The notes beneath the pieces were generated by a model that ran no database searches, had not been told where the DNA came from, and saw only the letters and a program-made list of their open reading frames with translations. Both the position numbers and the translations under genes were made by a program. A DNA stretch of 64,000 bases from SAR116 cluster bacterium AG-390-L20 (GTDB taxonomy: Bacteria; Pseudomonadota; Alphaproteobacteria; Puniceispirillales; Marisalimonadaceae), in assembly GCA_003278095.1 (NCBI GenBank), contig QCHB01000012.1:1-64000 (forward strand), given 5' to 3'. This document shows, one piece after another, positions 1 to 64,000 of this stretch (position 1 is the first letter of the stretch; every line of letters begins with the position of its first letter).

Positions 1-483
1 GATAATGCAATCAAAATCGTTAAAAAAGTTAATGAAGAATTAAGTTTGCTTTTCCCAGATAATGCTAGTCAATATAAAGTGAATTCAAATAATATTATTA
101 ATAAAATAAGTGATTTAAAAAGTGAGTTAACAAAAGATCTAGCTCCAATTAAAGACAAACCTTATGTGGTTTTCCATGATGCGTATCAATATTTCGAAAA
201 AGCATTTGGGCTAAATGCCGTTGGTTCTGTTGCACTAGAAGGTGATATCGCATCATCACCAAAACAGATATCTTTTATCAAAGATAAAATAAAAAAATTA
301 AATGCCTCATGTGTATTTCAAGAGCCACAATTTGACAGTAAATTAGTAAAAATAGTTGTTGAAGGAACGAATGCGCAAATTGGAACTCTAGATCCATTAG
401 GCGTGAACATTTCCGGAAAAGAAAATTTTTATATACAATTACTAAAAAATATGGCTAAAAGTTTAAAGGAATGTTTAGGATAA
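1..483 (+). CDS. znuA: Zinc ABC transporter substrate-binding protein ZnuA, C-terminal part
   Basis: The reading frame is open from base 1, so the gene begins upstream of the window; about 160 C-terminal residues are visible. They carry the typical end of ZnuA: FHDAYQYFEKAFGL, then CVFQEPQF, then GTLDPLG, all of which match the second lobe of periplasmic zinc-binding proteins. ZnuA captures Zn(II) in the periplasm and passes it to an ABC importer. Downstream, instead of znuB/znuC, lie an MacB/LolD-type ATPase and permease only 7 bases away. The signal peptide and His-rich loop, if any, are outside the window. Confidence 0.9.
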   Translation, partial: DNAIKIVKKVNEELSLLFPDNASQYKVNSNNIINKISDLKSELTKDLAPIKDKPYVVFHDAYQYFEKAFGLNAVGSVALEGDIASSPKQISFIKDKIKKLNASCVFQEPQFDSKLVKIVVEGTNAQIGTLDPLGVNISGKENFYIQLLKNMAKSLKECLG

Positions 484-490
484 ATGAGTT

Positions 491-1132
491 ATGTTAATCT
501 GTGAAAATCTTTCATTTTCAATTGATGGTCACAAATTACTCTCAAACATAGATTTTAAAATAAAAAAAGAAAAGGACCTGTTAATTACAGGTCCTTCTGG
601 TATAGGAAAGACAACATTATTAAGTATTTTATGTGGTCTTCAAATACCTACTGAAGGAAGCATTCGTTATAATGATATTTCCCTTTATAGTTTATCTGAA
701 AACAAAATTGACGAATTTAGAGGAAAACAACTCGGAATAGTTTTTCAAAGTTTTAATTTAATTAATGCGTTTACAATTAAGCAAAATCTCCAAATAGCAA
801 ATACTGCGGAAGGTTCCGAAGATACTGATCATATTTACGACCTCCTTGAAAGAGTGGGATTAGCTGATAAATCTCATATCAAGGTTTCAAATTTAAGTAT
901 TGGTGAAAAACAAAGAGTTGCGGTAGCGCGTGCATTTATAGGGCAACCGAAATGGATATTTTGTGATGAGCCTACATCATCATTAGATGATAAGAATACA
1001 GATATTATTACAAACCTAATCAAAGAAGAAAGCTTAAGACACAAAGCCTCATTAATTTTAATAACTCACGACAAACGTGTTCAATCAATTCTTAATTTCA
1101 ACGAAATTTTGAGATTAGGAGAAGTATTATAA
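491..1132 (+). CDS. ABC transporter ATP-binding protein (LolD/MacB type)
   Basis: A 213-residue nucleotide-binding protein with a complete set of motifs: Walker A GPSGIGKT (34-41), Q-loop near FQSFN (86-90), signature LSIGEKQ (135-141), Walker B WIFCDEP (155-161) and the H-loop His193. It energises the FtsX-like permease encoded next. The start ATG lies 8 bases after the znuA stop, and the gene is the second in a +-strand operon. The ATPase/permease/DUF3299 order resembles the zinc-responsive PA4063-PA4066 operon of Pseudomonas aeruginosa, so a role in zinc acquisition or zinc-dependent envelope work is an inference from context. It is not ZnuC by sequence. Confidence 0.85.
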   Translation: MLICENLSFSIDGHKLLSNIDFKIKKEKDLLITGPSGIGKTTLLSILCGLQIPTEGSIRYNDISLYSLSENKIDEFRGKQLGIVFQSFNLINAFTIKQNLQIANTAEGSEDTDHIYDLLERVGLADKSHIKVSNLSIGEKQRVAVARAFIGQPKWIFCDEPTSSLDDKNTDIITNLIKEESLRHKASLILITHDKRVQSILNFNEILRLGEVL

Positions 1133-1152
1133 ATATATTCTTAATTTCATTT

Positions 1153-2316
1153 TTGTATTTAAAATCTAAGCCATTAAATTTCATGATGAGTATACTTTTA
1201 ATGATATTAGGTGTCACAATAATTACATTGTCAGTTTTAGTTAATCAAATTACTAAGAATACTTTTACCAAAAATAATCCTGATTTGGATGTAGTAGTAG
1301 GTGCCAAGGGAAGCCCTCTTCAATTAGTTTTGTCATCTATTCATCACATTGATATTCCAACGGGAAATATAAGTTACAAAAATGCTAAAAAAATTATGAA
1401 ACATCCTGCTATTAAATTTGGAGTTCCAATTTCGTTAGGTGATAATTTCCAAAATTACAGGATAGTGGGTACTGATAAGAAATTCTTAAAACTATATGAT
1501 GCAGAATTAGAAATAGGTTCTATTTGGGAAAAGCCTATGCAATCCGTAATTGGTTCCAATGTAGCTAATTTCACTAAATTAAAAATTAACAAATTTTTTG
1601 TGGGATCTCATGGTTTAATAGATACAGGCGACATTCATTCTGAACAACCTTATAAAGTAGTTGGTATCTTAAAAAAGACAGGTACTATATTAGATAATTT
1701 AATTATCACCAGCTTGGATAGTGTATGGAATTTACATTCAAATCAAAATGACATTTTGAAAAACACTGATAGCTTAGAAGTAACAGCATTATTATTAAAA
1801 TATAAAAATAAAACTTCCGTCTTTTCTTTTCCAAGAGTAATTAACAAAAACACAAGTATGCAGGCAGCTAGTCCTAATCTTGAAATTTCTAAATTATTTA
1901 AGTTAACTAGCGAAGCCCATAAAATTATTAATTATTTAAGTATTATAATTGTATCTTTATCATTTGCAGGGATTTTATTCACATTATTAAATAACATAAA
2001 CGAAAGAAAATATGACTTGGCAATATTAAGAACACTTGGTTTTACTAGGGAACGAATTTTTTCTATAATTTTAATCGAGGGAATGACTATTTCAATTTTA
2101 GGAAGTTTTATTGGGTTGATCTTAGGAGGTATAGTCTACAAGTGCATTGAATTTTTTTCATTACTTGGAAGAAATATAGTTACAGGACAGCTTGATTTTA
2201 TTTATGAAATATTAACGATATGGTTTGTTATTCTGATTATTTCTTTTCTTACTTGTCTTATACCCGGCATCAAAGTATATAGACAAAATATTAGAAACAC
2301 CTTGTTAAATAGTTAA
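1153..2316 (+). CDS. ABC transporter permease, FtsX/MacB-like
   Basis: About 387 residues with one N-terminal membrane segment, a long soluble domain (about residues 35-255) and three C-terminal membrane segments, the standard layout of MacB/LolCE-type permeases; the motif DLAILRTLGFTRERIF sits in the coupling loop. It partners the ATPase just upstream. Position 1153 is a TTG codon without a good ribosome site. An AGGAG at 1117-1121 lies 4 bases before an in-frame ATT at 1126, and the residues from there (IINIFLISFLYLKSKPLN) restore the usual family N-terminus, so translation may begin at a rare ATT/ATA codon overlapping the ATPase stop. Function in zinc homeostasis is inferred from neighbours. 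Confidence 0.8.
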   Translation: MYLKSKPLNFMMSILLMILGVTIITLSVLVNQITKNTFTKNNPDLDVVVGAKGSPLQLVLSSIHHIDIPTGNISYKNAKKIMKHPAIKFGVPISLGDNFQNYRIVGTDKKFLKLYDAELEIGSIWEKPMQSVIGSNVANFTKLKINKFFVGSHGLIDTGDIHSEQPYKVVGILKKTGTILDNLIITSLDSVWNLHSNQNDILKNTDSLEVTALLLKYKNKTSVFSFPRVINKNTSMQAASPNLEISKLFKLTSEAHKIINYLSIIIVSLSFAGILFTLLNNINERKYDLAILRTLGFTRERIFSIILIEGMTISILGSFIGLILGGIVYKCIEFFSLLGRNIVTGQLDFIYEILTIWFVILIISFLTCLIPGIKVYRQNIRNTLLNS

Positions 2317-2361
2317 TTATTTATTTTTATAGACGTAAAGTCAGATATGAAAGATTAAAAT

Positions 2362-2880
2362 ATGAATAAAAAATTTGTAATTATAATCATATGTTCTTTA
2401 TTTACATTTAAGGTATTTGGTTATGAAAAATTTAACCTTAATGATATTGATCCATCTGAGAATATTATAGTTGAAGATTTATATGAGCCACTCGAAGTAA
2501 CGGGTGATGCCATACCCTGGCAATTATTTAAAAAAACCAAAGAGATTGAAGACTGTATAATTGATAAAGATGGTTTTGACTATTGTCTTATAAAACCAGT
2601 TTATGATGATAATGTTAAAAAATATAATGGTAAAACAGTTACAATAATGGGCTTTATGTTTCCTCTTGAGCAATCAGAAAAACAAAAAAAATTTTTAATT
2701 GGACCATATCCTTTAAGTTGTCCATTTCACTACCACGTTGGACCATCGCAAGTTATCGAAATTAGTTCAGAAAAGGCTATTGACTTTTCCTTTGATCCTA
2801 TAACAATAAAAGGTAGGCTTGAGGTAAAATATAATAAAGAAACTGGTACTTTCTATTATCTAAAAATTCTCAAATCATAA
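2362..2880 (+). CDS. DUF3299-family exported protein
   Basis: A 172-residue protein with a signal peptide (about residues 1-20) and a DUF3299-like domain. The most conserved-looking segment is SCPFHYHVGPSQ, with Cys120, His123 and His125 as possible metal ligands; Cys65 and Cys75 are also present. In P. aeruginosa a DUF3299 protein (PA4066) closes a zinc-starvation operon with the same ATPase and permease types, and here too it is the last gene, 45 bases after the permease. The molecular function of the family is unknown. A periplasmic zinc-related role is inference. Confidence 0.75.
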   Translation: MNKKFVIIIICSLFTFKVFGYEKFNLNDIDPSENIIVEDLYEPLEVTGDAIPWQLFKKTKEIEDCIIDKDGFDYCLIKPVYDDNVKKYNGKTVTIMGFMFPLEQSEKQKKFLIGPYPLSCPFHYHVGPSQVIEISSEKAIDFSFDPITIKGRLEVKYNKETGTFYYLKILKS

Positions 2881-2881
2881 T

Positions 2882-4072
2882 TTAAAGAGTTTCAGAAACA
2901 CCCCAAACATTTGTAACCTGACTTGACAAAACTCCGCCATTACCATGAGCTACTGACAATTTTGCATTGTCAATCCATCCTCCACCCGATCTTTCACCTA
3001 CATTGTCTCCTGCGGAATTCCTTAATTGACGAATAGCTTCTAAAGTTACAAAGAGACCATACATTCCTGGATGTACACAGGACAACCCTCCTCCATTAGT
3101 ATTAACTTTTAAGGATCCAGATGGCCCAATATTGTTGTTTTTAACCAATTCAATAGCTTCACCTTTTTTACAGAAACCTAAATCTTCAAGAAATAACAAT
3201 GTATTTATGGTGAAGGCGTCATATAATTGTATTGTATCCATGTCAGTGGCTTTATAACTAGACATCTTAAATGCCCTTTGGCTACTATCTATTGCCGATG
3301 TTCTAACTAAATCTGGCATTTCAGAAACCATTCGGTGATGGTGTTCCATTGCTGCTCCAAGCAAATAAATAGGAGTATTTTTAGTATCTTTGGCTCTATC
3401 AGACCTTGTCATTATGACCGCAGCTCCTCCGTCAGTGACTAAGCAACAATCTAGTTTACCCAAGGGATCTACAATTGGTCTTGCTGAAAGAACATCTTCA
3501 ACAGTCAAGGGTCCCTTATCATAAGTGTAAGCTCTTGGATTAAGTAAGGCCCAGTCTCTTGCAGATACTGCTACATTTGCTAAATCTTCGCGAGACGCTC
3601 CAAATTCGTGCATATATCTTTTTGCAGCTAAAGCATATGCAGTGACTGGCATTCTAGGTTCATATTGTGCTTCATATGGCATTGCTTCTGAAATAGTTTT
3701 AAATCCTCCAATACTTTTTTGATTAGAGCCATATGCAACCACAGCTACATTTATCAATCCCGCATCTAAAGCCAAAGCAGCTGTCAAAATATGAGATAAA
3801 AAGCTTGATCCACCAATCTGAGAACCATCAGCAAATTTCGGTTTTAAACCAAGATATTCAGATAAAGACATGGCCGCCATGGAATGAAAGGCTGTTGCAG
3901 CAAAAACTCCATCAACTTCATTTAATTTTATTCCTGCATCATCTAAAGCGTCATGAACAGAGTTTGCCATTATCTCCATAGCGCTCCAACCTGATGCCAT
4001 TCCACAACCACTCTCTGCTAGGCCAACGACAGCGGTTTTACCTTTTAAATTATTAATATCATTTTGGTTCAT
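2882..4072 (-). CDS. Thiolase-fold protein (SCP-x/Ltp2-like), catalytic Cys absent
   Basis: A 396-residue member of the thiolase superfamily, COG0183/SCP2-like branch. The position of the nucleophilic cysteine is occupied by GGSS (87-90), and the C-terminal CxGGGxG motif reads AHGNGGVLSS, so neither catalytic cysteine of true thiolases is present; the NTNGGGLSCVHPGMYG segment keeps the fold signature. In characterised relatives such as the steroid aldolase Ltp2, the same losses go with retro-aldol C-C cleavage of acyl-CoAs together with a DUF35 partner. A DUF35 gene is directly upstream (5-base gap) in this operon. I therefore favour an acyl-CoA aldolase/lyase over a beta-ketothiolase. It ends 1 base from the convergent DUF3299 gene. 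Confidence 0.85.
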   Translation of the reverse strand: MNQNDINNLKGKTAVVGLAESGCGMASGWSAMEIMANSVHDALDDAGIKLNEVDGVFAATAFHSMAAMSLSEYLGLKPKFADGSQIGGSSFLSHILTAALALDAGLINVAVVAYGSNQKSIGGFKTISEAMPYEAQYEPRMPVTAYALAAKRYMHEFGASREDLANVAVSARDWALLNPRAYTYDKGPLTVEDVLSARPIVDPLGKLDCCLVTDGGAAVIMTRSDRAKDTKNTPIYLLGAAMEHHHRMVSEMPDLVRTSAIDSSQRAFKMSSYKATDMDTIQLYDAFTINTLLFLEDLGFCKKGEAIELVKNNNIGPSGSLKVNTNGGGLSCVHPGMYGLFVTLEAIRQLRNSAGDNVGERSGGGWIDNAKLSVAHGNGGVLSSQVTNVWGVSETL

Positions 4073-4077
4073 TATAA

Positions 4078-4467
4078 TTATCCTTGTAAAATATCAAAAA
4101 TTACTGCTGGTTCCCCATTAAGAATTGAAATTCTTGCTTTTACTTTTTGACCTATTTGAACTTTATCTGGCTCTGTGCCTTCAACCCTTGCCATCATTCT
4201 TGGGCCTTCATCTAAAGTAATTAAAGACAAATTAAAATCACCACCCTTTTCTGGTAACCTCCTATTGCAAGTGGTGCTATGAACAGTTCCTATTCCAGAT
4301 GCTTCTACCCACTCTAAATCCCTTTCACCAGTTCCTGGAAAAGCAACTCGGGGATGAAAGAAAAATTTATCTAAACTTTTACACCTTTGGATCATAAACT
4401 TTCCTTCAGACAAATAATTTTTAAATTGTTGTTCTGGGCCAACTAATCCTTTTAAGTTTTCTGGCAT
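4078..4467 (-). CDS. DUF35/OB-fold acyl-CoA-associated protein
   Basis: A 129-residue protein of the DUF35 (rubredoxin-like zinc ribbon plus OB fold) family, which forms complexes with thiolase-fold enzymes. The N-terminal half has the family segments GKFMIQRCKSLDKFFFHPR and LEWVEASGIGTVHSTT, and the C-terminal half has the OB-fold strands. Only one cysteine (Cys29) remains in the zinc-ribbon region where four are usual, so the ribbon is probably metal-free. It is co-transcribed with the thiolase-fold gene downstream and the acyl-CoA synthetase upstream, which makes it the likely substrate-channelling subunit. Confidence 0.85.
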   Translation of the reverse strand: MPENLKGLVGPEQQFKNYLSEGKFMIQRCKSLDKFFFHPRVAFPGTGERDLEWVEASGIGTVHSTTCNRRLPEKGGDFNLSLITLDEGPRMMARVEGTEPDKVQIGQKVKARISILNGEPAVIFDILQG

Positions 4468-4487
4468 TTTTCTTCCTTTTTTAAGTT

Positions 4488-6572
4488 CTATTTAGTTACA
4501 ATCAATGCATCAAGCGCAATAACACTATTCTCACTGACTAAAATTGGGTTCATTTCAACTTGATCAATCCGATCAAAATTAGCTGCAATTAAATTAGATA
4601 AGTTAACAATCGCAGTTATTAAAGACTTTATATCAACAGAAGGTTGACCCCTAGTACCAAAAAAAACATCTTTACTTTTTAAAGACAAAATCATTTTTTC
4701 AGCTTTCTCAAAAGATACAGGAGCTTCAGCAAAAGAAATATCTTTCATTACCTCCGTATATATTCCACCAAGACCAAACATAACTATTGGTCCAAATACT
4801 GGGTCAATTTTAGCACCTAAAATGCATTCAATTCCTCCTTTTATCATTGGTGAAATCATGACCCCGTCAATTATAGCCTTAGGAGCTTTTTCATTAACAT
4901 TTTTATGAATTTTTTTGAAAGCTTCTCTAGCCTGATCAATATTTTTAATTTCTAAAATTACACCACCAACTTCTGTTTTATGTTGAATATCTGATGACAA
5001 AATCTTCATTACATATTTGGTATCATCATTTTTAAAAAGGGAGGATAAATCATCTAAGTTTTTAATCTGCAAAGATTTTACAACTGGTAAATTAGCAGCC
5101 CTTAAAATTTCACTACAGTCGATTTCGTTTAATTTCTTTTTAGGTATTTTTATAACATAATCATTTTTTTTAAAATCTTGTTTAGCCTCAATTAGATTAA
5201 ATTTTTCTCCAAAAAACATCAATGCAGACATTGCTATAATAGCTCTTGTAGGATCTTCAATACATGGAAACCCTTCTTTTTCGTACATTTTAACGTATTC
5301 TTCAGGCGCAACCATACAATTTATAAACAATTTATCTTCGTACCCTTTCATAGCCTGTTTAAGAGATGATAAAAGGGGTTTTGATAAAACAGGAGAGCCT
5401 GCAACAGATGTCCAAAAACCTATTAATGCATCATAACCACCTTTTGAGAGCATTAAGTCAGTAAACTTGGGTATCAACGATAAATCATTAAAAAATTGAG
5501 CTGTCACATCTACAGGGTTCATCGGTGATGCAAAAGGTACAAGTTGTTTTAATTCATCTTGAGCATCCTCTGGCATGGGACCAACTATTAGACCTTCATC
5601 GGATGCAGCATCTGCCATCAATACACCGCCTCCTCCTGATATAGTAACTATACCTAAATTTTTTCCCGCAGGAAATATCCTTGGTTTAGTTGCATAAGCT
5701 ACATCTAACATTTCTTCTGTGCTTCTTACTCTATAGGCACCATGGGCTTTTAACACCTCATCGTAAATAACGTCTTCACCTGCCAAAGAAGCTGTGTGAG
5801 AGTTAGCTGCTGCAGCGCCAACTTCTGATCTACCTACTTTCATAAAAATTACTGGCTTTTTTTCAGATCTTGCAGTGTCTAAAGCTTTAGTAAATTGCTC
5901 TCCATCTTTTACACTTTCAGCGTATGCCATAATTGAATGAACATCTGGATCTTCGGCCATTAATTGGATTGTTTCTCCTACTGACAAGTCAACTTCGTTT
6001 CCAGTTGTCATCCAATATCTTATCCCTAAACCTCTTTGATGAGCTACCATATATATATGGCTTCCATAAGCGCCTGATTGGCTAGCAATTGATATTCCGC
6101 CTGGCTTTGGAGTAGCCCTGTCTATGGTTGATGTAAATGTTGGATAAAAATTAGTAGCTGAGTTAAAAAGTCCAAGGCAATTTGGGCCTATTATTCTTAA
6201 ACCACTATCTTTACTAATTTTTTTAATTTGGTTTTGATAGATTTGTCCTTGACCACCTATTTCGGAAAACCCTGAAGAAAAAATTAATGCTGTTTTTGCC
6301 TTTTTTTCTACAGCCTGTTCAAGAACTGATACAACTATTTGAGAAGGAACTGCGACTAAAATAAAATCTAAATCTTCTTTCACATCTAATAAAGAAGAGT
6401 AAGCTTTAATACCTTGAACACTGTCTCTATTTGGGTTAATTGGAAAAATCCCTCCTGAAAACTTTTGTTCAATCATATGGGCTAATGGACGTCCTCCAAT
6501 CCTAGCTTTATTATCTGAAGCTCCAACAATAGCAATCGATTTAGGTGACATAATTTCTTGTAGAGTAGTCAT
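4488..6572 (-). CDS. ADP-forming acyl-CoA synthetase (acetate-CoA ligase type, single chain)
   Basis: A 694-residue protein with CoA-binding domain (about 1-130), succinyl-CoA-ligase-like domains (about 150-450) and an ATP-grasp domain (about 485-690) fused in one chain. The phosphohistidine segment NSHTASLAGED is present (His259). Such enzymes interconvert acid + CoA + ATP and acyl-CoA + ADP + phosphate; the acyl group is not predictable from sequence, although many marine proteobacterial members act on propionate, methylmercapto- or branched acids. It is first in a minus-strand operon with the DUF35 and thiolase-fold genes (20- and 5-base gaps), so it probably activates the substrate those proteins process or uses their product. 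Confidence 0.9.
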   Translation of the reverse strand: MTTLQEIMSPKSIAIVGASDNKARIGGRPLAHMIEQKFSGGIFPINPNRDSVQGIKAYSSLLDVKEDLDFILVAVPSQIVVSVLEQAVEKKAKTALIFSSGFSEIGGQGQIYQNQIKKISKDSGLRIIGPNCLGLFNSATNFYPTFTSTIDRATPKPGGISIASQSGAYGSHIYMVAHQRGLGIRYWMTTGNEVDLSVGETIQLMAEDPDVHSIMAYAESVKDGEQFTKALDTARSEKKPVIFMKVGRSEVGAAAANSHTASLAGEDVIYDEVLKAHGAYRVRSTEEMLDVAYATKPRIFPAGKNLGIVTISGGGGVLMADAASDEGLIVGPMPEDAQDELKQLVPFASPMNPVDVTAQFFNDLSLIPKFTDLMLSKGGYDALIGFWTSVAGSPVLSKPLLSSLKQAMKGYEDKLFINCMVAPEEYVKMYEKEGFPCIEDPTRAIIAMSALMFFGEKFNLIEAKQDFKKNDYVIKIPKKKLNEIDCSEILRAANLPVVKSLQIKNLDDLSSLFKNDDTKYVMKILSSDIQHKTEVGGVILEIKNIDQAREAFKKIHKNVNEKAPKAIIDGVMISPMIKGGIECILGAKIDPVFGPIVMFGLGGIYTEVMKDISFAEAPVSFEKAEKMILSLKSKDVFFGTRGQPSVDIKSLITAIVNLSNLIAANFDRIDQVEMNPILVSENSVIALDALIVTK

Positions 6573-6682
6573 GTTTAGCCTTTAATTAATAGACAAGTTT
6601 TAAACAGTCTATAATCTACATTAAATAATAAACTTGTTAAATGAAATATTAAATATAATTAGTCAGATTGTTCAAAGATATA

Positions 6683-7891
6683 ATGCCTAGAATTGTTTTT
6701 TTAAGTTGCTTTATACAGATGTTTTCTATGACTGGATTTGCTGTATGGCCTATCTATTTATTAGACCTTCAAACCTTATGGAATTTATCAAATAGTGAAG
6801 CTGGTTGGATAAGTGGATCATTCTATATTGGATATGTTATTGCAACTCCATTTTTAGTGAGCATGACTGACACTTTTGATGCAAGAAAACTATATTGCTT
6901 TTCTTCTCTACTTGGCTGCTTAGGTTTATTATTATTTTCTTTCTTTGCCAGCAACGTAATTAATGCTTCAATCTATTGGGGTCTTGTTGGTGCAGGTCTT
7001 GCTGGCACTTATATGCCTGGACTACAAATACTTAACTCAAGACTTAACAAAATTTCTAGAGAGAAATATGTTGCAGTTTATACCTCTTTTTTTGGATTGG
7101 GTGTCGCATTTTCGTTCTCTCTATTTGGTTTCATAAAGAGTTATGAAATTTCATGGGAGCAAGCCTTCTTATTTGCCTCATTTATTCTATTTATTTCTGC
7201 TTTTCCTTTGTTGTTATTTTCAGGAGAAGAAATTGAAGAACGCCAAAAAAGACCATATCAGGGTATTATAAAAGTAATTATCCCTATTTTTACTACATTT
7301 AAAAATAAAAAAGCATTGCCATTTATACTTGGCTATGGGGGACATACATATGAATTATTTGGCTTTAGAAGTTGGACATTTCCATGTATATTATTTCTTT
7401 CAAATTATTTTAACACCAAAGTAAGTGACGCATTCATCGCTAATTGTATTGGTTTAATGGGCTTTTTGGGTATTTTTGCATCTATCTATGGTGCTAAATA
7501 TTGCATAGGAAAAGACAGAGCAAGAATAGTAAGTAAAATGGGATTATTATGTTTTATTGGTTCAATTTTGACTGCTATTTCTTTTTGGTTTAGTTTCTGG
7601 TTAGCCCTTTTAATGCTTTTAATCTATAATGGACTTATAGTGCTTGATTCAGGATCATTAACTACTGGAACTGTAATTAACGGTAAACCAGAAGATAGAG
7701 GTGTAAGACTGGCTCTTCACTCTATAGTCGGATTTTTTGGAGGAGCTTTGGGAGGACCTATAATTGGTTTTGTTTTGGATAATTTTGGTGGACAAACAAG
7801 TCATTTAGCTTGGTTCTTATCATTTTTATGTTTAGGGTTAGGGTCTTTATTTTCAACATTATGTTTTAAGTATTATCTATCAAAAGCTTAA
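6683..7891 (+). CDS. MFS transporter
   Basis: About 402 residues with roughly 12 hydrophobic segments in two six-helix halves and a longer cytoplasmic loop near the middle (EEIEERQKRPYQGIIK). The first half has the MFS-like segments GWISGSFYIGYVIATPF and LVSMTDTFDARK after helix 2. The frame opens at a TTG at 6668, but the ATG at 6683 is the more ordinary start; neither has a clear ribosome site. It stands alone between the divergent acyl-CoA synthetase operon and the CurA-like reductase. Substrate unknown. Confidence 0.8.
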   Translation: MPRIVFLSCFIQMFSMTGFAVWPIYLLDLQTLWNLSNSEAGWISGSFYIGYVIATPFLVSMTDTFDARKLYCFSSLLGCLGLLLFSFFASNVINASIYWGLVGAGLAGTYMPGLQILNSRLNKISREKYVAVYTSFFGLGVAFSFSLFGFIKSYEISWEQAFLFASFILFISAFPLLLFSGEEIEERQKRPYQGIIKVIIPIFTTFKNKKALPFILGYGGHTYELFGFRSWTFPCILFLSNYFNTKVSDAFIANCIGLMGFLGIFASIYGAKYCIGKDRARIVSKMGLLCFIGSILTAISFWFSFWLALLMLLIYNGLIVLDSGSLTTGTVINGKPEDRGVRLALHSIVGFFGGALGGPIIGFVLDNFGGQTSHLAWFLSFLCLGLGSLFSTLCFKYYLSKA

Positions 7892-7951
7892 ATAAAAAAA
7901 GATGTCAGAATAAATCAATTTCAAAAATATTTAACAAACGGAGAAAATTAC

Positions 7952-8977
7952 ATGAACACCAAAATTTTACTCAATGAAAGACCGTATGGTGAACCAACTC
8001 TTGAAAACTTCAAAACTGTGAAAGAAAAAATTAGATCTCCAAAGGAAGGTGAGGTTCTACTTAAAACTATCTATATGTCCTTAGATCCATATATGCGAGG
8101 TAGAATGAATGATACAAAAAGCTACGCTAAACCTGTTGCAATTGGTGAAGAAATGGAAGCAGGCGCATTAAGTCAAGTCATAGAAAGTAAATCCGAAAAC
8201 TTTAAAGTGGGGGATTTTGTAGAAGGTCGAACAGGTTGGCAAGATAATCCTACTGTTGATGAAAAAAAATTAAGAATAATTGATCCAAATATGGCTCCAC
8301 TTTCAACCTCTATTGGAGTATTGGGCATGCCTGGGACAACTGCATATGTTGGTATGCACAACTTTGCAAAACCTCAAAGAGGTGAAACTTTAGTTGTTTC
8401 TGCAGCTTCAGGGGCAGTTGGATCGACTGTTGGTCAGATTGGGAAGATATATGGATGCAAAGTGATTGGTGTAGCTGGCACTAATGAAAAATGTGAGTTT
8501 ACAAAATCAGAATTAGGCTTTGATGAATGTATAAACTACAAAGACGATGATTTTAAAGATCAACTTAAATCGGCTTGTCCCGATGGTGTGGATATTTATT
8601 GGGAAAATGTTGGTGGTATTACCTTTGATACCGTAATGCCACTTCTAAATGATTATGCAAGGATACCTGTCTGTGGTTTAATTTCCTTATATAATGCTAC
8701 AAGTATGCCGGGTGGTGAAAAAGATCGTTTACCACTATTATTTAGACAAGTCTTAACAAAAAGGATGATGATTAAAGGCTTCATAGTGTTTAACCATTAT
8801 GATCAAAGAGAAGAGTCGATTATAGCTCTGTCTAATTGGATTAAAGAGGGTAAAATTAAATATAAAGAAGATTTTGTGGATGGACTCGAAAATGCTCCTA
8901 ATGCTTTCATTGGTTTATTAAATGGAAAGAATTTTGGGAAACTAGTTGTTAGAGTCAATCCTGACCCAACAATCTAA
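7952..8977 (+). CDS. NADP-dependent alkenal/one oxidoreductase, CurA/LTB4DH type
   Basis: A 341-residue zinc-free medium-chain dehydrogenase/reductase. Landmarks are SLDPYMRGRMND near the N-terminus, the dinucleotide motif AASGAVGSTVGQIGK, and VDIYWENVGG and GKLVVRV toward the C-terminus, typical of curcumin reductase CurA, YncB and leukotriene-B4 12-hydroxydehydrogenase. It reduces C=C bonds of alpha,beta-unsaturated ketones or aldehydes with NADPH. A GGAG ribosome site sits 8 bases before the ATG. It is followed by a perfect palindromic terminator shared with the converging fadB-like gene. The natural substrate is unknown. Confidence 0.88.
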   Translation: MNTKILLNERPYGEPTLENFKTVKEKIRSPKEGEVLLKTIYMSLDPYMRGRMNDTKSYAKPVAIGEEMEAGALSQVIESKSENFKVGDFVEGRTGWQDNPTVDEKKLRIIDPNMAPLSTSIGVLGMPGTTAYVGMHNFAKPQRGETLVVSAASGAVGSTVGQIGKIYGCKVIGVAGTNEKCEFTKSELGFDECINYKDDDFKDQLKSACPDGVDIYWENVGGITFDTVMPLLNDYARIPVCGLISLYNATSMPGGEKDRLPLLFRQVLTKRMMIKGFIVFNHYDQREESIIALSNWIKEGKIKYKEDFVDGLENAPNAFIGLLNGKNFGKLVVRVNPDPTI

Positions 8978-8988
8978 TCGGTTGTTTC

Positions 8989-9014
8989 TTGATAGCCTTA
9001 ATTAAGGCTATCAA
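8989..9014 (+). terminator. Perfect palindromic terminator after the CurA-like gene
   Basis: A 26-base perfect inverted repeat: 11-base arm TTGATAGCCTT, centre AATT, then the complementary arm. On the + strand it is followed by AATTTTT, as expected of an intrinsic terminator for the gene ending at 8977. On the minus strand it contains the last codons and TAA stop of the fadB-like gene, so the hairpin doubles as coding sequence there; no U-run follows on that strand. Confidence 0.75.
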
Positions 9015-11094
9015 AATTTTTACCATTATTAACCAAATCATTAAGTAATTGAGGTGGAGACCAAAATCTTTTATCTTCTTGATAAAACTTTTCAATATTT
9101 GCTAATACTTTATCTAAACCAATCATATCAGCATATTTCATTGGTCCTCCTCTCCACTTAGGAAAACCATAGCCATTAGTATAAACAACATCTATGTCAG
9201 AAGGCCTGATAGCAATTTTTTCTTGTAAAATTTTGGCTCCTTCATAGACCATTGCAGCAATATATCTATCTAATATTTCTTGATCAGAAAAATTTTTAGG
9301 AGTTATTCCAACTCTTTTTCTTTCTTCATTACATATAATCTCTATCTCAGGGTTTGGTGTAAAAAGCTCTATACCTTCTCCATAAAGATAATAACCTTTT
9401 GAAGTTTTTTGTCCAAACCACCCTCTTTCACATACTCTATCGGCAATTTCAACATATCTATCATCTTTGTGACGAAATGGGGCCTTTCTTTTTCTAGTAG
9501 CCCAGCCTATATCGCCTCCGGCAAGATCTATTACTTGAAAAACACCCATTGCACATCCAAATTTTCTCAACACTTCATCAATATGGAATGGACTTGCTCC
9601 GTCCTCTACCATGTGATAAGTCCCCACCAAGTATTTTGAAAGGATTCTATTACCTATAAATCCATCACATACTCCAGAACGCACAGGAACTTTTCTCATT
9701 TTTTTGGCTAACATAAACGAAGTTGATACTGTATTATCTGAAGTATTGTCTGCCACGACAATTTCTAGCAATTTCATAATATTAGCAGGTGAAAAAAAAT
9801 GAAGGCCTATCACCCTATCTGGATTATCAACTACTTTCGCAATTTCATTTACATCCAAATAACTTGTATTTGAGGCTAGAATACATTTTTGATTGCATAT
9901 TTTATTTAGTTTAATAAAAACTTCTTTTTTCACATCCATATTTTCAAAAACAGCTTCTATTATTAAATCTCTATCATTTAAAACATTCATGTCAGTATCT
10001 GATTTAAATAAATTAATTATTTGGCTTTTTTGATCTGTCGTCATTCTACCCAGATTTACATTTCTGTCATATGTTGAGTTAATTTTATCAAAAGCCTTTT
10101 TAATTGCTTCTTGATTTTGCTCGATCATAATCACATCAAATCCTGCATTCATAGCAGCCATTGAAATTCCTGTACCCATAGTTCCACCACCAATGATACC
10201 AATTTTTTTTAGTTCAGAGGTTTTACCATTTTTTAATTCAGGTATTTTTGTTATTGCTCGTTCAGCAAAGAACGAATGTATCAGCCCCTGTCTTTGTGGA
10301 CTTTCTATACATTCTTTAAAAAGTTTTCTTTCATTTTTTATGGCAGCTGGAAAATCTAAATTTAAGCCTTCTTCAACAGACTTAATAATATTATGTGGAG
10401 AAAATAAATTTTTATATTTTTTTAAAGCGTTAGCCTTTGCATTAGTAATTATTTCTTTTATCTCTTCAAGATTGTTAACTTTACTTGTGATTTTTGAAGT
10501 TGGCCTTACATCAAAACCTTCACTAATTAATTTTCGAGCGTAAGATACTCCGTTTTCTACAGTTTTATCATTAGGAGCAATTTCATCAATAATACCATTT
10601 GCAAACGCCTCTTCAGCAGGAACATGTTTACCAGTAAGCATCATATCTAAGGCCATTGAAACACCGCACAATCTTGGCAGTCTCTGAGTTCCACCTGCGC
10701 CAGGTAAAATTCCAAGTAAAACTTCTGGTAATCCAACTTTAGTTTTTGGAGCAGCTATCCTGTAATGAGCTGACATTGCCACCTCCAGTCCCCCTCCTAG
10801 AGGAGTACCATGAAGGGACGCAACAACTATTTTATCTAAATTCTCTATTTTATCACAAATTTCACTTAAAATTGGTGCATCAACATCTTTACCAAATTCT
10901 TTAATATCAGCTCCTGCAAGAAACGTTCTTTCAGGAGCAGTTATCACAATTGCTTTAATGTTTTTTTCCACTGAAAGTTTTTTAACTGTCTCAAGAAGTT
11001 CAATTCTTACCGCAGCACTAATAGCATTAACTGGAGGATTAGAAATCTCAATAACGGCTATATCATTTAAAATATTATGTTTAACTACTGTCAT
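8998..11094 (-). CDS. fadB: Bifunctional enoyl-CoA hydratase / 3-hydroxyacyl-CoA dehydrogenase (FadB/FadJ-like)
   Basis: A 698-residue fusion. The N-terminal crotonase half has LAGADIKEFG for the oxyanion hole and GLPEVLLGILPGAGGTQRL around a catalytic Glu. The dehydrogenase half has the NAD motif IGGGTMGTGIS (about residue 300) and HFFSPANIMKLLEIV with the catalytic His. It performs the hydration and oxidation steps of beta-oxidation. The length fits FadJ/FadB-type proteins. Its usual thiolase partner FadA is not adjacent; the next gene upstream (10-base gap) is a nitronate-monooxygenase-like protein, so the pair is probably one transcript. Confidence 0.92.
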   Translation of the reverse strand: MTVVKHNILNDIAVIEISNPPVNAISAAVRIELLETVKKLSVEKNIKAIVITAPERTFLAGADIKEFGKDVDAPILSEICDKIENLDKIVVASLHGTPLGGGLEVAMSAHYRIAAPKTKVGLPEVLLGILPGAGGTQRLPRLCGVSMALDMMLTGKHVPAEEAFANGIIDEIAPNDKTVENGVSYARKLISEGFDVRPTSKITSKVNNLEEIKEIITNAKANALKKYKNLFSPHNIIKSVEEGLNLDFPAAIKNERKLFKECIESPQRQGLIHSFFAERAITKIPELKNGKTSELKKIGIIGGGTMGTGISMAAMNAGFDVIMIEQNQEAIKKAFDKINSTYDRNVNLGRMTTDQKSQIINLFKSDTDMNVLNDRDLIIEAVFENMDVKKEVFIKLNKICNQKCILASNTSYLDVNEIAKVVDNPDRVIGLHFFSPANIMKLLEIVVADNTSDNTVSTSFMLAKKMRKVPVRSGVCDGFIGNRILSKYLVGTYHMVEDGASPFHIDEVLRKFGCAMGVFQVIDLAGGDIGWATRKRKAPFRHKDDRYVEIADRVCERGWFGQKTSKGYYLYGEGIELFTPNPEIEIICNEERKRVGITPKNFSDQEILDRYIAAMVYEGAKILQEKIAIRPSDIDVVYTNGYGFPKWRGGPMKYADMIGLDKVLANIEKFYQEDKRFWSPPQLLNDLVNNGKNFDSLN

Positions 11095-11104
11095 TCTAAC
11101 CTCA

Positions 11105-12109
11105 CTACATTAATGTTTTTTTTGCTTCCATATATTCGTTATTAATTCTTTCAACTAACTTACTTGCTGGTAAAATACTCTTAACTGCAGAGATACCTTG
11201 ACCAGAACCCCAAATCTCTTTCCAACTTTTTGGTTTTGATGTACCTGAGCTAAAATTCATCTTACTTGAATCACTCTCTTCCAAGTTGTCAGGATCAAGT
11301 CCTTGTGCCTCAATAGACCCCTTTAAGTAATTACCGTGAACTCCTGTAAATAGATTTGTATAAACAATATCATCAGCGTTTGATTGAGTGATCATTTCTT
11401 TATACCTTTGATCCGCATTAGCTTCATTAGTAGCAATGAATGCAGAACCTATATACGCAAGATCAGCTCCCATGGCTTGTGCTGCAAGAACAGCTCCACC
11501 ATTTGCTATTGAACCAGATAATAAAAGAGGACCATCAAACCATTCCCGAATTTCTTGTATTAATGCAAAAGGTGATAAAGTTCCAGCATGACCACCTGCA
11601 CCAGCAGCTACAGCAACTAAACCGTCAGCCCCTTTATCAATTGCTTTTTTTGCAAAAAAATTATTAATAATGTCATGTAAAACTATACCATTAGCTTCAT
11701 GTGCAACTTTATTTACTTCTGGTCTAGCACCTAAAGATGTTATCCATACAGGAGCATTCCATTTTGCACAAATATCAATATCTTTTTCTAATCTTATGTT
11801 AGACTTGTGTACGATATGATTTACTGCATATGGCGCTGCTGGATTATCTGGATTTTTTTGGTTATGCCTGTCTAATTCATCATTTATTTTCTTTAACCAA
11901 ATCTCTAACATGTTAGGTTCACCTTCTCCTTCTCTAGCATTCAAACAAGGAAATGAGCCAATTACACCCGCTTTACATTGAGCAATCACAAGATCAGGAT
12001 TTGAAATGATAAAAAGTGGGGAACCTATTACTGGTATTTTAAGTTTATCTAATGGAGGAAGAAGTGACAAATTTGTCTCCTGTGTTTTATTCAAAAATAG
12101 AATAATCAT
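11105..12109 (-). CDS. Nitronate monooxygenase-like FMN enzyme
   Basis: A 334-residue TIM-barrel flavoprotein of the nitronate monooxygenase (2-nitropropane dioxygenase) family. Family landmarks are IGSPLFIISNP near the N-terminus, the glycine-rich AAGAGGHAGTLSPFALIQEI and the FMN-phosphate segment LSGSIANGGAVLAAQAMGADLAYIGSAFIAT. It oxidises nitronates or related anions such as propionate 3-nitronate. It lies upstream of the fadB-like gene on the same strand and divergent from the PhyH gene, with 96 bases between the two starts. Some relatives are enoyl reductases, so the reaction is not certain. Confidence 0.88.
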   Translation of the reverse strand: MIILFLNKTQETNLSLLPPLDKLKIPVIGSPLFIISNPDLVIAQCKAGVIGSFPCLNAREGEGEPNMLEIWLKKINDELDRHNQKNPDNPAAPYAVNHIVHKSNIRLEKDIDICAKWNAPVWITSLGARPEVNKVAHEANGIVLHDIINNFFAKKAIDKGADGLVAVAAGAGGHAGTLSPFALIQEIREWFDGPLLLSGSIANGGAVLAAQAMGADLAYIGSAFIATNEANADQRYKEMITQSNADDIVYTNLFTGVHGNYLKGSIEAQGLDPDNLEESDSSKMNFSSGTSKPKSWKEIWGSGQGISAVKSILPASKLVERINNEYMEAKKTLM

Positions 12110-12205
12110 TTAACACGCTAATAATAAATTCTTCAATTATTTTAATTACATAAACTTATTTTTTTTATATGATTAGATAATAACTATTAGACGGGAGAGA
12201 TAAAG

Positions 12206-13006
12206 ATGTTTTTGAATGACACTGATTTAAAAAAATTTGATGAAGATGGTTATTTGTTTTTTCCAGAAATGTTTAGCAAAGATGAAGCTTCACTTTTAAA
12301 AGAGGAAGCAGAAAAAGTTTACTCACAAGATAGAAAAGAAGTTTGGAAAGAAAGTTCTGGAGTTGCACGTACAGCATTTGCTGCTCATAAATATAATGAA
12401 GCTTTTAGAAGATTAGGAGCACATCCCAGATTAATTGACCCTGTTTCTCAAGTATTGCAAGGAGATATTTATATGCATCAGTTTAAGTTAAATGCAAAAG
12501 CTGCATTTGACGGAGCTGTATGGCAATGGCACCAAGATTATGGCACTTGGAAAAGAGATGATGGTATGCCAGAGCCAAGAGCAATGAATATAGCAGTTTT
12601 TTTAGATGATGTAACAGCTGCAAATGGTCCGTTATTATTTATTCCTGGAAGTCATAAGTCTGGCGTTATAGACGCAGGTCATGACCTCGAGACAACCAGT
12701 TACCCATTATGGACTTTAGATAATAAAAAAGTTCTTGAGTTAGCTGAAAGAGGCGGCTGTGTTGCACCGACAGGACCTGCAGGAAGCATGCTTATGTTTT
12801 CTTCACTTTTAGTACATGCAAGTCCACCAAATATTTCTCCATTTGGAAGAAGTATTGTCTACCTCTCATTATGCCATGTTGACAACCATATACAAAAATT
12901 TAAGCGTGACGAATGGATAGCTCACAGAGACTTTGCACCTATTTGTAAACTTAGTGACAATTGTTTAAGCGAATTAATAAGCGAAAACGTTAGTGCCGCT
13001 GAGTAA
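12206..13006 (+). CDS. Phytanoyl-CoA dioxygenase (PhyH) family protein
   Basis: A 266-residue Fe(II)/2-oxoglutarate oxygenase. The iron triad can be read as His109-x-Asp111 in WQWHQDYGTW and His204 in LLVHAS; Arg215 is placed to hold 2-oxoglutarate. AVFLDDVTAANGPLLFIPGSHKSG is the typical strand between them. The family hydroxylates acyl-CoAs, ectoine and many small molecules; no CoA-specific feature is evident, so the substrate is open. A GGGAGAG ribosome site precedes the ATG. It heads an operon with a protein tyrosine phosphatase and a SAF-domain oxidoreductase. Confidence 0.9.
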   Translation: MFLNDTDLKKFDEDGYLFFPEMFSKDEASLLKEEAEKVYSQDRKEVWKESSGVARTAFAAHKYNEAFRRLGAHPRLIDPVSQVLQGDIYMHQFKLNAKAAFDGAVWQWHQDYGTWKRDDGMPEPRAMNIAVFLDDVTAANGPLLFIPGSHKSGVIDAGHDLETTSYPLWTLDNKKVLELAERGGCVAPTGPAGSMLMFSSLLVHASPPNISPFGRSIVYLSLCHVDNHIQKFKRDEWIAHRDFAPICKLSDNCLSELISENVSAAE

Positions 13007-13039
13007 ACATTAATACATTCTATAAAGGAATATTTAATT

Positions 13040-13786
13040 TTGTTAACAATAAACTCAGTTGCAAATTTTAGAGATGTAGCTATTGGCTCCAAAATGAAAA
13101 CAAATTTATTATTTAGATGTGCTAAGTTAAGCACTCTAAATCAAGAAGATATTATTAATTTAGAAACGCTAAATCCATGCGCTATTATTGACTTTAGAGA
13201 TCCTAAGGAAATAAATAAAGCTCCAGATAATTTATCAAAAACATTACTAAGTAAATATATAAGTCTTCCAATATCAGCTAGCACTCTAGGTAGAATGGTT
13301 ACACAAAAAAAGATAGACGGTGATAATGTAAGAACCTATGAAAAAGTTATGGAAGAGAGTTACAAATTATATATAAATAATCACAAACATGTATGGAAAG
13401 AATTTATTAAGATTTTACTAAATTCTGATAACAACCCAGTAATTTTTCACTGCTCTGCTGGAAAAGATAGGACTGGTATAGCAAGTTTTATTATTCAAAG
13501 AATATTAAACAGTTCTATGGAACTGATTTATAAAAACTATTTATTATCAAATAAATTATTGACTACGAAAGCCGCCACAGCTGAACAAACAACTACTTCT
13601 AGTCGTGATAATCTTCAGGTAACAAAAACTATGTTAAGTACTCTTGGAAAAGTAAAAAAAACGTACTTAGTTTCTGCAATAAATGAAATTGAAAGTAAAT
13701 ATCAAACTTTAGAAAATTATATTATAAAAGAACTTCATTTTGATAAAAATGATATTGCTAGATTAAAAACACAATATTCCAATTGA
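13040..13786 (+). CDS. Tyrosine-protein phosphatase, bacterial Y_phosphatase3 type
   Basis: A 248-residue protein with the phosphatase P-loop HCSAGKDRTG (137-146; Cys138, Arg144) and the N-terminal segment NFRDVAIG...LFRCAKLS typical of bacterial PtpB-like enzymes. FDFRD-like residues (DFRDPKE, 51-57) supply the general-acid region. It starts at TTG (AAGGA about 11 bases upstream) between a PhyH dioxygenase and a SAF oxidoreductase with gaps of 33 and 10 bases. In such catabolic settings these proteins may dephosphorylate a small metabolite rather than a protein; that is inference. Confidence 0.85.
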   Translation: MLTINSVANFRDVAIGSKMKTNLLFRCAKLSTLNQEDIINLETLNPCAIIDFRDPKEINKAPDNLSKTLLSKYISLPISASTLGRMVTQKKIDGDNVRTYEKVMEESYKLYINNHKHVWKEFIKILLNSDNNPVIFHCSAGKDRTGIASFIIQRILNSSMELIYKNYLLSNKLLTTKAATAEQTTTSSRDNLQVTKTMLSTLGKVKKTYLVSAINEIESKYQTLENYIIKELHFDKNDIARLKTQYSN

Positions 13787-13796
13787 TAGGCAGAAA

Positions 13797-15107
13797 ATGT
13801 TTTTACAAAATGCAATTGAAAAAAGAATTGATGATGATAATCCTGTCAAGGTAGCCCTAATAGGAGCTGGTAAATTTGGGTCAATGTTTTTAAGTCAAGT
13901 TCCAAGCACTAAGGGAATTGAAGTTTTAGTAATTGCAGATTTAAAACCTGACAATGCCATAAAAGCTTGTAAAAACGTTGGTTGGAGTGATGATTTAATC
14001 AACAAAACAAAATTTGTTGATACAGGTGCTGATGCGATAAAATTAAATGAAGTAGAAGTAATTATTGAGGCAACAGGATTTCCTGCAGCAGGTATTAAAC
14101 ATGCAAGACAAGCTTTTCAAAATGGCAAACATATAATAATGGTAAATGTTGAAGCAGATGTTTTAGCCGGAGCAGCTTTAGCTAAAGAGGCTAATTCTGT
14201 AGGAGTTGTTTATTCTATGGCTTATGGAGATCAACCGGCCCTAACTGCAGAAATAATTGAATGGGCAAGAGCTTCTGGCTTTAATGTCACTAGTGCAGGT
14301 AAAGGAACCAGATATCAACCAATATACCACAAATCATCACCTGACACGGTATGGGATTACTACGGCTTGACCCACGAAGAAGCAAGAAAAGCAGGAATGA
14401 ACCCAAAAATGTTCAACTCATTTTTAGATGGAACTAAATCTGGATTGGAAATGGCTGCTATTGCTAATGCATGTGATCTAGAAGTCCCAACTAATGGTCT
14501 ATTATTTCCTCCATGTGGAATGGACGATCTTGCAAATATTTTAAAACCATTAGAATTTGGTGGTTTGTTAGAAAAGAATGGACAAGTTGAAGTTGTGTCT
14601 TCACTTGAGAGAGATGGTCGACCCGTATTTAAAGATTTACGTTGGGGCGTGTATGCCGTGTTAGAAGCCCCAAATGATTATGCAGCGTCTTGTTTCAAAC
14701 AATATGGAATGAATACTGATGATACTGGTAAATATTCTGCGATGTATAAACCTTTTCACCTCATAGGGATGGAGCTTAATATATCAGTCTTTTCAGCTGC
14801 ATTGTTAAATCAGGCAACAGGGCAAACCAAAAAGTTTACTGGAGATGTTGTATCAACAACTAAGAAAAATTTGAAAAAAGGTGAAATTCTTGATGGAGAA
14901 GGTGGAGCAACTGTATGGGGCAAACTTGTACCATCGAAACTATCGTTATCTATGGAAGCTCTTCCTATTGGACTAGCTCATGGAATTAAACTTAAAAATG
15001 AAATTGAAGAAAATAAAATAATTACATGGAATGATGTTGATTTTTCATCAAATGATCCTGCAATTTCATACAGAAGAAAAATGGAAAAGGATTTTAAAAA
15101 ATCATAG
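13797..15107 (+). CDS. NAD(P)-dependent oxidoreductase with C-terminal SAF domain
   Basis: A 436-residue protein with a Rossmann start (ALIGAGKFGSMFLSQ, residues about 19-33), a homoserine-dehydrogenase-like NAD domain, and a C-terminal SAF-like domain (GEILDGEGGATVWGKL). Proteins of this COG4091 type are found beside sugar- and polyol-catabolic genes, but their reactions are mostly unassigned. It is the last gene of the PhyH-phosphatase operon and its 3' end overlaps the converging metallo-hydrolase gene by 14 bases. The substrate is unknown; oxidation of a phosphorylated or hydroxylated small acid is one possibility. Confidence 0.8.
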   Translation: MFLQNAIEKRIDDDNPVKVALIGAGKFGSMFLSQVPSTKGIEVLVIADLKPDNAIKACKNVGWSDDLINKTKFVDTGADAIKLNEVEVIIEATGFPAAGIKHARQAFQNGKHIIMVNVEADVLAGAALAKEANSVGVVYSMAYGDQPALTAEIIEWARASGFNVTSAGKGTRYQPIYHKSSPDTVWDYYGLTHEEARKAGMNPKMFNSFLDGTKSGLEMAAIANACDLEVPTNGLLFPPCGMDDLANILKPLEFGGLLEKNGQVEVVSSLERDGRPVFKDLRWGVYAVLEAPNDYAASCFKQYGMNTDDTGKYSAMYKPFHLIGMELNISVFSAALLNQATGQTKKFTGDVVSTTKKNLKKGEILDGEGGATVWGKLVPSKLSLSMEALPIGLAHGIKLKNEIEENKIITWNDVDFSSNDPAISYRRKMEKDFKKS

Positions 15108-15909
15108 GCTTATCTGGTCCTTTATCTAAACGCCATACAAAACCTGAATTTCCTTCGTTTGGAAAAAAATTTCTTAAAAGTGGATCATGACCAGGTATTA
15201 CCAGTTCGTCCTTTGAAGCTAACTTTCTGATGGTTTTAAAACCATTGAGCATATCTTCAAGATCTACAACAATCGGAAAAGGTTTACCTGTAAGAAAATT
15301 TTCATAAAAATGAGTAGCATCAGATGCTAAACACATATATCCGTTTTCAGTTTTAACTCTTACTGACTGCAATCCTCTTGAGTGTCCTCCAATAAGGTGA
15401 GTGGTTACTCCAGGTTGAATTGCTCCAATTCCATTATAAAATATAACTCTTCCTGAAAAAACATTTTTTACCATATGGCATACATGTTCTCCAGTGAAAG
15501 GCATTTTTATAGTCTCGTGACACATACAAGGTCCAGTTGCATACGCCATTTCTGTTTCTTGCAAGTGAAACTTTGCATTAGGAAACTCAATTAATCCCCC
15601 TGCATGATCATAATGTAAATGCGTTATAATAACGTCAGTTACTTGACTGGCATTTATATTAATTGCTTTAAGAGCCTCAGATGGTGATCTATCAATTGGT
15701 CTGTTTCTTCTTTTTGCTTCTTCGTAATCATAACCAGTATCAACAATAATAATATCTTTGTCTGATTTAAGGACCCATATAAAATAATCAATTGTATGAG
15801 CTTCGTGAGAATGATCATCAAATATGAAACTCTCTTTTCTAGTCCTGTCCGTTCTTTCTGCATATTTTAAAGCATATACTTCCCATTTTTTTTCTAAAAC
15901 TGTATCCAC
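15094..15909 (-). CDS. Metallo-beta-lactamase-fold hydrolase, N-acyl-homoserine-lactonase-like
   Basis: About 271 residues with the dinuclear zinc motif HLHYDHAGG (HxHxDH), a downstream metal His in GGHSRGLQSV and CLASDATHFYEN, as in the AttM/AiiA lactonase branch. The frame opens at TTG 15933 inside the aldo/keto reductase, but a GTG at 15909 has AAAGGAG with 8-base spacing and is the likely start. It is last in the operon otnC-otnI-AKR-hydrolase. In this setting a sugar-lactone substrate is more plausible than a quorum signal, but the sequence alone does not decide. No luxI/luxR genes are in the window. Confidence 0.82.
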   Translation of the reverse strand: MDTVLEKKWEVYALKYAERTDRTRKESFIFDDHSHEAHTIDYFIWVLKSDKDIIIVDTGYDYEEAKRRNRPIDRSPSEALKAININASQVTDVIITHLHYDHAGGLIEFPNAKFHLQETEMAYATGPCMCHETIKMPFTGEHVCHMVKNVFSGRVIFYNGIGAIQPGVTTHLIGGHSRGLQSVRVKTENGYMCLASDATHFYENFLTGKPFPIVVDLEDMLNGFKTIRKLASKDELVIPGHDPLLRNFFPNEGNSGFVWRLDKGPDKPMIF

Positions 15910-15929
15910 TTTAATTTCTCCTTTGACAA

Positions 15930-16889
15930 TCAAACTTCTTCTAGTCTATCGGTGGCTGGAGGGGGTGTTGGGCTAATATTAGATATTAAATTATAAGTTT
16001 CTTGATCTAAAGAAATCTCCACTGAGTCTAGTGACGGTTTTAATTGTTTTAAGTTTCTTGCACTTATAATAGGTGCAGTTATAGCATCATTATATGATAC
16101 CCAAGCAACAGCTAAAGCAATTGGGTCATAATCTAAGTCGTTAGCTAAATTGACAAGTGAATTAGCTGCGTCGTACATCCAATTTTGACCATATCTTTTT
16201 TTATATTTAGAATTATCGTGCAGTCTACCCAAACTATTTTTATTAGATGTATCAACTGAACTATATTTTCCAGTAAGAAGTCCACCACCCAATGGACTAT
16301 AGCTAATAACGCCAATATTTTCAGTTTGTGACATAGGAAGAATTTCGACCTCTGCTTGTCTTTTAACTATGTTGTACATGGGCTGAAGAATATCAATTGA
16401 CGGGAACCCATTTTTTTCCGCAACCAACTGCGCTTTCATTACTTGCCAAGCAGAAAAATTTGAGGCACCTAATTGAAAAAATTTTCCTTCTTCTCTAAGT
16501 TTTTGAAGTGTTTCAAATGTTTCTTCTAATGGGACATTGTCATCCCAATGATGTAAGAAAAAAACATCTACATAGTCTTGTTTTAATCTTTTAAGACTTT
16601 CTTCTAACTGTGATCTTATATTTTTACCACTAGACCCACCAACTGATCCAGCCTTAGTAATTAAAATTATCTTATCCCTTTCTTCTTTAATTAAATTACC
16701 AAGAATTAATTCAGATTTACCTCCCGTATATACAAAAGCAGTATCAAAGAAGTTTATACCTCTATCACGACAAGCTTCATACATTTCTTGACTATCTTTT
16801 TCGTTTGCTCCGTCACCAAATTGCATAGTACCAAAACATAACGATGAGTTTTTTAAATTATTAGGTCCAAACTCTCTTATCATTTTCAT
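15930..16889 (-). CDS. Aldo/keto reductase
   Basis: A 319-residue (beta/alpha)8 oxidoreductase. The tetrad is visible: Asp in FFDTAFVYTGG, Tyr in the same segment, Lys in ILITKAG and His in FFLHHWDDN. PLGGGLLTGKY is the NADP-binding stretch of the aryl-alcohol-dehydrogenase-like subgroup. Some members oxidise aldoses to lactones, others reduce aldehydes. It lies between otnI (13-base gap) and a lactonase-like hydrolase, which would suit an aldose dehydrogenase feeding a lactone to the next enzyme. An AGAGG site sits 9 bases before the ATG. Confidence 0.88.
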   Translation of the reverse strand: MKMIREFGPNNLKNSSLCFGTMQFGDGANEKDSQEMYEACRDRGINFFDTAFVYTGGKSELILGNLIKEERDKIILITKAGSVGGSSGKNIRSQLEESLKRLKQDYVDVFFLHHWDDNVPLEETFETLQKLREEGKFFQLGASNFSAWQVMKAQLVAEKNGFPSIDILQPMYNIVKRQAEVEILPMSQTENIGVISYSPLGGGLLTGKYSSVDTSNKNSLGRLHDNSKYKKRYGQNWMYDAANSLVNLANDLDYDPIALAVAWVSYNDAITAPIISARNLKQLKPSLDSVEISLDQETYNLISNISPTPPPATDRLEEV

Positions 16890-16902
16890 ATAACAAAACC
16901 TC

Positions 16903-17676
16903 TTAATTATTCTTAAAATTTCTCATCCAAGTAAGACCCGCTTCAGTAGTAGTCTTTGGTTTATACTCAGCTCCAACGATACTTTTATATCCAGCTTTGT
17001 AAATTTCGGGAATAATATAACTAAAGTCTAATTCCCCACTATCTGGTTCTGCTCGATCCTGTACTGATGCTATTTGGACATGACCAATAAAAGGTAAGTG
17101 ATCTTTAAATCTTTTTACTACATTGCCTTGATTTATTTGAACATGGTAAAAATCAAACATAATTTTAACAGTATCTGATCCTACTAGTTCACAAATTTCT
17201 CTTGCTTGCTCAACTTTAGTTAAAAAGTATCCTGGATTATCTTTTAAATTTAAAGGTTCAATAACTAATCCTATATCACTGTCTTTTAGTAAGTCCTTAG
17301 CAAATTTTAAATTATCAATAAAAGTTACGAGAGATTTTGTTGATAAATCTGTCACACCAGCCATAGCGTGAATATTTTTTGATTTAATAACTTTAGCATA
17401 CTCAAAAGCTTGAATTATAGCATCTCTTGCTTCAGATATTCTTGTTGGAACTGCAAGTAAACCATTGTCACCTTCCTCAATATTTCCCTTTATAGTATTT
17501 AAACCCATGACTGGTAAATTAACTTCATCTAGAGCTTTTTTTATATCTTTTGCGTCAAATTTATATGGAAATTGAAATTCAACAGCATCAAATCCATATT
17601 CTTTTGATTTATAAATAGCATCTATCTGGGAAAATTCATTCCATAAAAGACCTAAATTTGCAGAAAATTTATACAT
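16903..17676 (-). CDS. otnI: 2-oxo-tetronate isomerase / hydroxypyruvate isomerase family
   Basis: A 257-residue TIM-barrel protein of the hydroxypyruvate isomerase family (FSANLGLLWNE, GFDAVEFQFPY, LVIEPLNLKD, KIMFDFYHVQ, GHVQIAS, VGAEYKP); the Glu, Asp, His and Glu residues in these strands are the metal site. Its start lies 4 bases after the class II aldolase OtnC, an arrangement typical of L-threonate/D-erythronate operons, in which it interconverts 2-oxo- and 3-oxo-tetronate. Hydroxypyruvate isomerase is the alternative; linkage to otnC and ltnD/denD elsewhere in the window supports OtnI. Confidence 0.85.
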   Translation of the reverse strand: MYKFSANLGLLWNEFSQIDAIYKSKEYGFDAVEFQFPYKFDAKDIKKALDEVNLPVMGLNTIKGNIEEGDNGLLAVPTRISEARDAIIQAFEYAKVIKSKNIHAMAGVTDLSTKSLVTFIDNLKFAKDLLKDSDIGLVIEPLNLKDNPGYFLTKVEQAREICELVGSDTVKIMFDFYHVQINQGNVVKRFKDHLPFIGHVQIASVQDRAEPDSGELDFSYIIPEIYKAGYKSIVGAEYKPKTTTEAGLTWMRNFKNN

Positions 17677-17680
17677 AATA

Positions 17681-18328
17681 TTAATCCCATTCTACATTAA
17701 ATTTCTTTATAACTGAGTTTATTTGAGATTCATCTAGTGCTTTTGCATCTGCACCTTTTAAGATTAGAGCTAATTTTGCAGTAGCCTCTAATTCTTCAAT
17801 AGCATTAACTGAAGATTCTAAGTCTTTGCCTGAGACAACCGGTCCATGATTAGCTAACAAAACTGCTGACCTTTTACCAGCAAGACCTTTGATAGCATCA
17901 CCCATAGCAGGGTCACCAGGCACAAAGAAGGGAAGTAATTTAACTTTCCCTAACAGCATTATTGAGTATGGTGTATAAGAGGGTAATACATTATCTTCAT
18001 CTATTCCAGGTAGCATAGATAGAGCTACAGAATGAGTAGAATGAAGATGAACTACAGCACCAGATTTCATACCTCTTGTTTCATAAAAAGCTTTGTGAAG
18101 AGGCAACTCCTTAGTTGGTAATAAAGATCCTATAGATTGACCAGACTTTGTCACTTTAACTATTTCATTTGGTTCAAGCCTTCCAAATGAAGATCCTGAA
18201 GGTGTAACTAGTATATCATCATTATCTAAACGAACTGAGATATTACCTGTTGATCCATGAGTAATACCCCTATCAAACATTGAAGACGCTAAAGTACAGA
18301 TTTGTTCTCTTAATTTATTTTCGTTCAT
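17681..18328 (-). CDS. otnC: 3-oxo-tetronate 4-phosphate decarboxylase (class II aldolase family)
   Basis: A 215-residue class II aldolase/adducin protein. The metal-binding His-x-His is in VVHLHSTHSVAL with a further His in NHGPVVSG, and the N-terminal ITHGSTGNISVRL and VTPSGSSFG segments are typical of the YgbL/OtnC branch. In the L-threonate and D-erythronate pathways it decarboxylates 3-oxo-tetronate 4-phosphate to dihydroxyacetone phosphate and CO2. First gene of a minus-strand operon with otnI, an aldo/keto reductase and a lactonase-like hydrolase. The kinase making its substrate (OtnK, DUF1537) is not in the window. Confidence 0.87.
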   Translation of the reverse strand: MNENKLREQICTLASSMFDRGITHGSTGNISVRLDNDDILVTPSGSSFGRLEPNEIVKVTKSGQSIGSLLPTKELPLHKAFYETRGMKSGAVVHLHSTHSVALSMLPGIDEDNVLPSYTPYSIMLLGKVKLLPFFVPGDPAMGDAIKGLAGKRSAVLLANHGPVVSGKDLESSVNAIEELEATAKLALILKGADAKALDESQINSVIKKFNVEWD

Positions 18329-18359
18329 TTATAAAATATAACCTATATATATATTAATT

Positions 18360-18836
18360 TCAGTAACCAAATAATTGGTATAAAATACCTATAGACAAGC
18401 CAATTACCACATGACTGCCAATAGCTAAGGAACAAGATAAAAAAGGTGATGGTGTTTTTAATCCCAGAAAACCTTTACCCAAAATAGGCATAAAGAAAAA
18501 CCAAGGAACAACAACACTTAGCAAACCAAAAACAAATCCATTAAAAATTGAAGCATTACAAATATTATATTTTAATAACATAAAGAAAAATATTGAATAC
18601 ATAATCGCAACAGTGTAATGAACAGCCCATCCAATTCTTAATTCATATTTTATTGGGGGCACTTCTTCGATTATTGGATTATATATTTTTGCTTTTGATA
18701 TTAATAATATATACCATCTTCCAACAATTGCCCAGTCTGATGGATTTATGTCATACATAATTTTTAATAATCTCTGCCAAATATCCATCGCAAGACATGA
18801 AATAATCCCAATAATTACAATGTTCAATATTTCCAT
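18360..18836 (-). CDS. DUF2938-family membrane protein
   Basis: A 158-residue protein with four hydrophobic segments and the DUF2938 hallmarks WAIVGRWYILL, ELRIGWAVHYTVAIMYS and FGLLSVVVPWFFFMPILGKGF. No function is established for the family. It ends 31 bases before otnC on the same strand and may be co-transcribed with that operon; whether it takes part in substrate uptake is unknown. Confidence 0.75.
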   Translation of the reverse strand: MEILNIVIIGIISCLAMDIWQRLLKIMYDINPSDWAIVGRWYILLISKAKIYNPIIEEVPPIKYELRIGWAVHYTVAIMYSIFFFMLLKYNICNASIFNGFVFGLLSVVVPWFFFMPILGKGFLGLKTPSPFLSCSLAIGSHVVIGLSIGILYQLFGY

Positions 18837-18980
18837 TAAAAGCCCTTTTAATATTTAAATTTTTATAGCAATGAACTCTTTAACAATATAAAACAATATA
18901 GGTGATCTTTAAAATATATCTATTGTATTTTATTTTTTTGATGAACTTTAAAACTATAAAAAACTAGAGGAGAGAGATTT

Positions 18981-19715
18981 ATGGCTAATTTTAATGGACA
19001 AACTGCAGTAATTACTGGGGGAGCACAAGGTATTGGTTTAGCGACTGCAAAGAGTTTTATTAACGATGGCTGTGAAGTTATGATTTGGGACATAGATGAG
19101 AAAATGGGTGTGGAGGCAGCAAAAGACCTAAATTGTCATTTTTTAAAAGTTGATCAGACTAATAACAACTTAGTCGAAGAAGTTACAGAAAAAACTCTTA
19201 AACAAATAAATAAAATTGATATTCTAGTTTGTAGCGCAGGTATTGCTGGACCAACTTATTCAACTTGGGATTATCCTGTTGAAGAATGGTCAAGAGTATT
19301 TGACGTAAATGTAAATGGTGTATTTTACTGTAATAAGCATGTTGTAAAATCAATGCGTGAAAGAAATTATGGTAGAATCATCAATATAGCCTCAATTGCA
19401 GGCAAAGAAGGTAATCCTAATGCTCCTGCATATTCCGCATCTAAAGCAGCTGTAATAGGTTTAACAAAATCTCTTGGTAAAGAAACAGCAGATAAAGACA
19501 TCGCTGTTAATTGTATAACACCAGCTACGGCTAAAACGAGAATTCTTGATCAAGTATCACAGGAATTTATTGATTATATGATTTCAAAAATTCCAAGAAA
19601 TAGATTTGTTACTGTTGAAGAAGTTGCATCTCTTATTACCTTTCTAGCGAGTAAAGAGAATAGTTTCACCACGGCTGGTGTCTTTGATATTTCAGGAGGT
19701 AGAGCTACTTATTGA
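18981..19715 (+). CDS. Short-chain dehydrogenase/reductase (sugar-acid type)
   Basis: A 244-residue SDR with cofactor motif GGAQGIG (13-19), NAG-like CSAGIAG, catalytic Ser in NIASIAG and YSASK (Tyr/Lys). The closing FDISGGRATY resembles SDRs annotated as 2-dehydro-3-deoxy-L-rhamnonate or other sugar dehydrogenases. The aspartate in IWDID favours NAD+ over NADP+. A strong AGAGGAGAG site precedes the ATG. It is flanked by otnC-cluster genes on one side and the three-hairpin element on the other. Oxidation of a sugar or keto-deoxy acid is the likely role; the exact substrate is not evident. Confidence 0.85.
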   Translation: MANFNGQTAVITGGAQGIGLATAKSFINDGCEVMIWDIDEKMGVEAAKDLNCHFLKVDQTNNNLVEEVTEKTLKQINKIDILVCSAGIAGPTYSTWDYPVEEWSRVFDVNVNGVFYCNKHVVKSMRERNYGRIINIASIAGKEGNPNAPAYSASKAAVIGLTKSLGKETADKDIAVNCITPATAKTRILDQVSQEFIDYMISKIPRNRFVTVEEVASLITFLASKENSFTTAGVFDISGGRATY

Positions 19716-19717
19716 TT

Positions 19718-19822
19718 GGTGAGGATTTTTAGGAGATCCTCTGCACCTTAACTCAAAAACTAATAATCGGGGGAGGAATTTATTAGTTAGAATTAGTACA
19801 ATTAAACGGGGGAGTTTTATTG
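19718..19822. ncRNA. Candidate small RNA: three hairpins with Shine-Dalgarno / anti-Shine-Dalgarno loops
   Basis: Three consecutive inverted repeats lie between the ends of the SDR and LysE genes. Hairpin 1: GGTGAGGAT (19718-19726) pairs with ATCCT...CACC (19736-19747, 3-base bulge), loop TTTTAGGAG. Hairpin 2: AACTAATAA (19758-19766) pairs perfectly with TTATTAGTT (19780-19788), loop TCGGGGGAGGAAT. Hairpin 3: CAATTAAA (19799-19806) pairs 7 of 8 with TTTTATTG (19815-19822), loop CGGGGGAG. Read on the + strand each loop exposes a GGA motif; read on the minus strand each exposes CTCCT or CTCCCCC, an anti-Shine-Dalgarno sequence. Either direction could be a functional RNA; the strand is unresolved. 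No U-run terminator is evident. Confidence 0.45.
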
Positions 19823-19833
19823 AACATGTTCAA
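19820..19833. promoter_or_regulatory. 14-base perfect palindrome, possible operator
   Basis: TTGAACATGTTCAA is a perfect palindrome immediately next to hairpin 3 of the candidate small RNA. It could be a dimeric regulator's site controlling a minus-strand transcript, or a fourth small hairpin. It superficially resembles GAAC/GTTC SOS boxes, but the half-site spacing (2 bases) is not that of a known LexA box. Confidence 0.35.
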
Positions 19834-19955
19834 CAATTGATTCTTTTTCGAAATTTGTCTTGTGATAATTAAAAATAAACTCTTAAGGCTTAAATTTTGT
19901 TATATATTTGTGCAAAAAACTTTCTTTTATAATTTTTGTTTAATAATTAATCATT

Positions 19956-20558
19956 TTAAACTGCTGTATTAAGTTCCATGACTGCAGAAAGTATTACAAC
20001 TGCGAATAAAGAAAGTCCCATTCCCCTATTTACCCAAACCTGCTTGTTAGATGCTAATGACCATCTTTTTAGACTTATCCCTAACCACAACCAAAATAAA
20101 TGTATAGGTATCCAAATTGAATTTACTATGATAAATTTAGTTAGAATCTCAACTTTATAAGAAGCCATTCCAAGTGACAGCACTACAAACAAATGTCCTT
20201 GGACTACATAAGCCTTTGGATTGACAAATTGTAAAAAAATTCCTTCGTATAATTTTGGAGCTTTAAAACTTTGTTTAAAACCAGTTTTATTTTCAGATGT
20301 AGCTATACGCCAAGATAAAAAAGATAAGTAGGATAATGATAAAAATAAAAAAGTTAGTTCAACTCCTTCAATTTCAAACAGAAACTGTTTAAAGCCCAGC
20401 ACAACTAGTAATGCTACCCCATTAGTTCCAAAAAACAAACCAATGAGATACATCATTCCAACTTTCCATCCAAAACCAGCACCAACACCAGCTAAAGAAA
20501 GTACGCCTGGACCAGGAGTAACCATCATTAAGAAACTAATAATTATGTAAGCAATCAT
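19956..20558 (-). CDS. LysE/RhtB-family exporter
   Basis: A 200-residue membrane protein with about six hydrophobic segments. The N-terminal MMVTPGPGVLSLAGVGAGFGWKVG, with its PGPG motif, and FVNPKAYV in the middle are signatures of LysE/RhtB amino-acid exporters. Such proteins expel amino acids or related metabolites across the inner membrane. It is monocistronic, converging on the SDR gene across a 240-base gap that holds the three-hairpin element. Substrate not predictable. Confidence 0.85.
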   Translation of the reverse strand: MIAYIIISFLMMVTPGPGVLSLAGVGAGFGWKVGMMYLIGLFFGTNGVALLVVLGFKQFLFEIEGVELTFLFLSLSYLSFLSWRIATSENKTGFKQSFKAPKLYEGIFLQFVNPKAYVVQGHLFVVLSLGMASYKVEILTKFIIVNSIWIPIHLFWLWLGISLKRWSLASNKQVWVNRGMGLSLFAVVILSAVMELNTAV

Positions 20559-20643
20559 TTAAATCTATAGATAATATCTATACCTTGGATCAATGGGATT
20601 ATTTTTGAAAACATAATTATAATAAGATTTTATAATCACATTA

Positions 20644-22056
20644 TTACAGAAAAATCTTTCCTGGGTTCATTATTTTTTTTGGATCAAAAGCATTTTTAAC
20701 TTTTTTCATAACGTCTACAGCGTTTCCTAATTCCTTCAACATATATTTTCTTTTGCCTTGACCAATACCATGCTCTCCGGTACATGTACCATCCATTCTA
20801 ATAGCCCTTTCAGATATTCTGACTAAAAAACTATCTAGTTTGTCTAATTCAGTCTTGCTGTTTTTGTCAATTAGTAATGCAACATGAAAATTTCCATCAC
20901 CTGCATGACTTACTATTGGACCTATCAATTCGTTCTTTTCCATGTCTTCAATCGTTTCTGTTATACAATCAGACAATTTGGAAATTGGCACACAAACGTC
21001 TGTTGAATAAATTTCTGCCTCAGGCCTTACTGACCTGCATGACCAATATGCATCATGCCTTGCTTTCCATAATTTGTTTCTTTCTTCATTATTAGACGTC
21101 CATTCAAAATCGTTACCACCAAAATCTGATGCTATTTCACTAAATAATTCTGATTGCTCTTTTACAGATTTTTCACTGCCATGAAACTCTAATAATAATA
21201 AAGGAGCTTCAGGAAGATTTGTCTTAGAATAACTATTAACTGCTTTTACTTGAGCAACATCTAAAAACTCAATCCTTGCTACTGGAATTCCAGCTTGTAC
21301 AGTCATAATAACTGCATCAGTTGCATCCTTAACTGATGGAAAACTTACTCTACCTCCTGCAATGACTTCCGGAATACCGTAAAGCTTTAGTGTAATTTCT
21401 GTAGTTATACCTAATGTACCCTCTGAACCAACCATTAACCGAGTTAAATCATAACCTGCTGAACTTTTTCTTGCTTTATTTGCTGTTTTTATTATTTGAC
21501 CATCAGGAGTAACAACCTCAAGAGCAATTACATTATCTTTCATTGTTCCATAACGCACTGCATTTGTTCCAGAAGCTCGAGTAGCTGTCATTCCACCAAG
21601 TGATGCATTTGCACCTGGGTCAATTGGAAAAAACAATCCAGTATCTCTTAAGTGGGTGTTTAGTTGTTCTCTTGTAACCCCAGGTTGTACAACAACCAAA
21701 AGATCTTCCTGATACACTGTTAGAATCTTATTCATATTATTCATATCAATAGAAATTCCACCATATGGAGCATTAAGATGTCCTTCAAATGAAGAACCAA
21801 CGCCAAAAGGAATTATAGGACATTTAAATTCATTACAAATTCTTACAACTTTTTGAACATCTTCTTTACTCTCGGCAAAAACAACGCCATTGGGTAATTC
21901 TGATTCATGAATAGTCATCGTATGAGTATGTTGTTCAAGTATACTTTTACTACTAGAGAATTGTTGCCCAAATTCTTCTTGAATTTTCTTCACACATAAT
22001 TTGATGCTCTCTTTATCATAGTCCTCGTCAGACCATACTGAAATACTACCATCCAT
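20644..22056 (-). CDS. FAD-linked 2-hydroxyacid (D-lactate/glycolate) oxidase, copy 2
   Basis: A 470-residue FAD-binding PCMH/VAO-type flavoprotein. CPIIPFGVGSSFEGHLN and VVQPGVTREQLN bind FAD, DPGANASLGGMTATRASGTNAVRYG is the pyrophosphate loop, and SHAGDGNFHV and GEHGIGQGK near the C-terminus are the conserved active-site segments of D-lactate dehydrogenase (Dld2/GlcD-like). It oxidises D-2-hydroxyacids and passes electrons to the respiratory chain. It is about three-quarters identical by eye to the next gene upstream, 23 bases away, with which it forms a tandem duplicate. AAAGG precedes the ATG at 8 bases. Confidence 0.88.
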   Translation of the reverse strand: MDGSISVWSDEDYDKESIKLCVKKIQEEFGQQFSSSKSILEQHTHTMTIHESELPNGVVFAESKEDVQKVVRICNEFKCPIIPFGVGSSFEGHLNAPYGGISIDMNNMNKILTVYQEDLLVVVQPGVTREQLNTHLRDTGLFFPIDPGANASLGGMTATRASGTNAVRYGTMKDNVIALEVVTPDGQIIKTANKARKSSAGYDLTRLMVGSEGTLGITTEITLKLYGIPEVIAGGRVSFPSVKDATDAVIMTVQAGIPVARIEFLDVAQVKAVNSYSKTNLPEAPLLLLEFHGSEKSVKEQSELFSEIASDFGGNDFEWTSNNEERNKLWKARHDAYWSCRSVRPEAEIYSTDVCVPISKLSDCITETIEDMEKNELIGPIVSHAGDGNFHVALLIDKNSKTELDKLDSFLVRISERAIRMDGTCTGEHGIGQGKRKYMLKELGNAVDVMKKVKNAFDPKKIMNPGKIFL

Positions 22057-22079
22057 TTTAAAAACCTTTTCTTTAATTT

Positions 22080-23492
22080 CTATAAAATTTTTCCTGGATT
22101 CATAATACCCTTTGGATCAATTTCTTCTTTTATTAATTTCATGAAATTAACAGCAGGACCTAATTCATCAACTAAGTATTGTTTTTTACCCTGCCCTACT
22201 CCATGCTCTCCTGTACATGTTCCATCCATAGTAATGGCTCTATGAGCTAATCTCTCTAAAAACCCGTTTGCAACATCAACTTCCTTTTGTATCTTAGGAT
22301 CAATCATAAGCTGAACATGAAAATTACCATCACCAACATGACCAACAATGGGTCCAAACAAATTATTTTTTTCCATGTCATCTATCGTTTCAGTAATACA
22401 TTCCGACAATCTCGATATTGGTACACAAACATCCGTAGCAATATAATCCGCCTCTGGCCTGCAAGCTTTGACAGCATAATAAACATCATGCCTAGCCTTC
22501 CAAAGTCTATTTCTTTCTTCAATATTTGCATTCCACTCAAAGTTATCACCACCAAAATCTTTAGAAATTTCATTAAATAACTCAGATTGTTCTTGCACAG
22601 AAGATTTACTTCCGTGAAACTCTAATAATAATAATGGTGATTCAGGTAAGTTTAACTTTGAGTAATTATTTACAGCTTTAACTTGCGCAATATCTAATAG
22701 TTCTATTCTAGCAACTGGGATTCCAGCCTGTATAGTCATAATCACAGCATCCGTTGCATCCTGAACAGACGGAAAAGTACATCTACCAGCTCCAATTTCT
22801 TCAGGAATGCCATAAAGTTTAAGTGTAATTTCAGTTATTACACCTAACGTTCCTTCAGATCCAACAATTAATCTTGTCAAATCATACCCAGCAGAACTTT
22901 TTCTAGCTCTGCTAGCCGTATTTATTATTTCTCCATTTGGCATTACAACTTCTAATGAAATTACATTATCTTTCATAGTTCCATAACGAACGGCGTTGGT
23001 TCCAGAAGCTCTAGTCGATGCCATTCCTCCAATTGAGGCATTGGCACCTGGGTCAATAGGAAAAAACAAACCCGTATCTCTGAGATGTGTATTTAGTTGT
23101 TCTCTAGTTACACCTGGTTGTACAACAACAGTTGAATCTTCAGGGTGAACTTCAATTATATTATTCAGATTATTCATATCTATGGAGATACCACCAAAAT
23201 TAGCATTTAGATGACCTTCAAGGGAAGAACCTACTCCAAAAGGTATTATGGGACATCCATATTCATGGCATATTTTTACTGTTTTTTTTACATCCTCTTT
23301 GTTATAGGCAAAAACAACACCATCGGGCAATTCTGGTTTATGAACTGTTGTTGTACTTGTATGTTGCTCACGAACTGATTTAGAAACTGAGAATTGCTGC
23401 CCAAACTCTTTTTTTAATGCTTCTACCGCACTATTTGTGTTGTACTCAAATTTTGAGTAAAAAGAGCTGTTTTTAACATCTAAAATTGTCAC
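22080..23492 (-). CDS. FAD-linked 2-hydroxyacid (D-lactate/glycolate) oxidase, copy 1
   Basis: A 470-residue paralogue of the gene just downstream, with the same FAD loops (FGVGSSLEGHLN; DPGANASIGGMASTRASG) and the C-terminal GHVGDGNFHVQ and GEHGVGQGKKQY. It starts at GTG with a GAGG site 7 bases upstream. The two copies differ most at their N-termini and in the stretch after LWKARHD (YYAVKACRPEADYIATD here, YWSCRSVRPEAEIYSTD in copy 2). Divergent substrates or a recent duplication are both possible. The role as a D-lactate or related acid dehydrogenase fits pathways in this window that yield hydroxyacids. Confidence 0.88.
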   Translation of the reverse strand: MTILDVKNSSFYSKFEYNTNSAVEALKKEFGQQFSVSKSVREQHTSTTTVHKPELPDGVVFAYNKEDVKKTVKICHEYGCPIIPFGVGSSLEGHLNANFGGISIDMNNLNNIIEVHPEDSTVVVQPGVTREQLNTHLRDTGLFFPIDPGANASIGGMASTRASGTNAVRYGTMKDNVISLEVVMPNGEIINTASRARKSSAGYDLTRLIVGSEGTLGVITEITLKLYGIPEEIGAGRCTFPSVQDATDAVIMTIQAGIPVARIELLDIAQVKAVNNYSKLNLPESPLLLLEFHGSKSSVQEQSELFNEISKDFGGDNFEWNANIEERNRLWKARHDVYYAVKACRPEADYIATDVCVPISRLSECITETIDDMEKNNLFGPIVGHVGDGNFHVQLMIDPKIQKEVDVANGFLERLAHRAITMDGTCTGEHGVGQGKKQYLVDELGPAVNFMKLIKEEIDPKGIMNPGKIL

Positions 23493-23627
23493 TAATTAAC
23501 CTCACATAAGTTTTTCTTTAATATCGTAGTAATATATTTCAAAATAAAGATTGAGTAAATTATTACATTTTAATAAAAATTAAATTTGTTATAGTTTTGA
23601 ACTTCTTGTTAGGAAGCTTACAAAAAA

Positions 23628-24563
23628 ATGTATAATAAAGCTATTTTTTTAGGTGAATGCATGATTGAACTCAATGGAGACATTTCTTCATTGGAAAATA
23701 AAAGTTCAAAAATGCAAATTAATTTTGGAGGAGATACTTATAATTCTGCAATATATTTTTCAAGAATAGCAAATAATAAAACTAATACTTTCTATTCAAC
23801 TGTACTTGGGAATGACAGTTTTTCTAGAAAAATGATTTTAAGATTTAAAAATGAAAAAATCAAATGTGATTATGTAAGAACCGATGGAAAAAATCCTCCT
23901 GGTTTATATTCAATAGAAATTAATGAAATAGGTGAAAGAAGTTTTTCTTATTGGAGAGATCAATCACCATCGAAATACATTTTTTTAGGGTCAAAAGGAA
24001 AAAAACTAGCTAGAGAAATAAAAAATGCAGATGTTTTTTATTATACCGGTATTTCTGCCGGTATTCTTGATGCAAAACAAAAAAAGGATTTAATACATAT
24101 AGGATCCACTGCAGTTACATGCGGATTTGATTTTAATTATAGGACACAATTACATAATGATAAGAAAGCTTCACAATTATTATTTCAAGAAATTAGTAAA
24201 AATATAGATATTAACTTTATATCTTTTGATGACGTTAAAGAGTTATTTAATTTAAAAAACCCATATGAAGTTTTTGAGATATTAAATGACAAAAAAAATC
24301 TAATTCTTATAAGATTTAAGGACTCAATTATTTTTAAAAATAAACAACAAGAAATAAAAACTGTTAAAGTTCCTCACGGAGAGGTGATTGATACAACGGC
24401 AGCAGGTGACGCATTCAATGGATCTTTCCTTGCTTTAATAAATAACGATAAAAATATTTCAATAGAAGAAAATATATTAAAGTCCCACTCTGTTACTAGA
24501 GAAGTGATAAAACATAAAGGCGCTATTATTTCCAATAAAAATATGCCTAAAATAAACACTTAA
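23628..24563 (+). CDS. kdgK: 2-dehydro-3-deoxygluconate kinase (PfkB family)
   Basis: A 311-residue PfkB-family sugar kinase. GECMIEL at the start, INFGGDTYNSAIYFSR (31-46), PPGLYSIEINEIGERSFSYWR (90-110) and the anion-hole motif TTAAGDAFNG with catalytic Asp261 match KDG kinases closely. It phosphorylates 2-keto-3-deoxygluconate to KDPG, which KDPG aldolase (gene at 35370) splits. It is followed 16 bases later by a 2-hydroxyacid dehydrogenase. Because LtnD is nearby and OtnK is absent, action on a C4 keto acid is a speculative alternative. Confidence 0.88.
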   Translation: MYNKAIFLGECMIELNGDISSLENKSSKMQINFGGDTYNSAIYFSRIANNKTNTFYSTVLGNDSFSRKMILRFKNEKIKCDYVRTDGKNPPGLYSIEINEIGERSFSYWRDQSPSKYIFLGSKGKKLAREIKNADVFYYTGISAGILDAKQKKDLIHIGSTAVTCGFDFNYRTQLHNDKKASQLLFQEISKNIDINFISFDDVKELFNLKNPYEVFEILNDKKNLILIRFKDSIIFKNKQQEIKTVKVPHGEVIDTTAAGDAFNGSFLALINNDKNISIEENILKSHSVTREVIKHKGAIISNKNMPKINT

Positions 24564-24579
24564 ATAAGGAATGAATAAA

Positions 24580-25515
24580 ATGGACAAAAACTTACTTATA
24601 ATGACAGAAATGCCTCAATATTTTGTAAGTCTGGCAGATAAAAACTTCAATACTTATAAATTGTGGTTAAACAAAAATGAAGATGATTACTTATCTGAAA
24701 TTAAAACAGACGTTGATGCTATTGCCGTTATGGGAGGTTATAAAATTACACCAGAGTTAATGAAAAGTATGCCTAATTTAAAAATAATTGCCTGTTATGG
24801 TGTAGGTTATGACGCAATAGATATAAATTATGCTAAAAGCCTAGGTATAAAAGTCACTAACACCCCTGAAGTACTTAATGACGAAGTGGCAGACACAGCT
24901 ATTGCACTAATGCTATGTGTCTATAAAAAAATTGTAGATGCAGATAGTTTTGCAAGAAATAACTCATGGCTTAATGGAGATTTTCCATTAACAAAAAAAT
25001 TTAGTGGTACTAAATTAGGTATTGTTGGAATGGGAAGAATTGGAAAAGCAATAGCAAAAAGAGCCGAAGCATTTGAGTGTGAAATTTCTTATCACTCTAG
25101 AAACAAAAAAGATGTAAAATATAAATATTTCAGTGACTTAAATCAGTTGGCTAAAGAAGTAGATACCTTATGTGTAATTACACCAGGTGGAAAAGAAACA
25201 GAAAAATTAATTAATAAAAAAGTTCTTAGCAGCCTTGGCAAAAATGGCGTAATTATTAATGTAGCGAGGGGGTCAGTAATTGATCAAGACGAACTGATTC
25301 ACTCCCTTGAAAACAATCTTATTTTAGCAGCAGGATTAGATGTCTACACTAATGAGCCTAATATCCCAGAAAAATTAATAAATCTTAAAAATACTGTTTT
25401 GTTACCTCACATCGCATCGGGTACAGTCGAAACTAGAAATGCTATGGGACAATTAGTTTTTGATAATATAGATAATTATTTTCAAAATAAATCTCTTATA
25501 TCAGAAGTAGTCTGA
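24580..25515 (+). CDS. D-isomer-specific 2-hydroxyacid dehydrogenase (hydroxypyruvate/glyoxylate reductase type)
   Basis: About 311 residues. NAD(P) motif GIVGMGRIGKAIAKR, catalytic Arg in NVARGSVID, Glu in DVYTNEP and His in LLPHIASGT are all present. HSRNKK after the cofactor loop suggests NADPH preference. It reduces glyoxylate, hydroxypyruvate or a 2-ketoaldonate. A start at 24571 would leave no gap after GGA; the ATG at 24580 has 9-base spacing and is preferred. It follows kdgK in the same operon, which suggests that the substrate is a sugar-derived keto acid. Confidence 0.86.
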   Translation: MDKNLLIMTEMPQYFVSLADKNFNTYKLWLNKNEDDYLSEIKTDVDAIAVMGGYKITPELMKSMPNLKIIACYGVGYDAIDINYAKSLGIKVTNTPEVLNDEVADTAIALMLCVYKKIVDADSFARNNSWLNGDFPLTKKFSGTKLGIVGMGRIGKAIAKRAEAFECEISYHSRNKKDVKYKYFSDLNQLAKEVDTLCVITPGGKETEKLINKKVLSSLGKNGVIINVARGSVIDQDELIHSLENNLILAAGLDVYTNEPNIPEKLINLKNTVLLPHIASGTVETRNAMGQLVFDNIDNYFQNKSLISEVV

Positions 25516-25522
25516 AAGTATT

Positions 25523-26407
25523 TTAATTTTGGGGTAATTTTATTCCAGCATTTCTAGCATATATTTTTGCAACAGCTGCATCATCTTCTTGTCCTAAACC
25601 TGAACCTGCGGCAGAAACAAACTGTTGTAATGCTGCAGCAGTCAAGGGAGCAAAAAAGTTTGAATTTTTTGCTATATCTAAAACTATACCTAAATCCTTT
25701 GGCCAAATATTGATTGAAGATTTTGGAGAATAATCATTATCTATGATATGGGGTGCTCTGTTCTCAAGCATCCAAGAAGTTCCAGCACATTTTGAAATAA
25801 CTTCTAAAAACCTTTTTGGATCAATTCCTTGCGTTATACCAAATGTAATAGCCTCAGCCATTGCAGCAATATGAACACCTGCAAGCATTTGATTGACTGC
25901 TTTCATAGCAGAACCTGACCCGACATGTTCCCCAAATTCGAAGACTGTTTCTGAGGTGCAGTCCAAAATAGGCTTGGCTACCTCAAAAGCTTTTTGGCTA
26001 CCTGAAATCATATAGGATAACTTACCCTCAGCTGATTTTTTTGATCCTCCTGAAATGGGAGCGTCCAAATATAAAAGTCCTTTATCATTACAAGAAGATG
26101 CCATTTCTTTTGCAAAATCTGGAGATACAGTAGTGCACACCATAATAAGAGTATTTTTCTTTAATTTTTCTGAAATACCGTTTTGGCCAAAAATAATTTC
26201 CCTTGTTTGTTTCTCATTTAGAACAACTATAATTACTGCTTGTAAGTCTTGAAAAGGGATATCAGCATCAAACCCACCTCCTTCAACAAATCTCTTCTGT
26301 TGCACTGGGTTTTTATCTTGTCCGTAAACCTTGTAGCCTGAACGATGTAGAGTTTGAGCTATTCCATAACCCATAGAACCTAAACCAAAAACTAATATTT
26401 TTTTCAT
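25523..26407 (-). CDS. ltnD: L-threonate dehydrogenase (beta-hydroxyacid dehydrogenase family)
   Basis: A 294-residue 3-hydroxyisobutyrate-dehydrogenase-like protein: NAD motif GLGSMG (8-13), DAPISGGSKKSAEGKL (115-130) and catalytic Lys169 in GSGSAMKAVNQMLAGVHIAA. The C-terminal SWMLENRAPHI...DYSPKSSINIWPKDLGIVLD and GLGQEDDAAVAK match LtnD in particular rather than MmsB or GarR. It would oxidise L-threonate to 2-oxo-tetronate, the substrate of OtnI encoded 9 kb away. It converges with the 2-hydroxyacid dehydrogenase gene (7-base gap). Confidence 0.87.
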   Translation of the reverse strand: MKKILVFGLGSMGYGIAQTLHRSGYKVYGQDKNPVQQKRFVEGGGFDADIPFQDLQAVIIVVLNEKQTREIIFGQNGISEKLKKNTLIMVCTTVSPDFAKEMASSCNDKGLLYLDAPISGGSKKSAEGKLSYMISGSQKAFEVAKPILDCTSETVFEFGEHVGSGSAMKAVNQMLAGVHIAAMAEAITFGITQGIDPKRFLEVISKCAGTSWMLENRAPHIIDNDYSPKSSINIWPKDLGIVLDIAKNSNFFAPLTAAALQQFVSAAGSGLGQEDDAAVAKIYARNAGIKLPQN

Positions 26408-26421
26408 AAAAAATCTTTAAT

Positions 26422-26775
26422 CTACATCGAACATTTTGCAAGAATTGAAGCTTTTTCTAGTGCTTCATATTCACCTTTTAATCTTGCGTATTCTGCTTCT
26501 TCTTCTTTTGTTCCTCCCAAGAAAAAAACAGCTGGCCAAAATAAAATTAATGAAACACCTGTTGCAACTTTATCATTTTCATTATTCTTATCAAGTTTGC
26601 CCGTAAGGGATCTTACTTTCCCAGCCACTCTCTGCATTTCTGCTATAATTTGATCACAATCATAATTTGAATATTGCTGAGGTGAGACATATTGGGCAAC
26701 AATATCTTTTGAAGAATTAGAACATGAAGTTAAAAAACTTATTGAAATAATATAAATTAAAATTTTCTTAAACAT
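26422..26775 (-). CDS. Small lipoprotein of unknown function
   Basis: A 117-residue protein with a lipoprotein signal (LTSC lipobox, Cys18), a polar region with QIIAEMQRVAGKVRSLTGKLD, a hydrophobic stretch VSLILFWPAVFFLGGTKEEE (about 73-92) and a Cys near the end. This layout recurs in small proteobacterial lipoproteins with no assigned function. It sits between ltnD and the sugar-acid dehydratase with 14-base gaps on the same strand. Confidence 0.7.
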   Translation of the reverse strand: MFKKILIYIISISFLTSCSNSSKDIVAQYVSPQQYSNYDCDQIIAEMQRVAGKVRSLTGKLDKNNENDKVATGVSLILFWPAVFFLGGTKEEEAEYARLKGEYEALEKASILAKCSM

Positions 26776-26789
26776 TTTTATCCTCTTTT

Positions 26790-28571
26790 TTAATGATTAT
26801 CTCTAGGTAAAGTTTTTCTAACCTTTTGATATTTTACAGCGTTTTCAAGAACAGCTCCGTCAGATAATTCTCCAACAAATTTTCTTTGAATTTCTTGCCA
26901 TGGCGTTTGACTTTCAGGATATGGTGGAACACCATCTTTTTTTCTTAGTTCTATTTCTTCGTCACTAACTAACATGTTTGCTGTACATTTATTTAAATCT
27001 ATTACTACCGTATCACCAGTTCTTAACCAAGCCAAGCCACCTCCAGTTGCACTCTCTGGAGAAGCATTTAGAATTGAAGGGCTTCCTGATGTTCCAGATT
27101 GTCTTCCATCTCCAATGCAAGGTAATTCGGTAATGCCTTTTTTTATTAGTTCATCAGATGGCTGCATGTTTACCACTTCAGCAGACCCAGGCCAACCTAC
27201 AGGTCCAGCACCTCTAATGACTAAAATTGAATTTTCATTCATATCTAAACTTTTATCATTTAAACGGTCGTGATAATCCTCAGAACCCTCAAAAACTATA
27301 ACTTTACCTTCTAGTATCCCTTCTTTGCCAGGGCGGTTTAAAAATTTATCTTTAAAGCTTTTTGAAATAACAGATGTTTTCATTATTGCTGCATTAAAAA
27401 GGTTACCTTTTAAAACAATAAAGCCTGCTTTTTGTTTCATTGGATTTTTAAAAGGAGTAATAACCTTTTCATCTTTAATTTTAATACCCTTTAAATTTTC
27501 AGACAATTTTTTACCCGTCACCGTCATTACGTCTCCATGAAGCTTGTCATAACTTAAAAGCTCTGACATTATGGCCGCCGTTCCTCCAGCTCTGTGATAA
27601 CTTTCACATAAATACTCACCTGCCGGCTGTATGTTTGCCATTAACGGTATGTCGTAACCAACTTTTTGCCATGCGTCAGTTTCTAATTCCACTCCAATAT
27701 GTCTTGCAATTGCAGTAATGTGAATTTGAGCATTAGTAGAGCCTCCAATAGCTGAGTTTACAGTAATAGCATTTTCAAAAGCCTCTCTGGTCATAACTTG
27801 TGAGGGCGACAAATCGTCTTTAACCATATCAACAATTCTAAGACCAGTTTTGTACGCCATCTGCCCTCGTTCTCTATATGGTGCAGGAATATTAGCATTA
27901 CCTGTTAAACTCATTCCTAATGCTTCAGCCAGAGAATTCATTGTTGAAGCAGTTCCCATTGTATTACAATGTCCATCTGATGGCGCTGAGCTTGTTACAA
28001 TATCTATAAATTGTTCATAGTCTATTCTGCCTGCTGCTAGTTCAACTCTACTATCCCAAACAGCTGTACCAGAACCCGCAAGTTTGCCATTATGCCATCC
28101 GTCTAACATTGGTCCACCATTAAGAACAATCGCAGGAAGATCAACAGTTGCTGCCGCCATTAAACAAGACGGAGTTGTTTTATCACAGCCTGTCATTAAA
28201 ACCACACCATCTAAAGGATAACCGTGAAGAATTTCAACTAATCCTAAATATGCTAAGTTTCTATCAACTGCTGCAGTTGGTCTCTTAAGGGTTTCTTGAA
28301 TAGGATGAACAGGAAATTCAAAGGCTATTCCTCCTGCACTTCTTATTCCCTCTCTAACTCTTTCTGCTAACTTTATATGTACTCTATTACAAGGAGATAT
28401 ATCTGAACCTGTTTGTGCAATTCCAATGATAGGGTTACCTGATCTCAACTCTTCTGGCGTAAGTCCAAAGTTCATTGATCTTTCAAGATATAAAGCAGTC
28501 ATTCCAGGATTAGTCGGATTATCAAACCATTGTTGACTTCGATATTTTGGATTGAAATTTTTATCTGACAT
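26790..28571 (-). CDS. IlvD/Edd-family sugar-acid dehydratase (xylonate/arabinonate type)
   Basis: About 593 residues of the IlvD/Edd family. [14 protein letters not shown] carries an Fe-S ligand Cys; [18 protein letters not shown] and [19 protein letters not shown] are further cluster and substrate segments. The length and [25 protein letters not shown] start are those of XylD/AraC-type pentonate dehydratases rather than IlvD. They dehydrate aldonates to 2-keto-3-deoxy acids. The true start is ATG 28571 with GGGAG 9 bases upstream, not the TTG at 28607. It diverges from the UxaA-family gene across a shared promoter region. The specific aldonate is unknown. Confidence 0.88.
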
Positions 28572-28760
28572 AACTTTTCTCCCAAGTAAAATTTTAAAGT
28601 TTAACAAATAATAAAATTATATAATTTAATTTAAAATAGTGTGAATATTTTACATTATTTATTTTAAATTTTAAGAATATTGTTAATATCATACTTGATT
28701 TTAAAAAAATCGAAAAGATAATTTCAGTTTTTATTTTTTATAATGTGGGAGGTTATAAAT
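28572..28760. promoter_or_regulatory. Divergent promoter region with an inverted repeat
   Basis: An AT-rich 190-base region between two divergent dehydratase genes. An inverted repeat ATATT-GTT-AATAT at 28677-28689 could be an operator, and GGGAG sites flank both ends (for the genes at 28571 and 28761). The base composition makes short palindromes common, so the operator call is weak. Confidence 0.3.
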
Positions 28761-30284
28761 ATGTCTAATAGTGAGAAATTAACTGTTAAACTTAATAATA
28801 ATGATAATGTTGCTACTGCTTTAAGGGAGATAGGCGTAGGTGAAACCACACAGAACCTTGAAAGCATTAACAAAATCCCAAAAGGCCATAAAATAGCTCT
28901 TAGAAAAATTAATAAAGGTGAGAAAATAATCAAATATGATCAACTTATTGGTGTTGCTAGCAAAGAAATTCTAGCTGGAGACCATGTTCACGTTGAAAAT
29001 ACTGATTTCAAATCAACTGATCATGATTATGAGTTTTCAACATCTATTAAGTTACCAAATATGATTGAACCTGAAAAAAGACCTACTTTTAAAGGTTACA
29101 AACGACAAAACGGCAAAGTTGGAACAAGAAATTATATAGGTATCCTTACATCAGTTAATTGCTCTGCGACAGCTGCAAAAAATATTGCAGAAGTTTTTAC
29201 AGAAGACAAATTACGTCTATATCCAAATGTTGATGGGGTTGTTTCATTTACTCATGGTACTGGTTGTGGAATGGCAGATTCTGGCGATGGCTTTGATGCT
29301 CTTCAAAGAGTTCTTTTAGGCTATATCCAACATCCTAATTTAGCCGGAATTTTGTTAATTGGCTTAGGATGTGAGGCAAACCAAATAAAATTTCTTTTAG
29401 ATGCTTTTGACTTACATGAAAATCCATTTTTTAAAACAATGACACTGCAGGATATGGGTGGACTTAGAAAAACAATTAAAGCAGGAATAAAATGCATAGA
29501 TGACATGCTACCAGAAGTAAATTCTATAGAACGAACAGAGCAATCAGTAGAACATCTTAGCGTTGCGCTTCAATGTGGAGGGTCTGATGCTTGGTCAGGA
29601 ATAACCTCAAATCCATCACTTGGTCATGCCGCAGACTTATTAGTAAAAAATGGTGGCACAGCTATTTTGGCTGAAACACCTGAGATTTACGGCGCTGAAC
29701 ACATGCTAACTAGAAGGGCAATCTCTCCAGAAGTTGGGAAAAAACTTGTTGATAGAATTTTATGGTGGGAAGATTACGTTACTAGAAACAAAGGAAGTTT
29801 AAATAATAATCCATCACCAGGTAATAAGGCTGGTGGTTTGACCACTATATTAGAAAAGTCACTGGGAGCAGCTGCTAAAGGGGGAACAACTCCATTAAAT
29901 GATGTTCTTTTGTACGCCCAACAAGCTGAAAAAAAAGGTTTTTTATTTATGGATAGTCCTGGGTATGATCCTGCGTCAGTTACTGGGCAAATAGCAAGTG
30001 GTTGTAACGTTGTTACCTTTACAACTGGAAGAGGTTCTTGCTTTGGTTGCAAACCTTCTCCATCTATAAAAATAGCTACAAATACAGAGATGTATAATAA
30101 TATGGTTGAAGATATGGATGTTAACGCAGGAAAAGTAATAACTGACAATAAAAGTATTGAAGACGTTGGTCAGGAAATTTTTGATTTAATAGTAAGGGTA
30201 GCTTCAGGCGAAAAATCAAAGTCTGAGTATCAAGGTCTTGGAGACTTAGAGTTTGTACCTTGGCAAATTGGAGCAACAATGTGA
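28761..30284 (+). CDS. UxaA/GarD-family dehydratase
   Basis: About 507 residues: an N-terminal SAF domain (about 1-85, with GHKIALRKINKGEKIIKYDQLIG) and a UxaA catalytic domain starting near YKRQNGKVGTRNY. HGTGCGMADSG, LIGLGCEANQI, LQCGGSDAWSGI and GRGSCFGCKPSPS hold cysteines for the metal centre. Family members dehydrate altronate, galactarate or related aldonates to 2-keto-3-deoxy acids. The start at ATG 28761 has GGGAGG 8 bases before it. It leads an operon with an SDR and an FAH hydrolase of the L-fuconate type, so an L-fuconate- or L-galactonate-like substrate is suggested. Confidence 0.88.
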   Translation: MSNSEKLTVKLNNNDNVATALREIGVGETTQNLESINKIPKGHKIALRKINKGEKIIKYDQLIGVASKEILAGDHVHVENTDFKSTDHDYEFSTSIKLPNMIEPEKRPTFKGYKRQNGKVGTRNYIGILTSVNCSATAAKNIAEVFTEDKLRLYPNVDGVVSFTHGTGCGMADSGDGFDALQRVLLGYIQHPNLAGILLIGLGCEANQIKFLLDAFDLHENPFFKTMTLQDMGGLRKTIKAGIKCIDDMLPEVNSIERTEQSVEHLSVALQCGGSDAWSGITSNPSLGHAADLLVKNGGTAILAETPEIYGAEHMLTRRAISPEVGKKLVDRILWWEDYVTRNKGSLNNNPSPGNKAGGLTTILEKSLGAAAKGGTTPLNDVLLYAQQAEKKGFLFMDSPGYDPASVTGQIASGCNVVTFTTGRGSCFGCKPSPSIKIATNTEMYNNMVEDMDVNAGKVITDNKSIEDVGQEIFDLIVRVASGEKSKSEYQGLGDLEFVPWQIGATM

Positions 30285-30293
30285 GGAGTTTTA

Positions 30294-31028
30294 ATGATTG
30301 ATTTAAAAGGCAAAATTGCTCTTTTGACAGCTTCTGGTCAGGGCATTGGGAAAGCTACTGCTAGAGCATTCTCTGAGGCTGGTGCGTACGTGATTGCAAC
30401 GGATATAAATCGTGAAACATTATCTTCTTTAGATAAGATTGTAGATGAAACCCATATACTTGATGTAACAGACAATAATGCAATTAAAAACCTAGTTGGG
30501 TCAATCAAAGAACCTGACATACTTTTTAACTGTGCTGGAATTGTCCATAATGGAACAATTTTAGAATCTACTGATGATGATTGGGATTTTGCTTTTAAAC
30601 TTAATGGCAAAGCAATGTATCACATGATTAGAGAAGTAATACCGATAATGATTAAAAAAGGAGGAGGATCGATTGTTAACATAGCTTCTGTCGCTTCATC
30701 TCTAAAAGGTATTCCAAACCGTTTTATTTATAGTGCATCAAAAGCAGCTGTTTTAGGTTTAACTAAGTCTGTTGCTGCTGACTATATTACCCAAGGCATA
30801 AGGTGCAATGCCATATGTCCTGGTACAATAAATAGTCCATCACTAGAGCAAAGATTATCCGATATGGGTGATTATGAAAAAGCAAGGAAGGAATTTGTTG
30901 CCCGACAACCAATGGGAAGAATTGGAGATGCAGAGGAAGTTGCAAGCCTTGCAGTTTATTTAGCAAGCGATGCTTCAGCTTTTACAACTGGTCAATTTCA
31001 CATTATAGATGGTGGAATATGTACTTAA
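30294..31028 (+). CDS. SDR, probable 2-keto-3-deoxy-L-fuconate dehydrogenase
   Basis: A 244-residue SDR closely resembling the DHRS6/BDH2 and KDF-dehydrogenase group: LLTASGQGIGKATARAF at the start, ATDINRETL giving NAD+ specificity, FNCAGIVHNGTIL, NIASVASSLKGIPNRFIYSASK around the catalytic Ser/Tyr/Lys, and CPGTINSPSLEQR. In the non-phosphorylating L-fucose route this enzyme oxidises 2-keto-3-deoxy-L-fuconate to the 2,4-diketo acid. It starts 9 bases after the UxaA-family dehydratase and precedes the matching FAH hydrolase. A 3-hydroxybutyrate substrate is the main alternative. Confidence 0.85.
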   Translation: MIDLKGKIALLTASGQGIGKATARAFSEAGAYVIATDINRETLSSLDKIVDETHILDVTDNNAIKNLVGSIKEPDILFNCAGIVHNGTILESTDDDWDFAFKLNGKAMYHMIREVIPIMIKKGGGSIVNIASVASSLKGIPNRFIYSASKAAVLGLTKSVAADYITQGIRCNAICPGTINSPSLEQRLSDMGDYEKARKEFVARQPMGRIGDAEEVASLAVYLASDASAFTTGQFHIIDGGICT

Positions 31029-31079
31029 GAAAATGTCATATTAAGAAAAAGTATTAATTGTAAAAAGGAGGAGAATAAA

Positions 31080-31922
31080 ATGAAATTGTTACGTCATGGA
31101 GCTTTTGGAAAAGAAAAACCAGGTATTCTTGATCAAAATGGTTCTATAAGGGATTTGTCTGAGCATTTACCAGATATTAATGGAGAAACTATAAGTGAAA
31201 ATAGTTTAAAAAAAATTTCTTCAATAGATTTATCTTCTCTACCAATTGTATCTGATGATACGAGACTAGGTGCATGTGTTGGTAATGTTGGCAAGTTTCT
31301 ATGTATTGGATTAAATTATTCTGATCATGCAGCGGAAAGCGGCATGGCTGTTCCTAGTGAGCCTATCCTTTTTTCAAAAGCTACTTCTGCAATTGTCGGT
31401 CCAAATGATAATATTGAAATACCAAGAAATTCGGTTGAGACTGATTGGGAAGTAGAACTTGGCATAATTATTGGAAAAAAAGCCAAATATATAAATGAGA
31501 ATGATGCGAATGATTATATCGCTGGCTACTGCCTAGTAAATGACGTCTCTGAAAGAGAGTTTCAGTTAAAAAAAGAAGGTCAGTGGACTAAAGGAAAGTC
31601 ATGCGATACTTTTGGACCTACAGGACCTTACTTAGTTACAAAAGATGAGATAGCTGACGTACAAAAATTAAAAATGTATTTGGATGTTAATGGACAGAGA
31701 ATGCAAGATGGTTCTACAAATACTATGATATTTTCAGCTAGATATATTGTATATTACTTATCTCAATTTATGAGCCTTAATCCCGGAGATATTATTGCTA
31801 CTGGAACTCCTCCTGGAGTAGGAGGTGGAATGAAACCACCAGTATTTTTAAAAGCTGGGGATAAAATGAAGCTTGGAATTGAAGGTCTTGGTGAGCAAAA
31901 CCAAGTTTGTATTCAAGGATAA
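31080..31922 (+). CDS. FAH-family hydrolase, probable 2,4-diketo-3-deoxy-L-fuconate hydrolase
   Basis: A 280-residue fumarylacetoacetate-hydrolase-fold protein. Metal ligands are visible as Glu124 and Glu126 (DWEVELG) and Asp155 (CLVNDVSERE); GLNYSDHAAESGM, KGKSCDTFGPTGPYL and ATGTPPGVGGGMKPP are family signatures. The homologues closest in pattern cleave 2,4-diketo-3-deoxy-L-fuconate (or related diketo acids) to pyruvate and L-lactate or glycolate. Its place after the dehydratase and SDR supports that. An AAGGAGGAG site precedes the ATG. Confidence 0.87.
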   Translation: MKLLRHGAFGKEKPGILDQNGSIRDLSEHLPDINGETISENSLKKISSIDLSSLPIVSDDTRLGACVGNVGKFLCIGLNYSDHAAESGMAVPSEPILFSKATSAIVGPNDNIEIPRNSVETDWEVELGIIIGKKAKYINENDANDYIAGYCLVNDVSEREFQLKKEGQWTKGKSCDTFGPTGPYLVTKDEIADVQKLKMYLDVNGQRMQDGSTNTMIFSARYIVYYLSQFMSLNPGDIIATGTPPGVGGGMKPPVFLKAGDKMKLGIEGLGEQNQVCIQG

Positions 31923-31931
31923 ATATAGTTA

Positions 31932-32945
31932 ATGAACAGATTAAGCAATAGAACTAAAGCTGCAATTATTTATGAAAAAGGTACACCAGACGTTTTTAAA
32001 TGGGAAGAAGTTGAAGTTCCAAATCCAACTAACAAAGAAGTACGACTAAAAAATACTGCTATAGGTGTGAATTATATTGACACCTATCACAGACGCGGTA
32101 TGCCTCATCCCTGGCCAGTTCCAGAGCTGCCAATTGTTTTAGGAATTGAAGGAGTGAGTGTCGTAGAAGAATTAGGTGCTGATGTAAACGAGTTTTCAAT
32201 TGGTGACAGAGTTGCCTACGCTCTTCCTCCACATGGCGCATACAGCGAAGAAAGAGTGTATCCCGTTGACAAATTAATAAAAGTGCCTGATTCATTATCT
32301 CATGTTTCTGATCAGGATCTTGCTGCATTAATGTTAAAAGGATTAACAGCTCAATTTCTTCTTAAAAGAACATATTCCGTTAAATCACGAGATGTTATTT
32401 TAGTTCACGCTGCAGCCGGTGGAATGGGTCTTATATTATGTCAATGGGCTAAGTATCTAGGTGCTACGGTTATTGGAACTGTGAGTTCAGAACAGAAAGC
32501 AGAACAAGCAAAAAAAGCTGGAGCTGAACATGTTGTAATTCATTCTGAAGGAGATTTTGTTAAAAAGGTTCTAGAAGTTACAAATGGTGAAGGATGCCCA
32601 GTTGTATATGAATCAATAGGAAAGGATACCTTTAGAAGATCAATGGACTGCCTGCAACCCATGGGAATGCTTGCTGCATATGGTCATGCCTCAGGTGCTC
32701 CAGACCCAGTTGATGTTGTGGAATTGGGTACGAAAGGTTCACTTTTTCTAACCAGACCAGCTATAATGCATTATATGGCCAAAAGAGAGGATTTAATATC
32801 GAGTGCGAATGATCTATTCAATGTAATTGAAAAAGGTGTCTTAAAATCAAATGTCAACCATACATACCCTTTGAGTGAGGTTGGTAAAGCTCATCGTGCA
32901 ATAGAGAATAGAGAAACAACTGGAGCCACAGTATTAATTCCCTAA
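31932..32945 (+). CDS. NADPH:quinone oxidoreductase (Qor/zeta-crystallin type)
   Basis: A 337-residue zinc-free MDR protein: VNYIDTYHRRG near the N-terminus, HAAAGGMGLILCQWAK as cofactor motif, GTVSSEQKAEQAKKAGA and AYGHASGAPDPVD further on. It reduces quinones or enals with NADPH. It follows the FAH hydrolase by 9 bases and closes the operon; it has no evident step in the proposed fuconate route, so its role there may be electron or carbonyl detoxification. Confidence 0.87.
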   Translation: MNRLSNRTKAAIIYEKGTPDVFKWEEVEVPNPTNKEVRLKNTAIGVNYIDTYHRRGMPHPWPVPELPIVLGIEGVSVVEELGADVNEFSIGDRVAYALPPHGAYSEERVYPVDKLIKVPDSLSHVSDQDLAALMLKGLTAQFLLKRTYSVKSRDVILVHAAAGGMGLILCQWAKYLGATVIGTVSSEQKAEQAKKAGAEHVVIHSEGDFVKKVLEVTNGEGCPVVYESIGKDTFRRSMDCLQPMGMLAAYGHASGAPDPVDVVELGTKGSLFLTRPAIMHYMAKREDLISSANDLFNVIEKGVLKSNVNHTYPLSEVGKAHRAIENRETTGATVLIP

Positions 32946-32979
32946 ATATTTTTTGATAAATCAATGTGCGTACAATAAC

Positions 32980-33540
32980 TTAATTTTGGACTTGAACAAT
33001 ACATGGAGTTTCAGTTTTGGTTTTGATATCAAATATAGATCTTCCAGTATGGTTTAAATGCATGCCATAAGTGTGTATAGAAAGTGCTACATCTTCTCCA
33101 TTATTCCAAACACTATGTATATCCTCTGGTAGGCAACAAGTAGCATTTCCCGGAAAAATTGTTTCTTCATTAGTTTTTATTAAATCGGCAAATCCATCTT
33201 TAGATCCATCATCTAATCTTTTATAATTAGTTTCATGTTCTTGACCTTGAATTCCTGCAACTACTGCCCAGGTTTTATGATTGTGTGGAGCAAGACCTTT
33301 TCCTGGTGCCCATGCAATAACAAACACAGCCAATTTATGATCATCTTCTTCATGCAGAAGATGTAGTCCAAAACCTTGCTCTTCATTTACATTATAATAC
33401 TCAGGTTTAATCCAGCTTTTGTCTTCAGCAAGACGAAGAGCTAATGGCTTTATTCGTTCTGTTATAGACTTTTCAGCAACTTCTTCATTTACTACCTTAC
33501 GTATATCTCTAACATAATTTTCAACTGAGTAATTGTTCAT
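32980..33540 (-). CDS. Cysteine dioxygenase / thiol dioxygenase family protein
   Basis: A 186-residue cupin of the CDO type I family. The three-His iron site can be placed at His86 and His88 (APHNHKTWAVVAG) and His142 (DIHSVWN); HTYGMHL around Tyr158 matches the conserved active-site Tyr. The absence of a CDO-type Cys near the active site is more like bacterial 3-mercaptopropionate dioxygenases. It would oxidise a small thiol to a sulfinic acid. It lies 9 bases downstream of an acyl-CoA ligase on the same strand. Substrate: cysteine, 3-mercaptopropionate or another thiol; undecided. Confidence 0.8.
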   Translation of the reverse strand: MNNYSVENYVRDIRKVVNEEVAEKSITERIKPLALRLAEDKSWIKPEYYNVNEEQGFGLHLLHEEDDHKLAVFVIAWAPGKGLAPHNHKTWAVVAGIQGQEHETNYKRLDDGSKDGFADLIKTNEETIFPGNATCCLPEDIHSVWNNGEDVALSIHTYGMHLNHTGRSIFDIKTKTETPCIVQVQN

Positions 33541-33549
33541 ATTTTTTCC

Positions 33550-35184
33550 TTATTTATTTTCAATTTCACGTAATTCAACTCTTCTAATCTTACCAGATAT
33601 AGTTTTAGGCAAAGATTCAACAAATTCAACTTTTCTTGGGTACTTATATGGGGCGGTTAAATTTTTGCAAAAATCTTGAATTTCTCTAATTAATTCATTT
33701 GATCCTTTGTAACCTTCTACTAGAACAATATATGCTTTTACTAGTTGACCCCTCGTCTCATCAGGAACTCCAACCACAGCACTTTCTGCAATCAAATCAT
33801 GCTCTAATAAAGCACTTTCGACTTCAAATGGACTAATTCTATAACCTGCTGATGAAATTAAATCATCAGATCTACCTACAAACCACAAGTAGCCATCCTT
33901 ATCCCGAGACGCAGTGTCACCTGTGTAATACCAACCATGTCGAAAAGAATCTTTTACAATAACTTTATTTTGTAAGTACCCATGAAATAAACCAGGAGGC
34001 CATTTTTTTTCTGTACAAATAGCAATATGGCCAACTTCACCATCTGGTAAGATTTTACCATTATCATCAACAACGTTTATATCAAAACCTGGAACGGGTT
34101 TACCCATTGATCCAAAACGTGTCTCTACGCCAGGGAAATTTCCTACAATGTTAATTGTTTCAGTTTGGCCATAACCATCTGCGATAACTGTTCCTGTATT
34201 TTCAGACCAATATCTTATCACCTCTGGATTAAGAGGTTCACCAGCACCAAGACATCTCCTTAATGATTTGAGATTAAATTGTTTGAGGTCTTGCTGAACG
34301 AACAACCTGTATACAGTTGGAGGCGCGCAAAAAGTAGTTACTTTATACTCAGAAATTGCTTTAAGATGTTCCACTGGATCCATTTCAGGAGTATCATACA
34401 AGACAGTTGTGCAACCAATCATCATTTGGGGAAAAAGTATGCCCCAAGCAGCTTTTGCCCATCCTGTATCAGTCAAAGTCCAATGTATATCGTTTTCTTT
34501 AAGATCCATCCAAAAAAGTGCCGTTGCAGCATGTGCATATGCATAACCAAAATCTCTTGGAACCATTTTTGGTAATGCTGTTGTGCCTGAAGTAAAATAT
34601 ATCATCATAGTTTCATTAGATGTAAAAGGCTCTAAATCTTCTATATTCAAATTAGTATCTTGTTTATCACAAAGCTCTTTAAAAGATAGCCAATTATCTG
34701 GTGCATCTCCAGTTACAATCAAGTGTTTAAGAGTTGGGCATTCATCAATTATTTGGTTCACCTTCTCAACATGCATTGGCGAAACAATAACAGCCTTAGC
34801 TTCAGATTCATTAACACGATAGGCTATATCTTTAGCGGTTAGCAAATTAGTTCCAGGCATAGAGATTACACCAACTTTCATACATCCAAAAAGTACTTTA
34901 TGCCAATCAGGGTTTCTGCCAATAATAACACAAGCAGCATCACCTCGTTTCAAGCCAAGTGATAAAAGAGCCTTTCCAAATTGCGATGAAGCTTTTGATA
35001 GTTCTGAATATGTTACAGACGTTTTATATCCTGTGACTGTGTCGATAGCCAATAAAGCTACTTTATCAGCTTGTTGAGCTCGTACATCCAAGATATCATA
35101 TGCAAAGTTAAAAAATTCTGGAATATCAAGTGAGAAAGACTTGCTTGCAATTTCATAATTTCTTTCAATATTGTCAAAAGTAAT
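33550..35184 (-). CDS. AMP-forming acyl-CoA synthetase (medium-chain ACSM-like)
   Basis: About 544 residues of the ANL superfamily: P-loop-like YFTSGTTALPKMV, GYGQTET, YTGDTASRDKDGYLWFVGR and the C-terminal KTISGKIRR with the catalytic Lys. TDTGWAKAAWG in the middle is a mark of ACSM-type medium-chain ligases. It activates a carboxylate to its CoA thioester with ATP to AMP. The TTG at 35217 opens the frame, but the ATG at 35184 (MITFDNIERNYEIA) matches the family N-terminus better. Paired with the thiol dioxygenase-like gene; it has no close DmdB signature that I can certify. Confidence 0.88.
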   Translation of the reverse strand: MTFDNIERNYEIASKSFSLDIPEFFNFAYDILDVRAQQADKVALLAIDTVTGYKTSVTYSELSKASSQFGKALLSLGLKRGDAACVIIGRNPDWHKVLFGCMKVGVISMPGTNLLTAKDIAYRVNESEAKAVIVSPMHVEKVNQIIDECPTLKHLIVTGDAPDNWLSFKELCDKQDTNLNIEDLEPFTSNETMMIYFTSGTTALPKMVPRDFGYAYAHAATALFWMDLKENDIHWTLTDTGWAKAAWGILFPQMMIGCTTVLYDTPEMDPVEHLKAISEYKVTTFCAPPTVYRLFVQQDLKQFNLKSLRRCLGAGEPLNPEVIRYWSENTGTVIADGYGQTETINIVGNFPGVETRFGSMGKPVPGFDINVVDDNGKILPDGEVGHIAICTEKKWPPGLFHGYLQNKVIVKDSFRHGWYYTGDTASRDKDGYLWFVGRSDDLISSAGYRISPFEVESALLEHDLIAESAVVGVPDETRGQLVKAYIVLVEGYKGSNELIREIQDFCKNLTAPYKYPRKVEFVESLPKTISGKIRRVELREIENK

Positions 35185-35369
35185 CATTTTAAATCTCAGC
35201 TCTCTGAAAGTAGTCAATAAGTTTGTAAATGAACTATGTTTTATAAAAATAAAGTTTAACTTATTAAAAAAGATTATAAAATATTAATTATATTTTAATC
35301 AAGATTTTTGATCTAATGTAAATAATAAACTTATCACTACAAATATTTATTAAATTATAAGTATGAAAT

Positions 35370-35990
35370 TTAATTACCTAATCGAGAAGCGGACAATGCT
35401 CTTCTTGTAATTTCTTTATAATTATGAGCTTCTGAGGGAACTATCCAACTTCCTCCTACACATATTACATTTTTTTGACTTATCCATTGAGAAGCATTTT
35501 CCTCGTTTATTCCACCAGTAGGACAAAATAATATACCTGGGAAAGGACCATTTAACGATTTTAAATAATTTATACCACCAGCTGCTTGGGCTGGAAAAAA
35601 TTTAAACGACTTATATCCTAAATCGAGTAATTTCATTATATCACTTGAATTAGAAACTCCGGGAAGAAATGGATAATCCATTTCAATCGCTTTTTTTGCT
35701 AACTCATTTGTTGTGCCCGGGCTTACTGCAAAGGAAGCCCCTGCATCTTTTACCGATTGTAAATCACTTTCATTTAAAACAGTACCCGCTCCTACTTGAA
35801 GACTAGAAAACTTTTTAGATGCAACTTCTATCACCTGCAAAGCACAATCAGTTCTTAATGTAATCTCAACTGTTTTAAGATTACCTTTTATTAATGCTTC
35901 GAATAAATAATCTATATTTTCAACCTTATTGATAGTTAATACAGGCATAACTGGTGACATTGAAAGAATGGATTTTATAGAATGATGCAT
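35370..35990 (-). CDS. eda: KDPG/KHG aldolase
   Basis: A 206-residue class I aldolase. Schiff-base Lys130 lies in YKSFKFFPAQAAGG, Glu43 in VEITLRT, and GAGTVLN, AVSPGTT, PFLPGVS and FCPTGGI are all family segments. It cleaves 2-keto-3-deoxy-6-phosphogluconate to pyruvate and glyceraldehyde 3-phosphate, the last step of the Entner-Doudoroff path whose first three genes lie at 59997-63869. Monocistronic, divergent from denD. Confidence 0.92.
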   Translation of the reverse strand: MHHSIKSILSMSPVMPVLTINKVENIDYLFEALIKGNLKTVEITLRTDCALQVIEVASKKFSSLQVGAGTVLNESDLQSVKDAGASFAVSPGTTNELAKKAIEMDYPFLPGVSNSSDIMKLLDLGYKSFKFFPAQAAGGINYLKSLNGPFPGILFCPTGGINEENASQWISQKNVICVGGSWIVPSEAHNYKEITRRALSASRLGN

Positions 35991-36085
35991 ATGTTTTTTA
36001 AAAATATGTTTTTTTATTTTAAGTTTGTATTAAATATGTTGTTATACAAAAATCTTCAACAATTAATTAAATATAAGGTGCTTTT

Positions 36086-37057
36086 ATGAAAATTTTGATA
36101 ATGGGTGGAGCTGGCATGATTGGGCAAAAGTTACTTAATCTTATTCTTAATAAAGGAGAATTAAGAGGTCAGAAAATAAGTGAAATCACATTATTTGATA
36201 TTATAGACGCACCTTACCCAAAAAACACCTCAACTTCTATTATAACAAAAACAGGAGACATATCTGATCCTAAAGTAAGTAATGATCTCGTTTCGTCTGA
36301 ACCAGACATTATTTTTCATCTGGCAGCCATAGTTTCAGGACAGGCTGAACAGGAATTTGATTTAGGCTGGAATATCAATGCTAGGGGAAGTTGGGGATTA
36401 TTTGATGCAGTAAGACACAGAGGTGAAAGTTATTGTCCAAGAGTTGTCTTTACAAGTTCAATTGCTGTTTTTGGAGCACCATTTCCAGATCAAATACCTG
36501 ACAATTTTTTTACTACTCCCCTTACTTCTTATGGAGCTCAAAAAGCAATTTCTGAGCTTTTACTTGCTGATTATTCCAGAAAAGGAATGATTGACGGTAT
36601 TTCAATAAGACTTCCAACCATATGTGTAAGACCAGGAAAACCTAATTTAGCTGCATCTGGCTTCTTCTCTGGTATTATTAGAGAACCCCTAAATGGAAAA
36701 GAAGCTATTTTACCAGTGAGTAAAGATGTAAGACATTGGCACGCTACACCTCGATCAGCTGCAGGTTTTTTAGTTCATGCAGCAGAAATAGATACGGTTA
36801 ATTTGAATAATAGAATTACACTAAATATGCCAGGCTTATCCGTAACTGTTCAAGAACAAATTGAGGCCTTAGAGAGAGTTGCCGGTAGCGATGTAGTAAA
36901 GTTAATAAAACACCAATCAGATCCTATCATAGAAAAAATAGTAAGTGGGTGGGCAAGAGATTTTGAAACTAAAAGATCTATTGATTTAGGTTTCAAAGCT
37001 GAAAGTAATTTTGATGAAATAATTAAAATCTATATTGAAGACGATTTAGAAAAATAA
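36086..37057 (+). CDS. denD: D-erythronate dehydrogenase (extended SDR)
   Basis: A 323-residue extended SDR with GGAGMIGQ (7-14), FHLAAIVSGQAEQEFDLG (77-94), FTSSIAVFGAPFP (122-134), catalytic Tyr149/Lys153 in SYGAQK and IRLPTICVRPGKPNLAASGF. These stretches follow D-erythronate dehydrogenase closely rather than nucleotide-sugar epimerases. It oxidises D-erythronate to 2-oxo-D-tetronate, which OtnI and OtnC in this window can take forward. A TAAGGTG site precedes the ATG. It is followed 36 bases later by the oxoprolinase fusion, probably the same transcript. Confidence 0.86.
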   Translation: MKILIMGGAGMIGQKLLNLILNKGELRGQKISEITLFDIIDAPYPKNTSTSIITKTGDISDPKVSNDLVSSEPDIIFHLAAIVSGQAEQEFDLGWNINARGSWGLFDAVRHRGESYCPRVVFTSSIAVFGAPFPDQIPDNFFTTPLTSYGAQKAISELLLADYSRKGMIDGISIRLPTICVRPGKPNLAASGFFSGIIREPLNGKEAILPVSKDVRHWHATPRSAAGFLVHAAEIDTVNLNNRITLNMPGLSVTVQEQIEALERVAGSDVVKLIKHQSDPIIEKIVSGWARDFETKRSIDLGFKAESNFDEIIKIYIEDDLEK

Positions 37058-37093
37058 ACTTAAACCTATCAATTACATAATGGTGAAAAAATA

Positions 37094-40000
37094 ATGTGGC
37101 AATTCTGGATTGATAGAGGTGGAACTTTTACTGATATTGTAGCTAGGAAACCTGACGGAACAATTCTAATTGACAAACTTTTATCTGAGAATGTGTCAAT
37201 GTATAAAGATGCAGCGATTGCGGGTATAAAAAGAATTCTTAAATTAAAAAATGAAGAAAAAATTCCCACTGATAAGATAGCTTCTGTGAAAATGGGTACT
37301 ACAGTTGCAACAAACGCCTTACTAGAAAGAAAAGGAGATAGAACACTTCTATTAATAACTAAGGGTTTTGGGGATTTATTAAGAATAGGTTATCAAAATA
37401 GACCTCTATTATTTGACCTAAATATTCAACTACCAGAATTATTATATGATAGGGTGGTTGAAGTATCTGAAAGGTTGGATGCAAACGGTAAAATAGTTAA
37501 AAAACTTGACGAAAATCAAGTCAAGATAGCTCTAAAAGAAGCAAAAAATGACGGTATAAATAGCGTTGCAATAGCATTTATGCACTCTTATATCAATCCT
37601 GGTCATGAAAATATCATTGCTAAAATTGCTGAAAACGAAAATTTTGATCAAATTTCAGTTAGTCATAAAGTATCTCCTTTAATAAAATTAGTTGGTAGAG
37701 GAGATACTACCGTAGTCGATGCTTACCTATCTCCAATACTTCGTAGATACGTCAATCAAGTTTCTGATGAACTTGAAGAAGACAAATCCACAAAGTTGAT
37801 GTTCATGCAATCAAATGGTGGATTGACCGATGCAAATCTATTTCAAGGTAAAGATGCTCTTTTATCTGGCCCAGCTGGAGGTGTGGTCAGTATGGTGCAA
37901 ACTGGGAAACAAGCGGGATATCAAAAATTAATTGGATTTGATATGGGTGGCACTTCCACAGATGTTTGTCATTTTGCAGGAGAATATGAACGATCATTTG
38001 AAACTGAGTTAGCCGGTGTAAGAATTAGAGCACCTATGATGCAAATTAATACAGTAGCAGCTGGAGGTGGTTCAATACTTTCATTTAAGGATGGTCGATT
38101 TCAGGTTGGACCTGAAAGCGCAGGAGCAATACCAGGGCCGGCGTCTTACGGAAAAGATGGGCCATTGACTGTAACAGATTGTAATGTCTTACTTGGAAAA
38201 CTTCATCCTGAACATTTTCCTAATGTGTTTGGCAAAACTGGTGATAAACCTCTTAATGTTGAAATTGTGAGAACAAAATTTATAGCATTAGCCAAAGAAA
38301 TTTCCGCTCAAACAAAAAAGCCAGAAATGGATATTATTTTCATGGCTGAAGGTTTTTTAAAAATTGCTGTCGAAAATATGGCTAACGCCATAAAAAAAAT
38401 ATCTATTCAAAAAGGTTATGACGTAACAAACTATACAATGAACTGTTTTGGTGGTGCAGGTGGTCAACATGCGTGCCATGTTGCGGATTCTCTTGGAATT
38501 TCAAAAGTTTTAATTCATCCATACGCAGGTGTTTTGTCCGCCTATGGAATGGGACTAGCCGAAATTAGAAGTATAAGAGAGGGTCATCTAGAACAAAATA
38601 TTGAAGAAATTGAAAATGCTAAAATTTTAATAAATAAATTATCATTAAAAGCGAAAGAAGATTTAACAAAACAGGGTATTGATAATTCTTCGATTAAATT
38701 AGTTAAACTTGCGTTTCTACATTATCAAGGTTCTCATCAAAACCTAGAAATTAATTTTGATACTGTTGAAAAAATGAGAAAAGCTTTTGAACAAGAACAT
38801 AAAAAAAGGTTTGGATTTTTTGTTGATGGCAGAACAATTTTTGTTGAAATGATTACGGTTGAAGCCATAGGTAAAACTACGGATAATAACAAATTTTTAA
38901 ATGTTTCCTCACAATCAAAAGTAGCTGCTCCAATAGCTCACAAAACAATGTATGTTGATAACAATAAAAACAGTGTTCCTATTTATAAAAGATCAGACTT
39001 AAAGATTGAACAAAAAGTCATTGGTCCTGCTATCATATCTGAAGCAACTGGTACAAATGTAATTGAAAGAGGTTGGTTGGGATCATTAGATAAATATTAT
39101 AATTTAATACTCAGTAGAGCTGAAGAAAAAAAGTCAGAGAAAGGATTAGGCACCTCTGTTGATGTAGTCATGTTAGAGGTGTTCAACAACCTTTTTATGA
39201 ATATTGCTGAGCAAATGGGGGCTACATTAGCCAACACAGCATATTCTGTAAACATCAAAGAAAGGTTAGATTTTTCTTGTGCTCTTTTTGACAACTCCGG
39301 TGCACTAGTAGCTAATGCTCCTCACGTGCCTGTTCATCTTGGCTCCATGTCTGAAGCTATTAGAACAGTGATAAAATTAAATAAAAATGATATATTTCCC
39401 GGAGATGTTTTTGTTCTAAATGCTCCTTTTAATGGCGGAACGCATCTTCCTGACGTTACAGTTATTACTCCAGTTTTTGATAATGATGGAAAACAAATTA
39501 CATTCTTTGTAGCTTCACGCGGACACCATGCGGACATAGGAGGTAAAACACCGGGTTCAGGTCCTCCCGACTCCAAACATATTGATGAAGAAGGTGTTCT
39601 GATAGATAATTTTAAAATGTTTGATAAAGGTGTATTTCGTGAGAGTGAAATCAGAAAAATTTTATCATCTGGAAGATATCCTTGTAGAAACATAGAACAT
39701 AATATGGCTGATCTTGCAGCTCAAGTGGCTGCAAATAATACTGGTATAGTTGAAATTAATTCAATGATTGAGCAGTTTGGTATTGAAACTGTTCATTCTT
39801 ACATGAACCATGTTCAAGATAATGCTGAGGAATGTATAAGAAATGCAATTGTAAATTTAAGAGAGGGTAAATATGAGTACGAATTGGATAATGGAGAATT
39901 TATTAGAGTAAAAATTACAATCGATAAAATTAAACGCGAAGCCACTATTGACTTCACAGGCACTGCTCCGAAAAACCCTTTAAATTATAATGCTCCAATG

Positions 40001-40687
40001 GCAGTATGTCATGCTGTTATATTATACGTTTTTAGAACTTTAGTAGGTAGCAATATTCCTTTAAACGAGGGTTGCTTTAAACCTTTAAATATAGTTGTTC
40101 CGAATAACGCAATGATAAACGCTAAATACCCATCTGCTGTAATTGCAGGCAACACTGAAGTGAGTCAATTGACGTGCAATGCTCTATTTGGTGCACTTGG
40201 TATTATAGCAGGTAGTCAAGCTACAATGAATAACTTTATTTGGGGAAACGATAAAATTCAAAATTATGAAACTATTTGTGGTGGAACTGGAGCAGGACCA
40301 AATTTTCATGGAACATCTGCGGTTCAAACGCATATGACTAACACCAGAAGTACAGATCCTGAAATTTTAGAGGCCAGATTTCCTGTTCGTTTAGAAGAGT
40401 ATTCAATAAGAAAAAATTCAGGTGGAAAAGGTAAGTATAATGGAGGAAATGGTGTTACAAGAAAATTAAGATTTCTTGAACCAATGACAGTAACAACATT
40501 ATGTTCTCATCGAAGAGTTAAACCGTTTGGTGTTAATGGCGGCGAACCTGGGCAATGTGGAAAAGAATGGCTTGAAAAAGCGGATGGTGGATTTATTAAA
40601 CTTGAAGGTAATGATAGCTGCGAAGTAAAAGTAAATGATTTATTTGTAATGGAGACCCCAGGGGGTGGTGGTTTTGGATCAAAGTAA
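37094..40687 (+). CDS. 5-oxoprolinase / N-methylhydantoinase, fused HyuA-HyuB
   Basis: A 1197-residue protein joining both hydantoinase subunits: HyuA-like ATPase part (about 1-690; RGGTFTD at 8-14, GPAGGVVSM, FDMGGTSTDVC, NCFGGAGGQHAC) and HyuB-like part (about 695-1195; VHLGSMSEAIR, LNAPFNGGTHLPDVT, SRGHHADIGG, GGTGAGPNFHGTS, TPGGGGFG). Such fusions are ATP-dependent 5-oxoprolinases or related hydantoin/lactam hydrolases. The sequence does not fix the substrate. It lies downstream of denD and ends 17 bases before the converging GntR gene. Confidence 0.9.
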   Translation: MWQFWIDRGGTFTDIVARKPDGTILIDKLLSENVSMYKDAAIAGIKRILKLKNEEKIPTDKIASVKMGTTVATNALLERKGDRTLLLITKGFGDLLRIGYQNRPLLFDLNIQLPELLYDRVVEVSERLDANGKIVKKLDENQVKIALKEAKNDGINSVAIAFMHSYINPGHENIIAKIAENENFDQISVSHKVSPLIKLVGRGDTTVVDAYLSPILRRYVNQVSDELEEDKSTKLMFMQSNGGLTDANLFQGKDALLSGPAGGVVSMVQTGKQAGYQKLIGFDMGGTSTDVCHFAGEYERSFETELAGVRIRAPMMQINTVAAGGGSILSFKDGRFQVGPESAGAIPGPASYGKDGPLTVTDCNVLLGKLHPEHFPNVFGKTGDKPLNVEIVRTKFIALAKEISAQTKKPEMDIIFMAEGFLKIAVENMANAIKKISIQKGYDVTNYTMNCFGGAGGQHACHVADSLGISKVLIHPYAGVLSAYGMGLAEIRSIREGHLEQNIEEIENAKILINKLSLKAKEDLTKQGIDNSSIKLVKLAFLHYQGSHQNLEINFDTVEKMRKAFEQEHKKRFGFFVDGRTIFVEMITVEAIGKTTDNNKFLNVSSQSKVAAPIAHKTMYVDNNKNSVPIYKRSDLKIEQKVIGPAIISEATGTNVIERGWLGSLDKYYNLILSRAEEKKSEKGLGTSVDVVMLEVFNNLFMNIAEQMGATLANTAYSVNIKERLDFSCALFDNSGALVANAPHVPVHLGSMSEAIRTVIKLNKNDIFPGDVFVLNAPFNGGTHLPDVTVITPVFDNDGKQITFFVASRGHHADIGGKTPGSGPPDSKHIDEEGVLIDNFKMFDKGVFRESEIRKILSSGRYPCRNIEHNMADLAAQVAANNTGIVEINSMIEQFGIETVHSYMNHVQDNAEECIRNAIVNLREGKYEYELDNGEFIRVKITIDKIKREATIDFTGTAPKNPLNYNAPMAVCHAVILYVFRTLVGSNIPLNEGCFKPLNIVVPNNAMINAKYPSAVIAGNTEVSQLTCNALFGALGIIAGSQATMNNFIWGNDKIQNYETICGGTGAGPNFHGTSAVQTHMTNTRSTDPEILEARFPVRLEEYSIRKNSGGKGKYNGGNGVTRKLRFLEPMTVTTLCSHRRVKPFGVNGGEPGQCGKEWLEKADGGFIKLEGNDSCEVKVNDLFVMETPGGGGFGSK

Positions 40688-40704
40688 AAGGAGTATCAAT
40701 TTTT

Positions 40705-41364
40705 TTAAAATTTAAAATTTTTTTCTGCATGATATACACCATTTTCAATATGCTCTTTTAAAATCATTTGGGCCTTCACAAAATTTTTGTTAATAGAAAA
40801 ATCTAATAATTTCTTGTGCTCATCAATAGAACCCTTCCCTCTAAAAGTTAAAACTAATAATTGATATCTTAAATATTTATCAAAAATTAATTTATGAAGT
40901 TCAATTAAATTTTGTGAACCACAATTTCTTGCTAGGGTCTGATGGAATTCACTGTCATATTTCTTCCAATTCATTCTATCATCATATTTATTTTGTATCA
41001 TTTCACTTTCGTATAAACTTAACTTATGGTGCGCAGACAAAAGTGATCCTTCCCATTCTGGATTAGAATTTTCGATTGATAGTTTCAAAGCATGACTTTC
41101 TATCAAAATTCTTAAATTAGCTATTTCTAATAAATCTGACTTTGATACGGGGCTAACATGAAATCCTTTTTGCTCTTCTGAAATAACAAAACCATCTCCA
41201 CATAATCTACTTAGAATTTCTCTCAATATAGAAATACTAGTGCTGTAATTAATTTTAAGCTCTTGGAGTTTTAATTTTTTAAGAGGTGGAAGAATTCCAA
41301 AAATAATATCTCTCTTAATTATTTCGTAAGTATTAGCACTAACTGTTTTTAAATTATAATTCAT
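40705..41364 (-). CDS. GntR-family transcriptional regulator (FCD type)
   Basis: About 219 residues: N-terminal winged helix-turn-helix (ANTYEIIKRDIIFGILPP...LKLQELKINYSTSISILREILSRLCGDGFV) and an all-alpha FCD ligand-binding domain with the acidic/His residues typical of metal-ligated carboxylate sensors. An ATG at 41415 would extend it by 17 residues of AT-rich promoter-like sequence; ATG 41364 gives the normal family N-terminus. It is divergent from the 3-dehydroshikimate-dehydratase-like gene and probably regulates it, its effector being a carboxylic acid. It is the only classical repressor in the window. Confidence 0.85.
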   Translation of the reverse strand: MNYNLKTVSANTYEIIKRDIIFGILPPLKKLKLQELKINYSTSISILREILSRLCGDGFVISEEQKGFHVSPVSKSDLLEIANLRILIESHALKLSIENSNPEWEGSLLSAHHKLSLYESEMIQNKYDDRMNWKKYDSEFHQTLARNCGSQNLIELHKLIFDKYLRYQLLVLTFRGKGSIDEHKKLLDFSINKNFVKAQMILKEHIENGVYHAEKNFKF

Positions 41365-41396
41365 AGAAATTTTTATTGCACAATATAAAACGTCAT

Positions 41397-41412
41397 ATAT
41401 TATATATAATAT
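41397..41412. promoter_or_regulatory. Palindrome in the GntR divergent promoter, candidate operator
   Basis: A 16-base perfect palindrome (ATATTATATATAATAT) lies in the 69-base gap between the GntR start (41364) and the divergent gene start (41434). GntR regulators often bind palindromes in their own divergent promoters. The alternating AT composition weakens the inference, since it also provides -10-like elements. Confidence 0.35.
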
Positions 41413-41433
41413 CATATATTTTAAAGGTTGTAC

Positions 41434-43260
41434 ATGAAAACATCCATAGCAACTGTTTCAATCAACGGATCATTAAAAGAAAAAATAAATGCAATTGCAA
41501 ATGCAGGTTTTGATGGTGTTGAGATTTTTGAAAATGACTTTTTAACTAATAACTTATCCCCTAAAGAAGTGAAAAATATAGTTAAAGACAATGGACTAGC
41601 GATCACTCTTTTCCAACCTTTTAGAGACTTTGAAGGTATGCCAGACAAACACCGAATTAGAGCATTTGATAGAGCAAAAAGAAAATTTGATATAATGGGA
41701 GAGCTTGAGACTGAACTGATATTAATTTGTTCTAATACTTCGAATATTTCATTAGGTGGCGTGGATAGAGCAGCTGCCGACTTTTTTGAACTTGGTGAGA
41801 TAGCAAAAGATAGATCAATAAAAGTTGGATATGAGGCTCTTGCTTGGGGAAAATATGTTAATGATCATAGAGATGCATGGGAAATAGTAAGAAGAACAAA
41901 TCACGATAATATAGGTATTATATTAGATTCATTTCACACTCTTTCAAGAAATATTGATTTGAATTCAATTTCATCTATCCCAAAAGAAAAAATATTCATT
42001 GTGCAATTAGCTGATGCTCCTTTACATGATATGGATTTATTATATTGGAGCAGACATTTTAGAAATATGCCTGGACAAGGTGATTTACCTATTTCAAAAT
42101 TTATGAATTCGCTTAACAGCACTGGTTATAATGGTTATTTATCTTTAGAGATATTCAATGATCATTACAGATCAGGACCAAGAAATTTAATAGCAAAAGA
42201 TGGTAAAAGGTCATTAACATCATTAATTTATAAAAAAAATATAGAAAAGACTGAAAAAAATGAGATAGACAGAATTGAATTTATAGAATTCGCCACAGAT
42301 AAAAATAATTTAAAAGATCTACAGACTTTATTTAAAAGTTTAGGATTTACTGAAATAGGAAAACATAAGACAAGATCAATCAATCTATTTGTTTTTGATC
42401 AAGTAAAATTCATAATTAATTATGAAAATCACAATTTAGTAAAAGATGGAAGCAAGGCCGGCCCCTTCCCATACGCATATGGGGTTAAAATACAGGACAT
42501 AAATGCTTTATTTGAAAAAGCCAAATTGTTAGACATAGATTTTATTAATAAAGAAAATGAAAATAGTTTATCAATGGATGTAATTAAACATATTGATGGA
42601 TTAATTTACATTATTGATAAAAATAATTATGAGATATGGAAAAAAGATTTTCAATTCAAACTTTCCGATCAAACAAATGATTTTTATTTGAAAATAGATC
42701 ATATTGCAAAAACTTTACGTGCTGACGAAATGCCGTCAGCATTATTATCTTACTCAACTTTATTCAATTTTAAGAAATCTCCAATTGTAGATATTATTGA
42801 TCCGCATGGAATTACAAAAAGCCAAGTAATTGAAAATGAAACAAAAACATTTCGAATGACGATGAACGGCGCTGATAATCATAAAACAGTTGCCGGTCAA
42901 TTCCTTGAAAATAAGCAAGGTTCTGGAATACAACATATTGCATTAAAAACTAAAAACTTAATTGATTTAGTTGAAATATTAAAAACAAAAGGTCAAAATT
43001 TCCTAGAAATATCTAACAATTATTATGATGATATTGAAGCTCGTTTTGGATTGAATTATAACTTTTGTAAAAAATTAAAAGAGTTAAATATATTATATGA
43101 TGAAGATGGGCACGGTTCTTTTCTTCAAATTTATACACATGTTTTTAATGATACATTTTTCTTTGAATTTGTTGAAAGAATAGATGATTATCAAGGTTAT
43201 GGAGCAAATAATGCTCTATTTAGAATAGCCGCACAAAAACATTTTAAACAACTAAATTGA
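41434..43260 (+). CDS. Bifunctional 3-dehydroshikimate dehydratase-like / HPPD-like fusion
   Basis: About 608 residues. The first half is a xylose-isomerase-like TIM barrel (SIATVSINGSLKEKINAIA, VGYEALAWG, GIILDSFH, GYLSLEIFND supply metal ligands Glu, Asp, Glu). The second half, from about residue 275, is a 4-hydroxyphenylpyruvate-dioxygenase-like vicinal-oxygen-chelate pair with KIDHIAKTL, IQHIALKT and FFEFVERI as the His-His-Glu iron site. This architecture is that of QuiC1/QsuB 3-dehydroshikimate dehydratases, which make protocatechuate. No protocatechuate ring-cleavage gene is seen here. ATG 41434 has AAAGG 7 bases upstream and is preferred to TTG 41428. Confidence 0.85.
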   Translation: MKTSIATVSINGSLKEKINAIANAGFDGVEIFENDFLTNNLSPKEVKNIVKDNGLAITLFQPFRDFEGMPDKHRIRAFDRAKRKFDIMGELETELILICSNTSNISLGGVDRAAADFFELGEIAKDRSIKVGYEALAWGKYVNDHRDAWEIVRRTNHDNIGIILDSFHTLSRNIDLNSISSIPKEKIFIVQLADAPLHDMDLLYWSRHFRNMPGQGDLPISKFMNSLNSTGYNGYLSLEIFNDHYRSGPRNLIAKDGKRSLTSLIYKKNIEKTEKNEIDRIEFIEFATDKNNLKDLQTLFKSLGFTEIGKHKTRSINLFVFDQVKFIINYENHNLVKDGSKAGPFPYAYGVKIQDINALFEKAKLLDIDFINKENENSLSMDVIKHIDGLIYIIDKNNYEIWKKDFQFKLSDQTNDFYLKIDHIAKTLRADEMPSALLSYSTLFNFKKSPIVDIIDPHGITKSQVIENETKTFRMTMNGADNHKTVAGQFLENKQGSGIQHIALKTKNLIDLVEILKTKGQNFLEISNNYYDDIEARFGLNYNFCKKLKELNILYDEDGHGSFLQIYTHVFNDTFFFEFVERIDDYQGYGANNALFRIAAQKHFKQLN

Positions 43261-44994
43261 ACTTATAAAATTGATAAGATTTTTTTTAATTTCTTCGTCT
43301 TGAATGTGAAATCTATCAATTGTTTGCTCCCAATCGGTATCTTTAAACTCACCTTTAAGAGATCCATATTCGCTACTTACTTTAATGTCTTGATTTAATT
43401 TTGATCTAGAATAAAGAATTAAAGCTAGTGACCTTGTATCCATTACTCTGATATCAAAACTCAGTTCCACTACTTTATTAAAATCCTCAGCAAAAAAGTA
43501 TCCAAGTATTAAATCTTTTATTCTATTATCTGAAGTTGATTGTCCTTGAGGTATGGGATCAAGCTCAAAAGCTTTATTAAGTAATTCCAAACCCTTTTCA
43601 ACTTTTCCTATTCTAACTAAAACTTCACCATATCCAGATAGTACTCTTGGGTCATTTGGAACCATATTGAATGCTTTTCTTCCATGGTCTTCAGCTAGTA
43701 AATAGTCATGATTACTTAAATAAACAGCTGACAACATTCTATGACATTCAAAATCGTTTTCGTTTAACTCTAAAGCTTTGTCTATATTTTGTTTTGCATC
43801 AGCAAATATTTCTTCCATTTTACGTTCAGAAAATCCTCTAAACATTGCTTGACCTAAAGTACAAACTTTCCATGCATAAGCTTGAGCGTTTCCAGCATCT
43901 GCTTCTATGGCTTTATCAAAGTTTTGTAATGCTTCTTGATTTGCTTCTTTGGTAAATTTGTGGTGATTCTCTTTACCTCTAAGCAAATACTCATATGAAC
44001 TTATATTTTCTGTAGGCTTTCTTTTTGAACGTTGCAATGAACTAATCTCAATCTCACCAAGTAAAGCAATCGATATTTTCCTAACTATTTCATCTTGAAG
44101 ATCAAAAATATCTTCAAGGACTCTATCATATTTATTACTCCAAATAATGCTTTCGTCATTCGCATCACTTAATTCAATATTTATTCTAACTCTTTTACCA
44201 GATGCTCTAATACCGCCAGTAACAATAAAATCTAAATCAAATTTTTTGGAAAATTCTTTTATATCTTGATTTTCATCTTTAAAATTAACGCTCGTTTGTC
44301 TGGAAAGAATATCAAATTCTCGCATCATTGAAAATTCGGTAATTAGATCTTCAACTATTCCATCAACTAAAAAACCACTATCTTCGTCTTTACTGGTATT
44401 TACAAATGGCAAAATTGCAAACTTGGGCTTTTTATTTATAGACGGGCTTGTTTTTTTTGATATTTTATTTTTACCATCACCTAAAATAGAAAAAACTTCA
44501 AAGTCACTAGAAATATTTTTTAATTCAATTTTTCCTAATGAATGTATCTTTTGTTCAATTTTTTTATTAATTTGTTGTTTAACTACGTCAGATATTAAAA
44601 TTTCACCAACTGGAGACTGACTTTCTAATCTAGCAGCAATATTTACACCATTACCATAAATATTGTCACCTTCTATAATAATATCATCTAGATGGATGCC
44701 AACACGCCATGAAAGTTTTGGGTTAACTTCTTCATTTTTGTTTCTATCTTTTATAGCGTTCTGAAATTCAATTGCTGCATTAGCGCTCCCAACAGGACTG
44801 TCAAATTCTGCAATCACTGAATCACCTGCAGTATGAAATATCCTTCCAGAATATTTTGAAATTAACGGATCTATGATTTCACGACAAGCTTTTAAACTCT
44901 CAAGAGTTTTTTCTTCTTGTTCTTCCATATGTTTGCTAAAACTAACACAGTCTGTAGCTAAAATAGTTGCTAACTTTCTTTTTACTTGAGACAA
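43252..44994 (-). CDS. Class III adenylate/guanylate cyclase with TolB-like and TPR domains
   Basis: A 580-residue protein. N-terminal cyclase domain (about 1-175) with the metal aspartates Asp15 (LATDCVSFSK) and Asp58 (HTAGDSVIAEF), and GINxGD-like GIHLDDIIIEG and YGNGVNIAARLE. Then a TolB-N/FlgO-like domain (about 190-310; FAILPFVNTSKDED) and a TPR array (about 335-520). The arrangement is common in Alphaproteobacteria. The nucleotide product (cAMP or cGMP) is not certain. No membrane segment. It starts at TTG and its 3' end overlaps the converging upstream gene by 9 bases. Confidence 0.88.
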   Translation of the reverse strand: MSQVKRKLATILATDCVSFSKHMEEQEEKTLESLKACREIIDPLISKYSGRIFHTAGDSVIAEFDSPVGSANAAIEFQNAIKDRNKNEEVNPKLSWRVGIHLDDIIIEGDNIYGNGVNIAARLESQSPVGEILISDVVKQQINKKIEQKIHSLGKIELKNISSDFEVFSILGDGKNKISKKTSPSINKKPKFAILPFVNTSKDEDSGFLVDGIVEDLITEFSMMREFDILSRQTSVNFKDENQDIKEFSKKFDLDFIVTGGIRASGKRVRINIELSDANDESIIWSNKYDRVLEDIFDLQDEIVRKISIALLGEIEISSLQRSKRKPTENISSYEYLLRGKENHHKFTKEANQEALQNFDKAIEADAGNAQAYAWKVCTLGQAMFRGFSERKMEEIFADAKQNIDKALELNENDFECHRMLSAVYLSNHDYLLAEDHGRKAFNMVPNDPRVLSGYGEVLVRIGKVEKGLELLNKAFELDPIPQGQSTSDNRIKDLILGYFFAEDFNKVVELSFDIRVMDTRSLALILYSRSKLNQDIKVSSEYGSLKGEFKDTDWEQTIDRFHIQDEEIKKNLINFISSI

Positions 44995-45117
44995 CTTTCA
45001 AATTCCATTTAATCAATTTAATTATTATAACTAGATATCTCATTTCGTGAATTAAACACAAAATAAAGAAAAATTTTTATGTTAATATTATCTTATAATA
45101 CAAAATAGAAAAATTAA

Positions 45118-45315
45118 ATGGATATTACAAAATACAAAAATAAAAACTTGATCTGCTTAAAAACTGGAGCCAAAGCCAAGATAATAAACTATTTTGATGA
45201 TCAAAATGCTTCATTTGTTAAAGTTAATATAAATGTTAAGTTTAATGATACGACACTTCAAGTTTTAAAAACAATAGAATTGGAAGAATTAGGAAAGCAA
45301 TTTAAGTTTGTTTAG
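45118..45315 (+). CDS. Small hypothetical protein, 65 residues
   Basis: An ATG-initiated frame of 65 codons in the gap between the cyclase and the acyl-CoA dehydrogenase. Charged and without a signal or membrane segment; KNLICLKTGAKAKIINYF and TLQVLKTIELEELGKQF have beta-strand-like alternation. No ribosome site is evident and I recognise no family. It may be real because the surrounding bases are otherwise unused and no gene overlaps it. Confidence 0.45.
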   Translation: MDITKYKNKNLICLKTGAKAKIINYFDDQNASFVKVNINVKFNDTTLQVLKTIELEELGKQFKFV

Positions 45316-45340
45316 ATATCAATTTCGACGATTTTTCGAT

Positions 45341-46582
45341 TTAAAAAAATGCTTGTATACCAGTTTGGGCCCTACCAAGAATTAATGCATGAACATCGTG
45401 GGTTCCTTCATAGGTATTAACTGTTTCGAGGTTCATTAAATGTCTCATAACTTGATACTCTGCGTGAATACCATTTCCGCCATGCATATCTCTGGACATT
45501 CTAGCTATATCAAGAGCCTTTCCACAATTATTTCTTTTAATAAGAGAAATAGACTCTGGAGCCAAATTACCTTGATCAAATAATCTACCGACTTGCAAAG
45601 CAGCACCTAAGCCTAAAGTAATTTCAGTTTGCATGTCTGCTAGTTTCTTTTGTATTAATTGAGTTGCAGCTAGTGGCTTGCCAAATTGTTTTCTGTCTAG
45701 TGTATATTGACGTGCTCTAAACCAACAATCTTCAGCAGCACCCATAACACCCCAAGCTATACCGTATCTAGCCCTATTTAAACAACCAAAAGGTCCTTTA
45801 AGACCACTTACATTAGGCATCAGATTTTCTTCTGGAACAAATACATTATCCATAACAATTTCACCTGTAATTGAGGCACGTAAGGATAATTTCCCTTTGA
45901 TTTTAGGAGCTGTTAATCCATCCATTCCCTTTTCTAGAATGAAACCTTTTATGGCATCTCCATGTTCTTTTGACTTTGCCCAAACAACAAATACATCAGC
46001 TATTGGAGAATTAGATATCCACATTTTAGAGCCTGACAATGAATATCCACCATTAACTTTGGTTGCAGTTGTTTTCATAGATCCTGGATCTGAACCAGCA
46101 TCAGGTTCTGTTAAACCAAAACAACCAATTAATTTTCCTGATGCTAAACCAGGTAAGTATTTTTGTCTTTGATCTTCATTACCATATGTATAAATTGGAT
46201 GCATTACTAATGAAGATTGAACAGACATCATAGATCTATATCCTGAATCTATACGTTCAACTTCTCTTGCGACTAGGCCGTATGATACGTATGAAGCTCC
46301 TGCACAACCGTACTTTTCAGGTATAGTAATACCTAGAAGACCTAGCTCTCCCATTTCCCTGAAAATTTCTTTGTCTGTTTTCTCATCTAAAAAAGCTTCT
46401 TCTACTCTAGGTAAAAGTTTTGATTGTGCATAATCATGTGCAGTTGATTTAATAAGTTTCTCTTCTTCAGAAATAAGAGTGTCCAATAACAAAGGATCTT
46501 CCCAATTAAATTTAGGTTGGGAAGCTTTTGTATTTTTTAAATCAACAACATTCTTTTCATTAGTATTGAGGGTAGAGTCCAT
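45341..46582 (-). CDS. gcdH: Glutaryl-CoA dehydrogenase
   Basis: A 413-residue acyl-CoA dehydrogenase. [17 protein letters not shown] and [18 protein letters not shown] bind FAD and substrate, [32 protein letters not shown] is a strongly GCDH-like stretch, and [20 protein letters not shown] carries the catalytic Glu. The enzyme oxidises and decarboxylates glutaryl-CoA to crotonyl-CoA in lysine/tryptophan degradation. An AAGGA site precedes the ATG. It is transcribed ahead of nothing related; the next genes downstream on its strand are separate enzymes. Confidence 0.9.
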
Positions 46583-46637
46583 GATAAATCCTTATTTTTT
46601 TCATGTATAGCCAATGTATAAAAATAAATCCATCATT

Positions 46638-47249
46638 TTATTGGGAGTTATTTAATTTTAATATATGCCTCTCGATGAATTCTATTCTGTCCTGTCCCCA
46701 ATAAATTTGATCTTCTAATATGTACGTTGGGGCTCCAAAAACATACTTATCAATCGCAATTTTAGTATATTCTTTAAATATATTTTCACATTCTTGACTT
46801 TTTGCTAAGGATAATAGGTCTTCCGAATTTAATTCTAATTTATCTGTAATATTTTTTAAAACATTCTCATCATCAACATTTAATTCTTCAACCCATAACG
46901 CATTCATTATATCACCTGCTAGTTGAAAATCTTTATTAGTTTTTCTGATTTTAGCAGCAATTATCAATAAAGAAGGTAACAAAGATTTTGAAGGGAAAAA
47001 TTTAGGCTCAGGAATAAGGTTTATATTAAGAAATTCTGCCCATCTTTTTAATTCTTGCAGTCGTATCTTTTGTCTTTGTAACGGTCGTTTGAAAACAGGA
47101 AGCCCGCCGCTAATAGGGAAAATTTCTCCATAGTTAACAGGATACATATTTAGTTGGACATTAAATTGTTTTACTATGTTATAAACCCGATTGTGACCAA
47201 GAAAAGTCCACGGACTTCCATGACTCATAAAATAATCAATTTCTATCAT
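46638..47249 (-). CDS. 2-hydroxychromene-2-carboxylate isomerase-like (DsbA-fold)
   Basis: A 203-residue kappa-class GST/DsbA-fold protein. SHGSPWTFLGHNR (Ser12 is placed like the GSH-activating Ser), KRPLQRQKIRLQELKRWA and VFGAPTYILEDQIYWGQDRIEFIE match HCCA isomerases used in naphthalene-type degradation, but such proteins have varied roles. It is first of a minus-strand group with a cupin and a TauD dioxygenase in the reverse order upstream; the gap to the cupin is 17 bases. Confidence 0.82.
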   Translation of the reverse strand: MIEIDYFMSHGSPWTFLGHNRVYNIVKQFNVQLNMYPVNYGEIFPISGGLPVFKRPLQRQKIRLQELKRWAEFLNINLIPEPKFFPSKSLLPSLLIIAAKIRKTNKDFQLAGDIMNALWVEELNVDDENVLKNITDKLELNSEDLLSLAKSQECENIFKEYTKIAIDKYVFGAPTYILEDQIYWGQDRIEFIERHILKLNNSQ

Positions 47250-47266
47250 CTTTTACCTTATTAGAA

Positions 47267-47635
47267 TTAATTACCAAATCCTGAACCTTCGACTTTATAT
47301 TCATCTCTAGGTGGACTAAACACATCTAATACTTTAGCCCCTTTTGGTCCTCCAATGATACCATGATCAACTCCACCAGGTGTTTGCCAAAAATCTCCCT
47401 TATTGATCTCAATTTCTTCATTCCCTTGAATTCTTATTCCAGACCCTTCTATTAAAAATCCCCATTGTTCTTGGGGATGTGAGTGGATTTTTCCTTTTGC
47501 ATTGGGTTCAATTGTTACAATTGACAACATTGCTTGGTCCCCACTAAATATTCTGGTTGAAATACCCTCACCTAAAATTCTTTTGATTCCAGTATTTTCA
47601 TCATTAACGTTATTAAAATAATTTTTCTGTGACAT
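47267..47635 (-). CDS. Cupin-domain protein
   Basis: About 122 residues forming one cupin barrel: motif 1 NAKGKIHSHPQEQWGFLIEG with two His and a Glu, and motif 2 TPGGVDHGIIGGPKGAKVLDVFSPPRDEY with a His. The frame opens at ATG 47647, but the internal ATG at 47635 has GGAG a few bases upstream and is preferred. It may bind a metal and act as a small-molecule sensor or isomerase. It sits between the TauD and HCCA-isomerase genes in one operon. Confidence 0.8.
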   Translation of the reverse strand: MSQKNYFNNVNDENTGIKRILGEGISTRIFSGDQAMLSIVTIEPNAKGKIHSHPQEQWGFLIEGSGIRIQGNEEIEINKGDFWQTPGGVDHGIIGGPKGAKVLDVFSPPRDEYKVEGSGFGN

Positions 47636-47655
47636 TCTTTTCTCCATAAAAAAAT

Positions 47656-48519
47656 TTACATTGGTTTATCACCTGCAAATGTAATTCTGTGCATCAATCT
47701 TCTTTGGCCATGATAATCATTAATTGGATTGTGCATTGTGCATCTATTATCCCATATTGCTACAGAACCAGGTTTCCATTGAAATCTACATGTAAACTCA
47801 GATTTAATTTGGTGCTTGAATAAAAATTCTAAGATAGGTGTACTTTCTTCCTCAGTCATACCAACAAAGTTAGTTGTATGGGCTTCATTTACATAAAGTG
47901 ATTTTTTCTTAGTTTCTGGATGTGTCCTTACAACTGGGTGAATTGCTTTTAATTCGTCACCTTTAAGGCCAACAGAAGCATGTTTCATAATATCAGATCT
48001 GGTTTTAGCAACTCTGGCCTTTCCTGATATATTTACCGCTTCTAATGTATCTAAAAATTTTTTCATGCCATCTGATAAACTTTCATAAGCAAGGTACTGA
48101 TTTGACCACTCAGTATCTCCGCCGTATTTAGGTATTTCAATTCCGTACAACATTGTACCCATTGGAGGTTCTGCTTGGTACGTAGTATCACTATGCCAAA
48201 TCCCTCCAAAATTATTTACATCTGTTTCTTTTTTTAATATTGGAGTAATTTCAGGAAAATCTTCTAAACTTTTTACAAATGGATACACAATTGGATTTCC
48301 AATTTTTTTTGCAAAAGCTTTCTGAGATTTAGGATCAAATTCTTGATCTCGGAAAAATATTACTTGATAGGTTAATAAAGCATCATATATCTCATTGACA
48401 ACTTCTTCAGATAAGTCATCTGAAAGATTTACATTTTCTATTTGAGCACCTAATGCTCCGGCAGTAGGAAAAACTTCAATATTTTGGAAATCTTTCTTTG
48501 TATTAAAATGTATATTCAT
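47656..48519 (-). CDS. TauD/TfdA-family Fe(II)/2-oxoglutarate dioxygenase
   Basis: About 287 residues. The iron ligands are His109-x-Asp111 in GIWHSDTTYQAEPP and His263 in CTMHNPINDY; Arg274 or Arg278 near RRLMHRIT holds 2-oxoglutarate. GDTEWSNQYLAYESLSDGMK is the typical mid-region. TauD and TfdA hydroxylate sulfonates or aryloxyacetates, but the family covers many substrates. A start at TTG 48555 is possible; ATG 48519 is chosen, although AAGGAG lies 13 bases upstream. The cupin and isomerase genes follow in the same operon. Confidence 0.88.
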   Translation of the reverse strand: MNIHFNTKKDFQNIEVFPTAGALGAQIENVNLSDDLSEEVVNEIYDALLTYQVIFFRDQEFDPKSQKAFAKKIGNPIVYPFVKSLEDFPEITPILKKETDVNNFGGIWHSDTTYQAEPPMGTMLYGIEIPKYGGDTEWSNQYLAYESLSDGMKKFLDTLEAVNISGKARVAKTRSDIMKHASVGLKGDELKAIHPVVRTHPETKKKSLYVNEAHTTNFVGMTEEESTPILEFLFKHQIKSEFTCRFQWKPGSVAIWDNRCTMHNPINDYHGQRRLMHRITFAGDKPM

Positions 48520-48645
48520 ATTGTAAAACGATCTCCTTAAAATAGAGAAACTCAAAAGAAATTATTTGCACTAAAAAAAATTAACGGCAATAATTTAGAT
48601 GATAAATTAAAATAAATTTATTTCAATTATTACAAAGTAATTTTA

Positions 48646-49689
48646 ATGAAAAAAATAATATCTCCACATCTTGAGGTTAGAGAGGACTGGTTAAGTCAAC
48701 TAATAGAAGAACCAATCTCACCTAATATGCCTGTTATTGATCCACATCACCATCTTTGGAATGTAGGGTTTGGTAGATATTATGTTGAAGAACTATTAGA
48801 AGATATACAGTCATCGGGTCATAATATTAGGGCAACTGTCTACATTATGAGTTCGTCAAATACAATAATGTACGGCAAAGAAGGTCCAGATGAATTCAAG
48901 CCCCTAACTGAGATAGAATTTGCAACTAAGGAGGCTAAAAGAAGTGATCTTATTATCAATAATAAAGTTAAAGTCAACTCATCAATTGTTGGTTCACTAG
49001 ATCTAACTTTTGGCAATAAGTTAGAACCTGTAATTGAAAAAGCATTAGATATTAGCGAAGGAAGACTTAAAGGGATAAGAATGCTTTTAGCCTCCCATGC
49101 AGATCCAAGAATAACGTCAGGTGCAGTGAAATCAGATCTCAATCTTATGCTACATCCAAATTTTATTGAAGGTGCAAGATGTCTTCAATCAGCTGGTTTG
49201 TCATTAGACTTTTGGATTTATCACACCCAACTTAATGAAATGGAAAAAATAGCGAGAGCGCTTCCAGATTTAAAAATAATTTTAAATCATATTGGAGGGC
49301 CTATACACCTTGGGGAGTATGAAGGAAAGCAAGCCCTAACCCATAGAGAATGGAGATCAGCTATGATGAGATTATCTAGATTACCAAATGTAAATGTAAA
49401 ATTAGGTGGTTTGGGAATGGCTGTAAATGGTGCCAAATTTCATTTGAATTCTAAGCCTCCACACTCAAAAGATTTATCAGAAGTTTGGAAACCATGGATT
49501 TATGAAACAATTAATATGTTTGGATTTGAAAGATGTATGTATGAAAGCAACTTTCCTGTTGATAAAGGGTCTTGTAGTTATGGATCTTTATGGAATGCGT
49601 TTAAAATAATTTCTGAAGACATGTCAGAAGAAGAAAAAAATAAATTATTTTATGAAAATGCTTCCAGAATATATAAAATAAAATTATGA
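48646..49689 (+). CDS. Amidohydrolase 2 family, L-fuconolactonase-like
   Basis: A 347-residue amidohydrolase-superfamily protein. DPHHHLWN (32-39) supplies the HxH metal motif, KIILNHIGGPI a further His and YESNFPVDKGS the Asp. The family (COG3618) includes L-fuconolactonase, LigI and other lactonases. A lactonase would serve the deoxysugar route suggested at 28761-31922, but it is 17 kb away and the N-terminus extends 30 residues before the HxH, so the assignment is tentative. It precedes the luciferase-like gene by a few bases. Confidence 0.82.
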   Translation: MKKIISPHLEVREDWLSQLIEEPISPNMPVIDPHHHLWNVGFGRYYVEELLEDIQSSGHNIRATVYIMSSSNTIMYGKEGPDEFKPLTEIEFATKEAKRSDLIINNKVKVNSSIVGSLDLTFGNKLEPVIEKALDISEGRLKGIRMLLASHADPRITSGAVKSDLNLMLHPNFIEGARCLQSAGLSLDFWIYHTQLNEMEKIARALPDLKIILNHIGGPIHLGEYEGKQALTHREWRSAMMRLSRLPNVNVKLGGLGMAVNGAKFHLNSKPPHSKDLSEVWKPWIYETINMFGFERCMYESNFPVDKGSCSYGSLWNAFKIISEDMSEEEKNKLFYENASRIYKIKL

Positions 49690-49713
49690 TTATTGTATAT
49701 TGGGGTTAATCAA

Positions 49714-50745
49714 ATGCAAGTATCTATTCTAGAACAATCTGTTTCAGTAGAAGGAAAGCCGCAGACACACACTATTCAAGATAGTATCAATCTCGCCATA
49801 AAAGCAGAACAACTCGGTTATAAAAGATTTTGGGTGTCAGAACATCACAATCATCCAACGATAATAGGAAGTGCCCCCGAAGTATTAATGGCTGCTATTG
49901 CAACTCAAACGAAAATAATTCGAATTGGAAGTGCTGGCATTATGTTGCCTCATTATGCTCCATTTAAAGTTGCAGAACAATTTAGAGTTTTAGAAGCAAT
50001 AGCGCCTGGCAGAATAGACTTAGGACTTGGTAGAGCTCCAGGTTCCGATGGCAGGACTGCTCTAGCTTTAAATCCAAATAGCAGAGAAGATAGCGAACAA
50101 TTTCCTGGTAACGTTAGAGATTTAATGGCTTGGGTATCTAATGAAAAATTATTAGAAGGACATCCGTTTAGACATTTAGTTGCTCAACCTGAATCTAAAA
50201 CACATCCAGAAATTTGGATGTTAGGAACTTCAAACTATGGAGCCCAACTTGCTGCATACCTTGGAATACCATATTGTTTTGCCCATTTCATAACTGATGG
50301 CCAAGGAATGAAAAATGCTATCGATCTGTATAAATCAGAATTTCGTCCAAGCAAAAATTTTAATAAACCAATTGTGAATGTTTGCCTCTGGGCTTTAACT
50401 GCTAAAACAGAAGAAGAAGCGAAATATCTTTTTGCTTCCAGAGCAGCGTGGAAAATTGGTAGAAACTATGGTCACCTTGGACCAATAACTGATCCAGACA
50501 ATGCATTAAATATAATTAACGAAAATAATTGGAATGAACAGTATGATTTTATGTTCAAAAACTCAATTGTTGGCGAAACTAGCAATACCAAAGAGAAGAT
50601 TTCAAATTTAGTAAAAACCAATAATGTAGATGAGATTGCGATTTTGACTTGGTGTCATGACGAAAAAGCAAGAACTCGATCATATGAATTATTTGCAGAT
50701 CAATTTAAATTAAAGGCAAAAAAATCTCTTCAAAAAACTTGTTAA
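49714..50745 (+). CDS. LLM-class flavin-dependent oxidoreductase (luciferase-like monooxygenase)
   Basis: About 343 residues. SILEQS at the N-terminus, RFWVSEHHNHPTIIGSAPEVL, RIGSAGIMLPHYAPFKVAEQFRVLEAIAPGRIDLGLGRAPGSD and VGETSNTKEKI are typical of LLM group-1 proteins with an 'alkanal monooxygenase alpha-chain' type barrel. Requires FMNH2 or F420 from a partner; marine relatives lack assigned substrates. The TTG at 49693 opens the frame, but ATG 49714 has GGGG 8 bases before it. Likely co-transcribed with the amidohydrolase. Confidence 0.85.
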   Translation: MQVSILEQSVSVEGKPQTHTIQDSINLAIKAEQLGYKRFWVSEHHNHPTIIGSAPEVLMAAIATQTKIIRIGSAGIMLPHYAPFKVAEQFRVLEAIAPGRIDLGLGRAPGSDGRTALALNPNSREDSEQFPGNVRDLMAWVSNEKLLEGHPFRHLVAQPESKTHPEIWMLGTSNYGAQLAAYLGIPYCFAHFITDGQGMKNAIDLYKSEFRPSKNFNKPIVNVCLWALTAKTEEEAKYLFASRAAWKIGRNYGHLGPITDPDNALNIINENNWNEQYDFMFKNSIVGETSNTKEKISNLVKTNNVDEIAILTWCHDEKARTRSYELFADQFKLKAKKSLQKTC

Positions 50746-50800
50746 TAATTAAAAATCAAATATAAATAGCGATATTTCACATATTATTTAGGAGTTTCTT

Positions 50801-51406
50801 TTGTTATCTATTAATAACATTATATATAGTGTTAAGTTATTTTTTACTCTTTTTATTATATTAATATTTACCGGATGTTCTCAGACTGACATGAAAGAAT
50901 TTCAAAATAACACTCCTAAATTAGATTTATTTTCCTTTTTTGAAGGAGAAACAATTGCTTATGGAATTTTTGAAGACAGATTTGGTAACCTAAAGAGACA
51001 ATTTCGCGTAAATATTAATGGAAAAGTTGATAATCAAATTCTTACACTAGATGAAGATTTTTTATACGATGATGGCGAGCAGGCAAAACGAATATGGAAA
51101 ATTGAAAAGAAAATAGATGATAATCAAAAAATTGTATATGAAGGTGAAGCTGACGATGTTGAAGGTAAAGCTTCAGGTTTAATTTCGGGTAATGCTCTCA
51201 ACTGGTCATATGATATTTACTTGAACATTAAAGGAAGTGATATAAAAGTTCATTTTAATGATTGGATTTATAAACAAAGTAAGGATTTAGCTATTAATAG
51301 AGCATATGTTAGCAAGTTTGGAATTAATATAGGTTCTGTAACTTTAGTATTTCTGAGAGGAGATACTGCCAATAAAATTGGTCCTTTGGATTTACAAAAA
51401 TGGTAG
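50801..51406 (+). CDS. DUF3833 lipoprotein
   Basis: A 201-residue lipoprotein (lipobox FTGC, Cys26) of the DUF3833 family: FFEGETIAYGIFEDRFGNLKRQF, LTLDEDFLYDDGEQAKRIW and WIYKQSKDLAINRAYVSKFGINIGSVTLVF. Function unknown. The TTG start has AGGAG 6 bases upstream. The next gene, a chalcone-isomerase-like protein, begins close to or inside its 3' end, and this pair recurs in proteobacteria, which suggests a joint role at the envelope. Confidence 0.82.
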   Translation: MLSINNIIYSVKLFFTLFIILIFTGCSQTDMKEFQNNTPKLDLFSFFEGETIAYGIFEDRFGNLKRQFRVNINGKVDNQILTLDEDFLYDDGEQAKRIWKIEKKIDDNQKIVYEGEADDVEGKASGLISGNALNWSYDIYLNIKGSDIKVHFNDWIYKQSKDLAINRAYVSKFGINIGSVTLVFLRGDTANKIGPLDLQKW

Positions 51407-51419
51407 GGTTAGAATAACT

Positions 51420-51962
51420 TTGAGATTTCTAATTTTATTATTCCTTATGTTTAATACAAACATAGCCTTGTCTGAAACTCAAAATCAGGTAATTAAAAAT
51501 AAAATTTCCAAAACTATTCTTGAAAAGTTTATCCCAAACTTTAAATCAGTCGGGCGAGCAACTTATAAATTTCTTTTATTAGATATATATTATGCAACAT
51601 TAATTTCTGAAACAGGTCATTACCCTTCAGATAAATTTGCTCTAATTTTGAGGTATAACAGAGATTTTAGTAAACAAAGTGTTGTCAAAGAAACAGTTGA
51701 ACAACTTCAAAAACAAAAAAAGTATAGTGAAAGTGAATTAATTGCCTTGAAGCAATTATTAAATAAAACTTTTAGAACTATTCAAAAAAATGATCAGTTC
51801 ATTGCTATAAAATTGTTAGATAAAGGTATATTCTACTTCAAAAATGAAAAGGTTTTAGAAACTAGTGATATGGATTTTTTAGATTTGTTTTTTAATATAT
51901 GGCTTAGAGAAAATAGCCAAGATCCTGATTTTACAAAATCACTTTTAGGTAAAGATAATTAA
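51420..51962 (+). CDS. Chalcone isomerase-like exported protein
   Basis: About 180 residues with a signal peptide (MRFLILLFLMFNTNIALS) and a chalcone-isomerase-like fold (SVGRATYKFLLLDIYYATLISE, FALILRYNRDFSKQSVVKETVEQL). The frame is open from a TTG at 51378 inside the DUF3833 gene, but TTG 51420 yields the signal peptide directly and has AGGG 11 bases upstream. The bacterial proteins have no shown flavonoid activity. It lies between DUF3833 and yciB. Confidence 0.8.
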   Translation: MRFLILLFLMFNTNIALSETQNQVIKNKISKTILEKFIPNFKSVGRATYKFLLLDIYYATLISETGHYPSDKFALILRYNRDFSKQSVVKETVEQLQKQKKYSESELIALKQLLNKTFRTIQKNDQFIAIKLLDKGIFYFKNEKVLETSDMDFLDLFFNIWLRENSQDPDFTKSLLGKDN

Positions 51963-51974
51963 AGGAAATATTTT

Positions 51975-52514
51975 ATGCGTTTAAGTGCATTTTTTTTTGA
52001 AATTGTACCCATATCCGGTTTTTTTATTGGATCTCAGTATTATGATCTAATTATAGCAGCTTTTATTTCATTACTATTAAGTTTGTTTGTAATGACTACT
52101 TTTTATTTAGTAGAGAAAAGAATTTCTAAATTTCAAATTTTTGCAATCTGTATGTCTGCTCTTTTTACACTATTTGCTTATTTATTTGAGAATGATCAAT
52201 TTGTAAAAATACAACCTACGATATTTAACGGTTTTTTTAGTTCAGTATTATTAATAGGAATTTTAAATAAAAAGGCAATGATGAAACAATTTTTTGGTTC
52301 TCAATTTTTCCTAAATGACGATACTTGGTATAAATTAAGTTTAAGATGGGGATTATTTTTTTTATTTCTTACAATAATAAATGAAGTTGCCTGGAGAAAC
52401 CTAGAAACCGACGACTGGGTTTTTATAAAGGTCTTTATATTAACTCCTTTGATTGGAGTATTTATGCTTGCTCAACTACCACTTACTTTAAGGGGAAGAA
52501 TTAAAGTTAAATAA
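51975..52514 (+). CDS. yciB: Inner membrane septation protein YciB/IspZ
   Basis: A 179-residue membrane protein with about five hydrophobic segments and the YciB hallmarks FVKIQPTIFNGFFSSVLLIG, FGSQFFLNDDTWYKLSLRWGLFFLFLTIINEVAWRN and DDWVFIKVFILTPL. YciB affects cell-envelope synthesis and division. An AAGGAAAT site precedes the ATG. It is the third of a short envelope operon with DUF3833 and the chalcone-isomerase-like gene (12-base gap). Confidence 0.88.
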   Translation: MRLSAFFFEIVPISGFFIGSQYYDLIIAAFISLLLSLFVMTTFYLVEKRISKFQIFAICMSALFTLFAYLFENDQFVKIQPTIFNGFFSSVLLIGILNKKAMMKQFFGSQFFLNDDTWYKLSLRWGLFFLFLTIINEVAWRNLETDDWVFIKVFILTPLIGVFMLAQLPLTLRGRIKVK

Positions 52515-52566
52515 TCCATAAAATTAAAATATATTACAATATCCAATTAAATAAATGGGGGATATA

Positions 52567-53724
52567 ATGAGTATTAAAATCAAAGATATAATTGTTCATG
52601 TAATTAAATCAGAATTGGATATCCCTTTCGCTTTTTCACAAGGTTGGGTAAAAAAAAGATCTGCTACACTTGTAGAGATTAAAACTGATGATGGGCTTAC
52701 AGGTTGGGGAGAAGCATTTTGTCAAGGATTAGAACCTCCTGAAATTTCGGCTGCTGTTATCGAAACTGCTCTAAAACCACTACTTTTAAACGAATCTCCA
52801 TTGGATATAGAGGTTCTTTGGCACAAAATGTATAATGCTACTAGAGACTTTGGAAGAAAAGGGTCAGTAATCTCTGGGATAAGCGCTGTTGATATTGCAT
52901 TGTGGGATATTTTAGGAAAATTTCTTAATCAGCCTATTCACCAATTATTGGGAGGCGCATTTAGAAAAAAAATTAAACCTTATGCTACTGGTTTTTATCG
53001 AATTAAAGGTCAAGGCGAAGCAAAAAGATTAGCAGAAGAAGCTCTATCACATTTTGAAAATAAATTTGATCATATGAAGGTTAAACTTGGATTTGGTCTT
53101 CAAGATGATATTAAGTGTATGGAGGCTATATATGATGTATTGGAAAATAAAAATGTAACATTAATGATTGATACCAATCATGCTTATGGAAGATCAGAAG
53201 CATTCACTTTAGGAGAAGCCCTTAAAGATTATAATTTACGGTGGTATGAGGAACCAGTTACTCCTGAGGATATTCAGGGTTATACAGAGTTAAGATCAAA
53301 ACTTAACATACCTATTGCAGGTGGTGAAAATGAACATACTTTGTATGGATTTAGGACACTATTTGAGGCTAAAGCTGTTGATATTGCTCAACCAGACATT
53401 GGATCCTGTGGTGGTATTTCTGGAGTAAGGCACATTATTAATTTAGCTCAAAGTTTTGGTGTAGAAGTAAACCCACATGTATGGGGCTCTGCAGTTGCTC
53501 AGGCTGCGTCAATTCAAGTTATTGCTTCTATTCCAACTACGCATCATTCAATTTATGCTCGATCTCCAATATTAGAATATGACCAATCAAGTCATCCTTT
53601 CAGAAGAGAGTTACTAGAAAAACCTCTTGAGTTAGACAACGGCATGGTCAATGTTTCATCAAAACCTGGTTTAGGTATTGAGATAAATGTAGACACAGTT
53701 AACAAATATAAATGTAATTATTAA
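52567..53724 (+). CDS. Enolase-superfamily enzyme, D-galactarolactone cycloisomerase (Gci)-like
   Basis: About 385 residues of the mandelate-racemase branch. Lys171-x-Lys173 (MKVKLGFG), metal ligands Asp202, Glu228 and Glu254 (LMIDTNHAYG, WYEEPV, GGENEHT) and His304 (VNPHVWGSAVAQAA) form the active site. The C-terminal LEYDQSSHPFRRELLEKPL and KPGLGIEINVDTV match Agrobacterium Gci, which turns galactarolactone into 3-deoxy-2-keto-hexarate; a simple sugar-acid dehydratase is the alternative. ATG 52567 with GGGGG 8 bases upstream is the start. Confidence 0.87.
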   Translation: MSIKIKDIIVHVIKSELDIPFAFSQGWVKKRSATLVEIKTDDGLTGWGEAFCQGLEPPEISAAVIETALKPLLLNESPLDIEVLWHKMYNATRDFGRKGSVISGISAVDIALWDILGKFLNQPIHQLLGGAFRKKIKPYATGFYRIKGQGEAKRLAEEALSHFENKFDHMKVKLGFGLQDDIKCMEAIYDVLENKNVTLMIDTNHAYGRSEAFTLGEALKDYNLRWYEEPVTPEDIQGYTELRSKLNIPIAGGENEHTLYGFRTLFEAKAVDIAQPDIGSCGGISGVRHIINLAQSFGVEVNPHVWGSAVAQAASIQVIASIPTTHHSIYARSPILEYDQSSHPFRRELLEKPLELDNGMVNVSSKPGLGIEINVDTVNKYKCNY

Positions 53725-53735
53725 GATATTATAAA

Positions 53736-54839
53736 ATGATTGAATTAATAGATCCAATAATTAGTAGTAACAAGGTCGATATTTCAACGGGTCTTAATGT
53801 TCACTATCTAGAAGCTTCTAAGAACAATAATAATCAGCCCATTGCTCTTTTACTTCATGGCTTTCCTGAGTTAAGTTTTAGTTGGCGAAGAATAATACCA
53901 ATTTTAGCTTATGAAGGCTTTAGGGTTATAGCGCCTGACATGAGAGGATATGGCCTCACATCTGGGGGTACTAAAAAATATGATACAAACATATCCGAAT
54001 ACAGACTATTAAACCTGACTACAGATATACTTAGTTTGATCAGTGCACTTAAAATCAATAAAGTTGATTTATTAGTAGGACATGATGCTGGATCATCAGT
54101 CGCAGGAACGTCAGCTTTGATTAGACCTGACATGTTTAAGTCAGTTGTGATGATGAGTGCTCCATTTACTGGCGCACCAAATGTAGATAGTAATTTATCG
54201 TATCAAGATCCAATACATAAAGACTTAGAAGAATTAAATCCTCCAAGAAAACACTATCAATGGTATTACTCTACCCCTGAGGCTAATAAAGACATGCATC
54301 TGGATAGAGAAGGACTTCATAAGTTCCTAAGAGCTTACTATCATATGAAAAGTGCTGACTGGAAAGGAAACAATCCATATGAATTAGGTTCATGGACAGC
54401 CATAAATTTGGCTAAAATGCCTGAATACTACATTATGAAGTTAGATCAGACAATGGTCGAAGCAGTTATGTCCCAATATCCAAAAGATAGTTGTTACGAA
54501 AATTGGCTAAATGACAAAGAATTGGAGATATATTCCAATAGTTTTTATTCCAATTCGTTTCAACCAGCTCTTAACTGGTATAGGTGCATGACATCACCTT
54601 ATCTAAATAGTGATTTGAAAGTTTTTTCAAATAAAAAAATTGAAGTACCTTCATGTTTTATTGCTGGAGAAAAAGACTGGGGGACTTTTCAAAAACCAGG
54701 TGCTTTAGATATAATGGAAAACACATTATGTACTAATTATTATGGTAGACATATTCTTAAAAATGCAGGACATTGGGTGCAACAAGAAAACCCTAATGAC
54801 GTAGCTGAAACATTATTAAACTTTTACAAAAATAAGTAA
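53736..54839 (+). CDS. Alpha/beta hydrolase, epoxide hydrolase-like
   Basis: A 367-residue alpha/beta-hydrolase fold protein. LLLHGFPELSFSWRR (39-51) carries the oxyanion motif HGFPE, the nucleophile is Asp117 in VGHDAGSSVA, and NAGHWVQQENP near the end has the catalytic His. An aspartate nucleophile and the HGFPE motif point to epoxide hydrolase or haloacid/haloalkane dehalogenase. It follows the Gci-like gene by 11 bases. Substrate unknown. Confidence 0.82.
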   Translation: MIELIDPIISSNKVDISTGLNVHYLEASKNNNNQPIALLLHGFPELSFSWRRIIPILAYEGFRVIAPDMRGYGLTSGGTKKYDTNISEYRLLNLTTDILSLISALKINKVDLLVGHDAGSSVAGTSALIRPDMFKSVVMMSAPFTGAPNVDSNLSYQDPIHKDLEELNPPRKHYQWYYSTPEANKDMHLDREGLHKFLRAYYHMKSADWKGNNPYELGSWTAINLAKMPEYYIMKLDQTMVEAVMSQYPKDSCYENWLNDKELEIYSNSFYSNSFQPALNWYRCMTSPYLNSDLKVFSNKKIEVPSCFIAGEKDWGTFQKPGALDIMENTLCTNYYGRHILKNAGHWVQQENPNDVAETLLNFYKNK

Positions 54840-54854
54840 TTTTTAGGTAGAAAT

Positions 54855-55748
54855 TTGACTTTCTCAATATCTGGAAATCTTTTCAAGGGTATCGGAATAG
54901 CGAGTATAGGTGCTTTAATTTTATCACCTGATACTCTTTTCATGAGATGGTCTGAAATGGACGTTTGGTCTATGTTAGCTTGGAGGGGAATTGAGATGGG
55001 TGTCATCTTAGTTTTATTTTCAAGTTGTTTTAAAATTTATAGACAAAACTTTAAGTATGTCTATTCGAATGTAGGTCTAGGTATCATTTGCAGTCAAATT
55101 GTAAGCTCTTTTTTCTTTACATATGGTGTAGCCGAAACGTCAGTTTCTCTGATACTATTTTGTTTAGCAACCTCTCCTATTTTTGCTTCTATTTTTTCAA
55201 TATTTATCCTTGGTGAAAAAACAACTAATTCAACATGGATTACAGCTTTTTTTGCTCTAATAGGGGTAGGAATTTCTGTTGCCAACGGTGATGATGTTTT
55301 GAATGCCCCTCAAGGTAGCGTTTTAGTAGGTACTATATGCGGAGTAGGAGCATCAGCAACATTAGGTTTAAGTTTAGTTCTACTTAGGTATAAGCCTAAA
55401 ATTCCTGCTATGACAGTTACAGGCATAAGTGCTTTGGGTAATGGTTTTATTGGCTTACTGATAGTATCACCCGGATTGCTTTTCCAAGGAGATATATTAT
55501 CAATTTCATTATCTGGATTAATTATACTGCCAATATCATTTGCTTGTTTGACTTTTGCAACACGTTACACACAAGCTTCAAATATTGGCCTTTTAATGTT
55601 GTTAGAAACTGCTCTTGGACCATTTTGGGTATGGTTAGGAACAAATGAAACGCCAAATATCTTTATGATTTTTGGAGGAGTTATCGTAATTTTAAGTCTT
55701 GCTTGGTATATTTTAGTTGACCAAGTAAAAATTTCTTTGCCAAAATAA
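54855..55748 (+). CDS. EamA/DMT-superfamily transporter
   Basis: A 297-residue protein with about ten hydrophobic segments in two EamA repeats (LAWRGIEMGVILVLFSSC and AETSVSLILFCLATSPIFASIFSIFILGE in the first; ASNIGLLMLLETALGPFWVWLGTNE in the second). Such transporters export metabolites or amino acids. TTG start preceded by a weak AGG. It follows the hydrolase gene by 15 bases and precedes an acyl-CoA ligase, probably in one transcript. Confidence 0.82.
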   Translation: MTFSISGNLFKGIGIASIGALILSPDTLFMRWSEMDVWSMLAWRGIEMGVILVLFSSCFKIYRQNFKYVYSNVGLGIICSQIVSSFFFTYGVAETSVSLILFCLATSPIFASIFSIFILGEKTTNSTWITAFFALIGVGISVANGDDVLNAPQGSVLVGTICGVGASATLGLSLVLLRYKPKIPAMTVTGISALGNGFIGLLIVSPGLLFQGDILSISLSGLIILPISFACLTFATRYTQASNIGLLMLLETALGPFWVWLGTNETPNIFMIFGGVIVILSLAWYILVDQVKISLPK

Positions 55749-55771
55749 TGACTATATTTTTGGATTAAGTT

Positions 55772-57394
55772 ATGTATGAAGTCAAAATAAAAGACTCCTA
55801 TTTTGCGGCTCAAAAAGATATGAAACTCATTAAAAAAACAATAGGTGAGTTTTTAAAAGAAGTTGCAACTACCAACCCTAACAATCAAGCCTTAGTTGAA
55901 ATAGACCAAAATAATAAAGCAAATAGAAATTGGACCTATGAAGAACTTTATAATAATAGTTTAAGATTAGCCATTGCTTTATCAGGTCAGTTTAAAAAAG
56001 GTTCACGAGTAGTAATCTGGTCACCAAATAGTCCTGAATGGATATTATTAGAGTATGCAGCAGCACTATCAGGAATAATAATTGTAACAGCCAACCCTTC
56101 GCTGCAAAAAAAAGAGCTTAAATATATAATTGAACAGTCACAATCTGAAGCTGTTTTTTACGTAAACAGTTTTAGAGGCAATAATATGAAAAAAATTGTT
56201 TTAGATGCAATTGAAGGTAATGAAAAAATCAAGAAAATTGTAAATCTTGAAAACGAAGGTGAATTATACTTTAAAAATCATACTAATAATAATTTACCAA
56301 TTGTTTATCCAAGCGATCCAGCTCAAATTCAATATACCTCTGGTACAACTGGATTTCCAAAGGGTGCAGTTCTTACTCACTCCGGATTAATAAATAATGC
56401 CTTTTTTTACTCAAATCGTTGTGAGGTAAGTCAGAAGTCTTCTTGGATAAATATCATGCCATTATTTCATACTAGCGGATGCGGCATGGTTACATTAGGA
56501 TGTTTAACTTCGAAATGTAGGATGATATTAACATCTTTTTTTGATCCAGAAAAAATTTTAAATCATATAAAAGATTTTGATGTAGACATTATCTTAGGTG
56601 TCCCAACTATGATTTTATCTATTTTAGAACAACAAGAAAAGCAAAAGCATAAAATTAATTCTTTGAATTTAGTTAGTTGTGGTGGATCCAATGTAGCTCC
56701 TGAAATGGTAAAAAGAGTTCAAAAAGAATTCAATTGTAAGTTCTCAACACTTTATGGGCAAACCGAATATTGTCCAGTGATAACACAACATCATAACAAT
56801 GATAGTATTGAGGATATATGCAATACAATTGGTCAACCAATTTCTCATACAGAAGTGTCTATAAGAAGTATTAATAATAACAAAATTTGCCCAAGTAATA
56901 CTGTTGGAGAGATATGTGTTCGAGGACCAAGTACAATGCTTAAGTATTTTGCAAATAAAGAAGCAACTTCTGAAACAATTGATAAAAATAATTGGCTCCA
57001 CACAGGTGACCTTGGTCGAATGGATAATAGAGGTTATGTAACAATAACAGGTAGAATTAAAGAAATGATTATTAGAGGTGGAGAAAATCATTTTCCAGCA
57101 GAAATTGAGAACGCTTTAAGAGAACATAAAAATATTTCAGATGTAGCAGTTGTTGGTATACCAGACAAAAAATGGGGGGAATTAATACTAGCTTTCATAA
57201 AGTTTGAAGACAGTTTTCAAGCTAATAAAGATGAGATGATTAAATTTTTTAGATCTAGAATGTCACCTCAAAAAACACCTAATTTGTGGTTTTCAGTAGA
57301 TAAGTTTCCACTAACCGGATCAGGAAAAATACAAAAATTTATTTTAAAAAATAATTATTTAAAAAATAAAAATAATTTTAATGAAATACAATAA
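55772..57394 (+). CDS. AMP-dependent acyl-CoA ligase
   Basis: A 540-residue ANL-family ligase: QYTSGTTGFPKGAVLTH, NIMPLFHTSGCGM, LYGQTEYCPVI, HTGDLGRMDNRGYVTITGRIKEMIIRGGENHFPAEIE and the terminal GSGKIQKF. The patterns match medium/long-chain fatty-acid or aromatic-acid CoA ligases. ATG 55772 is used, with GGA 8 bases upstream. A crotonase follows after 22 bases, so the pair may activate and hydrate one acid. Confidence 0.87.
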   Translation: MYEVKIKDSYFAAQKDMKLIKKTIGEFLKEVATTNPNNQALVEIDQNNKANRNWTYEELYNNSLRLAIALSGQFKKGSRVVIWSPNSPEWILLEYAAALSGIIIVTANPSLQKKELKYIIEQSQSEAVFYVNSFRGNNMKKIVLDAIEGNEKIKKIVNLENEGELYFKNHTNNNLPIVYPSDPAQIQYTSGTTGFPKGAVLTHSGLINNAFFYSNRCEVSQKSSWINIMPLFHTSGCGMVTLGCLTSKCRMILTSFFDPEKILNHIKDFDVDIILGVPTMILSILEQQEKQKHKINSLNLVSCGGSNVAPEMVKRVQKEFNCKFSTLYGQTEYCPVITQHHNNDSIEDICNTIGQPISHTEVSIRSINNNKICPSNTVGEICVRGPSTMLKYFANKEATSETIDKNNWLHTGDLGRMDNRGYVTITGRIKEMIIRGGENHFPAEIENALREHKNISDVAVVGIPDKKWGELILAFIKFEDSFQANKDEMIKFFRSRMSPQKTPNLWFSVDKFPLTGSGKIQKFILKNNYLKNKNNFNEIQ

Positions 57395-57416
57395 TAAAAA
57401 ATTTGGGGAATAAAAA

Positions 57417-58265
57417 ATGAAAACAGTTTTATATGAAAAAGATGGCCTGATTGGAAGGGTTACGCTGAATAGACCTGAAAAATTAAATGCTATAAATGAT
57501 GACATGCCTAGAGATTTAGAAGAAGCAATAACTCTTGCGAATGACGACCCAGATATAAGTGTAATAATATTATCGGGAAATGGAAAAGCATTTTGTAGTG
57601 GATACGATTTATCTGAATACGCACAAGGAAATGAATCGAATAAATTTACCCAAAAAATGCCTTGGGATCCTATTAAAGACTATCAAACTATGTGGAATGA
57701 CACTCAACACTTCATGTCTATATGGAAATCGCTTAAGCCAGTTATTTGTAAAGTTCATGGTTTTGCAATTGCTGGTGGGTCAGACATTGCCCTTTGTTCA
57801 GATATGATAATAATGGCGGATAATGCTGAAATTGGTTATATGCCATCCAGAGTTTGGGGCACTCCTACAACAGCAATGTGGGTACATAGAATAGGCCCAG
57901 AAAAAGCAAAGAAAATGCTGTTTACAGGAGATAAAATAAATGGAAAAGAAGCGGAAAAAATTGGTTTAGTACTTGAATCAGTGTCACCTGCGAATTTAGA
58001 TGAAAGAGTTGAAACATTAGCCAATAGAATTAAAACTGTTCCCATAAACCAACTTGCAATGCAGAAAATGGTAATAAATCAGTACATGGAAACAAGTGGA
58101 ATTACTCAAATGCAAAGATTATCAACAATATTTGATGGTATTTCCAGACACTCTCCAGAAGGAATTCAGTTTCAAAAAAGAGTAGAAGAAAAAGGCTGGA
58201 AAGAAGCGGTGAGAGAAAGAGATCAAGGATTATACGATTGGTCAAAAAAGAAGAAATTTGATTAA
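57417..58265 (+). CDS. Enoyl-CoA hydratase/isomerase (crotonase) family protein
   Basis: A 282-residue crotonase: GRVTLNRPEKLNAIN near the start, FCSGYDLSEYA and HGFAIAGGSDIALCSDM build the oxyanion hole, and AEIGYMPSRVWGTPTTAMW covers the active-site region, where Glu residues usual for hydratases appear replaced, so it may be a non-hydratase crotonase (decarboxylase, isomerase or hydrolase). A GGGG site lies before the ATG. It is cotranscribed with the acyl-CoA ligase. Confidence 0.85.
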   Translation: MKTVLYEKDGLIGRVTLNRPEKLNAINDDMPRDLEEAITLANDDPDISVIILSGNGKAFCSGYDLSEYAQGNESNKFTQKMPWDPIKDYQTMWNDTQHFMSIWKSLKPVICKVHGFAIAGGSDIALCSDMIIMADNAEIGYMPSRVWGTPTTAMWVHRIGPEKAKKMLFTGDKINGKEAEKIGLVLESVSPANLDERVETLANRIKTVPINQLAMQKMVINQYMETSGITQMQRLSTIFDGISRHSPEGIQFQKRVEEKGWKEAVRERDQGLYDWSKKKKFD

Positions 58266-58269
58266 ATAA

Positions 58270-58668
58270 TCAAATTGAAAATTCACTTATTAATTTAGAT
58301 CTATATTCTTTTGTTTTTTCATCAAGATTATTAAAGTCGCTACCCCAAACAGGTCCTGGCCAAGCAGCGTCATTTTTTTTTCTTAAAACAATGTGTAAAT
58401 GTAATTGTGAGACAACATTACCCAACATTCCAATATTTACTTTGTCATATTTTTCTGCAGATTTGATAAACTTTCCTAAATCAATAGCAAAATTCATCAA
58501 GTAATTCCTTTCATTGATATTTAAATCACTTAATTCAGTTAAATTTGGTTTGTTAGGTATCAAAACAATCCAAAAAAATTCTCTAGCATTCATAAGTCTT
58601 ACCTGAAAACTTTCTAATTCTTTTACAAGTATTGTGTCACTTTCTAATCTCTTATCTAATTTAAACAC
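58270..58668 (-). CDS. HIT-family protein
   Basis: A 132-residue protein with the HIT-like motif SQLHLHIVLRK, where the first His of HxHxH is Gln, as in many alphaproteobacterial members. WIVLIPNKP and GMLGNVVSQ are typical. It would be a nucleotide hydrolase or transferase. GTG start with AGGA 7 bases upstream. It converges with the crotonase (4-base gap). Confidence 0.8.
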   Translation of the reverse strand: MFKLDKRLESDTILVKELESFQVRLMNAREFFWIVLIPNKPNLTELSDLNINERNYLMNFAIDLGKFIKSAEKYDKVNIGMLGNVVSQLHLHIVLRKKNDAAWPGPVWGSDFNNLDEKTKEYRSKLISEFSI

Positions 58669-58751
58669 TTCAAATTCCTATTGATTTAATCTAATTTTAC
58701 ATTGTCATAATTTTCAAGCTAGTTAACAGTTATAATATAGAGGATTTTCTA

Positions 58752-59990
58752 ATGGTAAAAGAAACAAATATTTCAATCAATAGTGACAGACTTTGGGATA
58801 GCTTAATGACGATGGCTAAAATTGGGCCTGGAATTGCTGGAGGTAATAATAGACAAACTGTTACCGTAGAAGATGGAGAAGCAAGAAAATTATTACAAAA
58901 ATGGTCTGAAGATGCTGGCATGATAATGAAAGTAGATGAGCTTGGATCAATGTTTTTTAAAAGAGAAGGAACAGATAAAAATGCACTTCCAGTTGTCATT
59001 GGAAGCCATTTAGACACGCAACCAACAGGCGGGAAATATGACGGTGTTCTAGGAGTTTTAGCCGGACTAGAAATAGTTAGAACTCTTAATGATTTAAATA
59101 TTCAAACAAAACATCCAATCTTAGTTGTAAATTGGACTAATGAAGAAGGTTCCCGTTTTCCTCCTGCAATGATGGCATCTGCAGGATATGCAGGAATATA
59201 TGAGGTTAATACTCTCCTTTCAGCAAAAGATGCTGAAGGAAACATCTTTGGAAATGAGCTTGACAAAATAGGATGGAAAGGTTCTGATCCTGTTGGATCA
59301 CAAAAATTCCATTGTTACTATGAATTGCATATAGAACAAGGACCTATTCTTGAAACGGAAGAAGTTGACATAGGTATAGTCACGCACGGTCAAGGTCTAA
59401 AATGGTTGGAAGTTAAACTTTCTGGAGTTGAGCAACATACTGGCACTACACCAATGAACGTTAGAAAAGATACATCACTTGCATTGTCTGAAATTATTTT
59501 AGCCGTCAATCATATTGCAAATAAAAATCAACCAAATGCTCTTGGTAGCGTAGGTCATATCGAAGTGTCTCCTAATTCACGAAATGTAATTGCAGGCAAT
59601 TCACTTTTTACAGTTGATATAAGATCCCCAGATATTAACAAACTAGTAAAAATGGAAAATGAATTAAAACAAATGACTACAGATATATGTGAAAAATATA
59701 ATATTGAATTTGAAATGGATCAAATTGGAGGATTTGATCCTGTTGCTTTTGACAAAGAGTGTCTTAATAATATTCGTAATAGCGCCAAAAAGTTTGGATA
59801 TTCTTATAAGAATATTGTTTCAGGTGCAGGACATGATGCTTGCTGGATAAATACTGTTGCTCCATCAGCAATGATAATGTGTCCATGCGTTGATGGATTA
59901 AGCCATAATGAAGCAGAAGAAATAAAACCTGAATGGGCATCTTCAAGCACTAATGTAATGCTTCATGCGGCAATTGCTTCAGCAACTTAA
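58752..59990 (+). CDS. M20-family amidohydrolase (N-carbamoyl-amino-acid hydrolase / hydantoinase type)
   Basis: A 412-residue zinc peptidase-fold hydrolase. GSHLDTQPTGGKYDGVLG (84-101) has His86 and Asp97, TNEEGSRFPP has the Glu pair (131-132), LHIEQGP and GHDACW contain further ligands. NRQTVTVEDGEAR and SVGHIEVSPNSRNVIAG match the beta-ureidopropionase / L-carbamoylase group (AmaB, AllC). It hydrolyses a carbamoyl or ureido amide, which fits a downstream partner for the hydantoinase-like fusion at 37094, though 18 kb away. AGAGGA precedes the ATG. Confidence 0.88.
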   Translation: MVKETNISINSDRLWDSLMTMAKIGPGIAGGNNRQTVTVEDGEARKLLQKWSEDAGMIMKVDELGSMFFKREGTDKNALPVVIGSHLDTQPTGGKYDGVLGVLAGLEIVRTLNDLNIQTKHPILVVNWTNEEGSRFPPAMMASAGYAGIYEVNTLLSAKDAEGNIFGNELDKIGWKGSDPVGSQKFHCYYELHIEQGPILETEEVDIGIVTHGQGLKWLEVKLSGVEQHTGTTPMNVRKDTSLALSEIILAVNHIANKNQPNALGSVGHIEVSPNSRNVIAGNSLFTVDIRSPDINKLVKMENELKQMTTDICEKYNIEFEMDQIGGFDPVAFDKECLNNIRNSAKKFGYSYKNIVSGAGHDACWINTVAPSAMIMCPCVDGLSHNEAEEIKPEWASSSTNVMLHAAIASAT

Positions 59991-59996
59991 AAACTA

Positions 59997-61820
59997 TTAA
60001 TAATTATTAATTATATCTAGACCAGCTCCATTTTCAGCACTACTGGCATTTTGTCTTAATAATGAAAACAAATTTCTTCCAAATGTATTATTCTGATTAT
60101 ATTTTGAAGGCACTTTAATATCTCTTTTAGCAACAGTCTCATTAACTTCAATTCTTCCAGAAGTAGCATCAATATCAATGATGTCTCCATCTAAAATTTT
60201 TCCAATTATACCATTATCTAAAGCTTCAGGAATAACATGAATAGCTGCTAGAACTTTACCAGATGCCCCAGACATTCTTCCATCAGTTAATAAGGCAACT
60301 TTGAAACCTAAGTCTTGAATATTTGATAAAATTGGAGTTAAAGCATGGAGTTCTGGCATTCCGTTAGCTTTTGGTCCTTGAAAACGAACAACAATAACAA
60401 CATCCTTGTTTAACAGACCTTTTTCATATGCTTTTTTAACATCACTTTGATCATTAAAAACCATTGCCGGGGCTTTTATTTTTTGATTTTCAAAATTAAC
60501 AGCAGAAATTTTAATTACCCCTTTACCAATATTACCTTTTAATATTTTTAAACCACCATTTTTTTGATGTGGTTTTTTTACATATTTCAAAATTTTATTG
60601 TCATAGGATTTTGATTTTGTTTTTTTCCAAAGTAATTCTGATTTTCCCAGAGTAGCTTCAGAAACATAATTAAAAATATTTTTTCCCCACACTGTTTTAG
60701 CAGTGCCATCTAACAAACCTGCGTCTAAAAGTTCTCCAACAATAAAGCTCATACCACCTGCAGCATGAAATTGATTTATATCCGCGCTGCCATTTGGATA
60801 CACCCTAGCCAACAAAGGTATCACTTCTGACAAATCTGCAAAATCTTCCCATAATAATTTAATTCCAGCTGCAGCAGCCATTGCCGGCAAGTGTAAAGTA
60901 TGATTAGTTGATCCTCCTGTTGCATGTAAGCCAATAATCGCATTAACAAAGCTTCTTTCATCAATAATTTTTCCAATAGGCCTTATATCATTTCCTTTTC
61001 TTGATATTGAAATTGCTTGTTGAGTTGCGGCAACATTATAAGCGTTTCTCAAGTCACTGTGAGGATGAACAAATGCAGAACCAGGGAGGTGTAAACCCAT
61101 AATTTCCATTAACATTTGATTTGAGTTGGCTGTCCCATAAAATGTACAAGTCCCTTCTCCATGATAAGCAGCAATTTCAACTTTTAGTAATTCCTCTCTG
61201 GTAGCCTTACCTTTAGCAAATTCATTTCTTATTCGATTTTTTTCTTCATTTGGAATTCCAGTAGACATGGGTCCAGCAGGTACAAAAATTATTGGTAGAT
61301 GACCAAATGACAAAGATCCGATTACTAGTCCAGGTACAATCTTATCACATACACCCAAACATAGTGCAGCATCATATACGCCATGGCTTAATGCTACAGC
61401 AGTGGACATAGCAATAACATCTCTTGACATTAATGATAACTCCATGCCTGGTCTTCCTTGAGTGACCCCGTCACACATTGCAGGTACGGCACCTGCCATT
61501 TGTGCAGTAGCACCAAATTTATTTGCAGCTGCTTTAATTATTTTAGGAAAATGTTCAAGTGGTTTATGAGCTGAAAGCATATCATTATAAGCTGAGACAA
61601 TACCTATATTTGGCTTTGAATTCATTAATATTGAAGATTGTTCATCTAATGAAGCTGCAGCTGCAGCGTGCGCCATATTAGAGCATGAAACTTGACTTCT
61701 ATCATTATCAATATCTTTTTCCATAGCTTGAATATTATTTAAATAGTTTTGTCTAGTTAATTTGCTTCTTTCAATTATTCTTTTTGTGACATTAAGAATT
61801 GTTGGGTGCAATTTACTCAT
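59997..61820 (-). CDS. edd: 6-phosphogluconate dehydratase
   Basis: About 607 residues of the IlvD/Edd family. GVCDKIVPGLVIGSLSFGHLP, VPAGPMSTGIPNEEKNRIR, GTCTFYGTANSNQMLMEIMGL and DGRMSGASGKVLAAIHVIPE match Edd with cysteines for the Fe-S cluster. It dehydrates 6-phosphogluconate to KDPG. The ATG at 61820 overlaps the pgl stop by 8 bases; an upstream TTG at 61832 is less likely. Third gene of the zwf-pgl-edd operon; eda is 24 kb away. Confidence 0.93.
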   Translation of the reverse strand: MSKLHPTILNVTKRIIERSKLTRQNYLNNIQAMEKDIDNDRSQVSCSNMAHAAAAASLDEQSSILMNSKPNIGIVSAYNDMLSAHKPLEHFPKIIKAAANKFGATAQMAGAVPAMCDGVTQGRPGMELSLMSRDVIAMSTAVALSHGVYDAALCLGVCDKIVPGLVIGSLSFGHLPIIFVPAGPMSTGIPNEEKNRIRNEFAKGKATREELLKVEIAAYHGEGTCTFYGTANSNQMLMEIMGLHLPGSAFVHPHSDLRNAYNVAATQQAISISRKGNDIRPIGKIIDERSFVNAIIGLHATGGSTNHTLHLPAMAAAAGIKLLWEDFADLSEVIPLLARVYPNGSADINQFHAAGGMSFIVGELLDAGLLDGTAKTVWGKNIFNYVSEATLGKSELLWKKTKSKSYDNKILKYVKKPHQKNGGLKILKGNIGKGVIKISAVNFENQKIKAPAMVFNDQSDVKKAYEKGLLNKDVVIVVRFQGPKANGMPELHALTPILSNIQDLGFKVALLTDGRMSGASGKVLAAIHVIPEALDNGIIGKILDGDIIDIDATSGRIEVNETVAKRDIKVPSKYNQNNTFGRNLFSLLRQNASSAENGAGLDIINNY

Positions 61821-62430
61821 TGATTTTCTCAATAATAAAATTTTTATGTTTGTTTTTTAATAAATAATGAATGGGATATGTTTCATCATTTTTAGCAAGT
61901 TCTAAAATGTTTTGTTTTGCTTTACCTTTTACTAATAAAATTATTAATGCACTACTCATGATTAAAGATAAGTTCATTGTTATTCTTGGAAGAAAAGGAT
62001 TGCCCTGCGACGATGTTTTAAATATTTTGTGATTTGCATCTATACTAAAACCCTCTTTATCCCCAATCATACTAGGAAATAAAGAGGCAAAATGACCATC
62101 TTCACCCATACCAATTAAAGCAACATCAAAAGGGATTTTAAACTTTTTATTAAAGATTAAGTCTTCTGATAAAGGAAAAAAATTAGCATTTTTAGCTTTG
62201 TTCATAAAAAAATACTCTGATAAAAGTTTTTGATTACTATTTTCATTTTGGGGATCAACTAGTCTATCATCAACCAGGGTTATTTGTACTTTCGACCAAG
62301 CAAGTTCAATTTGAGATAAATCTTTAAAGATCTTAATTGGACTACTTCCACCAGGTACGACTAAACTCGCGGTTCCAAATTTGTTTATAGATTCTTTTAG
62401 TTTATCTGAAATTAAAGTTACCACATTCAT
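61813..62430 (-). CDS. pgl: 6-phosphogluconolactonase (DevB type)
   Basis: A 205-residue protein of the glucosamine-6-phosphate-isomerase/6-phosphogluconolactonase fold. SLVVPGGSSPIKIFKDL, TLVDDRLVDPQNENSNQKLL and ALIGMGEDGHFASLFPS are its signatures; the length is somewhat short for Pgl (about 230). It hydrolyses 6-phosphogluconolactone made by Zwf. Its ATG overlaps the zwf stop by 4 bases (ATGA), so translation is coupled. Confidence 0.9.
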   Translation of the reverse strand: MNVVTLISDKLKESINKFGTASLVVPGGSSPIKIFKDLSQIELAWSKVQITLVDDRLVDPQNENSNQKLLSEYFFMNKAKNANFFPLSEDLIFNKKFKIPFDVALIGMGEDGHFASLFPSMIGDKEGFSIDANHKIFKTSSQGNPFLPRITMNLSLIMSSALIILLVKGKAKQNILELAKNDETYPIHYLLKNKHKNFIIEKINE

Positions 62431-63869
62431 GATTTATCATCTTTTGGATCAATCCATTTATGTCCATCTCCACAAAGTATTTTGTCTTCCGGCCCCATAG
62501 TTCCTGTCCTGTAGAGTTGAGGCTCTTGAGTTTTTGCAATTTCAACTATTGGGTCAATATAATCCCATGCAGCGAGGACTTCATCAGATCTCATAAAAAG
62601 AGTTTGGTTTCCTCTTACTACATCCATAAGGAGACGTTCATAAGCATCTGGAAGTCTGTCAGTAAACGTATCACCAAAAGATAAATTTAGTTCTGATGGG
62701 AAAAACCGCATTCCTCCTGGTCCAGGAGCTTTGGAAGTTAGCTTTAATTTTAGACCTTCTTCGGGCTGAACTCTAATTATCAATCTGTTTGGGTTATCTT
62801 GAGCATCTTTAGTAAACTTTGAAAATATGTCATGAGGTTTGTTTTTAAATGTAATAATAATTTCACTTGCTCTGTTAGATAATTTTTTTCCTGTCCTGAC
62901 ATAAAAAGGAACCCCTGCCCATCGCCAATTATTAATAACAACTTTAAGTGCAACAAAAGTTTCAGTATTAGAATTTTTACCTAATTCATCAGAAAAGCTT
63001 CGATATTGTCCAGTTTGCACTTCATCATCAGTTATTGGTTTCAGTGCTTTTAATACTCTTAATTTTTCGTCTCTTAATTGATCTGCTTCATAAAAGGATG
63101 GAGGTTCCATTGCTATTAAACAAATCAACTGTAGCAAATGATTTTGCAACATATCTCTAATTGCACCATACTCATTATAATAGGAAATCCTTTCCTTAAC
63201 TCCTATTGTTTCAGAAACAGTAATCTGCACATGGTCAATATTATTATTATTCCACTGATTTTCAAAAAATGTATTTGCAAATCTCAATGCCATTAGATTT
63301 TGGACAGTTTCTTTTCCTAAATAGTGATCAATTCTGTAAATTTGACTTTCCTTAAAAACACTTGAAATTTCGTTATTAATTTCAATTGCAGTTTTTTTAT
63401 TTTTTCCAATAGGCTTTTCAATTACAAGTCTACTTTGTGGAACATTTAAACCTGAATCTCTAATAAATTTGCAACTGTTACCAAAAAGACTTGAAGCTAT
63501 TGCCAAATAAAAAATTATAGGTCTGTTTTCATCAAATTTTTCTTTTATTATTTTTACTAAATCTAAATGTCCATTTCCAGACACAACGTCTAATTCGACT
63601 AATTTTATAATCTTTATAAAATTATTCCAATTTTCTAAGTTGTTATCTTCACTTTTGATTGCTTTATTACAATTTGATTGCAACTCTAAAAAAAAGTCTT
63701 TTTTAGATTTTATATATTTATCGCACAATATTATGTTTGATTGAGCATCTATTTGATTATCTAAAAATCTCCAAAACAGAGCAGGTAATATCTTGCTCTT
63801 TGAAAGATTCCCAGTTCCTCCAACTATTATAAACTCACTTGGAACAATATTTGATTTTTCAGGGACCAT
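62427..63869 (-). CDS. zwf: Glucose-6-phosphate 1-dehydrogenase
   Basis: A 480-residue enzyme. The cofactor motif is GGTGNLSKSK, where GxxGDLxxxK is usual, the catalytic site is YRIDHYLGKETVQN, and RTGKKLSNRASEIIITFKN lies in the substrate region. It oxidises glucose 6-phosphate to the lactone and heads the operon zwf-pgl-edd. Upstream lies a divergent region of about 120 bases before the next + gene. Confidence 0.93.
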   Translation of the reverse strand: MVPEKSNIVPSEFIIVGGTGNLSKSKILPALFWRFLDNQIDAQSNIILCDKYIKSKKDFFLELQSNCNKAIKSEDNNLENWNNFIKIIKLVELDVVSGNGHLDLVKIIKEKFDENRPIIFYLAIASSLFGNSCKFIRDSGLNVPQSRLVIEKPIGKNKKTAIEINNEISSVFKESQIYRIDHYLGKETVQNLMALRFANTFFENQWNNNNIDHVQITVSETIGVKERISYYNEYGAIRDMLQNHLLQLICLIAMEPPSFYEADQLRDEKLRVLKALKPITDDEVQTGQYRSFSDELGKNSNTETFVALKVVINNWRWAGVPFYVRTGKKLSNRASEIIITFKNKPHDIFSKFTKDAQDNPNRLIIRVQPEEGLKLKLTSKAPGPGGMRFFPSELNLSFGDTFTDRLPDAYERLLMDVVRGNQTLFMRSDEVLAAWDYIDPIVEIAKTQEPQLYRTGTMGPEDKILCGDGHKWIDPKDDKS

Positions 63870-63914
63870 GACAACTCATTTTAATTTCTTAATAATAATT
63901 TATTATATCTCTTA

Positions 63915-63944
63915 TTGTCATAAATTATTGTAAATTATTATAGT
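63915..63944 (+). promoter_or_regulatory. Possible sigma-70-like promoter before the gene at 63993
   Basis: TTGTCA (63915-63920) and TATAGT (63939-63944) with an 18-base spacer lie 49 bases before the ATG at 63993. The AT-rich background makes chance matches common, so this is only a candidate. Confidence 0.3.
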
Positions 63945-63992
63945 TTAAGTTTAATGTTGATTAAATTCTTAGCAATATTATTGGGGGTATTT

Positions 63993-64000
63993 ATGACTGA
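63993..64000 (+). CDS. Start of a gene that continues beyond the window
   Basis: An ATG at 63993 with GGGGG at 63983-63987 (5-base spacing) and a promoter-like pair upstream. Only ATG ACT and two further bases are visible, so nothing can be said about the product. It diverges from zwf. Confidence 0.4.

Follow-up and report, generated by a model that had tools for sequence, protein, structure and literature searches.

Three adjacent hairpins in the gap between two convergent genes of a SAR116-cluster bacterium raise the question of whether they encode a regulatory RNA and, if so, from which strand and of which kind. SAR116 bacteria are abundant in the surface ocean. The element lies at positions 19718–19822 of the window (the whole stretch of DNA analysed, 64,000 nucleotides), inside a 240-base gap between an SDR-family and a LysE-type gene.

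The hairpin locus and its neighbourhood

The features of the locus are as follows (R1 is the covariance model described in the next section).

18981..19715, plus strand: SDR-family dehydrogenase gene, convergent with the element; NCBIfam SDR-family matches, those shown being below cut-offs; co-occurs with the element
19712..19824, minus strand: conserved RNA element (R1 match, 102.4 bits, E 4.2e-20), the proposed small RNA; evidence from conservation and wobble-pair strand bias
19718..19747, minus strand: hairpin 1, last of the three when the minus strand is read; stem GAGGAU/AUCCUC, loop CUCCUAAAAA; plus-strand loop around TTTTAGGAG
19758..19788, minus strand: hairpin 2; stem AACUAAUAA/UUAUUAGUU, loop AUUCCUCCCCCGA (AUUCCUCCCU in many relatives); plus-strand loop TCGGGGGAGGAAT
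19799..19822, minus strand: hairpin 3, the first hairpin of the minus-strand RNA; loop UCCCCC; plus-strand loop around CGGGGGAG
19956..20558, minus strand: LysE-type translocator gene, 5' of the RNA and on the same strand; PF01810, 26.4 bits (cut-off 25.6); co-occurs with the element

The sequence does contain the three inverted repeats and loops that an initial annotation had claimed. The minus-strand loops are CUCCCCC, UUCCUCCC (also written UUCCUCCCCC) and CUCCU, all of them anti-Shine-Dalgarno, and on the plus strand all three contain GGA. The 5' strand and loop of hairpin 3 (AAUAAAACUCCCC in the window, AAUAAACUCCCC in many relatives) are complementary to the ribosome-binding site of a proteorhodopsin gene (see below). 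When both strands of 19712–19836 were folded, the minus strand gave −24.3 kcal/mol, with shuffles averaging −13.17 (sd 2.8; z −3.98; 0 of 200 shuffles as good), and the plus strand gave −26.2 (z −1.67; 14 of 200 shuffles as good).

From its sequence the neighbourhood looks like a sugar-acid (tetronate-type) catabolism cluster. A 3-oxo-tetronate 4-phosphate decarboxylase match exceeds its NCBIfam cut-off (268.3 bits, cut-off 250), and one best NCBIfam match, to 2-oxo-tetronate isomerase, reaches 266.5 bits, below the cut-off of 325; glycolate-oxidase GlcD-like flavoproteins and a 2-dehydro-3-deoxygluconokinase-like kinase are likewise matched below cut-off. Other genomes with the same locus are mostly SAR116 single-cell genomes and MAGs, with LysE proteins 97–100% identical in the nearest six.

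Distribution among relatives

At the DNA level, 27 of 37 genomes of the genus matched the element (E ≤ 1.6e-18), and none of 24 further genomes from the order did so at E ≤ 1e-3. The 27 loci were used to build R1, a covariance model of the minus strand. Within the order R1 matched 32 of 136 genomes. Thirty of these are among the 40 genomes of the genus; the other two, G064 and G065, belong to a sister genus (g12) of the same family and both matched with E about 1e-10. Over 385 genomes of the class the window's own genome was the sole match; the searches of order and class were run with strict filters, by which weak matches can be lost. The earlier suggestion that three similar loops are unlikely to be chance is thus borne out by conservation.

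The covariance model places one locus in each genome, except in G028, where matches fall on two contigs, one possibly a duplicate. Fifteen weak DNA matches in relatives and in G000 were inspected as second copies; none is a copy, and they apparently lie in or at coding sequence. In none of 14 SDR/LysE loci inspected in g11, g13 and G029 were the loop and stem motifs seen together. In one of the g11 genomes (G063, locus L105) the gap between SDR and LysE holds, judged by eye, an apparent second SDR gene and no element.

The element occurs together with its flanking genes. Among the ten element-negative genomes of the genus, nine gave no match to SDR (E ≤ 1e-40) or to LysE (E ≤ 1e-20), and in the remaining one, G029, fragments of both genes lie at contig ends. 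The genus genomes are 52–100% complete; in G014 (99% complete) element, SDR and LysE were all not found. This co-occurrence would also suit a minus-strand RNA whose main role is in cis, where it would affect the convergent SDR mRNA by antisense pairing or interference. Any SDR read-through transcript would be antisense, with perfect complementarity, to the proposed RNA. In addition, the SDR ribosome-binding site reads GGGGGTGTTTATG (also written GGGGGUGUUUAUG) in 11 of 30 loci and pairs there with the RNA at −16.2 to −17.7 kcal/mol. However, pairing to SDR via the 5' segment is weak in the window's genome (−8.5), and a perfect overlap has no need of hairpins and conserved loops, yet pairs and loops are kept. 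We consider a mainly cis-acting role quite unlikely.

Covariation and probable strand of the proposed RNA

Compensatory changes were counted in two alignments. In A3, which comprises 30 distinct sequences and was fitted to the model structure, 95.1% of cells pair, a figure that falls to 28–48% when partners are slid, and both partners have changed in 13 of 28 pairs (32 cells). In the MAFFT alignment A1 (26 distinct rows), tested with a structure named by the analyst, this holds for 8 of 28 pairs (15 cells). In neither case did any of 500 shuffles reach these values, counts that are not a probability because the sequences are related. In A3 the both-side changes concern 5 of 8 pairs of hairpin 3 and 8 of 11 pairs of hairpin 2. 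The six inner pairs of hairpin 1 are invariant in all 30 rows, so covariation is silent on its stem; of the outer three, two vary to G-U and one by unpaired cells only.

The loops are largely kept among aligned relatives while the stems of hairpins 2 and 3 change, and in the sister genus the C-rich loop of hairpin 2 sits on a different stem (AGACAAUAAU...AUUAUUGUCU). The loops do vary in places: G065 has CACCCCCC instead of CCUCC in loop 2, and G066 has CUCACCC in loop 3. A possible break of the RNA's own hairpin by the change in G065 was considered and dropped, because a shifted register lets an A-U pair close the stem again in the fitted alignment. In hairpin 1 (AGGUGCAGAGGAUCUCCUNAAAAUCCUCA) both stem and loop stay nearly unchanged even in the sister genus, while hairpins 2 and 3 drift. 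Pairing through the loop alone is insufficient to account for this invariance of the stem, which suggests a further constraint, for instance a protein, processing or pairing with a long partner.

With respect to the strand, the minus-strand structure contains 45 G-U cells at 13 pair positions (19 of the 45 in one column pair) versus 5 A-C cells at 5 positions, and these roles swap on the plus strand. The RNAalifold covariation term was −1.01 for the minus strand versus −0.05 for the plus strand. As wobble pairs fit the minus strand, we assign the RNA to it; wobble asymmetry, RNAalifold, fold z-scores and an upstream promoter-like pair together make this the most likely strand.

Promoter-like signals and ends of the proposed RNA

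Three features were noted on the 5' side of the modelled RNA.

19833..19838, minus strand: −10-like hexamer, AATTGT here (weak, 3 of 6); TATAAA, TATAAG or TATAAT in 7 of 32 loci
19856..19861, minus strand: −35-like hexamer, placed 17 bases ahead of the −10-like one; AAGACA in the window and 7 further loci, ATGACT or ACGACT in 18 of 32
19898..19914, minus strand: imperfect dyad, TGCACAAATATATAACA here; TGCTCAAA...GCA in 18 of 32 loci; read by eye

The promoter-like pair lies 7–12 bases 5' of the modelled RNA, whose 5' end is proposed near 19824–19830. In 19 of 32 loci GAC[TA] is followed at 16–18 bases by at least 4 of 6 letters of TATAAT, where about 1.5 loci would be expected from shuffles; this pattern was chosen post hoc, after the listing had been seen, and the loci are related. 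Six of the 32 loci, including both of the sister genus, are without the GAC[TA] pair. A general sigma-70 consensus score of the upstream region did not exceed that of shuffles (8.22 vs 8.14), and a consensus promoter scan listed no site at the promoter-like pair. The dyad, which follows the LysE stop codon and precedes the promoter-like pair, is a possible operator or transcription-factor site. A scan for intrinsic terminators listed none on the minus strand between 18800 and 20700, which counts against the proposed RNA. The element holds no conserved open reading frame; the longest run is 39 codons and the lengths vary.

These data also bear on two readings of the plus strand. According to the first, the element is part of the SDR 3' UTR, and its three G-rich loops serve as a sponge or stability element, for example by titrating C-rich small RNAs like Caulobacter CrfA. 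The element does lie directly 3' of the SDR stop codon, is not found where SDR is not found (G029 excepted) and folds on the plus strand with an energy similar to that of the minus strand; moreover, PMC12559287 describes a sponge with G/A-rich loops against anti-Shine-Dalgarno small RNAs in Caulobacter, a precedent that supports this reading. Against it, the 45 G-U cells of the minus strand would be A-C on the plus strand (5 vice versa), the RNAalifold term favours the minus strand, and the upstream conservation is promoter-like on the minus side. We therefore regard a 3' UTR element as unlikely. The second reading, put forward in the initial annotation, is a decoy for CsrA/RsmA, with the GGA of each plus-strand loop as its binding motif. 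This fails because a search for csrA (PF02599) in 61 genomes, 37 from the genus and 24 from elsewhere in the order, gave no match, while the profile matched 3 of 14 reference genomes used as control; the strand evidence also favours the minus strand, and a CsrA decoy is thus very improbable indeed.

Candidate targets

GGGGAG followed by ATG at 2–12 bases is commoner than in a reversed control in five genomes (50 vs 21 in G000), an excess such as any Shine-Dalgarno word has. Among individual genes, the most suggestive conserved target, as a predicted pairing only, is a rhodopsin gene. Its product matches PF01036 (bacteriorhodopsin-like) with 150.2 bits and has no NCBIfam match; we name it proteorhodopsin from its look and context, because crtI-like and phytoene-synthase-like genes come next in G022. 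Its 5' region carries AAGGGGAGTTTATAAATG, which is shared by all 31 genus genomes that have the gene. This sequence is complementary, along a stretch of 11 bases, to the AUAAACUCCCC of many relatives; an additional A in the window's clade puts a bulge in the pairing. In the sister genus the partners differ in step (UAUAACUCCCC with GGGGAGUUAU in G064; UAUAAAUCCCC with GGGGAUUUAUA in G065), and RNA and mRNA pair best within their own genome (−19.7 kcal/mol in G064, −16.5 in G065 and −19.3 in G021), six swaps giving −11.3 to −18.0. With the window genes as background, proteorhodopsin ranks 1st of 58 for the clade-2 RNA of G021; for the window's own RNA it comes 3rd when the 5' segment is scored and 4th when the full RNA is.

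Other observations weigh on the opposite side. All six element-negative genus genomes that have the proteorhodopsin gene keep its ribosome-binding site unchanged, and the RNA therefore does not account for the conservation of this site. Changes in the RNA of G066, G027, G032 and G035 are unmirrored at proteorhodopsin, with pairing at −12.4 to −15.5; in these calculations one common 5' region stood for all genus genomes except G066. In six inspected genomes of g11 and g13 the sites differ (GGGGAGGTCC or GGGGAGGACC). On balance, a real interaction with the proteorhodopsin mRNA is possible yet doubtful.

The proteorhodopsin 5' region is of interest by itself. Over the 60 bases before the start (L162, L179, L201) it is near letter-perfect across 28 genus genomes, and it contains an inverted repeat, CTAGCAGTTGCTAG, together with AACATGACAAGTATAAGGGGAG, also where the small RNA is not present. 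This region may carry its own regulation.

Two further lines were not retained. The 10-mer GGGGAGTTTA recurs inside the coding sequence of crtI and of a DRL-oxidoreductase (WGVYFS and WGVYAV in G022), and because of this its recurrence alone is no evidence for a target. Genes of the sugar-acid cluster were rejected as targets; PhyH (window position 12206) pairs at −19.1 in G000 but at −13.7 in G022, and the other cluster genes vary.

Proposed mode of action

Taken together, the element is likely to be the gene of a trans-acting anti-Shine-Dalgarno small RNA on the minus strand; we infer its transcription, its Hfq-independence, repression and its targets. That the locus is an RNA gene is founded on conservation, covariation in hairpins 2 and 3, strand bias, the single locus per genome and co-occurrence with SDR and LysE. 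A small RNA of about 110 nucleotides is probably made from the minus strand, from a sigma-70-type promoter of its own just right of 19830. Its three hairpins would expose C-rich loops complementary to Shine-Dalgarno sequences, and its most likely effect is translational repression of mRNAs whose ribosome-binding site is a strong GGGGAG or GGAGG. Pairing would start at a loop and proceed to the adjoining stem strand, and would take place without Hfq.

None of 25 genus genomes (G000–G024) gave a match to Hfq (PF17209), versus 15 of 16 genomes of the other families of the order, which makes Hfq-independent action the natural reading. No chaperone was identified, a point against the proposed mode of action. 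For the genus itself the pattern has the appearance of a lineage-level loss of Hfq. If a conserved anti-Shine-Dalgarno RNA does operate where Hfq is not found, a multi-loop design of this type can work Hfq-free.

A more specific scheme would tie sugar-acid catabolism to the use of light: by covering the proteorhodopsin ribosome-binding site the RNA would silence proteorhodopsin-crtI-crtB without Hfq, and SDR read-through would provide a perfect-match sponge. We rate this scheme as rather unlikely. Should the proteorhodopsin pairing be real, it would amount to a post-transcriptional switch on light-driven energy capture.

Comparison with known small RNAs

Rfam 15 gave no match at the gathering threshold over the window and none up to E 5 for 19300–20300, and no description of a SAR116 regulatory small RNA was present among the best matches in the open-licence literature. 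The initial annotation had compared a minus-strand RNA with cuckoo, CcsR and AbcR. The anti-Shine-Dalgarno design that it proposed is upheld by the wobble asymmetry between strands, the covariation and the promoter-like conservation; the homology is not, given that no Rfam family matches and that Hfq was not found in the 25 genus genomes. AbcR-type RNAs act with Hfq, and the proposed RNA would differ from them in this respect.

As described in PMC3927594 and PMC10253847, SmelA075/SmelA099 and the cuckoo RNAs (CcsR, RS0680a) of Rhizobiales and Rhodobacter have 2–4 hairpins with anti-Shine-Dalgarno loops on more variable stems. The layout of three such hairpins resembles that of SmelA075 (PMC3927594), and variable stems are found in hairpins 2 and 3, whereas the stem of hairpin 1 is invariant. 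The hairpin loops of SmelA075/cuckoo are given as CCUCCUCCC, with several copies per genome (PMC3927594), and CcsR RNAs as co-transcribed with a DUF1127 gene and ending in a Rho-independent terminator (PMC10253847). In contrast, the element's loops differ from each other rather than carrying CCUCCUCCC in each, it occupies one locus per genome, and no terminator was found. Nor does it share the DUF1127 link of cuckoo/CcsR (CIN1 locus): DUF1127 (PF06568) has no match in G000, and among the matches listed for 25 of 46 genomes none is on the element contig.

The alphaR8 RNAs of Caulobacter (SisA-D), studied with Hfq, are portrayed in PMC12559287 as having a single-stranded anti-Shine-Dalgarno core, UUUCCUCCCU, 3' of a weak hairpin, together with a Rho-independent terminator. 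The loop-2 core AUUCCUCCCU is one letter from this decamer (PMC12559287); unlike in alphaR8, it forms one of three hairpin loops, no terminator was found, and none of the 25 genus genomes matched Hfq. ChvR, also of Caulobacter, is presented in PMC6237742 as an Hfq-free base-pairing small RNA with two pairing sites; its regulator and its target (chvT) are different from those considered here.

A C-rich loop that pairs with G-rich target sites is also a property of Caulobacter GsrN. GsrN has one such loop, is under general-stress control and is processed from a longer RNA.

Because loops, terminator, copy number and neighbours differ, and Rfam has no match, we do not file the element with SmelA075/cuckoo or with alphaR8. 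Most likely it is a new conserved small-RNA family of known design, present in part of the SAR116 cluster.
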